From the NCBI RefSeq assembly GCF_003226535.1, contig NZ_QKOB01000001.1, positions 434,001-498,000 on the forward strand: 64,000 nucleotides of DNA, written 5' to 3'. The DNA is from Meiothermus sp. Pnk-1 (lineage in GTDB: Bacteria > Deinococcota > Deinococci > Deinococcales > Thermaceae). The translations under genes were made by a program, and so were the position numbers. The stretch's first letter is position 1. Every line of letters begins with the position of its first letter. Below the pieces are notes generated by a model that was not told the origin of the DNA, searched no databases, and saw nothing but the letters and a program-made list of their open reading frames with translations. This document shows positions 1 to 64,000 of the stretch, piece after piece.

Positions 1-245
1 CTGCCCATACCGCTGAGGCCACGGGCCGGGTGGAGTTTGCGGAGACCGACGAAGGCACCCGGGTCGCCCTGGAGGTACGGGCTGCCGGAGATCTGGGCTC
101 CGGCCTGGCCCAAAAGCTCGCCGACTGGTGGGCTAGCGCGTTCGTGGAACCCGATAAAAACCTAAAGCTGATCCTCCAGGACTTGCAGACTCACCTCGAG
201 GGCAGCACCCGTACCGAGCCGCTGCCAGCGCCGCCGACGGCATAA
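1..245 (+). CDS. SRPBCC-family protein, C-terminal part (5' truncated by window)
   Basis: The frame is open from the first bases of the window and ends at a TAA, so only about the last 80 residues are present. They read as a beta strand (VEFAETDEGTRVALEVR) followed by a long amphipathic helix with the pattern LKLILQDLQTHLE, which is how the SRPBCC/polyketide-cyclase fold ends. The protein encoded at 2077-2646 ends its domain in the same way, so the two are probably distant paralogues. SRPBCC proteins bind hydrophobic ligands in a helix-grip pocket; the ligand cannot be told from this fragment. A GTG at 30 is internal to the domain and is unlikely to be the start. Confidence 0.6.
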   Translation, partial: AHTAEATGRVEFAETDEGTRVALEVRAAGDLGSGLAQKLADWWASAFVEPDKNLKLILQDLQTHLEGSTRTEPLPAPPTA

Positions 246-480
246 CCCGGCTTCAGATGAGCCGCACGGGCTAGGCCAAGCTGCACTGGGGGTGGATTTC
301 CGCTGCCACCCCGAGCGTTACCGGGTGCAGTTTTGGCCGAGCCCTACAAGATCAGGGGCTCGCGCCCAGGTTGTACGCGCAAGGACGAACCGAAGCTCGA
401 CACCTCGGGCTCAGCCTTCGGTCAGTCAGGCCTCAGGTACGAGGGATACCTTAGTTGCGAAAAAGAAAAGGAGGTTTGGT

Positions 481-777
481 ATGCCGCGCGGGGATAAGTC
501 TGCCTACACCGACAAACAAAAGCGTAAGGCGCAGCACATCGAGGAAAGCTACCGCGAACGTGGGGTGAGCGAGGGCCGAGCCGAGCAGATCGCCTGGGCC
601 ACGGTGAACAAGCAGGATGGAGGCGGTAAGAAGTCGGGGGCGGGGCGGGGCCGCAGCGCCCGCTCGAGCTCCCCAGCAGGTGACCCAAAATCCAAGGGCG
701 AGGTCTCCCGAACCCGTAGCGAGGCGGCCAAGAAGGGTTGGGAAACCCGCCGCCGCAAGGCCGCCGCGTCCCGCTGA
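481..777 (+). CDS. Small basic 'plasmid stabilization'-type protein
   Basis: A 98-residue, very lysine/arginine-rich protein starting MPRGDKSAYTDKQKRKAQHI. Short proteins with this start, a central WATVNK segment and a glycine/serine/lysine tail are widespread and are often annotated as plasmid stabilization proteins, but the role is unproved. The ATG is chosen because a strong AAGGAGG ribosome site lies 8 bases upstream; an upstream in-frame GTG at 292 gives a non-homologous arginine-rich extension and has no such site. The charge and low complexity suggest nucleic-acid contact or a stress role (inference). It converges with the response regulator at 860-1534. Confidence 0.7.
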   Translation: MPRGDKSAYTDKQKRKAQHIEESYRERGVSEGRAEQIAWATVNKQDGGGKKSGAGRGRSARSSSPAGDPKSKGEVSRTRSEAAKKGWETRRRKAAASR

Positions 778-859
778 TGCCGCACCACGTCCGCCTCGTT
801 CGGCATTCGACCCTGGACGTGGGTCGGGGATGCCCCTGGAGGCGGTAGTCAAGGGTTGG

Positions 860-1534
860 CTACTTTTCGCGCAACACGTAACCAGCTCCGCGGATGGTCT
901 GAATTAGGCGGGGCTCTCCGCCAGCCTCGAGTTTCTGGCGGAGCTGTTTCACATAGACTTCCACCACGTTGGCGTCGCCGAAAAAGTCGGTTCCCCAAAC
1001 TTTATCCAATAAAAGGTGTTTATGCATCACCCGGTCCGGGTTTTCCATGAAGGTTTGCAAAAGCCGAAACTCCAGGCTGGTGAGGGTGATATCCCGCGGG
1101 CCACGCCGTACTGTGAAAGCCTCGGTGTTCATCTCCAAATCGGCAAAGCGCAGTACGCTAGGAGCCTCGGCTTTATGGCGGCGCAAAAGGCTGCGGATAC
1201 GGGCTAACAATACCTCGAAGCTAATCGGCTTGATCACGTAGTCATCGGCTCCGGTGTCGAGGCCTTTGATCTGGTCCCCGGGGGCATCCTTGGCGGTAAG
1301 CATGATCACCGGCAGTTTTTCGTCGGCGCTGCGTAGGCGCTTCAGGACCTCGAGGCCATCGATTCCCGGCATCATCACGTCCAAGATCACCAAATCGGGG
1401 TATCTTTCACGGGCTTTGGAAAGCCCCACTTCCCCCGACTCGGCCACCTCCACCGCGAAGCCCTCGTAGGACAGACCGCGCTTGAGAAAGTTTCCCACGC
1501 TCGGGTCGTCATCGATCACCAGGATGCGCTGCAT
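860..1534 (-). CDS. OmpR/PhoB-family two-component response regulator
   Basis: A 224-residue transcription regulator. The receiver domain (about 1-120) has the acidic pair D8-D9, the phospho-acceptor D52 in LVILDVMMPG, T80 and K102 (VIKP). The C-terminal winged-helix domain (about 125-222) ends with the typical TIRGAGYVLREK. By family it binds tandem DNA repeats when phosphorylated by a sensor kinase. No histidine kinase lies beside it, so it is an orphan in this window and its signal is unknown. The start ATG is 6 bases after a TATAAC box (1541-1546) inside a perfect palindrome GTTATATATAAC, which suggests a leaderless transcript. Confidence 0.93.
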   Translation of the reverse strand: MQRILVIDDDPSVGNFLKRGLSYEGFAVEVAESGEVGLSKARERYPDLVILDVMMPGIDGLEVLKRLRSADEKLPVIMLTAKDAPGDQIKGLDTGADDYVIKPISFEVLLARIRSLLRRHKAEAPSVLRFADLEMNTEAFTVRRGPRDITLTSLEFRLLQTFMENPDRVMHKHLLLDKVWGTDFFGDANVVEVYVKQLRQKLEAGGEPRLIQTIRGAGYVLREK

Positions 1535-1540
1535 ATGTTT

Positions 1541-1546
1541 GTTATA
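1541..1546 (-). promoter_or_regulatory. -10 box of leaderless promoter, response regulator
   Basis: TATAAC on the minus strand followed by 6 bases and the ATG. It lies within the 12-bp palindrome GTTATATATAAC (1541-1552), which could also serve as an operator for autoregulation. Confidence 0.5.
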
Positions 1547-1739
1547 TATAACCCGCCAACGAAACGCAAACCACTTTTCGAAACGGCTTTACTAGATGAT
1601 CTACCGCGCTCGAGATTTCGACCCAGTCGTCGGTTGTGGCCACTCAGCACCGGCTCAGCCAAGCCACAGGGGGGGTTCAAAGCCCCTCCTTAGCGTGATG
1701 GCTAAGCGACCGTCAAGCGTCGCTAAAAGGAGGTAGGAT

Positions 1740-2003
1740 ATGGACTGGATTGTTGCCATTTTGGTGGGTGCGCTCATCGGCTGGCTGGCCAGCTTGATCA
1801 TGGGCACGGACGCCCGACAAGGCGCTTTGGCCAATATCGTTATCGGTATCGTAGGTTCGGCGTTGGGTCGTTGGCTATTTGCGGATGTGTTAGGAATCGG
1901 TGGCGCGGCGGCGGCGGGTAGCTTCAGCCTCATCGGCATCCTCTGGGGGGTGTTAGGGGCGATCGTACTGATCTTTATCCTGCGGGCAGTGCGGATACTT
2001 TAG
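1740..2003 (+). CDS. GlsB/YeaQ/YmgE-family small membrane protein
   Basis: An 87-residue protein with three hydrophobic segments (about 4-20, 30-50, 60-82) and the glycine-rich pattern of the transglycosylase-associated/GlsB family: [13 protein letters not shown], then [16 protein letters not shown], then a final helix ending in a basic tail. Members are small stress-induced inner-membrane proteins of unclear biochemistry. The ATG follows an excellent AAAAGGAGG site. The neighbours (orphan regulator upstream, SRPBCC gene downstream) do not clarify the role. Confidence 0.85.
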
Positions 2004-2076
2004 CCCGCTTGCGGCGTGTAGCATTGGCTCCCCTCAAGGGAGCTAAAATGCTGGAGTAAAGCACGAGGAGGAATGG

Positions 2077-2646
2077 ATGTACAAGGCCGAGGCTACCACG
2101 GTAGTTCCTGCCGACGTCGGCACAGTTTGGAGTTACATCTCTAATTACCAAAACTTTGACCAGTTCATGTCGCATGTAGAAAAGGTGACCATGCTAGGGG
2201 ATCGCACCTCTGAGTGGCGTTTGCGTGGCCCGCTGGGCATCCCGGTCACTTGGAAGGCGGTGACCACGGTCATGAACCCGGCCCGGGAGTTGGCCTGGCA
2301 ATCGGTGGAGGGCTCGATAAAAACCCAGGGCCACATCCGCGTCGAGCCGGAGGGAGAGCAAACCCGTATAGAAGTTTATGTCGAATACACCCCACCCGGT
2401 GGGGCAGTGGGAGAGGCGTTCGCCAGCTTGTTCAAGAATCCGCAAAAGATGCTCGAGCAGGACCTGGAGAACCTGCGCCAGATCATCGCGAGCTGGCCTG
2501 CGCACGAAGCTGTTCCGCCCGACCCGGAGGCTGAACTGGATGCCTCTTCCGACACCGACGCACCCGCTCCCCCCACCGCCTCCTCCACCCCTAACCCGCT
2601 CGAGTCGGAGTTGGTGAAAAAAAAAGACCGCTCAAGGCTACCCTGA
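2077..2646 (+). CDS. SRPBCC-family lipid/cofactor-binding protein
   Basis: A 189-residue protein. Residues 1-145 are a complete SRPBCC domain: it opens with YKAEATTVVPADVGTVW, has a WRLRGPLGIPVTW strand pair and ends in the long helix EQDLENLRQIIASW. The last 45 residues are a low-complexity acidic/proline/threonine tail. Such domains bind hydrophobic ligands; some act in membrane-lipid or quinone handling. An AGGAGG site precedes the ATG. The gene ends in GTG-A9-GAC..., and its TGA (2644-2646) overlaps the start region of the lipid kinase, which is readable only in the +1 frame. One extra A in the A9 run would fuse the two proteins. Confidence 0.85.
   Translation: MYKAEATTVVPADVGTVWSYISNYQNFDQFMSHVEKVTMLGDRTSEWRLRGPLGIPVTWKAVTTVMNPARELAWQSVEGSIKTQGHIRVEPEGEQTRIEVYVEYTPPGGAVGEAFASLFKNPQKMLEQDLENLRQIIASWPAHEAVPPDPEAELDASSDTDAPAPPTASSTPNPLESELVKKKDRSRLP
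2617..2625 (+). other. A9 homopolymer at SRPBCC/lipid-kinase frame junction (candidate slippage site)
   Basis: Nine consecutive A bases lie between GTG (2614) and GACCGC. The SRPBCC frame reads KKKDRSRLP-stop through it. Insertion of one A gives KKKRPLKATLIHNPNAGG, the proper N-terminus of the following kinase. A run of this length is the known transcriptional slippage signal in Thermus thermophilus dnaX. A sequencing error cannot be excluded. Confidence 0.5.
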
Positions 2647-3578
2647 TCCATAACCCTAACGCCGGAGGGGCGGGGGCCATCTCGAGCGCCGAGCTCGAGG
2701 CGTTGTTGATCGGGGCTGGGTATGCAGCCCAGCACGTACCTACCGAGAGCCCGGAGGATCTAGAGCGGGCGCTTTTGGACCCCGGCGACTTGGTGGTGGT
2801 AGCGGGTGGAGATGGCACGGTGCGGGCCGTGGCGGGGCGGCTGGCCGGGCGGGGCGTCCCGCTGGCCATCCTGCCGATGGGCACCGCTAACAACATCGGC
2901 GGGGCCTTAGGGTTGGTGGGGAGCCCCGCCGAGCTGATTGGCGGGTTGGCGGAACCGCAGCGCAAAACCTATGACTTGGGATGGGTGCGTGGACCCTGGG
3001 GGGAAGACTTCTTTTTGGAAGGGGCTGGCTGGGGCCTCTTCGCCGCCACTATGGCTGCTTATGACCCCGAGGCCGGGAAAAGCCCACTTCGCGCCCTTAC
3101 GTCTTTCGTCCAGGCCGTTTCGAGCTTCCAGCCTTGCCCTTTGCGGATATCCCTCGACGGCGAAGAAGTGGATGAACCAGCGGTGCTCTTGTTGGAGGTG
3201 ATGAATACCCCGGCGCTGGGGCCCCGGCTGCGCCTGGCCCCCGAGGCCAGTCCTTGCGACGGCTGGTTCGATGTGGTGCTGATCCGCGAGGATGGTCGGG
3301 TAGGCCTTACCCGTTATCTCTCCGGTCTACTCCAAAACCGGTTGGAGGAGCTACCCAATGTGACCGTACATCGGTGTAAGCGCTTGCAGCTTGAGTGGGA
3401 CGGTTCACCCTTCCACCTGGACGCCGAGATCCGCACGGCGGAACGTCCCGCGCTGGTGGAACTCGAGCTCCGGCCTGCAGCGCTCGAGCTTTGGTTACCC
3501 GCTGGGGTCCAGCCCCCGGAGGAGACCCCGGCGCAGCTCGGAAAGCTTCCGCCTGGGGCCACTCCCCAGGCTACCTGA
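2643..3578 (+). CDS. Diacylglycerol kinase-like lipid kinase (DAGKc/YegS family)
   Basis: The product has the DAGKc catalytic core: the N-terminal HNPNAGG strand-loop, the nucleotide-binding VVAGGDGTVRAVAGRL, and LPMGTANNIGGALG, followed by the C-terminal beta-sandwich domain. Family members phosphorylate diacylglycerol, sphingoid or related lipids with ATP at the membrane face. The start is unusual. The open frame reaches back to 2595 but has no ATG, GTG or TTG before a TTG at 2703, which would remove the NPNAGG motif. The options are a rare CTG at 2643 overlapping the upstream TGA (C-TGA overlap), or access through slippage in the A9 run, either as a fusion or from GTG 2614. I give 2643 as a compromise. 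The PHP gene follows closely. Confidence 0.82.
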   Translation: MIHNPNAGGAGAISSAELEALLIGAGYAAQHVPTESPEDLERALLDPGDLVVVAGGDGTVRAVAGRLAGRGVPLAILPMGTANNIGGALGLVGSPAELIGGLAEPQRKTYDLGWVRGPWGEDFFLEGAGWGLFAATMAAYDPEAGKSPLRALTSFVQAVSSFQPCPLRISLDGEEVDEPAVLLLEVMNTPALGPRLRLAPEASPCDGWFDVVLIREDGRVGLTRYLSGLLQNRLEELPNVTVHRCKRLQLEWDGSPFHLDAEIRTAERPALVELELRPAALELWLPAGVQPPEETPAQLGKLPPGATPQAT

Positions 3579-3587
3579 GGTGAGCGC

Positions 3588-4331
3588 ATGGATCAGCCGA
3601 AGCTCCCTCCTGAACCCACCGCCGAAGAAGTAGCGGCGGTGGGGATGGTGCGGGAGGGGATGATGCGCATAGACCTCCACTGCCACAGCGAGGCTTCGGC
3701 GGATTGCCGTACCCCGTTGGCGGCTTTCCCTGGGCGCTGTAAGGCCCGGGGCATTACCGTACAGGCCATTACCGACCATAACGAAATTTGGGGAGCCCAG
3801 CGACTGCGCGAGATGACCTTAGGAAGCGAACTCACGGTGATCGTGGGGGAGGAGGTCTCGAGCCGCGACGGCGAGATCATCGGGCTGTTCCTCCGCGAGA
3901 AGATCCCGGCAGGCTTGAGCGCAGAAGAAACCGTAGAGCGCATCAAGGCCCAGGGCGGGCTGGTGCTGCTGCCTCACGGATTCGATCCGCTCAAGCGCTA
4001 CCGGCTTACGCCCTCGGCGCTCGAGCGCATCGCAGGACAAATCGACATCGTAGAGAGCTTCAACGCCCGCATCTCCCGCCCTACTTGGAACCGTGCCGCC
4101 GCCCAATGGGCGGACGAGCGGGGTTTGCCTAAGAGCGCAGGTTCTGATGCTCATACCCTAGCCCAAGTCGGGGCAGCTTGGGTGCAAGCCCCCCAGCGCC
4201 CGATCCACACCCCCGCAGATCTCCTGGCGGCGTTACGCGAAGGCACCGTGATGGGGGAGTGGACCCACCCGGTCTTGGCTTTCGTGCAGAAGCTCTGGGA
4301 TATGGGACGCAAGCGGATGATGGGGGCTTAA
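3588..4331 (+). CDS. PHP-domain phosphoesterase
   Basis: A 247-residue PHP protein. The metal-binding signatures are visible: DLHCHSEAS near residue 28, an ITDHNE segment near 60, GEEVSS near 85, LPHGFDP near 130 and a final SAGSDAHT near 185. These His/Asp/Glu residues hold a trinuclear metal centre that hydrolyses phosphoester bonds; nucleotide, tRNA-type and histidinol-phosphate substrates all occur, and the substrate here is unknown. The gene starts 9 bases after the lipid-kinase stop, so the SRPBCC, kinase and PHP genes look like one operon, closed by the hairpin at 4358-4379. Confidence 0.88.
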   Translation: MDQPKLPPEPTAEEVAAVGMVREGMMRIDLHCHSEASADCRTPLAAFPGRCKARGITVQAITDHNEIWGAQRLREMTLGSELTVIVGEEVSSRDGEIIGLFLREKIPAGLSAEETVERIKAQGGLVLLPHGFDPLKRYRLTPSALERIAGQIDIVESFNARISRPTWNRAAAQWADERGLPKSAGSDAHTLAQVGAAWVQAPQRPIHTPADLLAALREGTVMGEWTHPVLAFVQKLWDMGRKRMMGA

Positions 4332-4357
4332 GAGGGAGCTTCATCGTAGATAACACA

Positions 4358-4379
4358 CCCCCGGCCGCCTGGCCGGGGG
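4358..4379. terminator. Bidirectional hairpin terminator
   Basis: A perfect 9-bp stem, CCCCCGGCC-GCCT-GGCCGGGGG, lies between the convergent PHP gene and the gene at 4398-4970. There is no long T tract on either side, so it may act as a weak bidirectional terminator. Confidence 0.6.
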
Positions 4380-4397
4380 TAGCGCTCAGCGGAGGGC

Positions 4398-4970
4398 TTA
4401 CAGCCGGTAGTTGATGCCCGCCGCCAGGCCGAAGGCCGAGGTTGTACCGCCAAAGACCACCCGTGCCTCGCCGAATACCGAGACCGGGCTGCTGATCTCG
4501 AAGTCGGCACCGGCTACCAGGTTCCCGGCAAAGCCGGGGGCGATGTTAAGGGAGGTCTGCCCGTAGAGCATCAACTCCGGGCTTACGTTGTACTCGATGC
4601 CCCCCAGCACGCCAAACCCAAAAGAGGCTGCCCCGCCCCCGAAGCCGATACCGATGGAGGGCCCTACAAAAATTCCCCCGTTGGTGATGTCAAACGTGGC
4701 GACCGGCGCTGCGCTCAGTTGGCCCACCGCGGTTCCGGCGAAGGCCAGATCAAGGCTGGCTCGAGCCCCCAGGTTCACCCCGGTCGCCAGGTTGGCGAGG
4801 TAGTTATAGGAGGCCCCTGCGACGATTCCAGCTCCAAAGGCGGGAGATAAGGCGAGGTCGACCCCAAACTTAAGGCGGGCTGGGTCTAGAGCGTTTGCGG
4901 CCAAGGCGGAAGAGCTGATCCCCACTGCTGCTACGCTGGCGAGAATCCATCGGGTCAGGGTGTGCTTCAT
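4398..4970 (-). CDS. Exported outer-membrane beta-barrel-like protein
   Basis: A 190-residue protein. Residues 1-24 are a signal peptide with a basic start (MKHTLTRW), a hydrophobic core and an ALAA cleavage region. The mature part is rich in Gly, Ala, Ser and alternating hydrophobic residues in short strands (for example GIFVGPSIGIGFGGG) and ends in an aromatic-hydrophobic strand (LAAGINYRL). This is the pattern of a small 8-strand barrel. No family could be named with certainty. A ribosome site (AAGGAGAA) precedes the ATG, and a perfect 10-bp inverted repeat lies in its leader at 4994-5018. Its neighbours do not indicate a pathway. Confidence 0.72.
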   Translation of the reverse strand: MKHTLTRWILASVAAVGISSSALAANALDPARLKFGVDLALSPAFGAGIVAGASYNYLANLATGVNLGARASLDLAFAGTAVGQLSAAPVATFDITNGGIFVGPSIGIGFGGGAASFGFGVLGGIEYNVSPELMLYGQTSLNIAPGFAGNLVAGADFEISSPVSVFGEARVVFGGTTSAFGLAAGINYRL

Positions 4971-4993
4971 GTGGTTCTCCTTGTTGAGGTTTG

Positions 4994-5018
4994 GGCTAAA
5001 CCCTGGACGGGTTTAGCC
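4994..5018. repeat. Perfect 10-bp inverted repeat in leader of barrel gene
   Basis: GGCTAAACCC-TGGAC-GGGTTTAGCC, a 10-bp stem with a 5-base loop, 24 bases before the gene ending at 4398. It could be an operator or an mRNA-stabilising hairpin. The rest of the 4971-5287 gap holds no gene that I can support; a 60-codon open frame at 5032-5214 on the minus strand lacks a ribosome site. Confidence 0.55.
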
Positions 5019-5287
5019 TCTGTCCCCTAGCCTAGGGAGGCCGCCTGAGTTCGCCCTGTTGCAGGGCTGAGACTATCCTGAAAAGAGTAAGGGCTTTGTG
5101 GCTCCCGTTGCCGAAGCTGAAGGTATCCACCAAAAGGTGGAGCGCCGCTTTCCCCTCAACGGAGGATGGTTCCCCCATCTCCCAAACGATGACGAGCCGA
5201 GCTCGCTCTGTCACTGTTAAGAATCAGCCCATCGGCGCTGTGCTACTCGATGAAGGGCCGATTTAGGGCAACGAGGAGGTTTGGTAG

Positions 5288-7147
5288 ATGAAGTCCATCC
5301 AGTACCTCGCCGTGGCTGCCGCGTTCGGGGCCATGGCTTTGGCCGGTCCCCAGGACAACAGCTTGGTAGTGGGGGCTTCGCAAGAGCCCAAGGTGCTAGG
5401 CGGGGATGTGCTCAACGTAATCTCTACCCAGAGCATCAAGACCGAGATCCAGAACTACCTATTGCCTCCCTTGATCGTGATCAACGAGGAGAGCGATAAC
5501 CAGGCGGTGCTGGTGACCGAAGTGCCCACCCCCCAGAACGGGCGGATTACCTTTAGCGACCTTGGGAAGGGCAAGCGCAAGGTTTCCATCCGCCTGACCC
5601 TCAAAGATGGGCTCAAGTGGTCGGATGGCAAACCCTTTACCACCGATGACATCAAGCTCTATTACGAGATGGGCAAGGCCCCCGGGATGCCTACCCCGGT
5701 GCCCGATTACTGGGAGCGGGTGAGCCTCCAGGTGGCCGACGATCGCAACTTCACGGTTACCTTTGAGCCTGCGTACTTTACCGACCTGATCGGAGCCCCT
5801 ATAGGCTACGCCCCCGCTCACGCCATGCGCGCGGAGTGGGAGAAGACCCTGGCGCAGGCCAAGAAGCTCAACGTGGATAAGGACGCTGAGAAGATCAGCG
5901 ACCTTTACCGGGCTTTTTTCAATAGCTTCTCCACCCCGCAGGCCATCAATGCGGGCAAGATGCCCTGGATGGGGCCTTTCCGGGTCACCCGCTGGGTTCC
6001 CGGAAATAGCGTGCAGATGCAGCGCAACCCCAACTTCACCGCGGTCTCGGTGCCGGGTGGGGCGGACAAGTACGTCCAGCGGGTCACCTACCGTTTCATC
6101 CAGAACACCAATACCCTTTTGGTCTCGATCCTAGGCGGGAGCATCGACGCGACCTCCTCAGTCGCGCTCTCCTTCGATCAGGCTCGCTCGCCCCAGCTCG
6201 CCAGCCGCGCCAAGGGCCGTTTCAATATCTGGTTTGTACCTGGACCGGTCTTCGAGCACATCGAGGTCAACCAGTTTGATAACGTGCAGCAGGTGAAGGA
6301 CTTGGGCCTCGACGACCCTCGGACCCGTCAGGCCATCCTCTACGCGATCAACCGCGACGAGCTGGTCAAGGCGCTCTTCAACGGGCTGCAACCGGTGGCG
6401 AACGCCTGGATGGTGCCGGCGAACCCCCTGTACAACCCCAATGTCACCAAGTACCCCTACAATCCCGCCAAGGCCAAGCAACTGTTGGCCGACCTGGGCT
6501 GGAAGCCCGGTCCCGACGGCATCCTGGTGCGTAACGGTAAGCGCTTCGAGATCGAGTTCGTGACCACCGCCGGCAACGCGGTGCGCGAGCGGGTGCAGCA
6601 GTTCATCGCCAACAACCTCAAGCAGGTGGGCATTGCGGTACGCATCAACAATGCGCCTTCAGCCGTGGTCTTCGCCGATGACTACAGCCAGCGGGCCTCC
6701 GAAGGGCGCTGGACCGGCCTATTCATGTTTGCCTGGAACTTTAGTTTGGCCGAAGACGGCAGCGGCTACCAGTACAAAGATGCCAACACCGGCGCGATCT
6801 TCGCCCCTACCAAAGACAACAACTACACCGGCCAGAACATGGCGGGCTGGCACAACGACGAGTACGACCGGCTGGTTTCGCAGGGCAAGGTGGAGTTCGA
6901 CGCCGCCAAGCGCAAACAGCTCTACGGACAAGCCCAGGAGATCTGGGCCAAGGACGTGGCCGCCATTCCGCTGTATTTCCGCTCCAACGCCTTCGTGGTG
7001 CGTGAGGGCCTGGTGAACTACGTCGCCTCGACCTACTCGGGCGGCTATGGCTACCCGGGCTGGAACTCCTGGGAGATCGGCTGGGCCTCGCGCGGCGCTC
7101 AAAAGCGCCTTGACCAAGCTAACTACGCCCGCACTTTCGAGCAATAA
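5288..7147 (+). CDS. ABC transporter substrate-binding protein, family 5 (peptide/opine type)
   Basis: A 619-residue extracytoplasmic binding protein. Residues 1-20 are a signal peptide (MKSIQYLAVAAAFGAMALAG) without a clear lipobox cysteine. The SBP_bac_5 pattern follows: an early strand LVVGASQEPKVLG, the family segment LKDGLKWSDGKPFTTDDIKLYYE near 105-130, RQAILYAINRDELVKALFNG near 350, and a C-terminal region listing work-up residues such as QLYGQAQEIWAKDVAAIPLYF. Family members deliver oligopeptides, dipeptides or other bulky solutes to ABC permeases. No permease or ATPase gene is adjacent, so it is an orphan receptor here. An AGGAGGT site supports the ATG and a strong terminator follows. 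Confidence 0.9.
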   Translation: MKSIQYLAVAAAFGAMALAGPQDNSLVVGASQEPKVLGGDVLNVISTQSIKTEIQNYLLPPLIVINEESDNQAVLVTEVPTPQNGRITFSDLGKGKRKVSIRLTLKDGLKWSDGKPFTTDDIKLYYEMGKAPGMPTPVPDYWERVSLQVADDRNFTVTFEPAYFTDLIGAPIGYAPAHAMRAEWEKTLAQAKKLNVDKDAEKISDLYRAFFNSFSTPQAINAGKMPWMGPFRVTRWVPGNSVQMQRNPNFTAVSVPGGADKYVQRVTYRFIQNTNTLLVSILGGSIDATSSVALSFDQARSPQLASRAKGRFNIWFVPGPVFEHIEVNQFDNVQQVKDLGLDDPRTRQAILYAINRDELVKALFNGLQPVANAWMVPANPLYNPNVTKYPYNPAKAKQLLADLGWKPGPDGILVRNGKRFEIEFVTTAGNAVRERVQQFIANNLKQVGIAVRINNAPSAVVFADDYSQRASEGRWTGLFMFAWNFSLAEDGSGYQYKDANTGAIFAPTKDNNYTGQNMAGWHNDEYDRLVSQGKVEFDAAKRKQLYGQAQEIWAKDVAAIPLYFRSNAFVVREGLVNYVASTYSGGYGYPGWNSWEIGWASRGAQKRLDQANYARTFEQ

Positions 7148-7165
7148 CCAAGCTGCTAGCCTCGA

Positions 7166-7192
7166 GCCCGCAGATCTTCTGCGGGCTTTTTT
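7166..7192 (+). terminator. Rho-independent terminator
   Basis: GCCCGCAGA-TCT-TCTGCGGGC hairpin (9-bp stem) followed by six T bases, just after the binding-protein gene. Confidence 0.92.
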
Positions 7193-7265
7193 GGTGCTCT
7201 AGTCCACAGCGAACATCAAGGCTGCTCCCGGGTCAGGGCAGCTAGGCGGTTATTAGTTTTTGTAG

Positions 7266-7271
7266 TAAAAT
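7266..7271 (+). promoter_or_regulatory. -10 box of leaderless promoter, Rad52-like gene
   Basis: TAAAAT followed by 6 bases and the ATG at 7278. No ribosome site is present. Confidence 0.55.
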
Positions 7272-7277
7272 AATGGC

Positions 7278-7817
7278 ATGAATATGTCTGAAACAGAAAA
7301 TGTGGCCAAGAACCCCCTCGAGATCCTGACCTCCCCCCTCCGCCCTGACGAGATTGAGTGGAAGGTGCAGGCTGTCAAGAGCGGTAAGACCCTGATTGCT
7401 CCCTACATCGACAACCGCGCGGTGATGGGCCGCTTTGACGCAGCCTTTGGACCGTTTGGCTGGCAGAACGCCCTCAAGGAAATAGGCAGCGGTGAGGGCA
7501 TGGCCTGGCTGTGCGGCATTGGGGTCAGAGATGAGAGCGGCGAGTGGATTTGGAAGTGGGACGGTTCCAGCGTCTCCGACATCGAGCCGGTGAAAGGGGG
7601 CATCTCCGGGGCCATGAAACGGGCCGCGACCCAATGGGGGGTAGGGCGGGAACTCTACCGCTACCCCAAGGTCTATATCACCGGCGAGCATAAGTTCGTC
7701 CCCTTCGATGTGCTGAAGCGGCTCGAGGGCCTACCCGCGGCCGTTGCCAAAGGCGTGCGCCTACCTGAAGTCATCCTCCTCAACCCTGATGGCAGCGACG
7801 TGCGTAAGGTAGCCTAA
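7278..7817 (+). CDS. Rad52/Rad22-family (DdrA-like) DNA repair protein
   Basis: A 179-residue protein with the Rad52/22 single-strand-annealing core: PYIDNRAVMGRFDAAFGPFGW, then VRDESGEWIWKWDGSS, then GGISGAMKRAATQWGVGRELYRYP. In Deinococcus the distant homologue DdrA binds 3' ends of single-stranded DNA and protects them after damage; a similar role is likely here (family knowledge). A start at 7278 is preferred over the ATG two codons later because a TAAAAT box ends 6 bases upstream, giving a leaderless message. It is a single gene between the terminator at 7166-7192 and a dispersed repeat. Confidence 0.85.
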   Translation: MNMSETENVAKNPLEILTSPLRPDEIEWKVQAVKSGKTLIAPYIDNRAVMGRFDAAFGPFGWQNALKEIGSGEGMAWLCGIGVRDESGEWIWKWDGSSVSDIEPVKGGISGAMKRAATQWGVGRELYRYPKVYITGEHKFVPFDVLKRLEGLPAAVAKGVRLPEVILLNPDGSDVRKVA

Positions 7818-7842
7818 GGCTGCGCTAGCCCTTCCCGATGGG

Positions 7843-8040
7843 CTCTGGTAGCAAGATTTGCCTACCCTTCTCGGCTAGAGGAGGTCATACGTCATACGAA
7901 GGGGATCGTCCCCAAGGTGTACGGGCGTAGCCCGTCCCAAAGGGAATCTACCTCGGGTGTACGGGCACCGCCCGTCCCGTAGGGGATCGTCCCCCGCGTT
8001 TAGCGTCTGGCGTTTTGCGTATTGCGTTCGACGTACGACA
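7843..8040. repeat. Dispersed modular intergenic element, copy A
   Basis: The stretch after the Rad52-like gene has three parts. The first is a segment (7843-7886) also found near 17860. The second has two hairpin modules, with stems ACGGGC/GCCCGT at 7921-7935 and 7961-7975, 40 bases apart, each preceded by a GGGGATCGTCCCC- or GGGAATCTACC-type hairpin. The third is an array in which GCGT (ACGT in the last) recurs exactly every 7 bases at 7996, 8003, 8010, 8017, 8024 and 8031. A larger copy lies at 53292-53518. No coding sense is seen. Confidence 0.8.
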
Positions 8041-8070
8041 CCATGCAGGAAATTTACCTGGCGCTACTTT

Positions 8071-9180
8071 TTACCCTTCCTCGTATAGGCGGCTTTTGAG
8101 GTAGTAGTCTTGGATCAGGATTTTGGCAAAGGCCGCTGTGGGCACCATCAGCAAGGCCCCCAGCAGGCCGAATAGGCTGGCTCCTATCAGGATCGCCGCG
8201 ATCACCGTAACCGGATGCAAGTTGGTGGTCGAACCCAGGATGCGCGGAGAGAGCAGGTGCCCTTCGAGCTGGTTGGTCAGCCACACTACCAGCAACGTGA
8301 GCAGCACCGTCGGCCAGCCTACCGTAGCGGCTAGAAGCAAGGCTGGGACCGTGGAGACGATCACCCCCACATAGGGGATGAGGTTGAATACCCCCGCCAG
8401 CAAGCCCAGCCCCCCCGCCAGCGGGACTCCTACCAGGGCGAGGCCCACCCCTATGGTGAGCCCCACCCAGAACGCTACCTGCAGCTGGCCCCGGATATAA
8501 CCCCCGAAGGCCACGTCGGCTTTACGGGCGATTTCCAGGGTGCGGGATTGGTAGGGTTTGGGAACGAGGCGCAACAGCGCGCTAGCGATCCTGGGTAGAT
8601 CGTAGAGCAGATAAATGGAAATTACCAGCGCCACCAACGCCTGGGCTACCCCACCTACCAGACCGATGAGAAAATCGACCAGCCGCCCGCCTTGCGAGAG
8701 GAGGTTTTGTAGGGTGCCCAAGAGGCTTTGGCCAAACCCCTCGAGGATGCGTTGCAGGTTCAACCCGAACTCGGAGAGCAACGAGCGCACCTCCTCCGGC
8801 AGGGGAATGGCCCCTAGGTTGGCCGGGGTATCGTGCAGCCACTGTAAGGCCATACCCATGGTAGCGGGGAGTTTGCCCACTATCTGCGAGAAGCGCCCCA
8901 CCATCTCCGCCAGCAAGGCCGAAGCCAGCGCCAGGAAGACCAGAAGCCCCGCGTACACCGCCAAAACCCCCAGCCAGCGGGGTAGCTTGCGCCGCTCGAA
9001 CCAGCGCACTATCGGGCTAGCCAGGTAGGCGAAGCCGAAGCCGAGGGCCAGGGTGACGATCGCCGCGCGGGCCTGACTCAGCAGATGGAGGAGCAAATAG
9101 AGCATTAACAGGCCGATTCCCAGATAAACGGCGGCGCGGACCCAGGGATTTTTCCAAAGTTCTCGGAATGTCGCTCGCAT
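8071..9180 (-). CDS. AI-2E family transporter (UPF0118 permease)
   Basis: A 369-residue membrane protein. Two N-terminal helices, a periplasmic amphipathic stretch, and five or so C-terminal helices can be seen. The family segment GVPLAGGLGLLAGVFNLIPYVG and the later NQLEGHLLSPRILGSTTNLHP are diagnostic. Members include the AI-2 exporter TqsA and Na+/H+ antiporters, so the substrate is not predictable. I start at ATG 9180 and not at the upstream codon 9207, because TACAAT ends 6 bases before 9180 and homology begins with MRATFREL. A dispersed repeat lies downstream. Confidence 0.88.
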   Translation of the reverse strand: MRATFRELWKNPWVRAAVYLGIGLLMLYLLLHLLSQARAAIVTLALGFGFAYLASPIVRWFERRKLPRWLGVLAVYAGLLVFLALASALLAEMVGRFSQIVGKLPATMGMALQWLHDTPANLGAIPLPEEVRSLLSEFGLNLQRILEGFGQSLLGTLQNLLSQGGRLVDFLIGLVGGVAQALVALVISIYLLYDLPRIASALLRLVPKPYQSRTLEIARKADVAFGGYIRGQLQVAFWVGLTIGVGLALVGVPLAGGLGLLAGVFNLIPYVGVIVSTVPALLLAATVGWPTVLLTLLVVWLTNQLEGHLLSPRILGSTTNLHPVTVIAAILIGASLFGLLGALLMVPTAAFAKILIQDYYLKSRLYEEG

Positions 9181-9186
9181 GGCCCA

Positions 9187-9192
9187 ATTGTA
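9187..9192 (-). promoter_or_regulatory. -10 box of leaderless promoter, AI-2E gene
   Basis: TACAAT on the minus strand, 6 bases before the ATG at 9180. Confidence 0.6.
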
Positions 9193-9271
9193 GTGGGGTG
9201 CCAGCAAGCCCCCGTGGTAAGGCCAACCAGAAAGCGAGCTCGAGCCCTCCCCCCCGCCACCAGCACAGGAA

Positions 9272-9299
9272 AAACCCCCAAGCCTTGGCCTGGGGGTTT
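9272..9299 (-). terminator. Rho-independent terminator of ribonucleotide reductase gene
   Basis: A 9-bp stem AAACCCCCA/TGGGGGTTT with a 10-base loop, followed on the minus strand by further T bases, 15 bases after the reductase stop. Confidence 0.88.
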
Positions 9300-9314
9300 A
9301 GGCGCTGGCTTACC

Positions 9315-13571
<4,257 letters not shown>

Positions 13572-13761
13572 CGCCACCTCCTGGCGGACCGGCGTGGCCG
13601 GCCCTGATTAGGAAATCAGCTCCCCACGAAGGCATGGGTGAAGGTCTGACCTCGAGATAATGGCCTCCTGATGGTTGCGGCGTCGTAGGAAGCGAGGGTT
13701 GGTCCCCGGGTCCCTAGTTGCCGCTTTCAGGGCAAAAGCTCCCCCGACCGGAAGGCTCCGG

Positions 13762-13777
13762 CCCCTATATATTGGGG
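13762..13777. promoter_or_regulatory. NrdR-box-like operator
   Basis: CCCCTATATATTGGGG is a 16-bp near-perfect palindrome with the CTATATATTG centre of the NrdR box. It sits about 190 bases before the reductase start and about 6 bases after the predicted transcription start. NrdR represses ribonucleotide reductase genes in response to ATP/dATP. A weak second palindrome, GCTA...TAGC (13792-13806), lies about three helical turns away. Confidence 0.7.
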
Positions 13778-13789
13778 TAGCTGAGCAAG

Positions 13790-13818
13790 AGGCTACTACA
13801 ACTAGCGGTTTCGGTCAA
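13790..13818 (-). promoter_or_regulatory. Predicted promoter of nrdJ
   Basis: On the minus strand TTGACC (13813-13818) and TAGCCT (13790-13795) are separated by 17 bases. This predicts a leader of about 210 bases that contains the NrdR box and several hairpins, among them CTGATT/AATCAG. I could not match the leader to a cobalamin riboswitch. Confidence 0.5.
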
Positions 13819-13867
13819 AGGGTTCCCATCACTTTCTGGAAAGAACATTAAGCCGCCACCCTGTCGC

Positions 13868-15328
13868 TTACTCTAGCGCCCACACCCCCAAGCTTAGGGG
13901 GGGTAGAGGACGGGTGGCCTCTAAGTTGCCGTGGTGACAGACGGCGGGGGCCTCGCTCAGGAGGTCACGCGCCCCCTGCCCCCTGGCCCAGACCCCGTGC
14001 AGGGGAACCACCGGCTTCCAAGGCTCGGTGGAGGCATTCACCGTGACCACCAACGCCTGATGCTCGTGGATTCGGGCGAAGGCCAGGTGGCCGTCTTGGG
14101 CGTAGAGCCGCTGATACTTGCCCCGGCGCAGCACCGGCTGATCCCGGCGCAGCCGGGCCATATGGCGAACGGAGTCCAGGATCGGCTGTTGCCAACGCTC
14201 CTCTTGCCAGATCATGCCCCGCCGGTTGTCGGGGTCTTGGCCTCCCTCGAGCCCGATCTCGTCGCCGTAATAGACCATAGGGGCACCGGGCAGGGTATAC
14301 AGCAGCGAGAGGGCCAGCCGGGTGCGCTCCAGGTTCTTGCGCATCAGGGTGATGAGGCGGGGGGTGTCGTGGCTGGTGAGCAGGTTCATCTGGGCGCTCA
14401 CGATGTCCCAGGGGTAGCGCACGAATAGCTCCTCGAGGCGGTGGCTAAAGGCCAAGGCTTGGAGGCTCTCCACCCGGCCCAGCCCGCTTTTGGCAGCCAG
14501 GTCTTTGTCTAGGGTGTCCCCTCCCACGAAGCCCAGCACCGCTCGCCCTAAGGGATAGTTCATCACCGCGTCGAACTGATCGCCCTGCAGCCAGCGGCTG
14601 GCGTCGTCCCAGATCTCACCCACGATGTAGGCCTGAGGGTTTTTGGCCTTGACCCGCCGCCTGAACTCCTGCCAGAAGGAGTCGTCGTTGATCTCGTTGG
14701 GCACGTCCAGTCGCCACCCGTCGATGCCGAACTCGATCCAGAACTCGGCCACCCGCAACAGGTAATCGCGCACCTCGGGGGTGTTGGTGTTGAACTTGGG
14801 CAGCTCGGGGTTGTCCCACCACGCGGCGTAGTTGGCCTTGCCCGAATAGGCGTTGAGCGGGAAGCCGTAGACGTGGAACCACCGCAGGTAGGGAGAGAAG
14901 CGCCCGTTCTCGAGGATGTTTTGGAAGGCGAAATGCCCCCTCGAGCAGTGGTTGAGCACTGCATCCAGCACCACCCGAATGCCCCGCTGGTGGGCCTCCT
15001 CGAGCAGCCGGCGGAGGGCCTCGTTGCCGCCCAGCATGGGGTCCACCTGGAAGTAGTCGGTGGTGTGGTAGCGGTGGTTGGCGGTAGAGGCGAAGATCGG
15101 GCAGAAATAGATCGCGTTGAAGCCCAGCTCTCGGATGTAGTCGAGCTTCTCGATCACCCCCCAGAGGTTGCCCCCTTTGAAGCCGCGCAGGGTGGGGGCC
15201 GCCTCCCAGGGCTCAAAGTCCTGGCTCAAGGGGGTAGGCATGGCCATTGGTCCATCCCCCCGGCGAAAGCGGTCGGGGAAGATCTGGTAGAAGATGGCGT
15301 CTTTGACCCAGTCAGGGGTGAGAGGCAT
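13868..15328 (-). CDS. Glycoside hydrolase family 13 (neopullulanase/cyclomaltodextrinase/alpha-glucosidase type)
   Basis: A 486-residue cytoplasmic-looking enzyme with no signal peptide. It shows the GH13 conserved regions in order: VVLDAVLNHCSRGH (region I), GWRLDVPNE with the nucleophile Asp (region II), YIVGEIWDDA with the acid/base Glu (region III) and LTSHDTPR with the third Asp (region IV). The opening WVKDAIFYQIFPDRF is typical of cyclomaltodextrinase and neopullulanase types, which cleave small maltodextrins. It lacks the usual N-terminal dimerisation domain. ATG 15328 is chosen because homology starts there; the upstream in-frame GTG at 15382 adds 18 unrelated residues. Confidence 0.9.
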   Translation of the reverse strand: MPLTPDWVKDAIFYQIFPDRFRRGDGPMAMPTPLSQDFEPWEAAPTLRGFKGGNLWGVIEKLDYIRELGFNAIYFCPIFASTANHRYHTTDYFQVDPMLGGNEALRRLLEEAHQRGIRVVLDAVLNHCSRGHFAFQNILENGRFSPYLRWFHVYGFPLNAYSGKANYAAWWDNPELPKFNTNTPEVRDYLLRVAEFWIEFGIDGWRLDVPNEINDDSFWQEFRRRVKAKNPQAYIVGEIWDDASRWLQGDQFDAVMNYPLGRAVLGFVGGDTLDKDLAAKSGLGRVESLQALAFSHRLEELFVRYPWDIVSAQMNLLTSHDTPRLITLMRKNLERTRLALSLLYTLPGAPMVYYGDEIGLEGGQDPDNRRGMIWQEERWQQPILDSVRHMARLRRDQPVLRRGKYQRLYAQDGHLAFARIHEHQALVVTVNASTEPWKPVVPLHGVWARGQGARDLLSEAPAVCHHGNLEATRPLPPLSLGVWALE

Positions 15329-15440
15329 ACCGCATAAGTTTATGCCGGCAGGTCTCCTTGGGGAATGTGCTTTGGCCGTCACTCGCCGAGGTGCAGGGAC
15401 GAGGCGTGTGGTAGGATGCCGGGGTTAGAGGGTGGGAAGA

Positions 15441-16118
15441 ATGCCAAGGGGAAACCTCATCGTCATGACCGGAGCCTCCGGGGTGGGCAAGGGGTCCATC
15501 CGGGCCAGGCTCCTGGAGTACATCCGCCCCATGTACTACTCCATCTCCATGACCACCCGCCCGCCGCGGGTGGGAGAGCGAAACGGGGTGGACTACTACT
15601 TTGTGAGCCGGCCCGAGTTTGAGGCCAAGATCGCCCAGAACGGATTTTTGGAGTATGCCCAGTATGTCGAAGACTACTACGGTACCCCCCGCGAGCCGGT
15701 GGAAAAAGCCCTGGCCGAAGGCACGGACGTGCTGCTGGAAATTGAAGTTCAGGGGGCCTTACAAGTGGCTCGGCAAGTTCCCGAGGCCATTTTGGTCTTC
15801 ATCGTTCCGCCTTCGCTGTCTGAACTGCGTCGCCGGTTGCTGTTGCGCGGGACCGATAGCCTCGAGAAGATCCGCCAGCGCCTCAAACGCGCCGAGGAGG
15901 AACTGCGCGAGGCCCACCACTTTGACTACGTGGTGGTCAACGATCAGCTTGACCGGGCGGTCTCGGATTTCTCCAGCATCATCAAAGCCGAGCGCCTCAG
16001 GACCAAGCGCATGGGAGAGGCGCTCGAGCGCGCGCTCGAGCGCGAACCGGCCCTGGAGGCAGAGCTGGATGAACTCGAACGGAAGTTAAGGAGCAATGGC
16101 CCCCAAAAGAACCCCTGA
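15441..16118 (+). CDS. gmk: Guanylate kinase
   Basis: A 225-residue kinase that converts GMP and ATP to GDP and ADP in guanine nucleotide supply. It has the P-loop GASGVGKG, the GMP-binding TTRPPRVGE and YYFVSRPEF, the LLEIEVQGA segment and the lid RLKRAEEELREAHHFDYVVVND. A C-terminal tail of about 25 charged residues extends past the usual end. ATG 15441 is preferred to an upstream GTG at 15432 that would add three residues. The gene lies directly upstream of rpoZ, the common bacterial order gmk-rpoZ. Confidence 0.96.
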   Translation: MPRGNLIVMTGASGVGKGSIRARLLEYIRPMYYSISMTTRPPRVGERNGVDYYFVSRPEFEAKIAQNGFLEYAQYVEDYYGTPREPVEKALAEGTDVLLEIEVQGALQVARQVPEAILVFIVPPSLSELRRRLLLRGTDSLEKIRQRLKRAEEELREAHHFDYVVVNDQLDRAVSDFSSIIKAERLRTKRMGEALERALEREPALEAELDELERKLRSNGPQKNP

Positions 16119-16197
16119 GCAGCGGCTGGCCCGGTGACGTGGGCCTATCCCGTTAGGCCTTTTCGCATTACACTGCTTTTTTGGGAGAGTAAGGATT

Positions 16198-16524
16198 ATG
16201 GCTGAACCCAGAATCGATACCCTGCTCACCGTTACGGACTCCAAGTACCGCCTGACGGTAGTGGTAGCCAAGCGCGCCCAGCAATTGCTGTGTTACCAGT
16301 TCAAAAACACCGTGCTCGAGCCGTCTGAATGGCCCAAGATGCGCACGCTCGAGGGCGAGAAGCCCGACCCCAACCCTGTCACCTGGGCTATGCAGGAATT
16401 GCTGAGCGGGCGGCTCGTGATCGGTGAAAACCTGGTGCCCGACGACCGGCTTTCCAAGGTGCTCGATCAGCTGTACCCCCGCGAAGCCGCCGAACCCCAA
16501 CCGCAGGAACGCGACCGAGACTGA
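16198..16524 (+). CDS. rpoZ: RNA polymerase omega subunit
   Basis: A 108-residue omega subunit, which clamps the C-terminus of beta-prime and helps RNA polymerase assembly. The segment [17 protein letters not shown] and the following [19 protein letters not shown] match the Thermus type of omega, which is longer than the enterobacterial one because of the insertion in the middle. The end [17 protein letters not shown] is also conserved. It lies 79 bases after gmk. Confidence 0.96.
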
Positions 16525-16547
16525 GTACCTCGCCGAAGGCTTCTCGG

Positions 16548-16605
16548 CCTAGCGGTCTGGCAACGCGATAAGAGAGGATGATCTATCGCGTCCAGCGTAA
16601 GGCAT
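16548..16605. repeat. Short member of the heptad repeat family
   Basis: The rpoZ-argR gap contains AGAGGATGATCTATCGCGTC followed by GCGT at a 7-base spacing (16577 and 16584 region). AGGATGATC with CGCGT recurs near 17895-17912, so this looks like a decayed copy of the same dispersed element. Confidence 0.5.
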
Positions 16606-16721
16606 AAATCGAGTTACCCTGATCTCAGGGTGGCCGCCGCGGCTTTAATGAATAACTAATCTGTATATACGTATTGTATATTCGTCGACCGCCTGCTGGC
16701 TGAGCGGCGAGGAGTAGGGTT

Positions 16722-17180
16722 ATGGCGAGCAAAGACCAACGTCACCGAGCTATTCAAGAGATCATCAGCCGCGAAAATATTTCTACCCAGGCCGAGCTGG
16801 TGGATCGCCTCCGCAAGCAGGGATTCAACGTTACCCAGGCCACGGTGAGCCGCGATATCAACGAGCTTCGGTTGGTGCGGGTTCCCCTGGGGCGGGGCAA
16901 GCACAAATATGCGCTTACCCAGTTCGAGCTAGCCGAGGACGTGATGGACGAGCTCAAGCGTATCTTCCGTGGGTTCGTTCACGACGTGGATCGGGGGGAG
17001 AACCTATTGGTGTTGCGCACCGCCGAAGGCCACGCCTCGGGGATCGCCCTGTTGCTCGACCGCTTACGTCGTGACGACATCGTGGGGACCATTGCCGGCG
17101 AGGACACCATCTTGGTAGTGGCCCGCAGCACCGCGGACGCCGAGAAACTCCAGGACGAGATGGAGGGGTATCTCATCTAG
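16722..17180 (+). CDS. argR: Arginine repressor
   Basis: A 152-residue ArgR. The N-terminal winged helix (1-70) has [25 protein letters not shown], and the C-terminal oligomerisation and arginine-binding domain has [15 protein letters not shown]. By family it binds ARG boxes with arginine as co-repressor and controls arginine biosynthesis or catabolism. No arg genes lie in the window. The upstream AT-rich stretch (16648-16685), with TGAATAACTAAT and two GTATAT motifs, may contain autoregulatory ARG boxes, but the match is partial. Confidence 0.95.
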
Positions 17181-17233
17181 GGAGCGAAGCGCCCTTCACC
17201 CGCTGTCTGCTTGGGGTAGGGGCGCTGTAGGCT

Positions 17234-17848
17234 ATGCTCGAGTTCTCCTTTCAGGCTTTCTTGACCCTCCTGGTGGTGGTGGACCCCATCGGGTTGGTGC
17301 CAATCTTCATCGCTTTGGCGGGAGGTAGATCGCACCTCGAGCAGCGCTATCTAGCGCGCAAGGCGGTAGTGGTGGCTGGGGTGGTGATACTGGGGTTTGC
17401 CCTGCTGGGCAAGCCGGTGCTCGAGTACCTAGGCATCACCCTGGGCGCGCTCAGGATTGCCGCGGGCATCCTGCTTTTCAAAATTGGCTTCGATATGATT
17501 TTTGCCCACCTCGAGCGCGAAACCCCCGAGGAGTACGAGGAAGCCCAGACCCGCCTGGATTTCTCGGTGTTTCCCCTGGCCATCCCGCTCATTGCCGGCC
17601 CTGGCACCTTGGCCAGCGTGCTGATCCTGACCAGCGAGGCGCATAAGGCCCCATATGGCCTGGGCATAGTGCTGGGCATGGCCGGAGTGGTACTGTTGCT
17701 TACTTACTTGTTCCTACGAGCAGCGACCCCTCTATCCCGGCTATTGCGTCGCACCGGGATCAACGTCATTACTCGGGTGCTGGGTATCCTGCTGGCCGCA
17801 TTGGCGGTACAGTATGTGGCGAACGGGATTCGGGCGCTGGGGCTTTGA
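17234..17848 (+). CDS. MarC-family (NAAT) integral membrane protein
   Basis: A 204-residue protein with six hydrophobic helices. It opens with FLTLLVVVDPIGLVPIF and contains FPLAIPLIAGPGTLASVLIL and the last-helix GINVITRVLGILLAALAVQYVANGI, all typical of MarC/UPF0056. Members are predicted small neutral amino-acid transporters; no substrate is proved. It converges with the GAF-GGDEF gene, with a dispersed repeat between them. Confidence 0.9.
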   Translation: MLEFSFQAFLTLLVVVDPIGLVPIFIALAGGRSHLEQRYLARKAVVVAGVVILGFALLGKPVLEYLGITLGALRIAAGILLFKIGFDMIFAHLERETPEEYEEAQTRLDFSVFPLAIPLIAGPGTLASVLILTSEAHKAPYGLGIVLGMAGVVLLLTYLFLRAATPLSRLLRRTGINVITRVLGILLAALAVQYVANGIRALGL

Positions 17849-17852
17849 GCCG

Positions 17853-17935
17853 TCGCAGGGGACTGGTAGCAAGATTCACGTACCCTTCCCTGCGGAGGAT
17901 GATCCACCGCGTTTGGCGTACGACGTCAGTAAAGC
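17853..17935. repeat. Dispersed intergenic element, short copy
   Basis: CTGGTAGCAAGATT followed by TACCCTTCCCTGCGGAGGA matches the segment at 7846-7886, then GCGTTTG-GCGTACG-ACGTCAG follows at a strict 7-base period (about 17909-17929). It lacks the hairpin modules seen in copies A and B. Confidence 0.6.
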
Positions 17936-17957
17936 CCAATGCCCCCAAACAGCGTAC

Positions 17958-19271
17958 TCAGCGTTGGGCGGGTTTATCCTGGTACATGGCCGCATCGCTC
18001 TGGAATAAGGCTTCCTCCAGGCCCATTTCCGGGTCGATGACTGCACTTCCCGCGCTCACCCGTACCTGGAGATTGCCCCGCACCCGCTCGATCAACTCTC
18101 GAGCCTCGCTCACCGGCAGGTTGAGGTGGAGGCTCACGAACTCATCGCCTCCGACCCGAAAGGTCGCGTCCCCTTGACGCGAGAACGCCCGGAGCGAGTC
18201 GGCCAGCCGCTTTAGGGCCTGATCCCCGGCCGCGTGGCCCTGGGCGTCGTTGAGCCGTTTGAGCCCGTCCATATCCCAGTACACCATGGTGAGGGGCAGG
18301 CCTAGCCGCTTGGCTTGGGCCTGAAGCTTGGGAAAGGCGTACTCGAGCGCCCGGCGGTTGCCCAGCCCGGTGAGGGGGTCGGTAAGGGCTTGGCTGGTGA
18401 GGCTTTTGCGGGCCAACTGGCCGTAGAGAAGGCCGGCGGTCTGGATGCCGAAGGCCTGGGCGATGGGCAAAGCTTCCGGCGGGAATCCATCGGGGCTGCG
18501 CAGGTTATCGAGGTTGATGGTCGCCAGCACTTCGCCTTGGAGCACCACCGGCACGCAGATGCTGGCCTGGATCTCTCTTACCCGCCCGTGTGCTCTCAAT
18601 AGCTCAGAAAGCTCCCCGGCCTGCGCTGCACTGCGTTGCTGCACTTCTGAACCGCGGATCAGCCGCGGGCGCCCCAGATGCCAAGCGGTTTCCCCCTCTC
18701 CGTACCAGAGCAGCTCGAGGTCGGCGGGGAAGGAATGGCCGATCAGCTCCTCATCAAACCCCACCTGGGCCACGAAGCGAAACGAATCGCCTTCGCGCAA
18801 GGAGATGCTTCCTGCCTCCCCACCCGGCACCACGGCCACTGCGGTCTCGAGCACCCGTTGCAATAAGTCGGCGATGTTTTCCTCCTGGCGCACCAGCCCC
18901 GAGAGCACCTCCAAAGTAGTGCGGTAGGCCATGGCCTGCTGCTCGAGGTCGGTGATGTCGGCCAGAAGACATAGCCGCCCCTCGCCCAGCGGGTGGCAAC
19001 TGACCTGGAGCCAGCGCTGATCTACGTGGATCAAGGCGAAAAGACCTTGGGCCGCCCCCGCTGTGGCTAGGGCGCTGTGCTCGCGGGGAATAGGTCGCCG
19101 CGAAGCGTCGTAGGGGCTCAACCGCTTGGCTAGGGAAATCCCCAGCAGATCCTGCCCTAGCAGGGCCTGGGCGGCGGGGTTGTGCCAGCGCACCCGACCG
19201 TGCCTATCCAACCACACCGCGCCCTGGGGTGAGCCAAAGAGCACCTGGAGCTGAGCGGGAGGTGAGGTCAT
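17958..19271 (-). CDS. PAS-GAF-GGDEF diguanylate cyclase
   Basis: A 437-residue soluble signalling protein. Residues 1-110 look like a PAS domain (AVWLDRHGRVRWHNPAAQALLG), 120-275 like a GAF domain (ICVPVVLQGEVLATINLDNL), and 290-437 a GGDEF domain with DPLTGLGNRRALE and an intact VGGDEF. The RxxD inhibitory site (RQGD) stands five residues before GGDEF, so product inhibition by c-di-GMP is likely. The enzyme should make c-di-GMP from GTP in response to a ligand bound by PAS or GAF. There is no transmembrane segment. Confidence 0.92.
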   Translation of the reverse strand: MTSPPAQLQVLFGSPQGAVWLDRHGRVRWHNPAAQALLGQDLLGISLAKRLSPYDASRRPIPREHSALATAGAAQGLFALIHVDQRWLQVSCHPLGEGRLCLLADITDLEQQAMAYRTTLEVLSGLVRQEENIADLLQRVLETAVAVVPGGEAGSISLREGDSFRFVAQVGFDEELIGHSFPADLELLWYGEGETAWHLGRPRLIRGSEVQQRSAAQAGELSELLRAHGRVREIQASICVPVVLQGEVLATINLDNLRSPDGFPPEALPIAQAFGIQTAGLLYGQLARKSLTSQALTDPLTGLGNRRALEYAFPKLQAQAKRLGLPLTMVYWDMDGLKRLNDAQGHAAGDQALKRLADSLRAFSRQGDATFRVGGDEFVSLHLNLPVSEARELIERVRGNLQVRVSAGSAVIDPEMGLEEALFQSDAAMYQDKPAQR

Positions 19272-19300
19272 GGGGGGCCTTTGGCCGTATTGTCGGAGAA

Positions 19301-20902
19301 TTATACGAAGGGGTCAACCCCGCTTTGGGGGGTCAAGGGAGCCCCGGCCAGCAGCTCGCGGGCGTGCTCAAGGGCGGTCTCCGAGTATGAACCCGAGAGC
19401 ATCCGGGCCAGTTCCCGTACCCGCTCTTCTCCCTCGATGGCCTTCACCTGGACTTTCCCCCGCTCTTTGACCACCTGAAAGTGGCGCTGGGCCCGGGCGG
19501 CGATTTGGGGCAGGTGGGTCACCACCAGCACCTGGCGGGTTTGGGCCAGCCGTGCCAGGCGCTCCGCTACTTGCCAGGCCGCCTCTCCCCCCACCCCGGC
19601 GTCTACCTCGTCAAAGATTACCGTTCTCGCTTCTACCCCGGTGAGCAGCACCAGCGCTAGCATCACCCGCGAAAGCTCACCCCCGGAGGCCGCCCGCTCT
19701 AGCGGGGCCTCGCCGATGCCGGGGTTGGCGCTGAAGAGCCAGTGCACCTCTTCGAGCCCCTCCGGCCCCGGCTCGCCTAGGGGTTGCAGTTCTACCCGGA
19801 AGCGGGCCTCGGGCATCCCCAAGGTGCGAATTTCCCGCGTGGCCTCCTTGGAGAGCCGCTCCGCGGCCTGTGCGCGGGCCACAGAGAGCAGATGCCCCCG
19901 GTGCAGGAGTTCTTGCCGGGATTCCTGGATCTCCTGGGCCAGGGCAGCCAGGCGCTCGTCGGCCCGCTCGAGCTCGGCCAGCTCTCGCCGCGCCGCCTCG
20001 GCAAAGGCCAGCACCTCCTCCAGGCTGTCGCCGTACTTGCGCTGCAAGCGCTCGAGCAGGGCCAGCCGGGTTTCCACCGCCTCTAGCCGGTGGGGGTCGG
20101 CCTCCAGGCTATCCAGGTAGTCCTCGAGCTCGCGGGCTACCGCCTTGAGGCCGTCCAGGGCGGCCTCGAGGTCGCGGCCAAGGCCCCCTAACCCCTCGTC
20201 ATGCTTGGCCGCGGCTTTGAGTTCCCTGAGGGCCTGGGCTATCTGCCCTACGCTGTCGTGTTCCCCGCTGAGCAGGCTCGAGGCCAGCCCTACCCGCTCA
20301 CGCAAGCTCTCGGCGTGGCGCAACTTTTCGGCCTCGCGCTTGAGTTCGGCCTCTTCGCCGGGGATGATCTTGGCCGCCTCGATCTCCTTGAGCTGAAAGG
20401 AGAGCACGTCCAGACGTCGCTCGCGTTCACGGGCGGCGGCCTCGAGCCGCCCCTGTTCGGCGAGCAGGGTCTGGTGGTGGGTGTAGGCCTCACGGTAGGC
20501 CTGGAGCAAGGCCGGATCCACCAGGGCGTCCAGCAGTTCCCGCTGGGCCTTGCGCCCCAGGAGCGAGAGCGCGGCGTGCTGGGCGTGGATGGTGAGGTGA
20601 CGGCTGGTCTCTTCCGCTAGCTCCCGCAGCGAGACCACCTCACCGTCTACGCGGGGGATGCTGCGGCTATGGGTGACCCGCCGCGAAAGCACCCGCCCAT
20701 CAAACCAGGCCGTCACGAGCAGAGCTTCTGCGCCCGGGCGGATCATCCCCTCCGCCCGCTCTCCCAGCAGCAGCGATAGCGCATCCACCAGCACGCTCTT
20801 GCCCGCTCCGGTCTCCCCGGTCAGCACGGTCAGGCCGGGGCCGAACTCGAGCGCGACCTCCTCGAGAACGGCTAGGTTTTTTACCTCCAAACGTTCGAGC
20901 AC
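19301..20902 (-). CDS. recN: DNA repair ATPase RecN
   Basis: A 533-residue SMC-like protein. It has Walker A GETGAGKS near residue 30, long coiled-coil arms with heptads through about 150-370, the ABC signature region LERAASGGELSRVMLAL and Walker B VIFDEVDAGVGGEAA, and the C-terminal switch VVTHLPQIAARA. RecN tethers broken DNA ends in recombinational repair. The start is a GTG, the first codon with homology (LERLEVKNLAVLEEV). It diverges from the sulfurtransferase gene. Confidence 0.95.
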   Translation of the reverse strand: MLERLEVKNLAVLEEVALEFGPGLTVLTGETGAGKSVLVDALSLLLGERAEGMIRPGAEALLVTAWFDGRVLSRRVTHSRSIPRVDGEVVSLRELAEETSRHLTIHAQHAALSLLGRKAQRELLDALVDPALLQAYREAYTHHQTLLAEQGRLEAAARERERRLDVLSFQLKEIEAAKIIPGEEAELKREAEKLRHAESLRERVGLASSLLSGEHDSVGQIAQALRELKAAAKHDEGLGGLGRDLEAALDGLKAVARELEDYLDSLEADPHRLEAVETRLALLERLQRKYGDSLEEVLAFAEAARRELAELERADERLAALAQEIQESRQELLHRGHLLSVARAQAAERLSKEATREIRTLGMPEARFRVELQPLGEPGPEGLEEVHWLFSANPGIGEAPLERAASGGELSRVMLALVLLTGVEARTVIFDEVDAGVGGEAAWQVAERLARLAQTRQVLVVTHLPQIAARAQRHFQVVKERGKVQVKAIEGEERVRELARMLSGSYSETALEHARELLAGAPLTPQSGVDPFV

Positions 20903-21018
20903 AGGTCAAAACCCCGTATGGGCACTCTGCTTCAATCTTACACATGAACCCTGTCTATCTGTTGTAGGGCGAATCCTAGAGGGACTAACCCACGCTTCGA
21001 GCCATCGCCGGAGAAAGG

Positions 21019-21024
21019 TAAAGT
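21019..21024 (+). promoter_or_regulatory. -10 box of leaderless promoter, sulfurtransferase
   Basis: TAAAGT followed by 6 bases and the ATG at 21031. Confidence 0.5.
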
Positions 21025-21030
21025 AAATCT

Positions 21031-21882
21031 ATGGCCGAGTTTCAGCTTCCTACCCCCTTGGTCAGTGCCGCGTGGCTGATAGAGCATCTGGCGGATGAGA
21101 AGTTGCGCATCGTGGACGTGCGGTTCTCGCTGGCCGACCCGCTGGCGGGGTACATGGCCTATCGCGAGGGGCATATCCCCGGCGCGGTTTACCTGAACCT
21201 CGAGGCCGACCTCTCGGCTCCCCTCCGGCCCGACCGCAAGGGGGGCCGCCACCCCCTGCCCGCCCCGGAAGCCTTTGCCAAGACGCTCTCCCAGGCGGGC
21301 ATCGGTAACGAGCACTGGGTGGTAGCCTACGACGATAGCGGCATGGTAGCCCCCCGGCTATGGTGGATGCTGCGCTGGTTAGGCCACGACGCGGTCGCAG
21401 TGTTGGACGGCGGGGTGAAGGCGTACCTGGAGGCGGGGGGAAAGCTCGAGCCGGGTATCGCCACCTATCCCCCCACGACCTTCACCCCCCACCCCCGCCC
21501 CGAGATGCTCTTGGATGCCGAGGCGGTAGCGGGCCGCTCAGCCGATACGGTCTTGATTGATTCTCGAGCCCCGGAGCGCTACCGCGGCGAGGTCGAACCG
21601 CTAGACCCGGTGGCCGGGCATATTCCCGGGGCTATCAACCGCAACTGGGCCGATGGTTTGGACGCCAGTGGCCGCTTCAAACCTGCCCAAGCGCAACGGG
21701 CGCGTTTCGCCGAGGTCGAAGGTAAAGACCTCATCGTCTACTGCGGTTCAGGGGTGAGCGCTGCGGCGAATCTGCTGGCCCTCGAGGTCGCGGGGATCAA
21801 AGGGGCCAGGCTCTATGCCGGCTCTTGGAGCGACTGGGTGAGCGACCCCTCGCGGCCCGTGGCCAAGGGGGAAGAGGGCTGA
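21031..21882 (+). CDS. Thiosulfate/3-mercaptopyruvate sulfurtransferase (two-domain rhodanese)
   Basis: A 283-residue enzyme made of two rhodanese domains. The first (about 10-140) is inactive in the usual way, with YDDSGMVAPRLWWMLRWLGH in place of the cysteine loop. The second (about 155-280) carries the catalytic loop CGSGVSA. It moves sulfur from thiosulfate or 3-mercaptopyruvate to cyanide or thiols. The CGSGV loop occurs in both types, so the donor is uncertain. It is a single gene that diverges from recN. Confidence 0.92.
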   Translation: MAEFQLPTPLVSAAWLIEHLADEKLRIVDVRFSLADPLAGYMAYREGHIPGAVYLNLEADLSAPLRPDRKGGRHPLPAPEAFAKTLSQAGIGNEHWVVAYDDSGMVAPRLWWMLRWLGHDAVAVLDGGVKAYLEAGGKLEPGIATYPPTTFTPHPRPEMLLDAEAVAGRSADTVLIDSRAPERYRGEVEPLDPVAGHIPGAINRNWADGLDASGRFKPAQAQRARFAEVEGKDLIVYCGSGVSAAANLLALEVAGIKGARLYAGSWSDWVSDPSRPVAKGEEG

Positions 21883-21914
21883 CGTTTGGGAGCGCCCCGG
21901 TCGCCCTACCTCGC

Positions 21915-22280
21915 CTATAGCGCCTCCAGGATCACCACTGCCAGGGCGTGCTCCTTTTCGTGAGAGAGCGAAAGATGCGCCCGCCAACCCGCGGCGGCCA
22001 TCCGCTGGGCGATCTGGGGGGCATAGCCCAGCCGGGGCCGCATCCCCTCTTTCTCCACCCAGACCTCGCGCCAGCCGAAGCTGTGCGGCCAGCACTTCTG
22101 AAAAGCCTCCTTGGCGGCAAAGCGGGCCGCCAGCGCAGGCAGGGGGTCGGCCTGGGCCAGGCAGTAGGCCGCCTCCTCCGGGGTGAAGTGGCGCTCGAGG
22201 AAACGCCCTTTGTGCCGCTCGAACACCCGGCGCAGGCGCTCTACAGATACGATGTCGGTGCCAATGGCTACGATGGGCAT
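21915..22280 (-). CDS. acpS: Holo-[acyl-carrier-protein] synthase
   Basis: A 121-residue 4'-phosphopantetheinyl transferase. The Mg-binding residues are visible in [12 protein letters not shown] and in [12 protein letters not shown], and the [17 protein letters not shown] end is conserved. It converts apo-ACP to holo-ACP with CoA for fatty-acid synthesis. It is a single gene between two plus-strand genes. Confidence 0.95.
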
Positions 22281-22302
22281 GGTTTACTCGAGGTTGGTGT
22301 AG

Positions 22303-24792
<2,490 letters not shown>

Positions 24793-24796
<4 letters not shown>

Positions 24797-25422
24797 AGCT
24801 CCTCCGGGTCTGCGGCTTCGTGGAAGACCTCCATTGGGGACGGGGGGCTGGTCGGCGAAGTGGGGGGGGGAGCAAACTCGGGATGAAGCCGGGTATACTC
24901 CCACAGCTTCCCGACGATCTCCTTCACCACCTCCTGCACCCGTCGCCCGTCGGTGGAGACATGGAGGTGGGCCTGGCGGTAAATCGGCTCGCGCTGGAGG
25001 AATATCTGCTGAATACGCCCCAGGGGATCTCCCCCTTCGAGCATAGGGCGCTTGCCCGGCTTGCGTCCCACCCGCTCGAAGATGGTTTGGGGGCTGGCCC
25101 ACAAGGCCACCACGAGGCCCCGGTTCAGCAATTTTTGGCGGTTTTCTGGGTTCATGAAGGTCCCACCGCCCAGCGAGAGCACCAGGAAGTCTTTGTGCAC
25201 CAGTTCGCCCACCGCCTCGGCCTCGAGGCGGCGGAAGGTCTCTTCGCCCAGGTGGCGAAAGATGTCGGCGATGGTGAGCCCGGTCTCGCGCTCTATATAG
25301 CCGTCCAAGTCGATGAAGTGCAGCATTAGCTCGTGCGCCAGCTCCCGCCCGATACGGCTTTTACCCACCCCCATGAAGCCCGTGAGGGAGACCCAGGTGG
25401 TGGGGCGGTCAATGTGCAGCAT
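24793..25422 (-). CDS. aroK: Shikimate kinase
   Basis: A 209-residue kinase that phosphorylates shikimate at the 3-OH. It has the P-loop GFMGVGKS, DLDGYIERETG for shikimate binding, LSLGGGTFMNPENR and the lid region GKRPMLEG. The C-terminus carries an extra proline/serine-rich tail of about 25 residues. ATG 25422 has TATCCT 6 bases upstream. The alternative ATG 25470 adds 16 residues encoded by the repeat-like sequence at 25459-25525, so it is less likely. aroB overlaps the end. Confidence 0.94.
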
Positions 25423-25428
25423 GGCCGG

Positions 25429-25434
25429 AGGATA
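25429..25434 (-). promoter_or_regulatory. -10 box of leaderless promoter, aroK
   Basis: TATCCT on the minus strand, 6 bases before ATG 25422. It suggests that aroK-aroB has its own transcript inside the aroC-K-B cluster. Confidence 0.45.
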
Positions 25435-25458
25435 GGTCCTGAGGCGGGAGGTTGGGAA

Positions 25459-25525
25459 GTCGTACGGCATGCGTCCTACGTCTTCGTGAACGGTTGTTGG
25501 CGTATGGCCTACGGCAAGGCGCTGC
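25459..25525. repeat. Degenerate heptad tract between aroC and aroK
   Basis: Units such as TCGTACG, TCCTACG, GCGTATG and CTACGGC follow one another in 7-base steps, like the arrays at 53292-53330 but more decayed. Confidence 0.4.
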
Positions 25526-25531
25526 CATGGC

Positions 25532-26683
25532 TCAATATGTCCGGGCGTGCTCTTTGTACCGCTCCACGCGCTCGACGAGTTCTTCCAGGGTGTCCCCGCC
25601 GAACTTTTCCAAGTAGGCCTGGGCCAGCACGATGCCGGTAAGGGCCTCGAGGATCACGCTGGCTGCGGGCACGGCGGTGGTGTCGGAGCGTTCGCGGGCG
25701 GCGTCGGCGGGCTGGTGGCTCACCACGTCGACGGTCGGCAAGGGCTTCATCAGGGTAGCGATGGGTTTGAGCGCGGCCCGCACCACCAGCTCCTCGCCGG
25801 TGCTCATGCCCCCCTCGGTGCCGCCGGCCCGGTTGGTCCGGCGGTAGTAACCGCGCCCCTCTTCCCAGTAGATCGCATCGTGCACCTGTGACCCCGGTTT
25901 CATGGCGTTTTCAAAGCCCGTACCGATCTCCACGCCCTTCACCGCCGGGATGCTCATGGCCATGTGGGCCACCCGGCCATCGAGTTTGCGCTCCCAGTGC
26001 ATCTGCGAGCCCAGCCCCGGCACCAGCCCCTTGAAGCGGGCCTCGATGATCCCGCCCAGGGTGTCGCCTGCAGCTTTGGCCTCGTCCACTCGGCGGATTA
26101 CCTCGGCCTCGGCCTCCGGGTCGGTCATGCGCACCGGGCTTTCCTCGATGCGGCTGCGTAGCTCCCAATCGAAGGGGACCTTGCTCCACACCCCGGCCAT
26201 CCCCGCCACGAAGCCCACGCTCTCCACCCCGAAGAAGGAGAGGAGCTTATGGGCTACCGCCCCCACCGCCACCCGCATGGCCGTCTCGCGGGCGCTGGCT
26301 CGCTCGAGCACGTCCCGCAGATCCTTGTGGTGGTACTTGATTCCCCCGGCGAGGTCGGCGTGGCCCGGGCGCGCCGCGGTAAGGGCCTTTTTGCGCGGCT
26401 CGTTCCCCGGGGCTGGGTCCATGATCTCGCTCCAGTTACGGTAGTCGGCGTTTTTGATGACCAAGGTCACCGGGGCCCCGGTGGTGCGCCCGGAGCGCAC
26501 CCCGCTCACGATCTCCACCGTGTCGGTCTCGATCACCATCCGCCGACCGCGCCCGTAGCCGCCCTGGCGTTTTTTCAGCCAGGGGTTGATGTCTTCCGCG
26601 CTGAGGGGGAGCCGGCTCGGCAGCCCCTCGATGATCCCGGTGAGTTGTGGGCCGTGGGATTCGCCCGAGGTCAGAAACCGCAT
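25532..26683 (-). CDS. aroC: Chorismate synthase
   Basis: A 383-residue FMN-dependent enzyme that makes chorismate from EPSP. It has the signatures GESHGPQLTGIIEGLPSRL at the start, GRTTGAPVTLVIKN, AARPGHADLAGGIKY, RASARETAMRVAVGAVA and ERSDTTAVPAASVILE. It follows the pil operon on the same strand, the order known from Thermus, but a terminator (26734-26763) and its own TAGGCT box separate them. The ATG is 6 bases after that box. Confidence 0.97.
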   Translation of the reverse strand: MRFLTSGESHGPQLTGIIEGLPSRLPLSAEDINPWLKKRQGGYGRGRRMVIETDTVEIVSGVRSGRTTGAPVTLVIKNADYRNWSEIMDPAPGNEPRKKALTAARPGHADLAGGIKYHHKDLRDVLERASARETAMRVAVGAVAHKLLSFFGVESVGFVAGMAGVWSKVPFDWELRSRIEESPVRMTDPEAEAEVIRRVDEAKAAGDTLGGIIEARFKGLVPGLGSQMHWERKLDGRVAHMAMSIPAVKGVEIGTGFENAMKPGSQVHDAIYWEEGRGYYRRTNRAGGTEGGMSTGEELVVRAALKPIATLMKPLPTVDVVSHQPADAARERSDTTAVPAASVILEALTGIVLAQAYLEKFGGDTLEELVERVERYKEHARTY

Positions 26684-26689
26684 AGCAAG

Positions 26690-26695
26690 AGCCTA
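26690..26695 (-). promoter_or_regulatory. -10 box of leaderless promoter, aroC
   Basis: TAGGCT on the minus strand, 6 bases before ATG 26683. Confidence 0.5.
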
Positions 26696-26733
26696 GCACA
26701 GAAGGGCCGGGGTGCGCCTAGCGGGCACAACAA

Positions 26734-26763
26734 CAGCCCCCCGCGAGGCTTTGCGGGGGGCTG
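26734..26763 (-). terminator. Terminator after pilQ
   Basis: An 11-bp stem CAGCCCCCCGC/GCGGGGGGCTG with an 8-base loop, followed on the minus strand by TTGTTG. It ends the pil operon. Confidence 0.75.
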
Positions 26764-26777
26764 AGGGTGTTCGAGGG

Positions 26778-29087
26778 TTACCGGCCCATGGTGGTTTGCT
26801 GCTCTTTGACGATGTTGGCGGTGATGATCACGATCAACTCCTCTTGCTTGTTCTCGGTTGTGGTCTGTTTGAAGAGGGCCCCGATGAGGGGGATATCGCC
26901 CAGCAGGGGAACCTTGGTCTCGGTGTTGGTGGTGGTGGTCTGGACCAACCCGCCTATCACCACGGTTTGTCCATCCTTGAGGCGGAAGCTCGAGAGGGTG
27001 CTGTTGACCGGCAGGAAGGTGCGGTCTGAGGCTAGCACCTGAGGCTGGTCGCCGGTCTGGGTGTAGACCTCGAGGATGATCTGGCCATCGGGGGTGATGC
27101 GGGGGCGCAGCCTGAGGGTGAGGCCCACATCGAACTCCTGCACGCTTTGCTGCCCGCTGCCTTGGCCGGTGCTGGCCGCAGTGGTCACGATGAGGAGCTT
27201 GCCCCCCGCCTTCAGCTCGGCTCCGGCAGCGCTGGCCTGGCGCAGGTCGCTGGTGTCGTTGCCGTAACCGCTCTCGACGAGCAAGTTGGCGTCGGAGATG
27301 CGGCGGGAGAGGTTTTGGCTCTCCAGGGCGTTCAGGGTGGCCCGGATGTTCAAGGAGGCCAGGCTACGGGTGGCGTCGAAGATGAGGCTCAGGCCGGTCT
27401 CCAGGATGGAGGCCACCAGGTTTCCCCCCGCGATGGTGTCCCACTTGAGGCCCAGGTTGCGGATCACGCTGCTGTTGACCGCTTGGATGCGCACCTGAAG
27501 CTGCACTTGCTGCTTGGGTACGTCAAGCTGGGCCAGCGTCCCCTCGAAGTTGCGCATCTGTGCGTCGCTGCCCACGGCGATGATGCTGTTGGTGCTGGGG
27601 TCGGCGACCAGGCTCGGCAGACCGGAGGTGGTAGGGGGTTGGTTTCCAGAGGTGGCGGTGCCGGTATTGACTTTGCTCAGCGCTTCCACCAGGGCCGGGG
27701 CATTGGCGAACTTCAGCTTGTAGACCCGCTGGGTGCGCGAAGCGGCGGCAGCTTGCTCGCTGGTGGGTTTGTCCAGGCTGCTGATGAGGTCTGCCACTTC
27801 CTGCTGCTGCTGCTCGGTGCCGCGCACCACCACTATCGGCTGGCCCTCGATGATCTCGGCGCTGATCCCCTTGACCTCTTTGCGCAGGAAGTCGGCGATG
27901 CGGGCAGGGTTGGCAAAGTTGAGGGTGTAGATGCGGCGGATGATGTCGCTGGTCGGGGCTTGGACGATGGGGGTATCGATGGCCTTGATGGCCTCGGCAA
28001 GCTGGGCGTGCTGAGCCTCGGTGGCGTTGGCGAAAAGCCCGTTGGGATTGCCCGGGATGGGCTCGAGGCTGACCCCCTTGAGATCCCCGGTCAAGAGGGG
28101 CTGGAGCCGCTGGCTAGCCTGCTCAAAGGTGAGGTTTTGCAGGGCATAGGTCCGCTTAAAGGCGCGGGCCAGGTCGGCGGTCTTGAGCAGCTCGTCGAGC
28201 TTTTTTAGGTCGGCGTCGGTTCCGCGGATGTAGGCGGCTTTAGGGTTGGTGGGCACCACCGAGATCTCGAGGCTGGGTAGCTGCCCCAGCAAGAAGCTTT
28301 GCAGGTCGTTGAAAGAGACGTTTTGCAAGGTATAGAGGCGCTCGATTTTGCTGACCTGGGGTTGCTCCGCCTGGGTGGCCCCCCCGGTCAAGACCTCGTA
28401 GGTGTAGCGGCCTTTGGCCAGGGTGTCCTGGAAGCGGTTGTGCTGGGCAGTGGTACCCACGATGGAGGAGAGGGCGGCCAAGGTGTTGCCCTGCTGCACC
28501 ACGATCCAGTTTACCGAGAGGCTGCCAAACTCGGTGGTGGCAAAGGGAATGAAGTTGTCCTTGACCCAGGCCTTGGCCTTCTCGTAGTCGATCTTGGTAC
28601 CGTCGATGTAGACCACCGGGGGAATGCTCACCAAGTAGAGCACCCGGCTGCGGTCTCCTCCCCGCTGCTGGGCCTCTGAGAGCGAGGTGATGAGCGCGCT
28701 GGGGGCCACCACGATGGTGTTGTTCCCGATGAGCTGGTAGTCCAGGCTCAACTGGACCCCGTAGGTGTTGAAGATCAGGTCCCACACCTGACGGAAGGGC
28801 CGCCCCTCAAAGTCGAGCTTGATGTTGGGCAGGGCGGGTTTGGCGTTGGCGGCGTTCCCGTCGGTGGGGAACTCCCGGTAGATAAGGGGCTGGAGCCCGA
28901 CTGATTTGGCCAGCGCCTCGAGCACCACATCCAAAGGGAGCGTGGGGACGGTTTGAGAGTTTGCGGTATTGGCGATATTTAACCGCACCGGGGCATCGAA
29001 GCGGCTGTCGGTAGGGAGGCTACCCGCCCAGCCAAAGCTCGCCAAGCCGAAGCTGAGCAGGGCCAGCGTTGCCAGCAGTCGTTTCAT
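26778..29087 (-). CDS. pilQ: Type IV pilus/competence secretin PilQ
   Basis: A 769-residue outer-membrane secretin. A signal peptide (MKRLLATLALLSFGLASFGWA) is followed by several N-domains with the repeating YTLQNVSFNDLQSFL, YALQNLTFEQASQRL, YTLNFANPARIADFL and YKLKFANAPALVEAL, then the secretin core with VPLLGDIPLIGALFK and the final LIVIITANIV. It forms the gated ring through which pili and incoming DNA pass. It starts 4 bases after the pilW stop; GTG 29099 or TTG 29108 would be alternative starts that overlap pilW. It is the last gene of the operon. Confidence 0.95.
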   Translation of the reverse strand: MKRLLATLALLSFGLASFGWAGSLPTDSRFDAPVRLNIANTANSQTVPTLPLDVVLEALAKSVGLQPLIYREFPTDGNAANAKPALPNIKLDFEGRPFRQVWDLIFNTYGVQLSLDYQLIGNNTIVVAPSALITSLSEAQQRGGDRSRVLYLVSIPPVVYIDGTKIDYEKAKAWVKDNFIPFATTEFGSLSVNWIVVQQGNTLAALSSIVGTTAQHNRFQDTLAKGRYTYEVLTGGATQAEQPQVSKIERLYTLQNVSFNDLQSFLLGQLPSLEISVVPTNPKAAYIRGTDADLKKLDELLKTADLARAFKRTYALQNLTFEQASQRLQPLLTGDLKGVSLEPIPGNPNGLFANATEAQHAQLAEAIKAIDTPIVQAPTSDIIRRIYTLNFANPARIADFLRKEVKGISAEIIEGQPIVVVRGTEQQQQEVADLISSLDKPTSEQAAAASRTQRVYKLKFANAPALVEALSKVNTGTATSGNQPPTTSGLPSLVADPSTNSIIAVGSDAQMRNFEGTLAQLDVPKQQVQLQVRIQAVNSSVIRNLGLKWDTIAGGNLVASILETGLSLIFDATRSLASLNIRATLNALESQNLSRRISDANLLVESGYGNDTSDLRQASAAGAELKAGGKLLIVTTAASTGQGSGQQSVQEFDVGLTLRLRPRITPDGQIILEVYTQTGDQPQVLASDRTFLPVNSTLSSFRLKDGQTVVIGGLVQTTTTNTETKVPLLGDIPLIGALFKQTTTENKQEELIVIITANIVKEQQTTMGR

Positions 29088-29091
29088 AGCT

Positions 29092-30018
29092 TCATTCACC
29101 GCCTTCAAGTTTGATAGCTAAGGACTCATCGCCGCGCACCAGGGTAGCTTCGTTTGCGGTCATGGTTTTGACCAGGACTTCGGTACCGGGGAGCTTTTCT
29201 CCCACCGGAACCACGACATAGCCTTCCTTGGTCTGGAACACCGCCACGCTGGTCGGCCCGAGGGTGGTCATGACTAGCTTGATCCCCTGTTCCTGCACGA
29301 ACCCGGCCAGCCCGGAGGGGGCCGCTGGGGCCGGCGGCGCGGCGGGTTGAGAGGCCGCCGCGGTTTGGGGAGTAGCGGGGCGGGGGACGGGCTGGGCCAC
29401 CTCGCGCTCGAGGGGGCTAAGCCGCAGAGGGAGCGCCCCCCCGGAGAGGCTGGCCCCGCCTGCCAGGGAAGCCGGAACCCCAACGATCTGTGGGGCTGCA
29501 ACCTGGGGGTGGGGGGTGACCGGGGTAGGGGTCGGATTGCTCCGGGGCAGCGATGGACCCGGCAGAGGGACGCTGGGTTGTCGGACCTGAACCCGGCCCG
29601 AGGTGCTGGGGATCGGGGTGGCCGGTGGCAGGCTAGCCATAGCGGGCGGCGCAGCCGTCTCGATGATTAGGGGCACGAAGGGGTTTGGCGGAGCCTGTCC
29701 CTGCACCCGCCCGGGCACCCGGGGGCCAGGGGTACTGGCCTGGCCCCCGGTCTCCGGCTGAGCTGGGGCCTGGGTCGCCAAGAAGGGGATCGGCAGCACC
29801 TCGAGGGGCCGGGCCGGCGCCACGGTTCCCGGGGCCTGAGAAGTCGGGGGGATGGTTCGGGGTTGGGAGGTGGTCTCGCCGGTCGGTGGGAGGGAGCTAG
29901 CCGCCTGGTTCTGCCCAGGTAAGAAGAACAGCACGTACCACAGCGTGACCACCAAGACCAGCGCCGCCACCGCGATCAACACCTTGGTGGACTGAGGGAG
30001 CTGCCTGAGCCAACTCAT
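29092..30018 (-). CDS. pilW: PilW/PilP-like pilus assembly protein
   Basis: A 308-residue protein in the position of Thermus pilW, between pilO and pilQ. One N-terminal transmembrane helix (about 12-34, VLIAVAALVLVVTLWYVLFF) is followed by a 180-residue proline/alanine/threonine-rich linker and a compact C-terminal domain (about 225-305, ending with VKTMTANEATLVRGDESLAIKLEGGE) like the PilP/GspC homology region that docks on the secretin. The linker probably spans the periplasm. It overlaps pilO by 4 bases. Confidence 0.82.
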   Translation of the reverse strand: MSWLRQLPQSTKVLIAVAALVLVVTLWYVLFFLPGQNQAASSLPPTGETTSQPRTIPPTSQAPGTVAPARPLEVLPIPFLATQAPAQPETGGQASTPGPRVPGRVQGQAPPNPFVPLIIETAAPPAMASLPPATPIPSTSGRVQVRQPSVPLPGPSLPRSNPTPTPVTPHPQVAAPQIVGVPASLAGGASLSGGALPLRLSPLEREVAQPVPRPATPQTAAASQPAAPPAPAAPSGLAGFVQEQGIKLVMTTLGPTSVAVFQTKEGYVVVPVGEKLPGTEVLVKTMTANEATLVRGDESLAIKLEGGE

Positions 30019-30719
30019 GGCCGACCTCCCTGGCCCGGGGCCGGAGTGCCGCCTTGCGGCTGGTTAGCGGGCTGAGCTGCGTTTCCCGGGGCTTGGTAGA
30101 CATACACCGTCATGGTCAGGCTGGTGTTGATGATGGGGTCGGCGGTTTGTCCGGAGGTTCCGCCCAGGCTCATGTTGAGCCCGGAGATGCTGCTGAAACG
30201 CTGCAGCTCCTCCAAGCGGCGCAGGAAGACGTACAGCTCGGAGAAGGGCGATTCGAGCTGGAGGGCCAGGTTCACGCTGCGCACCCCCTGCACGTCGGTT
30301 TGGGCCACCGGCGAGCGCTGGATGCTGCGCAGCGTGACCCCGCTTTGCCGGGCTTGCTGGGCCAGCGAGGCCAGCACATCGGCTAGGCGTTCTTGCGGCG
30401 GCAGCTCGCGCAGGAACTGCTGCTGGCGGGCCTCGAGCTCGGCGATGGTGCTGCGGAGTTGCCCCAGTGCGGCCTGGGCGCGGCGGCCCCGGTCGCGGGC
30501 GGCTTGCAGATCGTCAATGCCGAGGTCTTCAGGCAGCGGGCCGTTCACCGGGATGGTGGGGGCTACCGCTTCGCCGTTGCTGCCCAGCCGGACAAACTCG
30601 GCCTGTTGGCGTAAAGGCTGCACCATCCAGTAAAACCACAAAATCCCTATTACGATGGCGGCCCCGATGGCGATCAAGGACCACTCGCGCTGTCCGAATC
30701 TAGCGAGCACCCTGCTCAC
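30015..30719 (-). CDS. pilO: Pilus assembly protein PilO
   Basis: A 234-residue inner-membrane protein. It has a short cytoplasmic start, one transmembrane helix (about 14-34, LIAIGAAIVIGILWFYWMV), a coiled coil (about 70-115) with ELEARQQQFLRELPPQERL, and a ferredoxin-like domain containing QLESPFSELYVFLRRLEEL. PilO pairs with PilN in the alignment complex that links PilM to the secretin. The C-terminus is a Pro/Gln/Gly-rich tail. It overlaps pilN by 20 bases. Confidence 0.92.
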   Translation of the reverse strand: MSRVLARFGQREWSLIAIGAAIVIGILWFYWMVQPLRQQAEFVRLGSNGEAVAPTIPVNGPLPEDLGIDDLQAARDRGRRAQAALGQLRSTIAELEARQQQFLRELPPQERLADVLASLAQQARQSGVTLRSIQRSPVAQTDVQGVRSVNLALQLESPFSELYVFLRRLEELQRFSSISGLNMSLGGTSGQTADPIINTSLTMTVYVYQAPGNAAQPANQPQGGTPAPGQGGRP

Positions 30720-31332
30720 CTCCTTGTGCTTCGTCGACCATCCCCACGGTGGCGCTGAAGGTGTAGAGGCCGCGGTTTTGGTCGAGGGTGGCTTGTTGGA
30801 AGTTGATCCCGAAGCGGGGGGAGGATTCGAAGGCTTCGATGAAACGGACCAGCTGGGCTTGGCCCAAGGCTTCGCCCTGGAGGCTGAACTCCACCTTCAC
30901 CGGCTTGCCGTCGTAGAGGTTATCTCCGGGAGCAGGCGAGTTGCCCTGACCCCGCAGGCTGGCCCCGATGCTGCGCAGGGCTACCCCGAAACGGCCGTTC
31001 TCGCGGGGGATTTGGTTGACGAAAGCGGCGATGTTGTCTGACCAGCGTATCCGGCGACTCTCCAGTTGCTGCCGTACCTGCTCCAAAGGTTGCAGCTCCT
31101 GCTGGCGGCGGAGCAGATCTTGTTGCTCACGGATAGCGGGCCGGAGCACGTCCACCTCCAGCCGCAGCTGGTCGCGTTCATCCTCGAGGGCCTGGAGCTG
31201 GCTCCAAGCGGAATAGTGCAGATAGCCCACGATGCCCAGCACTACGGCCACGAAGAGGATCGCCACCAACCGCCACCAGCCGGGCTCGACCCGGCGGCGG
31301 AGGTTTTTGGGGAGGAGGTTGAGCCTAATCAA
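30700..31332 (-). CDS. pilN: Pilus assembly protein PilN
   Basis: A 210-residue inner-membrane protein. It opens with the conserved cytoplasmic peptide MIRLNLLPKNLRRR, equivalent to the INLLP motif that docks in the PilM groove. A transmembrane helix (about 22-42), a coiled coil (about 48-95) and a ferredoxin-like domain follow. It overlaps the shifted 3' end of pilM by 8 bases and pilO by 20, so the genes are coupled. Confidence 0.93.
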   Translation of the reverse strand: MIRLNLLPKNLRRRVEPGWWRLVAILFVAVVLGIVGYLHYSAWSQLQALEDERDQLRLEVDVLRPAIREQQDLLRRQQELQPLEQVRQQLESRRIRWSDNIAAFVNQIPRENGRFGVALRSIGASLRGQGNSPAPGDNLYDGKPVKVEFSLQGEALGQAQLVRFIEAFESSPRFGINFQQATLDQNRGLYTFSATVGMVDEAQGGEQGAR

Positions 31333-32465
31333 GCGGGTTCACCCCCCGTAAGGCCAGGCCCAGCGGAACGGTGAACTCGGGGGCCAGGCTTTTGAGGTAG
31401 TCCCCGTCAAAGCGGCTTTTATCGAAGGAGATGCTTTGCCAGGGATTGGCGGGCTCGAGGGGAATTCCCAAGGTGTCCGAGAGCAGCGGGACCAGGCCGC
31501 GCAGCTTGCTGCCCCCCCCCGGCCACAAAGCCCTGCTCGATCCCCAGGTCGCCCACTTGCACCCGGAAGAACTCCAGGCTGCGCCTTAGCTCGGTGGTGA
31601 GCTCGACCAGCACCGGGCGGATGGCATCGTACATGCGGGCCGGGTTGAAGCGCTCGCGCTCGGCGTCGAAGTCGAGGAGAAGCTCTTCGTCTTCGGTGGG
31701 GATGGTGGCCAAACCGTAGCTCTTCTTAGCTTCCTCCGCCGCCACCGGGTCTAAATTGAAAGCCCGCCCAATGGCGGCGGTGAAGTCTTTGCCCGAGAGG
31801 TTGATGACGCGGTTCAGCAAGAGCCGCTCGCCCCGGGTGAGCACTAACGCGCTGGATTCGGCCCCGATCTCCAGGAAGAGCGTCACCGGAGCCTGCCCGC
31901 CCTCCGCTTTGAGCTTGTGCTCCATTGGCCTGAGCCCGGCGAAGGGTTTCACGTCGATGACCAGGGGCTCGAGCCCGGCGGCCTTGATGGCTTCAACCAG
32001 CCCTGCGATGGTCTCCTGGCGAGCCGCTCCCACCACCACTTCCATCTGCTCCCCGTCCGCGATGCTCTCCGGGTCATCCAGGGTAGCGAAGTCCAGCACG
32101 ACCTCGTCGATAGGGAAGGGGATGTACCGCTCGGCTTCCCAGCGCACGGCCTCCTCGAGCTGTTTGGGCAACATCTTGGGCACCTGGATGTTACGGGTGA
32201 TCACCGCCAAGTTGCTGGCGGCGGCCACCACGTAGCGTTTGCGGGTGCGCAACTCGCCCAGCATATCGCGTAACTCCCCGGCCAACACCCCCGGTTCCAC
32301 GATAGCTCCGTCCTGGATGGTGCCTGGCGGTGTAGGACGGATGGCCAAGCCGCGGAGGGTGGGGGGGTGGCCGGTCAGTTCCACCAGCTTGAGGTTGGCC
32401 GAGCCGATCTCGAGGCCCAAAGCCTCGACCCGTGGCCTTAACAAGCTGCTTAGTAGCTCTCGCAC
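31325..32465 (-). CDS. pilM: Pilus assembly ATPase-like PilM, frame-split at a G9 run
   Basis: An actin/FtsA-like cytoplasmic protein that binds PilN. It opens with LLRPRVEALGLEIGSANLKLVEL and contains VVAAASNLAVITRNIQVPKM, LFLEIGAESSALVL and RRSLEFFRVQ. The frame running from 32465 passes FVAGGG in a run of nine G (31512-31520) and continues as an unrelated 27-residue tail, ending at 31419. The true family C-terminus (GGGSKLRGLVPLLSDTLGIP...FTVPLGLALRGV) continues in the -1 frame to 31325. With eight G the protein would be 379 residues, the normal length. So it is a sequencing error, a slippage-dependent gene or a phase-variable allele. The start is GTG 32465 with AAAGGGGG upstream; a TATACT box lies at 32489-32494. 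Confidence 0.88.
31512..31520 (-). other. G9 homopolymer causing frame shift in pilM
   Basis: Nine G on the coding strand at the GGG of FVAGGGS. Eight are needed to read through to the family C-terminus; nine give a truncated protein with a foreign tail. Confidence 0.75.
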
Positions 32466-32716
32466 TCTGCCCCCTTTCAACTCACCGGAGTATAACAAGC
32501 CAAAACCGCTACCTCATGGCTAATCGTCACACCCCACCGCGCAGAAACAGGGCGCGGGTTGGCGGCCGTTGCCCCTGGTGGCGCGCAGAAAATCCTCATC
32601 CCGAGCGTATACATCCGCATATTACCCCTATTTGCGGGGTTTATGAGGGGGATCTTAAGAAGATTAAGAACGGCTAAAGCGCCTCGAGGGCTCACCCCGA
32701 TCCCACAAGGCCTGGC

Positions 32717-33727
32717 TTATGGTCGAAGCGCGGCAGCGACGGCTTGGGCAAACTCGAGCGTGCTTGCTTGGCCCCCCAGGTCGGGGGTGAGGGGGCCTTG
32801 CTCTAGAGCCAGGTCCACCGCTCTCTCGATGCGGCGGGCGGTCTCGTGCTCTCCCAGATAGTCGAGCATCATGGCCGCCGAGAGGATGGCGGCGGTGGGG
32901 TTGGCCACCCCCTTCCCGGCGATGTCCGGGGCGGAACCATGTACCGGCTCGAAGATGGCGGCCTGCTCGCCGATGTTGCCCGAGGGCGCGATACCCAAAC
33001 CCCCCACCAGCCCCGCGGTGAGGTCGGAGAGGATATCGCCGAAGAGGTTTTCCATCACCAGCACGTCGAAGCTTTGCGGGTTGCGCACCAGCCGCATGGC
33101 GCAGGCGTCCACGATCACCTCGGAGACCTGGACGTCGGGGTAGTGCTTGGCAGCGTCGTAGGCGGCCTCGAGGAATAGCCCATCGGAAAGCGGCAGGACG
33201 TTGGCCTTGTGCACCAGCGCCAGTTGCTTGCGGCGGGTGCGGGCCAGCTTGAGGGCGTATTCCACGATGCGGTAGCTAGCCTCGTAGGTGATGACCCGGT
33301 CGGCGATGGCCACCTTGCCCTTGGCGTAGCGGCGCTCCTGCTCGACATAAAGCCCCTCGGTGTTCTCGCGCACCACAATCAAATCGGTTCCCGGGGTGGA
33401 GCCTTTGACGGGGTGGTGCTTGGCCGGGCGCACGTTGGCGAAGAGGTCCAGCCGGCGGCGCAGGTGGCGGATGGCCCCGAAAAAGCCCTCCACTTTCTTG
33501 GTGGGGCTGGTGGCGGCCCCGAAGAGGGTGGCATCGGCGGACTTGACGATCTCCACGGTCTCCTCGGGCACCGAGGTGCCTCTTCGCTCGAAGGTTTCCC
33601 AGCCTGCCTCGGCCTCTACAAACTCGAACTCGAGTCCGGTCGCCTCGAGCACGCGCCTGGCCGCTGGAACCACTTCGTGGCCGATACCGTCGCCTTCGAT
33701 CAAGCAGATTCGATAAACTCGATTCAT
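32717..33727 (-). CDS. hicdh: Homoisocitrate dehydrogenase (isocitrate/isopropylmalate dehydrogenase family)
   Basis: A 336-residue beta-decarboxylating dehydrogenase. It opens [28 protein letters not shown] and has [41 protein letters not shown] and [21 protein letters not shown]. Its resemblance to the Thermus thermophilus homoisocitrate dehydrogenase is close (recalled, not computed). That enzyme acts in lysine synthesis through alpha-aminoadipate and also takes isocitrate. The RRRLDL arginine loop favours this over LeuB. No other lysine genes are adjacent. The gap 32466-32716 holds the pilM promoter and no gene. Confidence 0.88.
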
Positions 33728-33758
33728 ACCTCGGCTATTGTAGCTCCAACGGGGGTGA

Positions 33759-34451
33759 CTACGCCCGGCCTAGCCAGGCCCAAATCACCACCGCAGCCAG
33801 GTAGAGCCCCAGGGCCAGGCGCAACTTGGTCGGCTTGGGGGGGTTGAACGGGTCGCGCCCGCTTGCCTGCAAGGCCCCCTCGAGGATCACCCCAGCAATC
33901 CCCAGCATGAGCAGCACATCGCCTAGGCTCATGACATTGCGCAGGATCTTGAACTGTACCGGGATCACATCTCCCAAAAACCAAAGCCGGGTCTGCTCGT
34001 GCATCAGGACATGAACGGCGTCGTAGGCGTTGCGCAAGGCGGGCTCGAGGTGGCCCAACCCAGCTTGGCGCAAAGCCGCCGCGCTCACCGGCATGTGCCC
34101 GCCGTTGGCGAGGATCACCAGGGTGTTGGCCAGCAGGCCCAGCCAGACGAACCACAGGCTTTTGAGGTGCAGGTTGCGCAGCAGGCCGTAACCTACAAAG
34201 GCCAGCACCGAGACCTTAGCGATAGGCCCGGCCAGCTCGGGGGAGAGGAGTCCCCGGACGGTGGCAAAAGCCAGGCCGCCCTCGAGCCCGGCAGCCAACA
34301 CAAAAGCCCAGGCGGACTTCAGTTCAATTCTTCCGAAGTCCGGTAAGCGGGCCCCGGCGAGGAGGGCGCCGAGGAATCCGAGGAGGGCGCTGGCGAGGTA
34401 TAGGCGCGTAGGAAAACCTCCCGATCCTTCCAAAGCGGGTCCTGGGACCAC
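33759..34451 (-). CDS. DUF5317-type integral membrane protein
   Basis: A 230-residue protein with about six hydrophobic helices. The pattern [10 protein letters not shown] followed by a long loop and LGDVIPV matches the DUF5317 family, whose function is unknown. The first helix ([17 protein letters not shown]) is encoded inside the 3' end of the HD-GYP gene, so the two overlap by about 130 bases in different frames. GTG 34451 and TTG 34433 are both possible starts and neither has a clear ribosome site. Confidence 0.7.
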
Positions 34452-35725
34452 AGCTCCCGAAATAGCTTAGCCAGTTTGGGGTCGAACTGGCTACCGGCCA
34501 AATCCAAGATCTCGCGCAGGGCTTCCTCGGGGGTTTTGGCTTTCACGTAAGGCCGCCCAGCGGTCATGGCCTCGTAGGCGTCGCTCAGCGCTACAATCCG
34601 CGCCCAAAGGTGGGTCTCTTGCCCGGCCAGGCCATCGGGGTAGCCCCGCCCGTCCCAGCGCTCGTGGTGGTGGCGGATGATGGGGAGTACGTCGCGCATA
34701 TAGCGCCGGGCGGGATGGAGCAGCTTGAGACCCTCGGTGGGGTGCAGCTTGATCTGCTCGAACTCCTCTTCGGTGAGCCGCCCCGGTTTGAGCAGGATAG
34801 AGTCGGGGATGCTGATCTTGCCGATGTCGTGAATGCGGGCGCCGTACTCGATCTTGCGCCGGTCGCTCTCGTCGAGCCCGGCGGCCTTGGCAAGGTCTTT
34901 GGCGATGGCCGCTACCCGCTCGGAGTGCAGGCGGGTGTGGGGGTCTTTGGCATCCAGAGCTTTGACCAGTACCTCGATGGTGCTATCCAAGGCTTCCTGT
35001 AGCTTGACCCGCTCGTCCCAGTAGAAGCGGGAGTAGTACAGCAGCATGAGTATAAAGAGCACGCTGAACCCGCCCCAGCCCCCCACCAGCGGGGTCTGGT
35101 AGGCTCGGGCCATAAGCAGCCCGATGGGCGCCAGGATGAAGTAGCTCGTCGAAAGCCAGCGGAAGTTATCCACCCAGATCTTGCGGAGCGGAACTCCGGA
35201 GGCCAGGTGAATTACGTAGTAAACCAAGGTGATGTTTGAGATGAATAAAACAAAAGAAGCAGCAACAATCGCTACCCCCGTGCTTACATCAAAACGCCCC
35301 AAAGTAACTGGGAGTACCTTGGTGAAAAAGTGCCACACCAGGGCTGCCAATCCTGTGACCAGGGTGTTTTGGGCGCGGTTGAAAAGATCTTTGTACCAGG
35401 GGAATGTAGGTTTGCCAAGATCAGAGCTGAAATACCCAATGGCGACGATGAGCATTGCGAGCCAAGGTGGAAAAATAATTATCGCACCCAGGATGATCAC
35501 GAACAAATGCGACATCGATGCATTGATCGGGAGGTTTACGGCAACGCGGGTAGACCAAGCCACCAAGGCGATCCAAAAGATGATGTCCCACCAGGTATAC
35601 CAAGCATGGGCATGACTTTGTGGACCATCGGTATAGAGGTAAACACCTAGGACAATAGCGGCCAGTGCTACCCCAAAAATATAAATGAGGGTTCGTGGTG
35701 AGACCGCCTCGGCGATGCGCTTCAT
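34319..35725 (-). CDS. Membrane-anchored HD-GYP domain phosphodiesterase
   Basis: A 468-residue protein. The N-terminal half has about seven hydrophobic helices (residues 8-235). The C-terminal half is an HD-GYP domain with KDPHTRLHSERV, YGARIHDIGKISIPD, HHHERWDGRGYPDGL, and ALSDAYEAMTAGRPY. Such enzymes hydrolyse c-di-GMP to GMP or pGpG. The N-terminal region resembles a membrane sensor but I cannot name it. A proline/serine tail follows the domain. ATG 35725 is preferred over an upstream TTG at 35758. The tiny peptide gene at 35834-35923 lies just upstream on the same strand behind a terminator. Confidence 0.92.
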   Translation of the reverse strand: MKRIAEAVSPRTLIYIFGVALAAIVLGVYLYTDGPQSHAHAWYTWWDIIFWIALVAWSTRVAVNLPINASMSHLFVIILGAIIIFPPWLAMLIVAIGYFSSDLGKPTFPWYKDLFNRAQNTLVTGLAALVWHFFTKVLPVTLGRFDVSTGVAIVAASFVLFISNITLVYYVIHLASGVPLRKIWVDNFRWLSTSYFILAPIGLLMARAYQTPLVGGWGGFSVLFILMLLYYSRFYWDERVKLQEALDSTIEVLVKALDAKDPHTRLHSERVAAIAKDLAKAAGLDESDRRKIEYGARIHDIGKISIPDSILLKPGRLTEEEFEQIKLHPTEGLKLLHPARRYMRDVLPIIRHHHERWDGRGYPDGLAGQETHLWARIVALSDAYEAMTAGRPYVKAKTPEEALREILDLAGSQFDPKLAKLFRELWSQDPLWKDREVFLRAYTSPAPSSDSSAPSSPGPAYRTSEELN

Positions 35726-35780
35726 TCCATGAAGAGCATAAGCGGCAGATGTAAACAATCTTTAACAGGCCTCTCTGAAA

Positions 35781-35807
35781 AAGAAAAAGAACCCCTGTAG
35801 GGTTCTT
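35781..35807 (-). terminator. Rho-independent terminator of the small peptide gene
   Basis: An 8-bp stem AAGAACCC/GGGTTCTT with a 5-base loop, followed on the minus strand by TTTTTC-type T-rich sequence. It separates the peptide gene from the HD-GYP gene. Confidence 0.9.
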
Positions 35808-35833
35808 AGGGAAATCAGTCCTTTATCGAGAAC

Positions 35834-35923
35834 TTACTTCCACTCAGCAGTAGCGCCAACGGCGAGTCCAAGGGCTACGAGGCTGGAGATCAGGGTCAGG
35901 GCGCGAACGATCAGTTTTTTCAT
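35834..35923 (-). CDS. 29-residue exported peptide, almost only a signal peptide
   Basis: The peptide starts MKKLIVRALTLISSLVALG and ends GATAEWK. It has a basic N-terminus, a 15-residue hydrophobic core and an ATA cleavage motif that would leave only Glu-Trp-Lys. AAAGGAG lies 8 bases before ATG 35923 (a second ATG at 35929 is closer). A -35/-10 pair with 17-base spacing (35979-36007), a leader hairpin GGGGG/CCCCC (35950-35966) and a strong terminator show that this is a complete transcription unit. I know no named family. Possible roles are a secreted signal, a membrane-active peptide or a leader. Confidence 0.7.
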   Translation of the reverse strand: MKKLIVRALTLISSLVALGLAVGATAEWK

Positions 35924-35978
35924 GTTCATCTCTCCTTTTGGTTCTGGGTGGGGGTTTTGTTCCCCCTTGCTTGAGATC

Positions 35979-36007
35979 AGGGTAGACCATCCGGTTCCAA
36001 TAGTCAA
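35979..36007 (-). promoter_or_regulatory. Promoter of the small peptide gene
   Basis: On the minus strand TTGACT (36002-36007) and TACCCT (35979-35984) are separated by 17 bases. The stretch from here to 36265 is unusually AT-rich for this chromosome and contains no gene that I can support. Confidence 0.65.
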
Positions 36008-36265
36008 GAGATGTATAGTAAGTATCAACTTGGCCTAAATTGTTTATTTATCACATTACTTCAGCAATGTAAAGAAAGACCACACCCAGTATAGCACGCA
36101 TACGTGCCCTTGGGTGCGGGTACAGCAAAAATTCAGGATTATTTCGTGCTGCAAATGAAAAATTGGCGAGTAAAGCCAAAATTGATAAATGGTGCTAGGA
36201 AAGCCCAAGTGGCCGTACTCATCGGTTTCTCAGGTCTTTCCTGGGCGAAATTGTAACTTTGCTGT

Positions 36266-37084
36266 TTAAATAAATAAAGACTCGTTTACATTTTTTTCGG
36301 TGAGCCAGTCTGCCAACAGGCGGTATCCTTTCCGCCGCGTTGGGTTTCGATCAAGGTATAGGCGTAAATGGGCCTCGAGCCAAACGGCTTTCCGGTGCAA
36401 GCGGTGCAGCCAGGGGTAATACTCCGCGCTCAGCAGGAGGCCTCCCCGGTACCCCTCGGCGATAAAGCGGGGGTCGCTGGGGGTGGAAGCCCCCCCCAGG
36501 TGCAAGACCCGCCGGGGAACCAACAGATTCTTGAAGCCCAGCCTGCGGGCCCGCAGGCCCCACTCGAGGTCTTCGTTATAGAAGAAAAAACGCTCGTCCA
36601 TGCCGCCCAGGCGCTCGAGCGCCGCCCGCCGCACCAAGAGCAGCGCCCCCGAGAGCCAACTCACCGGCCTGGGTTTGCGCAGCCGCCAGTAGTTGGGGGC
36701 GTAGAAGAGCCCAAAGGACTGTAGCCTGCCGGAAGGGGTCAGCAGCACCGGCCCCGCCAGGGCTGCGGTGGGCTCCTCGTCCAGGGCGTGTTGCAGGGCC
36801 TCGAGGTCGCCGGGCTCGAGGTAGATGTCGCTGTTCATCACCGCCGTGTAAGCACCCTGGGTGTGCTCCAAGCCCCGGTTCACGGCGTAGGCATAGCCGC
36901 GGTTGGCCACTGCTATAAGCCTTGCCTGGGGAAACTCGCTGCGCACCATGGCCCCGCTGCCATCGCTCGAGCCGGTGTCCACCACCAAAAGCTCGGCCTC
37001 CGGGTAATGGGCGGTGAGGCGCCGCAGGCACTCGCGCAGGACCGCTCGAGCGTTATAGGAGACGACCACTACCGAAAGAGCCAC
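36266..37084 (-). CDS. Glycosyltransferase family 2
   Basis: A 272-residue GT-A fold transferase. It opens with LSVVVVSYNARAVLRECL, has the DTGSSDGS nucleotide-sugar loop, MNSDIYLEPGDL with the metal-binding region, and WLSGALLLVRRAALERLGGMDERFFFYNEDLEWGLRARRLGF, typical of rhamnosyl- and related transferases of surface polysaccharide synthesis. The donor and acceptor are unknown. It starts at GTG 37084, 7 bases after a TAAACT box. The last codons are AT-rich, unlike the body of the gene. It stands alone between tRNA genes and the small peptide gene. Confidence 0.9.
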   Translation of the reverse strand: MALSVVVVSYNARAVLRECLRRLTAHYPEAELLVVDTGSSDGSGAMVRSEFPQARLIAVANRGYAYAVNRGLEHTQGAYTAVMNSDIYLEPGDLEALQHALDEEPTAALAGPVLLTPSGRLQSFGLFYAPNYWRLRKPRPVSWLSGALLLVRRAALERLGGMDERFFFYNEDLEWGLRARRLGFKNLLVPRRVLHLGGASTPSDPRFIAEGYRGGLLLSAEYYPWLHRLHRKAVWLEAHLRLYLDRNPTRRKGYRLLADWLTEKNVNESLFI

Positions 37085-37091
37085 CAGAACC

Positions 37092-37097
37092 AGTTTA
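37092..37097 (-). promoter_or_regulatory. -10 box of leaderless promoter, glycosyltransferase
   Basis: TAAACT on the minus strand, 7 bases before GTG 37084. Confidence 0.5.
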
Positions 37098-37117
37098 GCT
37101 GCACCCTTATTGCACCA

Positions 37118-37154
37118 AAACCCCCTTTATGCGCGCTTTGCATAAAGGGGGTTT
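37118..37154 (-). terminator. Terminator of the tRNA operon
   Basis: A perfect 15-bp stem AAACCCCCTTTATGC/GCATAAAGGGGGTTT with a 7-base loop, 13 bases after tRNA-Val on its strand. Confidence 0.88.
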
Positions 37155-37167
37155 CTCGTCTGGGAGG

Positions 37168-37244
37168 TGGTGGGCGCGAGAGGACTTGAACCTCCGACCC
37201 CTACCGTGTCAAGGTAGTGCTCTGGCCAGCTGAGCTACGCGCCC
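37168..37244 (-). tRNA. tRNA-Val (anticodon GAC)
   Basis: A full cloverleaf on the minus strand. The acceptor stem GGGCGCG/CGCGCCC, the D-arm AGCTCAGCTGG, an anticodon loop with GAC between the arms CTACC/GGTAG and the T-arm GGTTCAAGTCC are present. CCA is encoded. It is 77 bases long with CCA. Confidence 0.96.
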
Positions 37245-37300
37245 ACGTGGGCTTGGTGCGCCGTTTCCAGCGCATAGGCCGGCAACTTGCGGCCCGGTTT

Positions 37301-37377
<77 letters not shown>

Positions 37378-37541
37378 GAAAGGTGCTGCGGCGTCAACCG
37401 CAACGGGTATGCTAGCACACGCCGCAGTGGCTGTCAAAGCAGGAAAACCCCAGGACGGCGGCGCCCAATTCCGAGCAAGCCATTAGCCCCAGGGTAGCTA
37501 AATTACTGCGGGATACGCAATGCTTTAGTGGCTGCGAGTGT

Positions 37542-37547
37542 TATGAT
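37542..37547 (+). promoter_or_regulatory. -10 box of leaderless promoter, ATP-cone kinase
   Basis: TATGAT followed by 6 bases and the ATG at 37554. Confidence 0.6.
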
Positions 37548-37553
37548 TGCCCT

Positions 37554-38987
37554 ATGCGGGAGACCTATATCAAGACCTCGAGGGGCTACCGGTGGCCCTT
37601 TTCCAAGGGATTGTTGGTTGAGTCGTTGCTCAACGCCGGGGTCAAGATGCAGGTCGCGCAGTCCATCGCCCATACCATCGAAGAGCATCTGCGAGGTCGC
37701 AGGAGATCGGAAATCAGCGCCAGCGCGCTCAAGCGGCTGCTCGCCCGTGAGGTCGAGCGGGTGCTGGGCCCCGAGGTGGCGGCCCGGCTCAAATCGCAGA
37801 CCCAAAGCTTTGAGGAGATCGTGGTCAAGAGCGGGGATACCCGCCGCCCGTTTTCCAAGGGGGTGCTGGCGCGTAGCCTCGAGGACGCGGGGTTTTCCAC
37901 CCGCGAAGCGTACGAGCTGGCCAAGAGTGCCGAGACTGCCCTGCGCAAAGATGGGGTGCGGGAGATCGATTCCGCCGAGCTAGAAAAACGCGTAGGGCGG
38001 TTGGTGGAAAAGCAGTTTGGCCGGGCTGCCCGGCGGCGCTATACCGGGCGGCTGTGGTTGGCGGGGGAGCTTTTCGTAGAGGAGGAGCCAGGGGAGCCCA
38101 GGGTGCCCTTTTCCAAAGGGGTGCTGGCCCAATCCATCATGGCCGCTGGGGTCTCGCCAGATGCCGCTTACCGTATCGCCCGCGAGATCGAACGCCGGCT
38201 GCGCGAAGAGGGGCAGCGGGTGGTGAGCCGCGATCAGCTGCGGGCGGTGGCCTCGGCGTTGCTGGCCGAAGAGGTGGGGGAGGACCTGGCTCGCAAGTAC
38301 GAGCTGCTGCGGGCCATTCGCCGCACGGTGCGCCCGGTACACCTGCTCATCGGCGGGGTGACCGGGGTAGGGAAGAGCCTGTTGGGCTCAGCTTTGGCCT
38401 ACCGCTTGGGCATCACCCGACTCATCTCCACCGACACCGTGCGGGAGATCCTGCGTTCAACCGTGGCGACCGACCTGATCCCTACCCTCCACACCTCGAG
38501 CTTCGACGCCTGGACCCGGCTGGCCGGGGCCGAGGGGGCAGCTCCCAGCCCGGAGCTGATCCTGCGCGGTTTCCGCGACCAGGTGGCCCGGGTGGCGGTG
38601 GGCTTGCGGGCTATTCAGGAGCGCAGCGCCCAGGAGCACACCTCGGTGGTAGTGGAGGGGGTGCATGTGGTGCCGGGGTATCTCTCCCACCCCTCGCAGT
38701 CGCAGGTTATTCAGATTCCCATGCTGATGATGCTGGAAGACGAGGCCCTGCACCGCAGCCGCTTTATCCTGCGCGAGCGCGAGACCCAGGGCAACCGCCC
38801 GCGGGAGGATTACCTGCGCAACTTCCCCGCCATTCGCCTGATCCAAAGTCACCTCCTCGAGCTGGCGGAGCAGACCGGCATCCCGGTGATTCCGGGCGAT
38901 AACCTGGACCGGGCCATCGACCGGGGGCTCGAGGTGATCGTGGAGAAGATGCAGAAGGTGTACGGGGAGGTGCTGGAAGCCGTCTAA
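37554..38987 (+). CDS. 2-Phosphoglycerate kinase-like protein with three ATP-cone-like repeats
   Basis: A 477-residue protein. Three related segments carry the motif PFSKG(V/L)L followed by two helices: about 15-90 (WPFSKGLLVESLLNAGV), 98-165 (RPFSKGVLARSLEDAGF) and 184-255 (VPFSKGVLAQSIMAAGV). This is the pattern of ATP-cone domains, which sense ATP/dATP. The C-terminal part (about 260-477) is a P-loop kinase with GGVTGVGKS, STDTVREILR and VVVEGVHVVPG, as in archaeal 2-phosphoglycerate kinases that make 2,3-bisphosphoglycerate for cyclic DPG. Homologues are known from Thermus, but the role there is not established. The message looks leaderless. Confidence 0.82.
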   Translation: MRETYIKTSRGYRWPFSKGLLVESLLNAGVKMQVAQSIAHTIEEHLRGRRRSEISASALKRLLAREVERVLGPEVAARLKSQTQSFEEIVVKSGDTRRPFSKGVLARSLEDAGFSTREAYELAKSAETALRKDGVREIDSAELEKRVGRLVEKQFGRAARRRYTGRLWLAGELFVEEEPGEPRVPFSKGVLAQSIMAAGVSPDAAYRIAREIERRLREEGQRVVSRDQLRAVASALLAEEVGEDLARKYELLRAIRRTVRPVHLLIGGVTGVGKSLLGSALAYRLGITRLISTDTVREILRSTVATDLIPTLHTSSFDAWTRLAGAEGAAPSPELILRGFRDQVARVAVGLRAIQERSAQEHTSVVVEGVHVVPGYLSHPSQSQVIQIPMLMMLEDEALHRSRFILRERETQGNRPREDYLRNFPAIRLIQSHLLELAEQTGIPVIPGDNLDRAIDRGLEVIVEKMQKVYGEVLEAV

Positions 38988-39012
38988 CGCGGTCGGTAGC
39001 TGTGGCACACTA

Positions 39013-40095
39013 ATGAGGATGAAAAGGGGTTTTTGGGGCTTGGTGCTGGGCCTGCTGCTGGGCAGCGCGTGGGCTAGCCCCAGCCGCTATGCGGAGCAGT
39101 TCGAGTACGCCTGGCGGCTGGTGCAGGAGCACTACTGGGACCAGAGCCATCACGGGGTGGACTGGCAGGCGGTAGGCCAGCGCTACCGGGCCAAACTCCC
39201 CGAGGTCGGGAGCTGGAGGGAATTAGACCGGCTCATCGAGGAGATGTACGCCGAGCTCCGCGACGACCACTCCACCTACCTGGGCCCCGACGAGGCCGGG
39301 TTGTTCCTTTCGGGGGCGCAGTGCCTGCCGTTGCCCTATCCCGAGGCCTGGGAACGCCCCTCGGGGCGGGAGAAGGGGGGCTCGAGCCCCGAGGCTTCCC
39401 TTGCCTCCACCTCACCCTCCGAAGAGCCGCGGGGGGCTGCTTTTACCCCTCCCCAGGTGAGCCTGCGCGGTGGGGCGGTAATCGTTCGGTTGTCGAACTT
39501 GATAGACCCAGAGGTTGCTAGCACCCTGGCCTCCGTTATCCGCCTATATGAGGCGAAGGGGTTCCGCAAAAGCCCGATCAAGGGCTACATCCTCGACCTA
39601 CGGGGAAATCCAGGGGGGCTGGCGCTGCGTATGGCCGAGGTGGCCGGGCTTTTCTTGCGGGGGTTCCCCTGGCGGATCGTAAGTCCTAGCTTGGGCACCT
39701 TTCCCCAGCCGACCCAGCCGGCCTTTGGACGGGCCAACACCCAAAAGCCGCTGGTGGTGCTCATCGATGGCCGGGTGAACTCGGCGGCCGAGGGGCTGGC
39801 CGGGGCGCTCAAGGATGCGGGGCGGGCCTTCTTGATCGGTGAGCGCACCGCAGGTAACACCGAGATCCTGATCCCCTACTGCTTCCCCGACGGGGCGGTG
39901 GCGATGGTGGCCGCAGGGGTGTTGGCCCCTTTGCGGGGGGCCACCTGGGAAGGGCGCGGGGTCGAGCCGGACTTGCCGGTGCAGGGCGCGGAGGCCCAGC
40001 TCGAGGCGGCGTTGCGCTACCTTGATAGCCCTCAGCCCAAGCGCTTCAGCCTCCCTGCATGGGTGGAGAAGATCCGAGTGGGGCGGCGCTTTTAA
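39013..40095 (+). CDS. S41-family peptidase (tail-specific protease type), exported
   Basis: A 360-residue protein with a signal peptide (MKRGFWGLVLGLLLGSAWA). The N-terminal helical part has FEYAWRLVQEHYWD and LRDDHSTYLGPDEAG, typical of C-terminal-processing proteases. The core has IVRLSNL, YILDLRGNPGGL and DGRVNSAAEGLAGALKD with the probable nucleophile serine. The usual PDZ domain is replaced by a 60-residue low-complexity linker. The site normally GxxTxGK reads GERTAGN, so the classical catalytic lysine is absent, as in another S41 subgroup. It starts 25 bases after the kinase gene. Confidence 0.85.
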   Translation: MRMKRGFWGLVLGLLLGSAWASPSRYAEQFEYAWRLVQEHYWDQSHHGVDWQAVGQRYRAKLPEVGSWRELDRLIEEMYAELRDDHSTYLGPDEAGLFLSGAQCLPLPYPEAWERPSGREKGGSSPEASLASTSPSEEPRGAAFTPPQVSLRGGAVIVRLSNLIDPEVASTLASVIRLYEAKGFRKSPIKGYILDLRGNPGGLALRMAEVAGLFLRGFPWRIVSPSLGTFPQPTQPAFGRANTQKPLVVLIDGRVNSAAEGLAGALKDAGRAFLIGERTAGNTEILIPYCFPDGAVAMVAAGVLAPLRGATWEGRGVEPDLPVQGAEAQLEAALRYLDSPQPKRFSLPAWVEKIRVGRRF

Positions 40096-40162
40096 GAAAA
40101 GGTGGTGGCTTCGTTCAGTTGACCCCGCCTAGGCGGGACAGCTCGCGTAAAGTGAAGGCAAT

Positions 40163-41539
40163 ATGGACGTGCTAGCCATCAACGCGGCGCTCAACCGGGT
40201 GGTGTTTGGCCTCGAGGCTAAATTCGTGTTCCTGGCGGTGGGTCTCATCCTGACGGTGGCGCTCGGCTTTATTCAGTTCCGCCGGCTGGGGGTTATCGTC
40301 TCGGAGACCTTAGGGGCCATTCGCGAGCGGGCGCAGGGGTTTGGTGGGCAGATCACCCCCTTTCAAGCGGCGATGGTGGCGATCTCCGCCACGGTGGGTA
40401 CCGGGCATTTCATCGGGATGATCGCCGCTATCCTCACCGGGGGGCCAGGGGCGGTGTTTTGGATGTGGCTGGGCTACCTTTTGGGCATGGCCACCAAATT
40501 TGCCGAAGCCACCCTGGCGGTGCATTTCCGCCGTGCTTACACCGACGGCAGCGTTTCGGGAGGGCCGATGTTTTACATCTCGCGGGGGCTTGGCCGCCGC
40601 CTGGGGCGCTTCGGGAATGTTTTGGGCGGGGCTTTTGCCCTTTTTGCTGCGGTCGCTGCTTTCGGGATTGGCAACCTCTCCCAGGCCGGAGCGGTAGGCA
40701 ACGCTCTGCAGGCTGCTTTCGAGGTTCCCCCGGCCATCACCGGGTTAGTGGTGGCGGTCATCGTGGGGGTCATCATCGGGGGAGGCATTCGGCGTATCGC
40801 GGCGTTTGCCCAGTTCATCGCGCCGATTAAGCTGCTGCTGCTGGCCCTGGCGATTCTCCCCCTGCTCATCCTCTACGCTGCGCAGATCCCCACCGCCCTG
40901 GCCCAGATTTTCGCCTCGGCCTTCAACCTGCAAGCCTTCGCGGGCGGGGCGGTGGGCAGCTACATCGCCGTGATCAACGCCGGGTTGGGGCGGGGCATCT
41001 TTGCCAATGAGGCCGGGTTGGGTTCGGCTCCCATCGCCCACGCCCAGGCTCAGGTGGACCACCCGGTGCGGCAGGGGTTCTGGGGGGTGGCGGAGATGCT
41101 GGTCTCGCTCACCGTGACCACCCTGATGGCCCTTACTTTCCTGGCCTCGGGGCTTTGGCAGCGCGAAGGGGTGGGCGCTGCGCCGCAGGCGGCGGTGACG
41201 ATGTTTCAGGCTTACCCGCTGAGCATCGGCCAGATCGTCCTAGCCCTGACGCTGGCGGCTTTGGCCTTCGGGACTATGGTCTCGTGGGCTTTTTACGGCG
41301 AAGAGGCCGCCAGTTACCTCTTCGGCGAGGGAATCCGCTGGCCGTACCGGCTGGCTTTCACGGTGATGGCCTTTGTGGCCCCCATCGGTGGTTTCAAGGC
41401 GTTTATCGATATCTCCGACACCCTCAATGGCTTTATGGCTATTCCCAACCTGCTGGCTTTGCTGCTCTTAGCCCCGCTGGTTGCGCAGCTGGTACGGGAG
41501 TTCTTCCAGGGTGAACCCTGGCGGATCCCTGAAGATTAA
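40163..41539 (+). CDS. Alanine or glycine:cation symporter (AGCS family)
   Basis: A 458-residue transporter with about ten helices. The family signatures are ATVGTGHFIGMIAAILTGGPGAVFWMW near the start, FAEATLAVHFRR, SGGPMFYISRGLG, and GRGIFANEAGLGSAPIAHAQ in the middle. AGCS proteins import alanine or glycine with Na+ or H+. A hairpin CCCCC/GGGGG (41554-41568) after the stop may terminate the message. The gene is not obviously linked to its neighbours. Confidence 0.92.
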   Translation: MDVLAINAALNRVVFGLEAKFVFLAVGLILTVALGFIQFRRLGVIVSETLGAIRERAQGFGGQITPFQAAMVAISATVGTGHFIGMIAAILTGGPGAVFWMWLGYLLGMATKFAEATLAVHFRRAYTDGSVSGGPMFYISRGLGRRLGRFGNVLGGAFALFAAVAAFGIGNLSQAGAVGNALQAAFEVPPAITGLVVAVIVGVIIGGGIRRIAAFAQFIAPIKLLLLALAILPLLILYAAQIPTALAQIFASAFNLQAFAGGAVGSYIAVINAGLGRGIFANEAGLGSAPIAHAQAQVDHPVRQGFWGVAEMLVSLTVTTLMALTFLASGLWQREGVGAAPQAAVTMFQAYPLSIGQIVLALTLAALAFGTMVSWAFYGEEAASYLFGEGIRWPYRLAFTVMAFVAPIGGFKAFIDISDTLNGFMAIPNLLALLLLAPLVAQLVREFFQGEPWRIPED

Positions 41540-41601
41540 AGGCCGCGGCCCAACCCCCGCGGTGGGGGCGTTGAGGCACACAGCAGAGGAGCCGCTACGT
41601 T

Positions 41602-41607
41602 TAGACT
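41602..41607 (+). promoter_or_regulatory. -10 box of leaderless promoter, ubiX
   Basis: TAGACT followed by 6 bases and the GTG at 41614. Confidence 0.55.
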
Positions 41608-41613
41608 CTTCTC

Positions 41614-42192
41614 GTGGATGAAGCGTCTAAACGGGTGGTAGTTGGCCTATCCGGGGCTTCAGGGATGCCGTATGCGCTCGATCTGCTTCACACCCTGCGC
41701 CGGATTCCCCACTTGGAGATTCACCTGGTCATGACCCAAGGGGCCAAGCGGGTGTTGGTCGAGGAGGCCGAGACCCCCGTGGAGGCCGTGGAGGCTTTGG
41801 CCCACGCCGTCCACCGCTCCCCCGACCTGGGCGCTCCGATCGCCTCGGGCAGCTTTCGCACGGTAGGGATGGTGGTCATCCCCTGTAGCGCCACCACCCT
41901 CGCCAAGATCGCCTGGGGGCTGGCCGACAACCTCTTGACCCGCGCAGCCTACGTCACCCTCAAAGAGCGGCGCCCGCTGATCCTGGTGCCCCGCGAGGCC
42001 CCCCTGCCGCTGCCGAGCCTCGAGGCCATGGTCAAAGCGGCCCAGGCCGGGGCCACCATCCTCCCGGCCAGCCCCGGCTTCTACCACAAACCCCAACACA
42101 TCGAGGACCTGCTGGGCTTCATCACCCAGCGGATCCTGGACTTGCTAGACATTTCATACCCGCGCTCGGCCCGATGGAAAGACGAAGGGTAG
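41614..42192 (+). CDS. ubiX: Flavin prenyltransferase UbiX
   Basis: A 192-residue flavoprotein of the UbiX/Pad1 family, which links dimethylallyl phosphate to FMN to make the prenyl-FMN cofactor of UbiD decarboxylases. It has VVGLSGASGMPYALDLL, PIASGSFRTVGMVVIPCSATTLAKIAWGLADNLLTRAA and ERRPLILVPREAPLPL, all diagnostic. No ubiD gene is in the window. In Thermales the cofactor probably serves menaquinone-related or aromatic acid decarboxylases (inference). The short region after it to 42365 shows no gene. Confidence 0.95.
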   Translation: MDEASKRVVVGLSGASGMPYALDLLHTLRRIPHLEIHLVMTQGAKRVLVEEAETPVEAVEALAHAVHRSPDLGAPIASGSFRTVGMVVIPCSATTLAKIAWGLADNLLTRAAYVTLKERRPLILVPREAPLPLPSLEAMVKAAQAGATILPASPGFYHKPQHIEDLLGFITQRILDLLDISYPRSARWKDEG

Positions 42193-42365
42193 AAGAGGCC
42201 AGGGCCGCCCGGAGAAACAGGCTGGTCGCCGATACGTCCGCCGCTTTCCCTCAGGTCTGGATGAGGCCATGCGGGGCTCGAGGCCGCTTTGGTCGAGAAG
42301 CGCCTCGCCCGTGGCGTCTTGGGAAGAGGGCATCGCTGGTCGGAGGGCTCGAGCCTGAAAGAAAT

Positions 42366-42569
42366 TCACGGCCGCTCTCCTAGGCGACCCCCACCCCCTT
42401 GGAGGCGTTGGCCGATATTGATCAGCAAAGCCCCTATACGGCGAGACAGAGAGGAAGGGGCTGGGCGCGTAGCAGCGGCAGCGATGAGCTGGTCTTGCCT
42501 GGCCGCCTGAAGTAGCTCGCTTTGCCGTTGCCGGGAAATCTTTTCGAGCGCATAGTAACTCCATCCCAT
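42366..42569 (-). CDS. Small conserved-looking hypothetical protein
   Basis: A 67-residue basic protein starting MGWSYYALEKISRQRQSELL, with a helix rich in Arg, Gln and Glu and a second amphipathic helix LSRRIGALLINIGQRLQ. Short proteins with this 'RQRQxELL...RIGxxLIxxGxxL' layout occur in many actinobacteria and related groups without a known role (recalled resemblance). A GGGAGGGG ribosome site lies 3-4 bases before ATG 42569. The open frame continues upstream but without similarity. The gap 42570-42877 holds only the uppP terminator. Confidence 0.55.
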   Translation of the reverse strand: MGWSYYALEKISRQRQSELLQAARQDQLIAAAATRPAPSSLSRRIGALLINIGQRLQGGGGRLGERP

Positions 42570-42703
42570 AATCCCCTCCCGTAAAGCGCTGAAAAACGGG
42601 TTCTGCGTCGGCGTTGCCAGCGCCACGAGTGACACACCAGCAGCGTATCGGTCGAAGAACTCACCGACTATCCGGTTTTGGTGGGGTAGGGCGAGGGAGT
42701 GGT

Positions 42704-42734
42704 AAGCAAAAGCCCCCGGCTTATCGCTGGGGGC
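42704..42734 (-). terminator. Terminator downstream of uppP
   Basis: Stem GCCCCC/GGGGGC (42712-42717 and 42729-42734) with partial inner pairing, followed on the minus strand by TTTTGCTT. It lies 144 bases after the uppP stop, which leaves a long 3' untranslated stretch. Confidence 0.7.
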
Positions 42735-42877
42735 CGTCCGAAAAAAGCGAAGGCTGCTCGGGGCAGGCCATCCCCCCGGGCCAAGCGAGGCCTTCCATCG
42801 CATCTTTTCCGCCCTGGCGCAGCGCCGCCCCACCCGAGCTGGGAGAAGCCCTAGGGTTCGCGGGTGGCTGACCGTCT

Positions 42878-43657
42878 TCAGCGCAGAAAGAACATCGCGT
42901 ACACCGCCCCGATGAGGATGCGATAGATGGCAAAGGGCACGAAGGTGTTGCGGCTGACGAACTCTAAAAGCCAGCGCACCGTGAGCAGCGCGGTGACGAA
43001 GGCGGCCACGAACCCTATCGCCATCAGCCCGTACCCCTCATGGGGGAAGGTGTGGGCGCTTTTGTAGAGGTCATAGGCGGAGGCGGCCAGCATGGTCGGC
43101 ACCGCCAGGATAAAGGAGAACTCCGCCGCCGCCCGCCGCGAGAGCCCCGAGACCATCCCCCCCACGATGGTGGCGGCACTGCGCGAGGTTCCGGGAAAGA
43201 TGGCCGATAGACCCTGGAAGGTTCCGATCAAAAGGGCCCGCCCTAGGGGCATCTGGTCCACGTCTTCGTAGCGCTGGTGGCCTTGCAGCCAGCGGTCTAC
43301 GAAGAGCAGCACTACCCCCACCCCCACCAGGGCCACCACCACGATGAGGTCGTTGCCCAGGATGCGGTCTTTGATCACCCGGTAGAGCCCGAAGCCGATG
43401 ATCCCGGTGGGGATGAAGGCCACGACGATGCGCTTCCATACCTCGAAATCCCGTAGGAAACGCTCGAGGTACAGGCTCAGCACGGCCAGGATGGCCCCCA
43501 GTTGGATCACGATGAGGAAGCTCTTGGCGAAGTCGTCGCTCTCCACGGGGATCTTGAGCAGGTGGGCGGCCAGGGTGAGGTGACCGGTGGAGGAGACCGG
43601 CAGAAACTCGGTAAGCCCTTCGATAACTCCCAAAACGAGCGCTTCAAAAGCCGTCAT
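42878..43657 (-). CDS. uppP: Undecaprenyl-diphosphatase (UppP/BacA)
   Basis: A 259-residue membrane enzyme that recycles the lipid carrier for peptidoglycan and other envelope polymers. The signatures are [18 protein letters not shown] near the start and [30 protein letters not shown] in the middle, which hold the catalytic Glu, Ser and Arg. About eight helices are visible. It diverges from ispD, which with ispE makes isoprenoid precursors, so the two sides of this intergenic region feed the same lipid-carrier supply. Confidence 0.96.
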
Positions 43658-43712
43658 ACCGCCCTAATCCTTCCTGCTCTTGATGAGCGGAGCCTGAAGC
43701 CCCTCCGCGTAG

Positions 43713-43718
43713 TACGAT
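43713..43718 (+). promoter_or_regulatory. -10 box of leaderless promoter, ispD
   Basis: TACGAT followed by 6 bases and the GTG at 43725. Confidence 0.55.
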
Positions 43719-43724
43719 TCTGGC

Positions 43725-44366
43725 GTGAAGGTTTCGGTGCTGTTGCCCGCGGCGGGATCGGGGGAGCGGCTGGGCCGGGGGCCCAAGGCCTGGCTCGAGG
43801 TCGGTGGGCGCACCCTCTTGGACTGGGCCCTCGCCGCGTTCGCCTGGGCCGATGAACGGCTGGTGGCGCTGCCTGCGGGGTATAGCCTGGACCGCCCCGG
43901 GGTGCGCTGTTTGCCGGGGGGCCAAACCCGCCAGGAGAGCGTATACACCCTTTTGCTCGAGGCCACTGGCGACCTCGTGCTCGTTCACGACGTGGCCCGG
44001 CCCTTTCTGCCCCCAGCCGTCACCCAGCGGGTGCTCGAGGCCGCCCGCCAACACGGCGCGGCGGTTCCGGTGATCCCGGTGCCCGACACCCTCATCCAAG
44101 AAGCCGGGGGGTTCTACGGCCCCCCCGCCCCGCGCGAGGCCTACCGCCTGGTGCAGACCCCGCAGGGGTTTTGGCGGGAGCTGTTGCTCGAGGCCCACCG
44201 CAAAGCACGCCAAGAAGGGCTCGAGGCTACCGACGACGCGCAATTGGTGTTGGCCCTGGGGCGGCGGGTGGCCCTGGTGGAGGGCGACCGCCGGGCGTTC
44301 AAGATCACCTACCCTGAGGACCTCCCGCTGGCGGAGGGGCTGGCTCGGGTTTGGGAAGCGCCATGA
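43725..44366 (+). CDS. ispD: 2-C-methyl-D-erythritol 4-phosphate cytidylyltransferase
   Basis: A 213-residue enzyme of the MEP isoprenoid pathway. It has the CTP-binding LLPAAGSGERLG and PKAWLEVGGRTLLDWAL, the GGQTRQESV loop, LVLVHDVARPFLP, QTPQGFWRELL and ATDDAQL, and the final GDRRAFKITYPEDL. Its TGA overlaps the ispE ATG (ATGA), so translation of the two pathway enzymes is coupled. The start is GTG after a TACGAT box. Confidence 0.96.
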   Translation: MKVSVLLPAAGSGERLGRGPKAWLEVGGRTLLDWALAAFAWADERLVALPAGYSLDRPGVRCLPGGQTRQESVYTLLLEATGDLVLVHDVARPFLPPAVTQRVLEAARQHGAAVPVIPVPDTLIQEAGGFYGPPAPREAYRLVQTPQGFWRELLLEAHRKARQEGLEATDDAQLVLALGRRVALVEGDRRAFKITYPEDLPLAEGLARVWEAP

Positions 44367-45190
44367 TCGAGCGGTTTTCCCCGGCCAAGGTCAACCTGGG
44401 CCTGTCGGTGCTGGGCAGGCGGGCGGACGGCTACCACCAGCTGCACACCCTCTTTGCCGCGCTCGACGTGGGTGACCGGATCGCCCTCGAGCCCGTCCCC
44501 CAGGGCGTTCACCTGGAAGTCAGGGGGGCCGATCTACCAACTGGGCCAGGGAATCTGGCCTATCGGGCGGCGCAGGCCTACCTGGAGGCGGCGGGGAATC
44601 CGGGCGGGGTGCGGATGCTGCTCGAGAAGCGCCTGCCCGTCGCCGCTGGGCTGGGGGGGGGCTCGGGGAATGCGGCCACGGTCCTGCTCGGCCTGCGGCA
44701 GCTCTACCCGGCGCCGCTGGACCTATTTCCCATCGCCCGAGCCCTAGGGGCGGATGTACCGTTCTTCCTGCGAGGAGGGCTGGCCGAAGCGCGGGGGATC
44801 GGGGAGGTGCTCTCCCCCCTCGAGCCCCTCCGGCTCCATCTGGTGCTGGTCAACCCCGGCCTGGCGGTTTCCGCCACGGAAGCTTACCAAGTCACGAAGC
44901 CCGACGACTACGCTCCCGAACTGCCCGTCGCCGCCATCCTGGCGGCCCTGAAAGGGGGGGAAGAGCCTCCCTGGTGGAATAGCCTCGAGGCCCCGGTCTT
45001 CCGCCTCCGCCCCGAGCTGGCCGAACTCAAGGCGGCGCTCCGGGCGTTCGGGTTGCGGGGCGTGCTGATGTCCGGTTCGGGCTCGACCTTCTTGGCCCTG
45101 GCCTCGGACCCAGCCCAAGCGCAGCATCTCGCTGCCCGGCTGCGCGAACGCTTTCCGCGCTTTTGGATTCGCCCAGCCCAAAGTGCCTGA
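44363..45190 (+). CDS. ispE: 4-Diphosphocytidyl-2-C-methyl-D-erythritol kinase
   Basis: A 275-residue GHMP kinase, the step after next to IspD in the MEP pathway. It has the opening FSPAKVNLGLSVLGRRADGYHQL, the phosphate loop LPVAAGLGGGSGNAATVL, GADVPFFLRGG and the last motif VLMSGSGSTFLAL. ATG 44363 overlaps the ispD stop. An in-frame ATG at 44351 is possible but would lie within ispD. Confidence 0.96.
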   Translation: MIERFSPAKVNLGLSVLGRRADGYHQLHTLFAALDVGDRIALEPVPQGVHLEVRGADLPTGPGNLAYRAAQAYLEAAGNPGGVRMLLEKRLPVAAGLGGGSGNAATVLLGLRQLYPAPLDLFPIARALGADVPFFLRGGLAEARGIGEVLSPLEPLRLHLVLVNPGLAVSATEAYQVTKPDDYAPELPVAAILAALKGGEEPPWWNSLEAPVFRLRPELAELKAALRAFGLRGVLMSGSGSTFLALASDPAQAQHLAARLRERFPRFWIRPAQSA

Positions 45191-45231
45191 GGTCAGGCCA
45201 TTTTCAGCCGGAGGGTGTAAGATCAGGCTTG

Positions 45232-45365
45232 TCACCGGGGGAGCCCGGCCACACGGCCTGGGCTGAGAGGGCGCAAGCCCGACTCTTGGAACCTGATCCG
45301 GGTCATACCGGCGTAGGGAGAGTGACCAGAGAAAGGCCCCTTCTCGGTGACACGAAGGGGGTTTT
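45232..45365 (+). promoter_or_regulatory. TPP (thiamine pyrophosphate) riboswitch
   Basis: The aptamer (45232-45326) shows all conserved parts: GGGGAGCCCGG, CTGAGAGGGCG (CTGAGA at 45263), ACCTGATCCGGGTCATACC and GCGTAGGGA. P1 pairs GTCAC (45232) with GTGAC (45322). The expression platform has a hairpin CCCCTTC/GAAGGGG (45337-45360) whose right arm is the ribosome site of thiB, 5 bases before ATG 45366. A GGTGAC at 45346 could pair instead with GTCACC of P1, which gives two exclusive folds. With TPP bound, the ribosome site should be hidden. Confidence 0.95.
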
Positions 45366-46451
45366 ATGTTTTGGAGCACACCGCGCAACACGTTGGCCAG
45401 AGGGATCGTCTGGATGGGTGGGTTACTGGGCCTTCTCATGGCCCCGGCCTTGGCCCAACCCACTACGCTCACCGTTCTGACCCACGAGAGCTTCAACCTC
45501 GACAAAAACCTCATCGCCCAGTTCGAGCAAGCATCGGGGATCAAGCTCCGCTTCCTCAAGGCTGGGGACGCGGGCGAGACCCTGAACCGGGCCATCCTGA
45601 CCAAGGCTGCCCCGGTCGCGGACGTCCTCTACGGCTTCGACAACTCCCTGCTCTCCAAGGCGCTGGCGGCGGGCATCCTCGAGCCCTACCGCTCCCCTCA
45701 ACTCCCCTCGCTCCGCAGCGAGTTCGTCCTCGACCCGACCTACCGGGCCCTCCCCGTGGACTTCGGCTACGTGGCCCTCAACTACGACAAAGCCCACTTC
45801 AAGGACAAAGCCCTGCCCCAGACCCTCGCCGACCTGGCCCGCCCCGAGTTCGCCAAGCTCCTGGTGGTGGAAAACCCGGCCACCTCGAGCCCCGGCCTGG
45901 CCTTTCTGCTGGCCACGGTGGCGACGTTGGGCGAGGACGGCTACCTGGACTTTTGGGAGGGCCTGCGCAAGGGTGGGGTGAGGGTGGAGAAGGGCTGGAG
46001 CGAGGCCTACTACACCGCCTTTAGCAAAAACGGGGGCGACCGCCCGCTGGTGGTCTCCTACGCCACCAGCCCCGCCGCCGAGCTGTTCTACTCCGAGAAA
46101 AAGCTCACCGAGCCCCCTACCGGCAACCTGCTGCTGCCGGGGAGCAGCTTTTTGCAGGTGGAGTTCGTGGGGATCCTCAAGGGCACCAAGCAGCCCGCGG
46201 CCGCCCGCAAGTTCGTGGACTGGCTCCTCTCCAAGCCGGCGCAGGAGAACATCCCCACCCAGATGTGGGTCTACCCCACCCGCAAGGACGTGGCGCTGCC
46301 GGAGGTCTTCAAGTGGGCGGAGGTTCCCAAGGAACCCGCCCAGCTCTCCCCCCAGCGGATCGCCCAGGGGGCTGAGCGCTGGGTGCGCGAGTGGACCGAG
46401 GTAGTGCTGCAAGGCCAGAGCGCCCTCGCGGTGCGCAAGGCCCGGCGGTGA
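45366..46451 (+). CDS. thiB: Thiamine ABC transporter substrate-binding protein
   Basis: A 361-residue periplasmic binding protein with a signal peptide ending ALAQPTT. The family pattern LTVLTHESFNLDKNLIAQFEQASGIKLRFL, ADVLYGFDNSLLSKAL, VVENPATSSPGLAFLLATVA and LQVEFVGILKGTKQPAAARKFVDWLLS matches ThiB/TbpA. The TPP riboswitch directly upstream strongly supports thiamine as ligand. Its stop overlaps the thiP start. Confidence 0.95.
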   Translation: MFWSTPRNTLARGIVWMGGLLGLLMAPALAQPTTLTVLTHESFNLDKNLIAQFEQASGIKLRFLKAGDAGETLNRAILTKAAPVADVLYGFDNSLLSKALAAGILEPYRSPQLPSLRSEFVLDPTYRALPVDFGYVALNYDKAHFKDKALPQTLADLARPEFAKLLVVENPATSSPGLAFLLATVATLGEDGYLDFWEGLRKGGVRVEKGWSEAYYTAFSKNGGDRPLVVSYATSPAAELFYSEKKLTEPPTGNLLLPGSSFLQVEFVGILKGTKQPAAARKFVDWLLSKPAQENIPTQMWVYPTRKDVALPEVFKWAEVPKEPAQLSPQRIAQGAERWVREWTEVVLQGQSALAVRKARR

Positions 46452-47977
46452 GGCGGCTCGAGCCTGCTCGCTGCGGGGCCTGGCTGGTGTGGGTTTTCCT
46501 GGCCCTGGCCCTGCTCTACCCGCTGGGGCGGATCCTCGCCCTGGGGCTGGGGGAGGGGCTAGGCCCCACCCTGGCCAACCCTTACTACTGGGGACGCCTG
46601 GCCTGGAGCCTGGCCTACGGGCTGGGCTCGAGCCTATTGGTGGTCGCCCTGGCGCTTCCGCTGGCCTACGCCTTCCGCTACCGCTTCCCCGGGCGCGACC
46701 TGTGGCTTTCCCTGGCGACGGTCCCTTTTGTGCTGCCCACCCTCGTGGTGGCGCTGGGCTTTTTGGCCCTGGTAGGCCCCCGTGGGGTGCTGGGGGTCGA
46801 CCTCTACGGCACCCCGTGGATCCTCTTCTGGGCCAGCGCGTTTTACAACCTGGGGCTGGTGCTGCGGATGCTGGTGGCGGTCTTGCCGGCCCTCGAGCCC
46901 CCCCTGGCCGCCGCCCGCACCCTGGGGGCCAGCCCGTGGCGGGCCTACTGGCGGGTGGGGGTCCCCCTGCTGGCCCCGGCCCTCCTCGCGGGGGGTGGCC
47001 TGACGTTTCTCTATAGCTTCAGCAGCTTTGGCCTGCCCCTCCTGCTGGGTGGGGCGCGCTACGCCACGCTCGAGGTCGAGGTCTACGGGCTGTTGGCCTA
47101 CCGCCTGGCCTTCCCCGAGGCCACCGCTTTGATCCTGCTGCAACTGGCGGTGTTGGCGCTGGTGAGCCTGCTTTATCTGGGGGCGCAAAGGCGCCTGGCC
47201 CTTTCCCTGAGCGCTGCCCCCCGGCCCAAGCCCTTGCCTCCCGCCGCGGCCTGGCGTCTGGCGGCGGGCGTCTGGCTGTTTTTCCTGGCCCTCTACGCCC
47301 CGCTGCTGGCCCTGCTGGCTCGAGCCTTCGCTGCCCCGGGGGCTCTGGCCTCGGCCTGGACGGGCGGGGACTTCACCCCTGGCGCGCTGGCCCTGGCCAA
47401 CACCCTGCGCTTTGCCGGTCTCAGCCTGCTCGTTGCTTTGCCGCTGGGCTTCCTCTATGCCTATGCGGTCTGGCGGGGGGAGCGGAGCCTCGATCTGGCG
47501 GGCCTCTTCCCGCTCATGGTGAGCCCGGTGGCGGTGGGGCTAGGGTATCTGCTGGCGTACCCTAGCCTGAGCGGTTCGCTCTTGATCCTGATCGGGGCCT
47601 ACGCCCTGCTGAGCTATCCGCTGTTGGCCCGCGCCCTGCTGCCCGCCTTTCGGGCTATGCCCAAGGGGGTGCTCGAGGCCGCCCGGGTGCTGGGGGCCGG
47701 CCCCTGGCGGAGGCTGTTGCGGGTGGAGTGGCCCCTGCTGCGGCCTGCCCTCCTCTCGGGTACGGCCCTGGCCTTGGCGGCGGTGGTGGGGGAGTTCGGG
47801 GCTACCCTGGTGCTGCGGCGTCCCGAGTGGGCCACCCTCGCCCTGGCCATCTACGAGCGCTTGGGCAAGCCGGGAGCGGAGCCCTTCCAGGAGGCGCTGG
47901 CGCTGGCGGGGTTGTTGGCTTTGTTGGCGGGGGGGTTATTTTTGCTCTTGGATCGAGGGCGGAGGGGGTTGGGTTGA
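46448..47977 (+). CDS. thiP: Thiamine ABC transporter permease (fused two-domain)
   Basis: A 509-residue protein with about twelve helices forming two BPD-permease halves. Each half carries an EAA-type loop: AAARTLGASPWRAYWRVGVPLL near 160 and EAARVLGAGPWRRLLRVEWPLL near 410, for contact with the ATPase. This is the ThiP layout. The GTG start overlaps the thiB TGA. No thiQ ATPase follows; toxin-antitoxin genes on the other strand start at once, so the ATPase must be elsewhere or shared. Confidence 0.92.
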   Translation: MRRLEPARCGAWLVWVFLALALLYPLGRILALGLGEGLGPTLANPYYWGRLAWSLAYGLGSSLLVVALALPLAYAFRYRFPGRDLWLSLATVPFVLPTLVVALGFLALVGPRGVLGVDLYGTPWILFWASAFYNLGLVLRMLVAVLPALEPPLAAARTLGASPWRAYWRVGVPLLAPALLAGGGLTFLYSFSSFGLPLLLGGARYATLEVEVYGLLAYRLAFPEATALILLQLAVLALVSLLYLGAQRRLALSLSAAPRPKPLPPAAAWRLAAGVWLFFLALYAPLLALLARAFAAPGALASAWTGGDFTPGALALANTLRFAGLSLLVALPLGFLYAYAVWRGERSLDLAGLFPLMVSPVAVGLGYLLAYPSLSGSLLILIGAYALLSYPLLARALLPAFRAMPKGVLEAARVLGAGPWRRLLRVEWPLLRPALLSGTALALAAVVGEFGATLVLRRPEWATLALAIYERLGKPGAEPFQEALALAGLLALLAGGLFLLLDRGRRGLG

Positions 47978-47983
47978 GCACCC

Positions 47984-48328
47984 TCACCCCTGAGCCTCGA
48001 AAATCCGGCGCAAGGGTTCGAGCAAGGGGGGTAAGTTTTGCGTCGCTGTATCCCAAATAATTCGAGAACTGATCCAAGGGTACTCGTGCACTAGGAAATT
48101 TCGCATCCCGTTCATCTTCTCCCAAGGGATTTCGGGGTGCTGGGCCTTGACTTCATCCGGGATATGCCGCTCGGCCTCGCCGATGACGATAAAGCAGTAC
48201 ACCACCGCCTGGAGGGTGCGCCGGTCTCGAGTAAAAGCCTCGAAATCCAGACCCTGGGTGTAACTGCACACGTCCTGAATAGCCTCCAATATGTCACCTA
48301 ACCAGTGCACCCAGTCCCTAGGCGGCAC
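47984..48328 (-). CDS. hepT: HepT-like HEPN ribonuclease toxin (DUF86)
   Basis: A 114-residue protein of the HepT/DUF86 family. The RNase motif RX4HXY is present as RNFLVHEY, and the helices around RRTLQAVVYCFIVIGEAERHIP are typical. HepT cleaves RNA and is inactivated when its partner MntA adds AMP to the tyrosine of that motif. The start overlaps the end of mntA by 11 bases, the usual pairing. Confidence 0.93.
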   Translation of the reverse strand: MPPRDWVHWLGDILEAIQDVCSYTQGLDFEAFTRDRRTLQAVVYCFIVIGEAERHIPDEVKAQHPEIPWEKMNGMRNFLVHEYPWISSRIIWDTATQNLPPLLEPLRRIFEAQG

Positions 48329-48617
48329 GAATAGCCTCCCTCAGCACCTTTTCCCGCATCCAGGGCCGTAGCCCATCCGGTGTAACCACGTCCACAGCAC
48401 ACCCCAGCCCTGCTTCCAGCGCCTGCTTCAGCTCGAATAGCTCGAACAGCCCTACCCTGGCCTCCGGCTCGAACTCGACAATCACGTCCACGTCGCTATC
48501 GGCGCGTGCTTCCCCCCTCGCCGTCGAACCGAACAGGGCCAGGCTCGCCACCCCAAAGCGCCGGGATAGTTCGGGAAATTGAGCCCTCAGGATGGTCAGC
48601 GCCTCGTCCCGTAGCAT
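48318..48617 (-). CDS. mntA: MntA-like nucleotidyltransferase antitoxin
   Basis: A 99-residue minimal nucleotidyltransferase with LALFGSTARGEARADSDVDVIVEFE, containing the GSX10DXD motif. By family it AMPylates HepT. ATG 48617 has both GAAGGGG just before it and a TACCCT box 7 bases upstream. An open frame runs further 5' to 48782 but has no similarity to the family. Confidence 0.92.
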   Translation of the reverse strand: MLRDEALTILRAQFPELSRRFGVASLALFGSTARGEARADSDVDVIVEFEPEARVGLFELFELKQALEAGLGCAVDVVTPDGLRPWMREKVLREAIRAA

Positions 48618-48651
48618 CCCCTTCAGGGTAGCAGAAGGGCCGCTGAGGTTT

Positions 48652-48688
48652 GGCCTGCAGAAGCAGCCGCTCGGCCTCAACACGCACC
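48652..48688 (-). pseudogene. Relic of a HEPN gene start (37-bp duplicate)
   Basis: This 37-bp stretch is identical to 49359-49395, the 5' end of the HEPN gene there, and encodes RVEAERLLLQA. The rest of the gene is missing, so it is a leftover of a second HEPN copy or of a recombination between the two toxin-antitoxin units. Confidence 0.7.
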
Positions 48689-48735
48689 GCAAGGCAATGG
48701 CCGGCTGCTGGCCCTTGGGGGGTTGCGGGAGTCGC

Positions 48736-49041
48736 CTAGAGGAGCCGGATCCCCTCCCGCAACGCCTCGCCCACGATGCCAATTTCGTTCTGGCGGGCTT
48801 CTAGTTCCTCTGGGGTGAGGGCCACGTACTCGGCCCGGCGTAGGGGAAGGCGGTAGAGCGTTTGGAGCCGCTTCAGATAAGGAACCCCCCGGAATGCGCC
48901 CGAGACCACCAGGAGGTCCCAGTCGCTATCCTCCAGAGCATCCCCCCGGGCCCTCGAGCCGAAGAGCCAAGCTTGCTCGATGGGTAAGGCTGCTCCGGCC
49001 AGCACCTCGACTAGTCTCTCTGTAGCTGGGACTCTACCCAT
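48736..49041 (-). CDS. MNT-domain nucleotidyltransferase (antitoxin-like)
   Basis: A 101-residue minimal nucleotidyltransferase with WLFGSRARGDALEDSDWDLLVV, the GSX10DXD core. It is a second, divergent member beside the HepT/MntA pair. Its start overlaps the HEPN gene at 49011-49394 by 31 bases, so the two form a second HEPN/MNT pair. Confidence 0.88.
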   Translation of the reverse strand: MGRVPATERLVEVLAGAALPIEQAWLFGSRARGDALEDSDWDLLVVSGAFRGVPYLKRLQTLYRLPLRRAEYVALTPEELEARQNEIGIVGEALREGIRLL

Positions 49042-49394
49042 TGCAAAATCTCCTTGGCGGCTTCAAGGCGATCCCTGGCTTCGTCTTGCCGGTAGAGACG
49101 AGCAGGAACCGTTCCTGCGGCATCCGGGTAGCGGGTGAGCAGGTAATCCGGAGTAAGTAACCGGGCTTGCTCGAGCAGGCCAGTTTCCGCACCCAAAGCC
49201 TCGGCTAGCTCGATAAGGTCATGCGTGCGAGGCAACTTCAGGAAGCGCTCAATATATAGGGCTTTCAGGGCTTTCTCTGCAGTCTGCTGCCCGAAAAAGG
49301 CTGCTGCATAGAACCTCGCTCCCTGAAAAAGCACCCTGGCTGAGGCTAGGTCCTCTTGGGCCTGCAGAAGCAGCCGCTCGGCCTCAACACGCAC
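49011..49394 (-). CDS. HEPN domain protein (toxin-like)
   Basis: A 127-residue HEPN protein. It opens MRVEAERLLLQAQEDLASA and contains FYAAAFFGQQTAEKALKALYI and RTHDLIELAEALG, the typical first, second and third helices. HEPN proteins of this type pair with MNT nucleotidyltransferases. The RX4HXY motif of HepT is not present, so it may act differently. GTG 49394 follows a TATACT box by 6 bases. Confidence 0.88.
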   Translation of the reverse strand: MRVEAERLLLQAQEDLASARVLFQGARFYAAAFFGQQTAEKALKALYIERFLKLPRTHDLIELAEALGAETGLLEQARLLTPDYLLTRYPDAAGTVPARLYRQDEARDRLEAAKEILQWVESQLQRD

Positions 49395-49400
49395 CCTCCC

Positions 49401-49406
49401 AGTATA
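49401..49406 (-). promoter_or_regulatory. -10 box of the second HEPN/MNT pair
   Basis: TATACT on the minus strand, 6 bases before GTG 49394. The six bases GGGAGG could also act as a ribosome site. Confidence 0.5.
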
Positions 49407-49445
49407 TGCCGAAGCCCCCGGAGTGTTGTAGGCACCGGCCTGGGC

Positions 49446-50894
49446 CTACGCGCGGGCTAGCTCGGCCTTACCCTCCTCGGCGGACTTCGCAGCAGCCGGC
49501 TTGCTGAGCATGGCCCAGGCCATGGCGACAAAGACCATGTGGATGGGCTCGACCTGTACCACCGGGAACCAAAACAGGTAGTAGCCCAAAAACCCAAGAG
49601 CGGCGGAGGCTAGCAGGACGGCTTCAGGGGTGCGCCTGCGAAATAGGGCCAGAGGAGCTAGATACAGCACCGCCCACAACAGTGCATCGAAGAGGCCGTA
49701 GCTCACTAGCCGATCGAGGAGCATATTGTGCGCCCGATCTACACCGAAAGGAACCAGAACACTGGCGTTTTTCTCCCCCTTGTACTCGGCAAAGTGAAAG
49801 AGAAGCCAGCGCGAGCGGATGGGGCGGCCTGGTTCCTGGTAGATTTCCACCCCCGTAGGGAGGTCGCGCCAACCCAACTCGATTTGGTAGATACGGACTA
49901 GATTAGGGTCGTTAAGAGGAGGGTTGCGCATCTGGGCTAAGCGCAAGGCATCCGGCCCGCCCCCAAGCCAAGGAGCTAAGGGGATTTCGCGCAGTTTTGC
50001 CATGGTGAGTTTCCAGATATATATTCGGCTTTGGCCGGTAGAAAAAGACCCAATATCGCGCCAGTCTTTCAGGGGCGCAGGCAGCTCCCGGGCAGCTAGA
50101 GAGCTGGTTGCGAGCAGGAGGCTCATCAAGAAGACCTGTTTCGAACGTAGGGCAATGTTAAGGGCGATCAGGACAAGCAGGATTCCCAGCAAGGTTGAAC
50201 GATTGCTCCCGATGCCCAAGGCCATACCCAGCGGCACCAGCCCCAACAGTACCCAGCTACCCCGCTCCCAGCTTAACCACAACCCGGCTATTGTGGCGGC
50301 CAGTAAGAACCCTGCTAGCATCCCGTAGTTACCGATAGTCCCTTCAAAGGGATGGTTTTGGGGTGCCAAAAAGTAGATTAGGCGAGGAAGAGGATCTAGC
50401 TGATAGTAGGAGAGTATTACACTAATGGCTTCGATGATTCCGCTGATGAATACTCCCCAAAGGGCCAAAGAGATGGCCTCCGGGCGGCGTCGCAGGAGGC
50501 AGTAGACGAAGAGCAACCACGACGCCAGGGCTGCTTGGTAGATGAGTCCATCCAGGCGACGGGAGGGTCCCAGGAGTGTAAAGGCCCACTCATCTCGGGC
50601 GTTTAGGCTAGAGAGTCCCACCAACAGAAGGTGAATAAGCAGCAGTACCGGGAAGGCTTCTCGCCAGTACTGCCGCAACCAACTCTTGACGCTCAGGAGG
50701 CCGACAACCCCGGCTAGAACTAAAAGCATCAGCTTAGGTAGCAGGATAAACAGCTCTTTAGAAGCACTGATGGGGTCGTCAAAGGCCTTTACCGGCCAGA
50801 GCAGCGTGCCGGGGAGAAAGGCCAGAGGAAATAGTAGGGCAAAACCGCCTAGAAGCCAGGGGCCAAATCGCAGGGGATTAATCCTCAAGGGCAT
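49446..50894 (-). CDS. O-antigen ligase/Wzy_C-family membrane protein
   Basis: A 482-residue membrane protein with about twelve helices and a large loop (about 285-385), the architecture of O-antigen ligases, polymerases and protein O-oligosaccharyltransferases. The segment GSNRSTLLGILLVLIAL and the loop GRPIRSRW...GVDRAHNMLLDRLVSYGL with a conserved histidine fit the Wzy_C family. It starts 10 bases inside the minor prepilin gene, in one unit with pilin genes, so a role in pilin glycosylation is plausible (inference from context). Confidence 0.82.
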   Translation of the reverse strand: MPLRINPLRFGPWLLGGFALLFPLAFLPGTLLWPVKAFDDPISASKELFILLPKLMLLVLAGVVGLLSVKSWLRQYWREAFPVLLLIHLLLVGLSSLNARDEWAFTLLGPSRRLDGLIYQAALASWLLFVYCLLRRRPEAISLALWGVFISGIIEAISVILSYYQLDPLPRLIYFLAPQNHPFEGTIGNYGMLAGFLLAATIAGLWLSWERGSWVLLGLVPLGMALGIGSNRSTLLGILLVLIALNIALRSKQVFLMSLLLATSSLAARELPAPLKDWRDIGSFSTGQSRIYIWKLTMAKLREIPLAPWLGGGPDALRLAQMRNPPLNDPNLVRIYQIELGWRDLPTGVEIYQEPGRPIRSRWLLFHFAEYKGEKNASVLVPFGVDRAHNMLLDRLVSYGLFDALLWAVLYLAPLALFRRRTPEAVLLASAALGFLGYYLFWFPVVQVEPIHMVFVAMAWAMLSKPAAAKSAEEGKAELARA

Positions 50895-51238
50895 GCCCCC
50901 AGACTAAGCCCTGCTGCTTCCACTCGCAGGGTGATCTGACCCGCCTGGCCCCAGGCGCAGAAGTTATCCGCGTCCCCACCGGCGTAGACGAAGTGGTACT
51001 CTGGTCGGGGAGGGCGCAGGCCACCATCCGTGAGTTCGCCGAGGTCCCGCGGGTAGCGGGCGTGGTCGGTGTGAAACACCAAGGCTACTCCCCGTGTTTC
51101 GTATAGGTACTGGCGAAGCGCTGCTTCACGAGCGCGGCTCCAAGCTTGGAAGCTATAAGTTACGAGAGCCACTGCCAGGGTTAGCAAGATACTTAGCACC
51201 AAGAGGATTTCTATGAGGGTAAATCCGTGCTTGCGCAT
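50885..51238 (-). CDS. Minor prepilin / pseudopilin
   Basis: A 117-residue protein with the class III signal MRKHGFTLIEILLVLS: a short basic leader, Gly-Phe cleavage site, Glu at +5 and a long hydrophobic helix. The C-terminal part has two cysteines (FCAWGQ and GACP). PilD-type peptidase should process it. It lies between pilA and the ligase gene. The terminator hairpin of pilA ends 4 bases before its ATG and no ribosome site is seen, so expression would need read-through. Confidence 0.88.
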   Translation of the reverse strand: MRKHGFTLIEILLVLSILLTLAVALVTYSFQAWSRAREAALRQYLYETRGVALVFHTDHARYPRDLGELTDGGLRPPRPEYHFVYAGGDADNFCAWGQAGQITLRVEAAGLSLGACP

Positions 51239-51242
51239 AGGC

Positions 51243-51265
51243 AAAAAGGCGGGGGAGCCCCCGCC
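51243..51265 (-). terminator. Terminator between pilA and the minor prepilin
   Basis: GGCGGGGG/CCCCCGCC, an 8-bp GC stem with a minimal loop, followed on the minus strand by TTTTT, then GCCT and the ATG of the next gene. Confidence 0.88.
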
Positions 51266-51289
51266 CAAAAGATGGTTTGGATGCCTCGC

Positions 51290-51658
51290 TTAGTTAGAGA
51301 GGACCAGCTGACCGTTGGAGCTGTCGTAGAAAGCTTTGCTCTTGGAGCCGTTAGAGAAGGTGACGGTGACCTGGAAATCGGTGCTGTTGTTTAGCACTGC
51401 AACTGAGCAGCCCGTTACCACAGCGGGTTTGTTGATCGTCGAGGGGCAGCTGGTGGCGGTTACGGCTCCCGTGGTGGAGTCACGAGTGGCCTCAATTTCA
51501 GTGGCGACGTTCCTGGTGTAGGCAATGGCGGCGGTGTCGTTGGAACGTTTGCGGGCGTTGAGCAGGTTGGGGATCAGCACCGCGGCCAGGATGGCGATGA
51601 TGGCGATGACGATCAGGAGCTCGATGAGGGTGAAGCCTTTGGTCTTGTTCTTGCGCAT
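51290..51658 (-). CDS. pilA: Major type IV pilin
   Basis: A 122-residue prepilin. The leader MRKNKTKG is followed by the mature start FTLIELLIVIAIIAILAAVL and the conserved PNLLNARKRSND helix. Two cysteines (CPSTINKPAVVTGC) close to the middle could form the D-loop disulfide. The globular part is short, as in PilA4-type pilins of Thermus. AGAAGGAAGG precedes ATG 51658. It is the first gene of a group with a minor prepilin and an O-antigen-ligase-like gene, far from the pilM-Q operon. Confidence 0.93.
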   Translation of the reverse strand: MRKNKTKGFTLIELLIVIAIIAILAAVLIPNLLNARKRSNDTAAIAYTRNVATEIEATRDSTTGAVTATSCPSTINKPAVVTGCSVAVLNNSTDFQVTVTFSNGSKSKAFYDSSNGQLVLSN

Positions 51659-51826
51659 ACTTTCCTTCCTTCTAGGGGCCGCGCCATGTATATGGATATG
51701 GGCGCGGTATGGGTACTGCTGGCGAGAGGGCCTATTGCCGGTGTGACGACGAAAAGACAACGGCCTACGTCTACCATCCTAGGGTTCACCCGCCGGGGGG
51801 CTTGTGACGAATGCACCTAGGAGGGA

Positions 51827-51883
51827 GGAGGCGCAGGGGGGCAAGAGAGCAAGGGATACCGGGGAATGAAGCACTGCGCCTCC
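51827..51883. repeat. 10-bp inverted repeat upstream of pilA
   Basis: GGAGGCGCAG (51827-51836) and CTGCGCCTCC (51874-51883) form perfect arms separated by 37 bases, in the 284-base gap between pilA and the divergent Uma2 gene. It may be an operator or an RNA stem. No gene is seen in this gap. Confidence 0.5.
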
Positions 51884-51930
51884 TTAGGCAAGAGTGTGCC
51901 GCGAAGGTTTAAACAAACTGTAAAAACGCA

Positions 51931-51936
51931 TAAGAT
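51931..51936 (+). promoter_or_regulatory. -10 box of leaderless promoter, first Uma2 gene
   Basis: TAAGAT followed by 6 bases and the ATG at 51943. Confidence 0.55.
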
Positions 51937-51942
51937 GGGCCT

Positions 51943-52521
51943 ATGGGCGAAGCAGCCAAGCTGCTGGCACGGCTCAGCTTCGAGGAGTACCTGGTCCTAG
52001 AGGAGCGCGCCCCCCGCAAGCACGAGCTGGTGGACGGGGTGATGTACGCCATGGCCGGGGCCAGCGACCGGCACAACCGCATCGTGGTCAACCTGGTGAT
52101 GGCCCTGGGGCCCGCCGCCCGGCAGAGGGGCTGCGCCCTCTACGCCAGCGATATGAAGCTGCGGGTGGGCCGCGACACCAGCTACTACCCCGACCTCATG
52201 GTGCTCTGCCAGCCGGATGCCGGAGAGTACTACAAGGAGCGGCCTTGCCTGGTCGTCGAGGTGCTCTCGGCCAGCACCGAGGCCACCGACCGGCGGGAGA
52301 AGCTGGCCCATTACCGCCGCATCCCCAGCCTGGAGGCGTACTTGCTGGTGGACTCGAGGGTGCGCCGGGCGGAGGGGTACTACCGCCAGGGCGAGCAGTG
52401 GTTCTACACCGAGGCGGTGGGGGCGGGGGAGGTCCGCGTGCCCTGCTTGGAGGTGAAATTGGGCCTGGAGGAAATCTACCAGGGCTTGGATTTGCCGCAA
52501 GAGTGGCAGGAGGAGGGGTGA
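51943..52521 (+). CDS. Uma2-family (DUF820) putative nuclease
   Basis: A 192-residue protein of the Uma2 family with a PD-(D/E)XK nuclease fold. The core is seen in KHELVDGVMYAMAGAS, YYPDLMVLCQ and PCLVVEVLSASTEATDRREK, with the catalytic Asp, Glu and Lys-like positions in the last two. Uma2 genes are abundant in cyanobacteria and Thermales and mostly uncharacterised. It overlaps its paralogue downstream by four bases (GTGA). Confidence 0.9.
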   Translation: MGEAAKLLARLSFEEYLVLEERAPRKHELVDGVMYAMAGASDRHNRIVVNLVMALGPAARQRGCALYASDMKLRVGRDTSYYPDLMVLCQPDAGEYYKERPCLVVEVLSASTEATDRREKLAHYRRIPSLEAYLLVDSRVRRAEGYYRQGEQWFYTEAVGAGEVRVPCLEVKLGLEEIYQGLDLPQEWQEEG

Positions 52522-53108
52522 GCGTGGGCGAAGCGGCCAAGGTGCTGACCCGGCTCGGCTTCGAGGAGTACCTGGCGGCCGAGGAAAAAGCCAAGGTCAA
52601 GCACGAGCTGGTGGACGGGGTGATGTATGCGATGGCGGGGGCCAGCGACATTCATAACCGCATCTCGGGCAATATCTTTGCCCGGATTTGGGGAGGGACG
52701 CGGGGAAGCCCTTGTCGGGTCTACATGAGCGACATGAAGCTCAAGATCGACAACTGGCGCAGCTACTACCCGGACGTGATGGTGGTGTGCGCCGACGACC
52801 CCCACCCCTACTACAAGGAGTCTCCCTGCCTGATCGTGGAGGTGCTCTCGGAGACTACCGAGGTGGTGGACCGGCGGGAGAAGCTCGAGCACTACCGCCG
52901 CATCCCCAGCCTGGAGGCGTACTTGCTGGTGGACTCGAGGGTGCGCCGGGCAGAGGGGTACTACCGCCAGGGGGAGCAGTGGCTCTACACCGAGGTGGTG
53001 GGGGCGGGGGAGGTCCGCGTGCCCTGCCCTTCGCTACGCCTCTCGCTGGAGGAGATCTACGAAGGCATAGAGCTGCCCGACCGGCTTCCCGAGGATCCCG
53101 ATGCTTGA
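52518..53108 (+). CDS. Uma2-family (DUF820) putative nuclease, tandem paralogue
   Basis: A 196-residue paralogue of the preceding gene with the same motifs (KHELVDGVMYAMAGAS, YYPDVMVV, PCLIVEVLSETTEVVDRREK). A long stretch around 52900-53010 is almost identical in DNA to 52310-52430, which suggests recent duplication or gene conversion, whereas the region around residues 50-90 has diverged. GTG 52518 overlaps the previous TGA; GTG 52524 is equally possible, with AGGAGG upstream. The stop codon overlaps the -35 of the tRNA-Ala promoter. Confidence 0.9.
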   Translation: MSVGEAAKVLTRLGFEEYLAAEEKAKVKHELVDGVMYAMAGASDIHNRISGNIFARIWGGTRGSPCRVYMSDMKLKIDNWRSYYPDVMVVCADDPHPYYKESPCLIVEVLSETTEVVDRREKLEHYRRIPSLEAYLLVDSRVRRAEGYYRQGEQWLYTEVVGAGEVRVPCPSLRLSLEEIYEGIELPDRLPEDPDA

Positions 53109-53133
53109 CAAGAGGGGCGCAGGCGGCTAGTAT
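53105..53133 (+). promoter_or_regulatory. Promoter of tRNA-Ala
   Basis: TTGACA (53105-53110) and TAGTAT (53128-53133) with a 17-base spacer, 12 bases before the mature tRNA. The TGA stop of the Uma2 gene is inside the -35. Confidence 0.88.
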
Positions 53134-53145
53134 TCTCTTTGCTCT

Positions 53146-53221
<76 letters not shown>

Positions 53222-53230
53222 GAAAATCTT

Positions 53231-53261
53231 CCCCGGCAGGGTTGCCGGGGAGCTTCTTTTT
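53231..53261 (+). terminator. Terminator of tRNA-Ala
   Basis: An 8-bp stem CCCCGGCA/TGCCGGGG with loop GGGT, followed by AGCTTCTTTTT. Confidence 0.92.
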
Positions 53262-53291
53262 ACCGGAGCCCGGTGCACGGGTAACTTGATT

Positions 53292-53518
53292 CGTCAGACG
53301 TCAGACGTCCTACGTCATACGTCGTACGCAGGGGATCGGTCCCTCGGGTGTACGAGCTTTGCTCGTCCCGAAGGGGATCGTCCCCCGGGTGTACGGGCAC
53401 CGCCCGTCCCGCTAGGGGATCGTCCCCTAGGTGTACAGCCATAGGCTGTCCCGAAGGGAATCTACCCCCGCGTTTAGCGTCTGGCGTTTTGCGTATTGCG
53501 TATGGCGTACGACGTACG
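53292..53518. repeat. Dispersed modular intergenic element, copy B
   Basis: The most complete copy. Part 1 (53292-53330) is a 7-base array, CGTCNNA, at 53292, 53299, 53306, 53313 and 53320. Part 2 holds three hairpin modules with stems ACGAGC/GCTCGT (53352-53366), ACGGGC/GCCCGT (53393-53407) and ACAGCC/GGCTGT (53435-53449), each joined by GGGGATCGTCCCC-like hairpins. Part 3 (53470-53518) is an array with GCGT or ACGT at 53470, 53477, 53484, 53491, 53498, 53505 and 53512. Read on the other strand, part 3 has the same YNNNACG unit as part 1, so the arrays are inverted. No gene is seen in 53262-53603. Confidence 0.85.
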
Positions 53519-53603
53519 ACCCCCTAGATACATCTTTATAAGCCCTATTTACATCCCTCCGGCAAGATAGGAGGGAAGTGTTGATTGGTATGCCGCCAAG
53601 GTT

Positions 53604-55526
53604 ATGGATAGAACCAAATACTCCACGCGCATTTCTCGGGGAGTTTGGCGCAACCTGAACCGCCCAGTGCACCTTCCCCGTCTGAATCTACCCCAGCGCT
53701 TCACCCTGCTGGGGCTCGCGGTGACGTTGTTGCTGGCGGGGGGGTTTGGTTATTGGCTCAGCCAGCGGATGGCCCAGGAGGCCCTACAGGATAGCGCCCG
53801 CGAGACCGCTGCGCTGGTGGCGGGTTGGGTGGGGGAGGTCTCGGCGCAGGATTTCCTGCCGGGTGAGCCGGCGTACCAAGCTTGGCGGAGGCGGCTGGAG
53901 GGGGTTGGCCGCTTGGGTGGGGTGGAGGTTCGGGTGTGGAGCCCCCAAGGGGCGCTGATCTACCCCGACGATCCCCATCCGATCCAGCAGGACGGGGTCA
54001 GGCGAGCCCTGGCGGAAGGGGCGGTTTCGGCCAGGGTTACGGAGGGGCGGCTCGAGGTGGTCGTCCCGGTTCGGGTGGCGGCTCGGGTGGTGGGGGCGTA
54101 CCAGGTCTACCGGCCCGTGGCCCCCCTCGAGGAGCGCGTCTCGCGGCTGCAAGCCTGGGCCTGGGGGGGGTCGCTGGGGGTGTTCGCCCTGGTGTTCATG
54201 AGCCTTTTCCCGTTGCTGCGCGGGGCCAGCCGCGAGATCCAGCGCATGGCCTACCATGACCCCCTCACCGGCCTGCCAGGCCGCCACCTCCTGCGCGAGA
54301 TCGCCGAGGCTACCCTGGCCCGCACCCACCGCACAGGGATGGGGGTGGCCTTGGTGATCCTCGATCTGGATCACTTCCAGGAGATCAACGACACGTGGGG
54401 GGCTCCTGCCGGAGACCTGTTGCTCAAGCGGGTAGGTGAACGCTTGCAAGCCGAGCTGCGGCCCGGGGATGTGCTCTGCCGCTGGGGCGGGGACGAGTTC
54501 GCCCTGCTGGTCAGCGACGTCAACCTGAGCGGGGTGGCCGAGGTCGCCAAGCGGATCCTGCTGAGCTTCGGGGAGCCGTTCGAGCTGCCCGGGCACCGGC
54601 AAAGGGTCTACGTGCAAGCCAGCTTGGGGGTGGCGCTGTACCCCGAGGACGGGGCCAGCCTCGAGGAGCTGCTACGGGCCGCCAACGCGGCGTTGCGCCG
54701 GGCCAAGGAGGACGATTTAGGCGTTGCGTTTTACCGTACCGATCACGATCGCCACACCCAAGACCGGCTGGCCCTCCAGGCGGCGCTGCACCAGGCTTTC
54801 CAGGAAGACGACCTGACGCTGCACTACCAATCCATCCTGGACCTGAAGACCGGCGCCTTGGACCGGGCTGAGGCGCTATTGCGCTGGTACCGGGTGGGCG
54901 AGCTGGTCCTGCCCGGCGCGTTCATCCCTGTAGCCGAGGAGAGCGGATTGATCCAGAGCCTCGACCGCTTTGTGCTGCGGCGGGCCACCTCGGAGGCAGC
55001 CCGGCTGGGATTACAGGTCTCGGTCAACCTCTCTCCCAAAAGCCTGCACGCGCCCGAGGTGGTGGAGTGGGTGCGGCAAGCCCTGGCAGAGAGCGGGCTC
55101 GAGCCCGCCCGGCTATGGCTGGAGATCACCGCGCTGGGCTTTGGAAGGAGCCTGACCCCCGAGGAGGAGCAGATCATCGTCCACCTCGAGGCCCTGCGCG
55201 CTATGGGGGTGCGGATCGCTCTGGACGACTTTGGCCTTGGCCCTGCTTCGTTGGCTCGCCTAAAACACTTTCCGGTCGATCTGTTCAAAATTGCCCCGGA
55301 CTTTGTCGCCGGGATCGGCAAAGACCCCCACGATGAGGCGATCCTTCGCTCGCTGATCGCGCTGGGGCATGGCCTGGGCCTCAGGGTGTTGGCCGAGGGG
55401 GTAGAGACCACCGAGCAGATCGGCTGGCTGCGCGAGGCGGGCTGCGACCTGGCCCAGGGGTACGGGGTGGCGCGCCCGGTGCCGGTGGAGATCTTGCGGA
55501 TGGCCCCGCTGTCGGGTTGGCTATGA
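53604..55526 (+). CDS. Membrane GGDEF-EAL bifunctional c-di-GMP protein
   Basis: A 640-residue protein. Two transmembrane helices (about 33-52 and 183-206) enclose a periplasmic sensor domain of about 130 residues. A GGDEF domain follows (about 215-375) with DPLTGLPGRHLL, RPGD (inhibitory RxxD) and an intact WGGDEF. The EAL domain (about 385-635) has AEALLRW, NLSPKSL, LEIT, LDDFGLG, the LFKIA lysine, AEGVET and QGYGVARP. LEIT is followed by Ala where Glu is usual, and KIA replaces KID, so the phosphodiesterase may be weak. It may switch between making and degrading c-di-GMP according to a periplasmic signal. Confidence 0.92.
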   Translation: MDRTKYSTRISRGVWRNLNRPVHLPRLNLPQRFTLLGLAVTLLLAGGFGYWLSQRMAQEALQDSARETAALVAGWVGEVSAQDFLPGEPAYQAWRRRLEGVGRLGGVEVRVWSPQGALIYPDDPHPIQQDGVRRALAEGAVSARVTEGRLEVVVPVRVAARVVGAYQVYRPVAPLEERVSRLQAWAWGGSLGVFALVFMSLFPLLRGASREIQRMAYHDPLTGLPGRHLLREIAEATLARTHRTGMGVALVILDLDHFQEINDTWGAPAGDLLLKRVGERLQAELRPGDVLCRWGGDEFALLVSDVNLSGVAEVAKRILLSFGEPFELPGHRQRVYVQASLGVALYPEDGASLEELLRAANAALRRAKEDDLGVAFYRTDHDRHTQDRLALQAALHQAFQEDDLTLHYQSILDLKTGALDRAEALLRWYRVGELVLPGAFIPVAEESGLIQSLDRFVLRRATSEAARLGLQVSVNLSPKSLHAPEVVEWVRQALAESGLEPARLWLEITALGFGRSLTPEEEQIIVHLEALRAMGVRIALDDFGLGPASLARLKHFPVDLFKIAPDFVAGIGKDPHDEAILRSLIALGHGLGLRVLAEGVETTEQIGWLREAGCDLAQGYGVARPVPVEILRMAPLSGWL

Positions 55527-55534
55527 GGGGTGCG

Positions 55535-55540
55535 TACAAT
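55535..55540 (+). promoter_or_regulatory. -10 box of leaderless promoter, M20-YbaK gene
   Basis: TACAAT followed by 7 bases and the ATG at 55548. Confidence 0.55.
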
Positions 55541-55547
55541 ACTTCCT

Positions 55548-57137
55548 ATGAACGTGCTCGAGTACACCCAGGCCCACCTCCCCGAGTTTTTGGCCGACCT
55601 GGAGGCTGTTATCCGCCTCGAGGCTCCTTCCCTCGACCTTCCCAGGCTGCAAAACGTGGCCGCCTGGATCGCAGAACACTTCGCCCCTCTGGGCACCCTG
55701 AGCCGGGAAGAGACCCCAAATGGGCCGCTGCTTACCCTCCAGCGCCCAGGGCCAGGCTCTAAGGTGCTCCTGCTGTGCCATTTCGATACCGTGCACCCGG
55801 TGGGGGCCTTCGGCTGGAAGCTCGAGGGGGAGTGGGCTTTTGGCCCCGGGGTCTACGACATGAAAGGGGGCATCGTGCAGCTCTTGTGGACCTTGCGGGC
55901 GGCGGAAGCTCTGGGGCTCAGGCTGCCCGGCCTCGAGGTCTTGTTCACCCCCGACGAGGAGGTGGGTTCGCTGGCCTCCCGCGCGGCCATCGAGAGGGCG
56001 GCCCAGCGCAGTGACTGGGTGTTGGTGCTCGAGGCCCCTATGGGCAATGGCGACCTCAAGGTGGCCCGCAAGGGGGTGGGGCAGTATCGCCTCACCGCGC
56101 ACGGCAAGGCCGCCCACCAGGGGGTCGAGCCGGAGAAGGGGGTCAACGCCATCGTGGAGCTGGCCCACCAGATCGCTCGGGTGGTGGCCTTGCAGGACTG
56201 GGAAAAAGGTACCACCCTGGGCCCCAACGTGGTGCAGGGGGGCACGGTGAGCAACGTGGTGCCCGACGAAGCCCAGGTGCTGATCGACCTGCGGGTCTGG
56301 CAGATGAGCGAGGCCGAACGCGTAGATAGCGCCCTTCGGGGGCTCGAGCCCCACCTGCCTGGGGCACGCCTGAGCCTCGAGGGGGGGATCAACCGCCCGC
56401 CGATGGAGCCCAGCGAGGCCTCCCTACAGCTGTTCGAGCGGGCTAGACGCATCGGTGCCCAGCTGGGGCTCCATCTGGGCGCGGGCCGGGTGGGGGGCGG
56501 GTCGGACGGGAACTTCACCGCCGCCCTGGGGGTTCCCACCCTGGACGGGCTGGGCCTCTTCGGGGCCGACGCCCACCAGAAGACCGAGCGGGTGATGGTT
56601 TCGCAGATTCCCCAGCGGGTGGCGCTGCTGGCGGGCTTGCTGGACGAGTTGGCCGTCGTGAAGAAACTGAGCCCATCGGCGCAAAAAGTCCAAGACCTTT
56701 TACGCCAGCGCGGCTTCGGCCACCTCGAGGTCCTCGAGCACGACCGCTCCACCCACACTGCCCAGGAGGCCGCCGAGGCGGTTGGGGCCGCGGTAGGCCA
56801 GATCGTCAAATCCCTGATCTTCAAGGGGGTACACTCCGGCAAACCCTATCTGCTGCTGGTGAGCGGGCCTAACCGGGTACACGAGGCCAAGGTAGCGGAG
56901 GCCGTCGGGGAGCCCCTCGAGCGGGCCGACCCCGACTTTGTGCGGGAGGTGACCGGCTTTGCCATCGGGGGGGTTCCCCCGCTGGGGCACGCCACGCGGC
57001 TCGAGGCCCTCATCGACCCCGACCTGCTACAGTACGAACAGCTATGGGCCGCCGCCGGGACGCCCAAGGCGGTGTTTTGCCTCACCCCGGACGAGCTGCT
57101 GCGGCTCACCGGAGGCCGCCCCGTGCCGATGAAGTGA
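55548..57137 (+). CDS. M20 metallopeptidase fused to a YbaK/ProX tRNA-editing domain
   Basis: A 529-residue protein of two domains. Residues 1-368 are an M20 peptidase of the glutamate carboxypeptidase (CPG2) type: LLCHFDTVHP, GPGVYDMKGG, TPDEEVGS, VLEAPMGNG, HGKAAHQGVEPEKGVNAI and the last metal ligand in GADAHQKTERV. Residues 371-529 are a complete YbaK/EbsC-type domain (KLSPSAQKVQDLLRQRGF, VGQIVKSLIFKG, FAIGGVPPLGH), which deacylates mischarged tRNA such as Cys-tRNA-Pro. The junction is in frame with no stop. GTG 56658 at the junction could start a separate YbaK protein. ATG 55548 is leaderless. Confidence 0.88.
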   Translation: MNVLEYTQAHLPEFLADLEAVIRLEAPSLDLPRLQNVAAWIAEHFAPLGTLSREETPNGPLLTLQRPGPGSKVLLLCHFDTVHPVGAFGWKLEGEWAFGPGVYDMKGGIVQLLWTLRAAEALGLRLPGLEVLFTPDEEVGSLASRAAIERAAQRSDWVLVLEAPMGNGDLKVARKGVGQYRLTAHGKAAHQGVEPEKGVNAIVELAHQIARVVALQDWEKGTTLGPNVVQGGTVSNVVPDEAQVLIDLRVWQMSEAERVDSALRGLEPHLPGARLSLEGGINRPPMEPSEASLQLFERARRIGAQLGLHLGAGRVGGGSDGNFTAALGVPTLDGLGLFGADAHQKTERVMVSQIPQRVALLAGLLDELAVVKKLSPSAQKVQDLLRQRGFGHLEVLEHDRSTHTAQEAAEAVGAAVGQIVKSLIFKGVHSGKPYLLLVSGPNRVHEAKVAEAVGEPLERADPDFVREVTGFAIGGVPPLGHATRLEALIDPDLLQYEQLWAAAGTPKAVFCLTPDELLRLTGGRPVPMK

Positions 57138-57185
57138 CCTCGCCTGCTTTTGAAGGTGGGGCATGGGGGGTTAAGCTATCCCCAA

Positions 57186-57479
57186 ATGTTCAGCTTTTTT
57201 CGCCGCGCCGATGAGCACCTCAAACCCCAGGGGCCTGGCGCCTTCTTGGTGCGGGTGCGCACCCGCAAGAGCGGGGAAATTGTCGAGCTACGGCTGACCA
57301 AGGGCGGGGAGATCTCTCCCGATGAGAACGGGTACTATGTGCGCAAGACCGTCATCGGCCCCAAGACCCTAGATCGGGCGGTGCTCGAGGTCTGGTTTGA
57401 CCGGGGTTACCGCCCAACCCGCAAAAATGTGGAGGGCGGGGAACTGGTGCCGATCCGGGAGTGGGTTTCGGTAGAGTAG
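57186..57479 (+). CDS. Hypothetical protein
   Basis: A 97-residue protein starting MFSFFRRADEHLKPQGPGAF. It has an all-beta look: FLVRVRTRKSGEIVELRLTK, then YYVRKTVIGPKTLDRAVLEVWFDRGYRP and a final strand VPIREWVSV. I recognise no family. ATG 57186 lies 8 bases after a TAAGCT-like box; an upstream in-frame start at 57150 has no support. It sits between the fusion gene and the aldolase gene on the same strand. Confidence 0.65.
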   Translation: MFSFFRRADEHLKPQGPGAFLVRVRTRKSGEIVELRLTKGGEISPDENGYYVRKTVIGPKTLDRAVLEVWFDRGYRPTRKNVEGGELVPIREWVSVE

Positions 57480-57527
57480 AACAGCCTGGTAGGCTAGTGT
57501 ATGGCAGCGCTATGACAGGAGGTGGCA

Positions 57528-58601
57528 ATGAAACATGAATCCCCGGTATTCACCCTGGTGGGTGAGGCTACCCCTGGCCTTAGGGGCTTGATGCGGGAGC
57601 TCAGAGCGGTCTTGGAGGCCAAGGGGTACCGCTACGAGGAAAACCCCGAGACTCCCCGGCTGGTGCTCAACCAGATCACCGCCGAGAACCCCCGGCCCTA
57701 CCGACGTAAAGCCCAGGGCACCTTGGTGATCTCCTTCCTCGAGACCCCCCAGATGCCTCCCGACCCCATCGCCTCGCTCTACCCCTACTTGGTCAGGGCG
57801 CTCTCCAACCAGATGGTGCTGTATGTACCGGGCGAGGGGGCGCACTTTTTGACCCTCGAGCTGGGCCACTACATGGAACCTGACGGTCCGGGCTTCGCCG
57901 AGCGGGTCTACGAGCGCATCCGGCCCATCGCCAGCTCGACCTTGGTGGTCAATAACCGTTTCGATCCCGACCTCGAGCCCGAACTGTGGCAGGGGGACGA
58001 GCTCACCCGCGCCCTCTCCCGCGCCGGGGCCAAACTGGCCGAGTGGGACCTGCTCCCAGCGCCCTTCCCCATCGAGGAGATCCTCTCCCCCGAGGACCTT
58101 CGCCACGTCAAAAGGCTCTACGGGATCGGCGGGCTCTCCTACGGCAACCTCTCGGTGCGCAAGGACGCCAAGCGCTTTTGGATGTCGGCCAGCGGGGTGG
58201 ACAAGAGCAACATGCGCGAGGTGGGCCGCGACTTCCTGATGGTCAAGGACTATGACGCCCAGGAGAACCTGATGGTCCTGTCGGTGCCGCCTTCGATAGA
58301 ACCTCGCCGGGTTAGCGTGGATGCCATCGAGCACTGGATGATCTACCGCGAGCACCCCGCGGTGGGGGCCATCATCCACGTCCATGCTTGGATGGAGGAG
58401 GCTCCCGCCACCCAGTTCAACTACCCCTGTGGCTCGTACCAGCTGGCCGAGGCCGTGGCCGAGAAGGTGCGCGAGGCCAAAGACCCCAGCCGGGCCATCG
58501 TGGGCCTCAAAAACCACGGCCTGACCATCACCGGGCGGAGCATTGACGATATCCTAAAGCGCATCGAGGGCCGCTTGCTCAAGACCGTCCCGATGACCTA
58601 G
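57528..58601 (+). CDS. Class II aldolase/adducin-family protein with an extra N-terminal domain
   Basis: A 357-residue protein. Residues 1-165 are an N-terminal domain that I cannot name (LVLNQITAENPRPYRRKAQGTLVISF). Residues 165-355 are a class II aldolase fold: IGGLSYGNLSVRKDAKRFWMSASGVDKSNM, HPAVGAIIHVHAWM with the metal-binding HxH, and a final VGLKNHGLTITGRSIDDI with the third histidine. Members act on fuculose- or ribulose-phosphates or related sugars; the substrate is unknown. ATG 57528 follows AGGAGGT by 4 bases. Confidence 0.87.
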   Translation: MKHESPVFTLVGEATPGLRGLMRELRAVLEAKGYRYEENPETPRLVLNQITAENPRPYRRKAQGTLVISFLETPQMPPDPIASLYPYLVRALSNQMVLYVPGEGAHFLTLELGHYMEPDGPGFAERVYERIRPIASSTLVVNNRFDPDLEPELWQGDELTRALSRAGAKLAEWDLLPAPFPIEEILSPEDLRHVKRLYGIGGLSYGNLSVRKDAKRFWMSASGVDKSNMREVGRDFLMVKDYDAQENLMVLSVPPSIEPRRVSVDAIEHWMIYREHPAVGAIIHVHAWMEEAPATQFNYPCGSYQLAEAVAEKVREAKDPSRAIVGLKNHGLTITGRSIDDILKRIEGRLLKTVPMT

Positions 58602-58725
58602 CCGCAACCGGGTGGGTCTGGAGCTATAGTAGGGGGTAGGTCTGCAGACCCCGCGTCGCGTTTGTATGGTGCAAGCTCCTGCCCTTCCCGCCAAGGCCAC
58701 CCACCGCCTTTCTTCGAGCCGGGCG

Positions 58726-59844
58726 ATGATGAAGGCTATCTTGTACCAAGCGTCCATTCCTCGCTTTGTGGCGGCGCGGCTGTTGGGCAAGCGCTTCCCG
58801 GTCCGGGCGCTCCCCCTCCGGTGCGTAAGCCTCCCCGAGCCCGAACCCCTGCACGGCTATGAGCGCCTCCGGGTGCGGATGAGCGGGATCTGCGGCTCGG
58901 ACTTGGCGTTGCTCTACGGCAAGAACTCCCCCGCGCTCTCGCCTTTTTTCTCCTTCCCGGCGGTGCTGGGTCACGAGATCCTGGCCGAGCTGGGCGGGGT
59001 GCGGGTGGCGGTGAACCCGGTGCTCGGTTGCCTCGAGCGCGGCCTGCCGGAATGTCCGGCTTGTGCGCGCGGGGAAGACCACCTCTGCCAGAACATCGCC
59101 GAGGGCAATCTCTCCTCCAACCTGCTCGGCTTTTGCGCGGAGTTGCCGGGTGGCTGGAGCCAGCGCATCCTGGCCCACCGCGAGCGCATTCACCCCATCC
59201 CCGAAGGGGTCCCCGACGAGCGGGCGGTGCTCACCGAGCCCCTGGCGGTGGTGGTGCGCGGGGTCAAACAGGGGCTGGCCAAGGACTGGCCCAAGGACGT
59301 ACTGGTGATCGGGGCAGGAACCATCGGGCTGCTCACGGTAAAGGCTTTGCGGGTGCTGGGTTTCGCGGGCCCGGTCCACGTGGTGGCCCGCCATAGCCGT
59401 CAGGTCGAACTGGCCAAGGCCCTGGGGGCCAGCGCCACCCACGCCTCCACCGCCGAGGCCCAACAGGCCTACGGGGCCAAGCGCTATCGGGGGACTTTGG
59501 GGGCCACCGCCTGGCGTGGCGGCTTCGACGCGGTAATCGAGGCTTCGGGCAGCCCTGGCGGGCTTCAGGAGGCCAGCTGGGCGGTGCGCGAGGGGGGGCG
59601 GGTGGTGCTGCTTGGCGCCCCCGGCCAGGCCTGGCACGACTTCTCGCCCTACTGGTTCCGCGAGGTGCGCCTCTTCGGCAGCTACTGCTATAGCTGGGAC
59701 GACTTTGCCGAGGCGGTGAAGATGCTCCCTTACGCCGAGGGGATCGAGCAGTTGGTGGCGAAGAAATATCCGCTCGAGGCCTGGCCCGAGGCCATCAAGG
59801 CCGCAGTGACCCACAAGGGAGCGAAGATCGTGTTCGCGCCCTGA
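58726..59844 (+). CDS. Zinc-dependent medium-chain dehydrogenase
   Basis: A 372-residue MDR-family enzyme. It has GICGSDLALLYG and GHEILAELGG for the catalytic zinc, the structural zinc cluster CLERGLPECPACARGEDHLC, and the Rossmann motif VLVIGAGTIGLLTVKALRVLG. The late YPLEAWPEAIKAA segment is typical of polyol/threonine-type dehydrogenases. The substrate cannot be told. The start at ATG 58726 or 58729 rests on homology to KAILYQ; no clear ribosome site or -10 box was found, and an upstream codon at 58666 is less likely. Confidence 0.85.
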   Translation: MMKAILYQASIPRFVAARLLGKRFPVRALPLRCVSLPEPEPLHGYERLRVRMSGICGSDLALLYGKNSPALSPFFSFPAVLGHEILAELGGVRVAVNPVLGCLERGLPECPACARGEDHLCQNIAEGNLSSNLLGFCAELPGGWSQRILAHRERIHPIPEGVPDERAVLTEPLAVVVRGVKQGLAKDWPKDVLVIGAGTIGLLTVKALRVLGFAGPVHVVARHSRQVELAKALGASATHASTAEAQQAYGAKRYRGTLGATAWRGGFDAVIEASGSPGGLQEASWAVREGGRVVLLGAPGQAWHDFSPYWFREVRLFGSYCYSWDDFAEAVKMLPYAEGIEQLVAKKYPLEAWPEAIKAAVTHKGAKIVFAP

Positions 59845-59883
59845 GGTGTGGGGTAACGCAAAACCCCAGGGCTCGAGCCGGGC

Positions 59884-59889
59884 TAGGCT
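59884..59889 (+). promoter_or_regulatory. -10 box of leaderless promoter, small membrane protein
   Basis: TAGGCT followed by 6 bases and the ATG at 59896. Confidence 0.5.
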
Positions 59890-59895
59890 CGAGGT

Positions 59896-60054
59896 ATGCC
59901 CGAGACACCCGAGCAAAAAGACAGCCAGTTGGAAGGGCAGCGCACCGACCCCGACCGTTCCGTACAGCGCGCGAGCTTTACCGGTTACGTCATTCTGGGG
60001 CTGGCGGTGGTTGGGGTGTTTTTGCTCATCTACGTGCTGGCCCCTCGAGGTTAG
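59896..60054 (+). CDS. 52-residue single-span membrane protein
   Basis: The peptide has a charged N-terminal half starting MPETPEQKDSQLEGQRTDP and a C-terminal hydrophobic helix (VILGLAVVGVFLLIYVLA) ending PRG. It lies between the dehydrogenase and the antiporter. Evidence for a gene is the leaderless TAGGCT box 6 bases before the ATG, a clean open frame and a sensible membrane topology. The function is unknown; a small subunit or membrane regulator is possible. Confidence 0.65.
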   Translation: MPETPEQKDSQLEGQRTDPDRSVQRASFTGYVILGLAVVGVFLLIYVLAPRG

Positions 60055-60088
60055 GGGCGGCGCGGAGCCGCCGCGCTAGCCACTCCGT

Positions 60089-60094
60089 TACAAT
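60089..60094 (+). promoter_or_regulatory. -10 box of leaderless promoter, antiporter
   Basis: TACAAT followed by 6 bases and the ATG at 60101. Confidence 0.6.
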
Positions 60095-60100
60095 GCGGCC

Positions 60101-61171
60101 ATGCTGAACTATATCCTCCTCGTCTTCGTACCGATCGCTTTGCTGCTCGAGCTAATGCACGCTCCGGGGGTATGGATCTTCGTCGCCTCGGCCCTGGCCC
60201 TCTTGCCGCTGGCGAGCCTGATGGGCCGGGCCACCGAGGAGCTCGCGGCCCGCACCGGGAGCACCGTGGGCGGGCTCTTAAATGCCACCTTTGGCAACGC
60301 CGCCGAGCTGATCATCGCCGGGGTGGCGTTGGCGGCGGGAAAGCTCGAGGTGGTGAAGGCCTCGATCACCGGTTCGATCCTCTCCAACTTGCTCCTGGTG
60401 TTGGGGCTTTCGATCCTCCTGGGGGGGTTGCGCTTCAACACCCAGCGCTTCAACGCCAACTCGGCCAACATCATGGCGACGCTCTTGGCGCTTTCGATGG
60501 TGGCCTTTCTGCTCCCGGCCTTCTTCGACCTGGCCGAGCGCACGTATTTTCGGGTAGACCCCACCCTGCCCGACCTCGATTTCAGCCATGCGGCGGCCAT
60601 CGTGCTGGTTTTGGTGTACCTGGCCAACATCTGGTTCAGCCTGCGCACCCACCGCGACCTGGTGAGCGGGCGCGACGAAGCCCACCCCGAAGACCATCCG
60701 GCCACCTGGAGCGTTCCGGTCTCGATCGGAGTGCTGGCCTCGGCCACGGCAGGGGTGGCGGTGATGGCCGAGTTTTTGGTGGGCAGCCTCGAGGCCGCGA
60801 CCTCGGTGCTGGGCCTGTCCGAGTTCTTCGTGGGGATCATCCTGATCCCCTTGGTCGGCAACGCCGCCGAGCACTTCGCGGCGATCGGCTTCGCCATCAA
60901 GAACAAGATGGACCTGGCGGTGCAGATCGCCATCGGCTCGGCCCTCCAGATCGCCCTGCTGGTCGCGCCGCTGCTCATCCTGTTGGGCTGGATCATCGGC
61001 CAGCCGATGAACCTGGTATTCCAAAATCCCCTCGAGCTGGCCGCCCTGGCCGCCAGCATCATCGCCACCAACGCGGTGGTACGCGACGGGGAGACCAACT
61101 GGCTGGAAGGCTTCTTGTTGCTGGGGGTTTACGTGCTGCTAGGCTTCGCGTTCTTCTTCACGCCGAGGTAG
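60101..61171 (+). CDS. Ca2+/H+ antiporter (CAX family)
   Basis: A 356-residue protein with about eleven helices in two inverted halves. Each half carries the ion-binding repeat: GLLNATFGNAAELIIAG near 55-75 and ILIPLVGNAAEHFAAIG near 250-265. These GNAAE motifs are the signature of CAX calcium/proton exchangers. An acidic loop (SGRDEAHPEDH) lies between the halves. It exports calcium from the cytoplasm in exchange for protons. The message appears leaderless. Confidence 0.95.
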   Translation: MLNYILLVFVPIALLLELMHAPGVWIFVASALALLPLASLMGRATEELAARTGSTVGGLLNATFGNAAELIIAGVALAAGKLEVVKASITGSILSNLLLVLGLSILLGGLRFNTQRFNANSANIMATLLALSMVAFLLPAFFDLAERTYFRVDPTLPDLDFSHAAAIVLVLVYLANIWFSLRTHRDLVSGRDEAHPEDHPATWSVPVSIGVLASATAGVAVMAEFLVGSLEAATSVLGLSEFFVGIILIPLVGNAAEHFAAIGFAIKNKMDLAVQIAIGSALQIALLVAPLLILLGWIIGQPMNLVFQNPLELAALAASIIATNAVVRDGETNWLEGFLLLGVYVLLGFAFFFTPR

Positions 61172-61232
61172 TCTCGTACTGTTCGGCGTTGTACGTCTTG
61201 ACCCTCAAGCCCCAACTCTCGACCATATACCC

Positions 61233-62465
61233 ATGAGCGCACTCGCCGGCCTTCGTGTTCTCGACCTCTCGCGCGTGCTGGCTGGGCCGTACTGCACCCA
61301 GATACTCGCCGATCTGGGGGCTACGGTCTGGAAAATTGAACCCCTGTGGGGCGACGAAACCCGCAGCTGGGGGCCTCCCTTTATCGAACCCGACGGATGC
61401 GCCGGCTGGAAGCCGGGGCCGAAAGGGGAGAGTGCGTACTACCTCTCGGTGAACCGGAATAAGAAAAGCTTGGCCATCAACCTGAAGGACCCTCGAGGGG
61501 CCGAACTCGTGCGGCGGCTGGCGGAGAGGGCCGATGTGCTGGTGGAGAACTACAAGGTGGGTGACCTGGCCCGCTACGGCTTGGATTACGCGACCCTAGC
61601 TGTCCTCAACCCGCGGCTCATCTACCTCTCGGTGACCGGCTACGGGCAGACCGGGCCGCGGCGAGGTGAGCCCGGTTACGACGTGGCGGTGCAGGGGCTG
61701 ATTGGCATCATGTCGGTGACGGGCGAGCCGGAGGGGCCGCCGATGCGGGTGCCGGTGGCCTGGATCGACCTGATGACCGGGCTGAACGGAGCCATCGCGG
61801 TACTGGCGGCGCTGTTCGAGCGGCAGACCAGCGGCCTAGGACAGCACATCGACCTGGCCCTTTTCGACGTGGGCCTGGCGGCGATGGCCAACCTGGCCCA
61901 GAGCTATTTGCTCACCCAGAAGCTCCCAGAGCGGCTGGGAAACGGCCACCCCCAGATCGTGCCCTACGGGGCGTTTGAGGCCGCCGACGGCTGGTTTATG
62001 CTCACCATCGGCAACGACGAGCAGTACCGCCGGTTTTGCGGGGCCATCGGCCACCTCGAGCTGTGGGAGGATCCCCGCTTCCAGAGCAACCCCAGCCGGG
62101 TCGAGCACCGCGCCGAACTCGTCGCTCGGCTCGCGGAAATCTTGCGCGAGCAGCCCCGAGACCACTGGCTGAACCTGTTGCGGCAGGCCGGGGTTCCCGC
62201 CACCCCGGTCAACAACCTGGCCGAAGCCTTCGCCGAGCCGCAGGCCCAGGCCCGGCGGATGCAGGAGGAGGTCGAGCACCCCACGCTCGGACGGATTCCC
62301 CTCCTGGGCAGCCCGCTGGGGCACCTCTCGCGCACCCCCGCCGCGATCCGCCGTGCCCCGCCGCTCTTGGGGGCCGATACGCTCGAGGTTTTGCGCGACG
62401 AACTGGGCTTGGGCGAGCCGGAGGTGCTCGAGCTGGCCCAGGCCGGGGTACTCAAGCTACGGTAA
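61233..62465 (+). CDS. CaiB/BaiF-type (class III) CoA-transferase
   Basis: A 410-residue enzyme of the formyl-CoA transferase/CaiB family. It has LRVLDLSRVLAGPYCTQILADLGA near the start, NRNKKSLAINLKDPRGAELVRRLAERADVLVENYKVG, TGYGQTGPRRGEPGYDVAVQGLIGIMSVTGE with the nucleophile Asp in the PGYD motif, and GLGQHIDLALFDVGLA. It moves CoA between carboxylic acids; the substrate pair is unknown. There are no beta-oxidation genes alongside. The ATG has no clear ribosome site. Confidence 0.93.
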   Translation: MSALAGLRVLDLSRVLAGPYCTQILADLGATVWKIEPLWGDETRSWGPPFIEPDGCAGWKPGPKGESAYYLSVNRNKKSLAINLKDPRGAELVRRLAERADVLVENYKVGDLARYGLDYATLAVLNPRLIYLSVTGYGQTGPRRGEPGYDVAVQGLIGIMSVTGEPEGPPMRVPVAWIDLMTGLNGAIAVLAALFERQTSGLGQHIDLALFDVGLAAMANLAQSYLLTQKLPERLGNGHPQIVPYGAFEAADGWFMLTIGNDEQYRRFCGAIGHLELWEDPRFQSNPSRVEHRAELVARLAEILREQPRDHWLNLLRQAGVPATPVNNLAEAFAEPQAQARRMQEEVEHPTLGRIPLLGSPLGHLSRTPAAIRRAPPLLGADTLEVLRDELGLGEPEVLELAQAGVLKLR

Positions 62466-62482
62466 AATCGCGCTAATCCCTC

Positions 62483-62510
62483 GCGTTGGGCGTACGACGA
62501 GGACGTTAGG
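62483..62510. repeat. Short heptad tract
   Basis: GCGTTGG-GCGTACG-ACGAGGA follows at a 7-base period in the gap after the CoA-transferase gene, resembling the ends of copies A and B. Confidence 0.4.
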
Positions 62511-62602
62511 GCCGCAGGAGACCTCCGCACCCAAATCGCCGGGGCGCTAGGTGAGCTTGCTGACAAACTGGAAAACCCGGAGTGTTATGTTGCAGACCTA
62601 AC

Positions 62603-62642
62603 GAGCCCCCCACCGTAGAGGCCTGTTTGTCCATGGGGGCTC
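62603..62642. repeat. 8-bp inverted repeat in the leader of the binding-protein gene
   Basis: GAGCCCCC (62603-62610) and GGGGGCTC (62635-62642) flank a 24-base loop and end 16 bases before the start codon, next to the GGGAGGAGAG ribosome site. This could be an osmotic or stress-related control structure, but it matches no riboswitch known to me. Confidence 0.5.
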
Positions 62643-62658
62643 GCCCCGGGAGGAGAGC

Positions 62659-63561
62659 ATGAACAAGGTATTCGCCTTTTTGGTTGCGCTGGGGATGGGC
62701 CTGGCCCTGGCGCAAAAGGGTCCTGTCGTGGTCGGTTCCAAGATCGATACCGAGGGGGCGGTGCTGTGCCAGATGACCAAGCTGGTCCTCGAGGCGGGCG
62801 GTTTCCGGGTCAGCGACCGTTGCAGCTTCGGTCCCACCGCGGTAGTACGCAAAGCCCTCCTCTCGGGCGAGATCGACCTCTACCCCGAGTACACCGGCAC
62901 CGCCGTCACCCAGTTCTTCCCGGGCGAGAAAATAGACGCCCGCAACGCCGCCCAAGCCTACGCCAAGGCTAAGCAGCTGGACGCTAAAAACGGCGTCGTC
63001 TGGTTGGCGGCGGCTCCGGCTAACAACACCTGGGCCATCGCGGTGCCCAAGGCCCTGGCCGATAAGGAGAACCTCAAGACCATCGCCGACTTCGCCCGGT
63101 ATGTCAACGCGGGCAAGCCGGTGAAGCTGGCGGCCAGCCAGGAGTTTGTGGACCGCGACGACGCCCTCAAGGCTTTCGAGAAGGTCTACGGCTTCAAGCT
63201 CAAGCCCGAGCAACTGCTCATCCTCCCCGGCGGCAACACCACCCAGACCGAACAGGCCGCTGCCCAGGGCACCAGCGGGGTCAATGCCGCCATGGCCTAC
63301 GGCACCGACGGCGGGATCGCGGCCCTCGGCCTGGTGGCCCTCACCGACCCGCAGGGCGCGGTGGCGGTGTACCAGCCTGCCCTCACCGTGCGCAAGGCCG
63401 TAGCCGACAAATACCCGGAGATTGCCCGGCTGATGAACCCCATATTTGCCGCGCTGGATGAAGCCACCCTCTCGAGCCTGAACGCCCAAGTGGCCGTAGG
63501 CGGCAAGAACCCGGCCGACGTGGCGCGGGGGTACCTCCAGGGCAAGGGCCTCCTGAAGTAG
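62659..63561 (+). CDS. Osmoprotectant (glycine betaine/choline type) ABC substrate-binding protein
   Basis: A 300-residue exported protein of the OpuAC/OsmX/YehZ family. The signal peptide MNKVFAFLVALGMGLALA is followed by VVVGSKIDTEGAVLCQMTKLVLEAGGF, the family segment VRKALLSGEIDLYPEYTGT, and later VNAAMAYGTDGGIAALGLVALTD. It binds quaternary ammonium osmolytes or related cations. It lies 2 bases ahead of the permease gene in an operon that runs out of the window. An AGGAGAG site precedes the ATG. Confidence 0.92.
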   Translation: MNKVFAFLVALGMGLALAQKGPVVVGSKIDTEGAVLCQMTKLVLEAGGFRVSDRCSFGPTAVVRKALLSGEIDLYPEYTGTAVTQFFPGEKIDARNAAQAYAKAKQLDAKNGVVWLAAAPANNTWAIAVPKALADKENLKTIADFARYVNAGKPVKLAASQEFVDRDDALKAFEKVYGFKLKPEQLLILPGGNTTQTEQAAAQGTSGVNAAMAYGTDGGIAALGLVALTDPQGAVAVYQPALTVRKAVADKYPEIARLMNPIFAALDEATLSSLNAQVAVGGKNPADVARGYLQGKGLLK

Positions 63562-63563
63562 CG

Positions 63564-64000
63564 GTGGAGGGCTTGCGCCCAACTCGGCGTCCGTTTCTGG
63601 TCCACCCCGTGGCGTGGTTGGCTGCGGGGCTGGGTCTGGGGGCGCTTTGGGGGCCCTGGTTGGTGCTCAAGCCGACGCGTATCTCAGCCGGAGTGGGTTA
63701 CACGGCGTTCGGACTGGAGCCCCTTTGGGCGGCGGGTATGCTGGTCCTTTGGCTTGCGCTACCCGCTTTCAAGGGGGCCTGGCGCGGGCTGGTCGCGGGG
63801 TTGGGGGTACTGCTCTGGGGCGGTTTGGTCTTCGCCGGGACGGGGCGATTGCTGGCGGGGGCCGGGGAGTTCGCCCGGGTTTCTCCAGGGGGGGGCTTCT
63901 GGCTCAGCATCCCGGCTTTTTACTTGGCGTTCTTCGCCGCCTACCGCGAGGCGGGCTGGCGGGCCACCTGGACGGCTCCGGTTGCCTTGGCCGCCCTGGT
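63564..64000 (+). CDS. Osmoprotectant ABC transporter permease (N-terminal part, 3' truncated by window)
   Basis: The frame starts at GTG 63564, two bases after the binding-protein stop, and runs open to the window end (145 codons). The translation begins MEGLRPTRRPFLVHPVAWLA and contains several hydrophobic helices, such as GLVAGLGVLLWGGLVFAGTG. The long multi-helix N-terminal region before any permease core is like YehY/OsmY-type permeases, which carry extra helices. The position after the binding protein supports this reading. Confidence 0.78.
   Translation, partial: MEGLRPTRRPFLVHPVAWLAAGLGLGALWGPWLVLKPTRISAGVGYTAFGLEPLWAAGMLVLWLALPAFKGAWRGLVAGLGVLLWGGLVFAGTGRLLAGAGEFARVSPGGGFWLSIPAFYLAFFAAYREAGWRATWTAPVALAAL

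Follow-up and report, generated by a model that had tools for sequence, protein, structure and literature searches.

A candidate transcriptional-slippage fusion of an SRPBCC protein and a lipid kinase at an A9 run in Meiothermus

Gene organisation at the locus

The window, a 64-kb stretch of the Meiothermus sp. Pnk-1 genome (G000) in whose positions all coordinates are given unless another locus is named, contains an SRPBCC gene and a lipid kinase frame that overlap out of frame at a run of nine A, read directly from the sequence as GAG TTG GTG AAA AAA AAA GAC CGC. The features of the locus and of the dnaX runs discussed below are listed in Table 1. The initial annotation had described the A9 run and the closure of the SRPBCC frame shortly behind it, a kinase frame that is open before the run and holds no ATG, GTG or TTG until a TTG located after the NPNAGG motif, and a CTG overlapping the SRPBCC stop codon; all of these are present on direct reading.

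Table 1 Features of the SRPBCC-kinase locus and of the dnaX runs in the two Meiothermus genomes.
Feature	Location	Strand	Remarks
Transgly_assoc protein, GlsB/YeaQ-type	1740..2003	+	conserved upstream neighbour
AGGAGG, Shine-Dalgarno-like, of the SRPBCC ORF	2066..2071	+	5 nt 5' of ATG 2077
SRPBCC ORF as read from DNA (A9)	2077..2646	+	189 aa; C-terminus ELVKKKDRSRLP; TGA 2644-2646
Putative SRPBCC-kinase fusion reading frame	2077..3578	+	500 aa with A10 in the mRNA; 499 aa with A7
Pro/Ser/Thr-rich linker, SRPBCC domain to A run	2512..2616	+	absent from stand-alone SRPBCC paralogues
Lipid kinase frame	2595..3578	+	open from 2595; begins PARVGVGEKKRPLKATLIHNPNAGG; conserved from AGA 2625
Proposed slippage site, A9 run	2617..2625	+	A8 in congener G001
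CTC at the position of the relatives' ATG start	2631..2633	+	CTG in G001; M. granaticius: M-R-A-T-L-I-H-N
CTG overlapping TGA 2644-2646, rival non-AUG start	2643..2645	+	use would delete half of beta strand 1 (3 of 6 residues)
TTG, first ATG/GTG/TTG of the kinase frame	2703..2705	+	3' of the NPNAGG motif
Metallohydrolase, PHP-domain	3588..4331	+	conserved downstream neighbour
dnaX A9 run, G000	L176 (G000:C6:370500-375000) at 2511
dnaX A10 run, G001	L185 (G001:C1:398200-402200) at 2063	-

The run is the sole one of at least eight A in the window. In the 3.5-Mb genome of G000, a tally by pattern search and from retrieved stretches gave 20 distinct runs of at least eight A over the two strands; the longest are A9, of which there are five. 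Since only about 1e-4 such runs are expected by chance per given 52-nt frame overlap, the occurrence of an A9 run within the overlap exceeds chance. A scan of the junction surroundings revealed neither a promoter-like site nor a telling terminator.

Domains of the SRPBCC protein and the kinase

Residues 1-135 of the SRPBCC protein match Polyketide_cyc2 (PF10604, SRPBCC superfamily; 7.6e-16, 59.1 bits versus a cut-off of 27.4), and the nearest solved structure is Deinococcus DR_A0006 (2kcz, 3ggn). SRPBCC paralogues standing alone were found 12 kb upstream in G000 (68% identical) and in the relative G002 (61%). Unlike SRPBCC / Polyketide_cyc2 proteins such as DR_A0006, the window protein has a 35-residue linker rich in Pro, Ser and Thr that leads into the A run; the stand-alone copies lack it. 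The G000 paralogue at G000:C1:423247-423720 (L058) seems, in part of its N-terminal half, nearer to the protein of the congener G001 than to the window copy, a resemblance that may reflect gene conversion. In addition, the tail of a distant SRPBCC protein, 24% identical, lies upstream of the pair at a distance of under 2 kb, in positions 1-245 of the window.

The kinase frame contains DAGK_cat (PF00781, 2.2e-19) and YegS_C (PF19279, 3.8e-18), both above the Pfam cut-offs, as well as the NPxxG, GGDGT and PMGTAN motifs expected of YegS/DgkB lipid kinases, and its nearest solved structure is DgkB (2qv7). It thus shares both domains with the YegS/Rv2252/BmrU and DgkB lipid kinases, but differs from them in scoring under the curated cut-off of TIGR00147 (90 versus 118.65 bits) and in having no start codon of its own. 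AlphaFold2, run with 18 sequences, produced a confident kinase model (mean pLDDT 88), the first strand of which is K14-H19 of the modelled protein P0001 (KATLIH). A kinase starting alone at the TTG was rejected because it would miss motif 1 and beta strand 1; an ordinary annotation that begins there would yield a kinase without its first motif.

Comparison with a congener

The same SRPBCC-kinase pair is found in G001, which we take to be Meiothermus (Allomeiothermus) silvanus DSM 9946, with a run of A8; the kinase start is missing in both genomes. Our within-genus comparison comprises these two genomes; a search of the GTDB contigs found no further congener. The two proteins are 81% (SRPBCC) and 90% (kinase) identical at the amino acid level. 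In G001, the kinase frame opens at the run itself, just after a TGA formed by GTG-A.

We varied the run in silico from A6 to A12 in both species, and only A7 and A10 joined the frames, giving fusions of 499-504 aa, while all other lengths gave SRPBCC proteins of 185-193 aa. In G000, an extra A yields ELVKKKRPLKATLIHNPNAGG and 500 aa in total, and run lengths of A6, A8, A9, A11 and A12 lead to a short SRPBCC protein of 188-192 aa; in G001, the frames join with A7 (503 aa) or A10 (504 aa). The initial proposal that one added A joins the frames accordingly holds for G000, where A7 (499 aa), which it had not mentioned, joins them as well, but does not extend to the congener, where -1 or +2 is needed.

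Between the two genomes, dN/dS is 0.07 for the kinase, 0.17 for the SRPBCC frame and 0.08 for the downstream PHP gene. The last 17 codons before the run differ at 2, 0 and 10 sites by SRPBCC-frame codon position, and the 26 kinase codons that follow it, all ahead of every possible conventional start, at 0, 1 and 9 sites by kinase codon position (binomial p ~4e-4 for the kinase codons and ~5e-4 for the SRPBCC codons). Selection thus acts on translation in the SRPBCC frame as far as the run and in the kinase frame beyond it, so that purifying selection holds on either side, in a different frame on each. The zero-frame tails past the run differ across the species (DRSRLP and TAEGYPDP), which is what an incidental ending would lead one to expect, and the short SRPBCC product may be a by-product rather than a functional protein.

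We read the region preceding NPxxG in the kinase homologues. Apart from L082, which was set aside since the wrong stretch had been matched, eight loci without a match to the motif pattern, and the more distant loci L216-L220, which fall outside our claims on kinase starts, the start lies 7-14 aa before NPxxG in all but the two congeners. In G002, M. granaticius (G005) and the metagenome-assembled genome G011, the kinase begins with ATG-Arg, and this ATG aligns with the CTC of G000 and the CTG of G001.

Slippage-prone runs in dnaX and insertion sequences

In Thermus thermophilus, dnaX undergoes slippage at an A9 run and about half of the product is of each kind (PMC5009743, PMC1088944). Both Meiothermus genomes have a run in dnaX. 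In G000 it is A9, with tau in frame (638-codon open frame); in G001 it is A10, with a 486-codon frame in which only gamma is in frame, and a tau of 624 codons needs an A9 mRNA. The dnaX difference is the same run-length drift as that between A8 and A9 at the SRPBCC-kinase pair, although tau is presumably a required product of dnaX. Within the genus, the dnaX product that needs slippage thus switches between G000 and G001.

Insertion sequences with orfA and orfB are a published class of slippage genes (PMC1088944), and G000 carries one in which an A8 run lies between orfA (HTH_Tnp_1) and orfB (rve integrase) in two frames (L171, G000:C4:72000-76000, at 2006, minus strand). On inspection by eye, four other frame-breaking runs of at least eight A in G001 (L195, L198, L205 and L213) resembled chance open frames.

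Interpretation and alternative explanations

Taken together, we consider it probable that RNA polymerase slippage on the A run produces an SRPBCC-kinase fusion in addition to the short SRPBCC product. The ORF for the SRPBCC domain and its linker overlaps a startless YegS/DgkB-type kinase out of frame at a slippery run; the polymerase would slip on this run and generate an mRNA pool with several A lengths, of which the A7 or A10 messages would encode the SRPBCC-linker-kinase fusion of 499-504 aa and the remaining messages the SRPBCC-linker protein of 185-193 aa, ending shortly past the run. Transcriptional slippage would explain both species, because all length classes are made. We infer the slippage itself and both products from sequence. 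The SRPBCC domain might then present or sense a hydrophobic ligand for the kinase; such a coupling of lipid binding to phosphorylation is suggested by the names of the domains. The proposal that the kinase is a C-terminal extension of the SRPBCC protein made through slippage has gained from the congener with the same arrangement and the same missing start, from the purifying selection on each side of the run in its own frame, from the ordinary start that almost every other homologue has, and from dnaX in both genomes. We regard the observation as real and better supported than the sequence of the window alone had allowed, and as being of some unusual evolutionary interest.

The pair is best read as programmed transcriptional realignment, an already known kind of recoded gene. 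The comparative criterion of Baranov et al. 2005 asks that two homologues which are not identical share one fused-ORF organisation, and this is what G000 and G001 present. A homopolymer of about nine A or T lies in the overlap of out-of-frame ORFs, with the A8 of G001 at the lower edge, and in both genomes the downstream ORF is conserved as a protein without a start of its own. The nearest precedent is the dnaX of Thermus thermophilus, which belongs to the same bacterial family and likewise has A9 on the coding strand; as there, several mRNA run lengths would give a long and a short product. In Thermus dnaX, however, it is the message without slippage that encodes the long product, whereas the SRPBCC-kinase pair needs slippage for the long one, like the A10 dnaX of G001, and the parts joined here occur in relatives as two separate genes. 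Shigella mxiE, mapW and IS transposases also consist of overlapping out-of-frame ORFs at a homopolymer that are joined by slippage (PMC1088944), but these are other proteins; in our case the run length varies between two species, and the kinase goes back to a gene that had a start of its own. No report of this SRPBCC-lipid kinase pair turned up in searches of the literature.

An ordinary in-frame fusion, with the run length wrong through a sequencing or assembly error and in truth A10 or A7, would fit the fact that homopolymers are classic places of error and that a single base restores one 500-aa ORF. Yet it requires independent errors in two genomes, one of which, DSM 9946, was sequenced by Sanger and 454 and polished with 9 million Illumina reads, with a stated error rate below 1 in 100,000 (PMC3035272), and the dnaX run also varies between G000 and G001; we thus hold it to be improbable. 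If the true run of G000 were A10, the frames would already be joined in that genome, but G001 would go on needing slippage. Quite improbable, too, is a separate kinase whose translation begins at CTG 2643 or at ATC, both non-AUG codons, through coupling to the SRPBCC stop. The CTGA overlap in G000 and the same CTG a few bases before a TAA in G001 speak for such a start, which the initial annotation had named as the alternative, but it lost ground in our analysis: the codon lies 3 aa before NPxxG instead of the 7-14 aa of the homologues and halves the confidently modelled first beta strand by removing K14-T16, the CTG found in G001 at the position of the relatives' ATG is CTC in G000, and no well-placed ribosome-binding site was seen.

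Ribosomal frameshifting by -1 on A_AAA_AAA could yield the fusion in G000, where the three AAA codons of the zero frame lead into the -1 frame, a known slippery motif, and a GGAG ends 8 nt 5' of the heptamer. In G001, however, a -1 shift on A8 ends at a stop after KKKDS and not in the kinase, so that the heptamer leads into the kinase ORF in G000 only; the downstream structure, with z -1.4, does not look unusual, and the two lysine tRNAs of Thermus are taken as the reason why its dnaX relies on slippage by the polymerase (PMC5009743). The A8 run of the congener, from which the fusion needs -1 or +2, favours transcriptional slippage over such frameshifting, which we judge very improbable. Lowest in our estimation, and highly improbable, is a phase-variable or decaying locus at which the run length drifts in the DNA and most cells lack the kinase. 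The variation of the run between the congeners and the presence of another lipid kinase gene on contig C6 agree with this idea, but the kinase shows no stops and a dN/dS near that of the PHP gene, which implies that it is being used. Phase variation may nevertheless occur in addition to slippage.

If transcriptional slippage is indeed at work, two neighbouring genes have become one without an in-frame join, the polymerase supplying the frame, and the kinase, like the tau of G001 dnaX, would exist only through slippage; few cellular genes require slippage for their long product. We see about an even chance that the pair is a frozen intermediate of gene fusion, in which the kinase depends wholly on slippage, this lineage tolerates drift of the run between A8 and A9, as between A9 and A10 in dnaX, while keeping the kinase, and the ratio of fusion to short product is set by run length. 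An A8 run is expected to slip less than an A9 run, and the fusion output in G001, where -1 or +2 is needed, could be low. A fold of the lipid-binding type and a lipid kinase in one polypeptide would, in addition, be a biochemical idea open to test.

Gene order in relatives and origin of the pair

In G002, M. granaticius (G005, locus L071) and G011, the locus reads response regulator (divergent), GlsB-like gene, kinase and PHP gene, with no SRPBCC gene in between, and at none of the loci examined in the nearest relatives does an SRPBCC gene adjoin the kinase. The simplest history would be that an SRPBCC gene was inserted before the kinase, the linker grew and the kinase start was lost, an order of events suggested by this comparison. 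Two peculiarities of the relatives' kinase genes were observed. At ~3111-3530 of L068 (G011:C194), the kinase ORF of the metagenome-assembled genome is split between two frames, possibly by an assembly error. In G002, a kinase gene of the same score occurs twice (G002:C3:458160-459053 and G002:C7:924057-924950), one copy being near the end of C7, which points to either a duplication or overlapping contigs.

Follow-up and report, generated by a model that had tools for sequence, protein, structure and literature searches.

The closest described counterpart to the locus considered here is found in the sortase-dependent pili of Bifidobacterium breve, where, as in the pilM gene of our window (the whole stretch of 64,000 nucleotides that was analysed), a pilus gene contains a G run beyond which its frame is lost, and a single base makes the difference between a truncated and a complete product (PMC9187656). 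In B. breve, however, the tract is present in two clusters of one genome and in other strains, it lies close to the 5' end with a length of about ten or eleven G, and both the mixtures of lengths and the pili were measured (PMC9187656), whereas pilM carries a private G9 late in the gene, known from one deposited sequence, and its relatives are in frame. A second precedent comes from a related organism, Thermus thermophilus, in which polymerase slippage on the A9 run of dnaX has been shown to supply both products of the gene (PMC5009743, PMC1088944). Here again, as in pilM, a nine-base run stands at a frame junction, but it is a run of A, and both products are functional; unlike pilM, the dnaX gene of the present genome and a second junction in the window, at 2617, resemble this system. 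The T. thermophilus PilM (structure 2YCH) belongs to the same family and stands in the same gene order as the protein described here, and it is essential for the DNA transporter and for pili (PMC6325625). The break reported in an earlier note on this DNA, and its likely effect on piliation and DNA uptake if the sequence is right, are well founded. The protein in 2YCH is intact, whereas the PilM of our window lacks everything after its GGG motif.

The window belongs to a 3.51-Mb draft in 36 contigs, a genome of Allomeiothermus type. Read directly in the sequence, the minus strand at 31512-31520 holds nine G within pilM, the letters around the run being GTGGCC GGGGGGGGG CAGCAAGCTG and the codons at the run GCC GGG GGG GGG CAG CAA and onward. 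The identity of the gene is established by matches above cut-off to Pfam PilM_2 and TIGR01175 and by the adjoining pilN, pilO and secretin genes. The operon runs in the order pilM-pilN-pilO-pilW-pilQ, all four frames besides pilM being open, and comprises the following features:

31512..31520, minus strand: G9 run in pilM, eight G in the sister species (sequence reading and comparison)
31419..32465, minus strand: deposited pilM, with a GTG start and 348 codons, of which the final 30 bear no relation to PilM (Pfam PilM_2, NCBIfam TIGR01175)
31325..31511, minus strand: the 61 codons and stop that should complete pilM, left out of frame, on which purifying selection persists
30700..31332, minus strand: pilN, TTG start, overlapping the family-frame pilM stop by 8 bases (Pfam PilN_bio_d)
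30015..30719, minus strand: pilO, intact (Pfam PilO)
29092..30018, minus strand: intact open frame at the pilW position, with no Pfam match, named from the T. thermophilus gene order (PMC8578077)
26778..29108, minus strand: pilQ secretin, intact (Pfam Secretin)

Elsewhere in the window, a TPP riboswitch (Rfam RF00059) lies at 45227-45337 on the plus strand, upstream of an open frame (45366) whose product resembles a periplasmic binding protein.

Direct reading confirms that nine G throw PilM out of the family frame after FVAGGG, 83% of the way along the gene, and into an unrelated tail whose stop codon ends at 31419. The deposited protein, from the GTG at 32465, therefore has 348 residues, 318 native and 30 foreign. 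Read with eight G, the gene follows the family frame for 379 residues to a TAG stop at 31327-31325, which overlaps the TTG start of pilN (31332) by 8 bases, as the earlier note had expected. Its other frames and coordinates are likewise right, and its estimate that the last 50 residues are lost needs amendment: with 318 native residues against 379 in the family frame, the loss is of 61, and the complete C-terminal part that should follow the GGG motif is replaced by 30 unrelated residues.

The nearest available genome is that of a congener with a chromosome of 3,249,394 bases, which we take to be Meiothermus (Allomeiothermus) silvanus DSM 9946 and which is called the sister species throughout. 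Its PilM is 96% identical over the shared part, and its pilM has G8 at the same place, so the two genes differ here by a pure change of length, G9 against G8. The sister-species protein also matches 2YCH (E 2e-145), with the alignment running through GGGSKLRGL and beyond. G8 recurs in three Meiothermus sequences, all in frame, and in the remaining relatives the three glycines are written with synonymous interruptions and SKLR continues in frame. Across the 41 genomes searched, three of which gave no match and one of which has its copy cut by a contig end, no relative with a complete match has a broken pilM. Given these interrupted glycines, and since this genome uses GGG and GGC more than the other glycine codons, the pilM run is an accident of glycine codon choice; judged from the sequences compared, it is an ordinary Gly-Gly-Gly codon run and no conserved slippery element.

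This distribution bears on the proposal, made in the earlier note, that the run is phase-variable, that is, that it moves between eight and nine G at a useful frequency and thereby switches piliation and competence. Slippage can revert any G9 run, a comparable pilus switch is known in B. breve (PMC9187656), and the site stays mutable through the G8 that four related sequences carry. On the other side, the tract is not conserved, most relatives interrupting it, and none of them is out of frame, so that no off length is seen beside the on length; the site falls late in the gene; MutS and MutL are present in the genome, for which reason a mutator background was also rejected; and the window has fewer long G runs than chance predicts (11 G-octamer matches against 28 +/- 7.6 in shuffles). 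On the strength of the tract's poor conservation, the lack of any relative in the off state, the late site and the mismatch repair genes, we consider a maintained switch unsupported and unlikely. The more specific version, in which a pilM G8/G9 switch toggles type IV pili and natural transformation in part of an Allomeiothermus population, is less probable still. Our literature search for pilM phase variation, or for a pilM defect in Meiothermus, returned nothing relevant.

A more serious rival is an error of sequencing or assembly, under which the strain would have eight G and an intact pilM, the consensus having added one G. A single miscount in a 36-contig draft would look identical to a real +1 slip, and published work cautions that a G tract may have another length in the real population than in the deposited sequence (PMC9187656). 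The genome contains about 219 runs of at least eight G, 18 of them of at least nine (figures derived from counts), and one wrong call among so many would be unremarkable. Against this, most runs of at least nine G, and nearly all of the sampled G8 runs in coding sequence, are in frame. Runs of at least nine G lie within the open frames of gyrB, radA, hemL, lipB, glnA, ispE, a Trk-type transporter and others (gene names assigned by reading translations). In a sample of 65 out of about 201 G8 runs, 50 lay in one continuous coding frame; a further 14 fell in non-coding DNA, where the strand changes or at the edge of a gene, and the one case that looked like a shift proved to be a gene boundary. 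Such continuity at most G8 and longer runs indicates a draft in which long runs are not generally miscounted, and a general homopolymer error in the assembly was rejected on these grounds.

The lengths of the runs point the same way. The sister species has eleven runs of nine G, and the run in gyrB is nine long in both genomes, unchanged since the two species parted, which speaks against phase variation as well as against error. An alignment with the sister species covering 33.5 kb shows just two runs of at least seven bases that changed purely in length, G9/G8 in pilM and A9/A8 at 2617; long G runs in this genome, as far as these comparisons go, appear not to be wildly mutable. A single miscount and a single mutation are both still easily accepted. 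Two further runs deserve mention as observations in their own right. G11, the longest G run found, lies inside a 606-codon open frame with repeated motifs (L001, 1501-1511). In L061 (1500-1510), C9 on the coding strand stands between two long frames of 505 and 514 residues, in a protein without a family match; it is possibly another break of this type, sited on a mobile element, and would fit errors or mutations at runs of nine alike.

The portion of pilM that is now out of frame gives some measure of when the extra base arose. From the run to the end of the gene, 14 of the 19 differences from the sister species fall at third positions, with dN 0.042 and dS 0.36, as compared with dN 0.019 and dS 0.43 upstream of the run. 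The excess of amino-acid change in the out-of-frame end is not significant (p 0.28) and lies inside the range of other pairs. The end of the gene is thus still constrained, and the frameshift is taken to be recent; an old pseudogene was rejected on the same purifying selection. By this reasoning the family frame was probably in use until recently, or is still in use. The rest of the system tells a similar story: the motor ATPases, PilC and ComEC have intact genes elsewhere in the genome which, together with the intact secretin, led us to reject a wider loss of the pilus system and indicate that it had not decayed. Purifying selection to the very end of the family frame and an otherwise intact pilus system are also what a sequencing error would leave, and we regard an error as the main rival, possible but less likely than a real slip.

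Persisting selection would also be expected if the frame were corrected during expression, with RNA polymerase dropping one G or adding two, or the ribosome skipping a base in GGG GGG GGG C, and some full-length PilM being made. Thermus dnaX does use transcriptional slippage, and for herpes thymidine kinase frameshifting at a very low level has been described on a G run (PMC5009743). In transcripts of Escherichia coli and Buchnera, however, all homopolymer insertions were in A/T runs, homopolymer deletions were rare, and G/C runs were judged not to be prone to slippage (PMC5574713). The pilM run, being of G, is not of the type on which bacterial RNA polymerase has been reported to slip, and with insertions confined to A/T runs, correction by the polymerase, which the earlier note had put forward, is unsupported. 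Neither does any relative have an out-of-frame pilM that would need such repair, every full match being in frame, and folding gave no strong hairpin abutting the run (no known slippage hairpin served as a yardstick). Correction in expression is, to our mind, the least probable of the readings weighed here.

The case is quite different at the second junction. The earlier note had remarked that two nine-base runs stand at frame junctions in this window, which is correct: the window has four such runs (A9 at 2617, G9 at 24862, C9 at 31512, which is the pilM run, and G9 at 44653), and two of the four, in pilM and at 2617, lie at junctions. At 2617-2625, on the plus strand, A9 joins two frames:

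2077-2646, plus strand: SRPBCC-type gene (Pfam Polyketide_cyc2)
2631-3578, plus strand: YegS-type lipid kinase frame (Pfam DAGK_cat and YegS_C)

In this genome and in the sister species alike, the first ATG, GTG or TTG in the kinase frame is the TTG at 2703, and this is already past the conserved ATLIHNPNAGG with which the kinase catalytic domain begins. From 2634 to 2702, a span of 23 codons, the two species show 8 differences, every one of them synonymous when read in the kinase frame, and the stretch is therefore very likely translated in that frame. The run has nine A here and eight in the sister species (L084, 1485-1492), neither of which joins the frames; a transcript with seven or ten A would fuse them into a protein of 499 or 500 residues. 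In two other relatives the kinase starts at an ATG, and no SRPBCC gene precedes it. The dnaX genes of the two species differ in a comparable way, the run being A9 in this genome, with the long product in frame (L116, 1501-1509), and A10 in the sister species, with the short one in frame (L117, 1501-1510), as expected if polymerase slippage supplies both products; the length of that run seems free to drift.

The missing start codon, the synonymous differences, the unjoined A9 and A8 and the dnaX precedent together make the junction at 2617 a good candidate for lipid kinase expression that depends on RNA polymerase slippage, and a stronger case than pilM. Among the papers searched, none links a diacylglycerol kinase with transcriptional slippage. 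The suggestion that one slippage mechanism serves both runs does not hold, and we rejected it: slippage is tied to A/T runs, so that A9 fits RNA polymerase slippage and G9 does not (PMC5574713, PMC1088944), and the two runs differ in their relatives. They should be judged apart and not pooled. A further A9 run (L115, 1501-1509) stands between a 77-residue frame and an overlapping 395-residue frame without a Pfam match; the product is possibly an insertion-sequence transposase read through slippage.

What remains for pilM is the simplest option, and one absent from the three that the earlier note had listed: that the sequenced clone recently acquired a +1 mutation of the ordinary type. The G8, a chance result of three glycine codons spelled GGG GGG GGC, would, we propose, have gained one G through ordinary slippage during DNA replication in the sequenced lineage or clone; the new frame would then swap the last 61 residues, just after the GGG motif, for 30 unrelated ones, most likely leaving PilM non-functional in that clone. 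That a private and recent replication slip of this kind took place we hold to have about an even chance of being right. The best reading of the pilM G9 is accordingly a private, recent loss-of-function allele rather than a maintained switch, with an extra base that, we infer, is real in the DNA and a truncated PilM that would fail. The G9 is a real difference in the deposited sequence, but ordinary in kind.

Keeping this G run apart from the genome's A runs guards against a false common mechanism and directs attention to the junction at 2617 as the better candidate for slippage. If the extra base is an error, the deposited record should be corrected. If the deposited sequence is right, and with PilM being essential in T. 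thermophilus, the sequenced isolate would be expected to lack pili and DNA uptake, which would matter for the choice of strain in genetic work.
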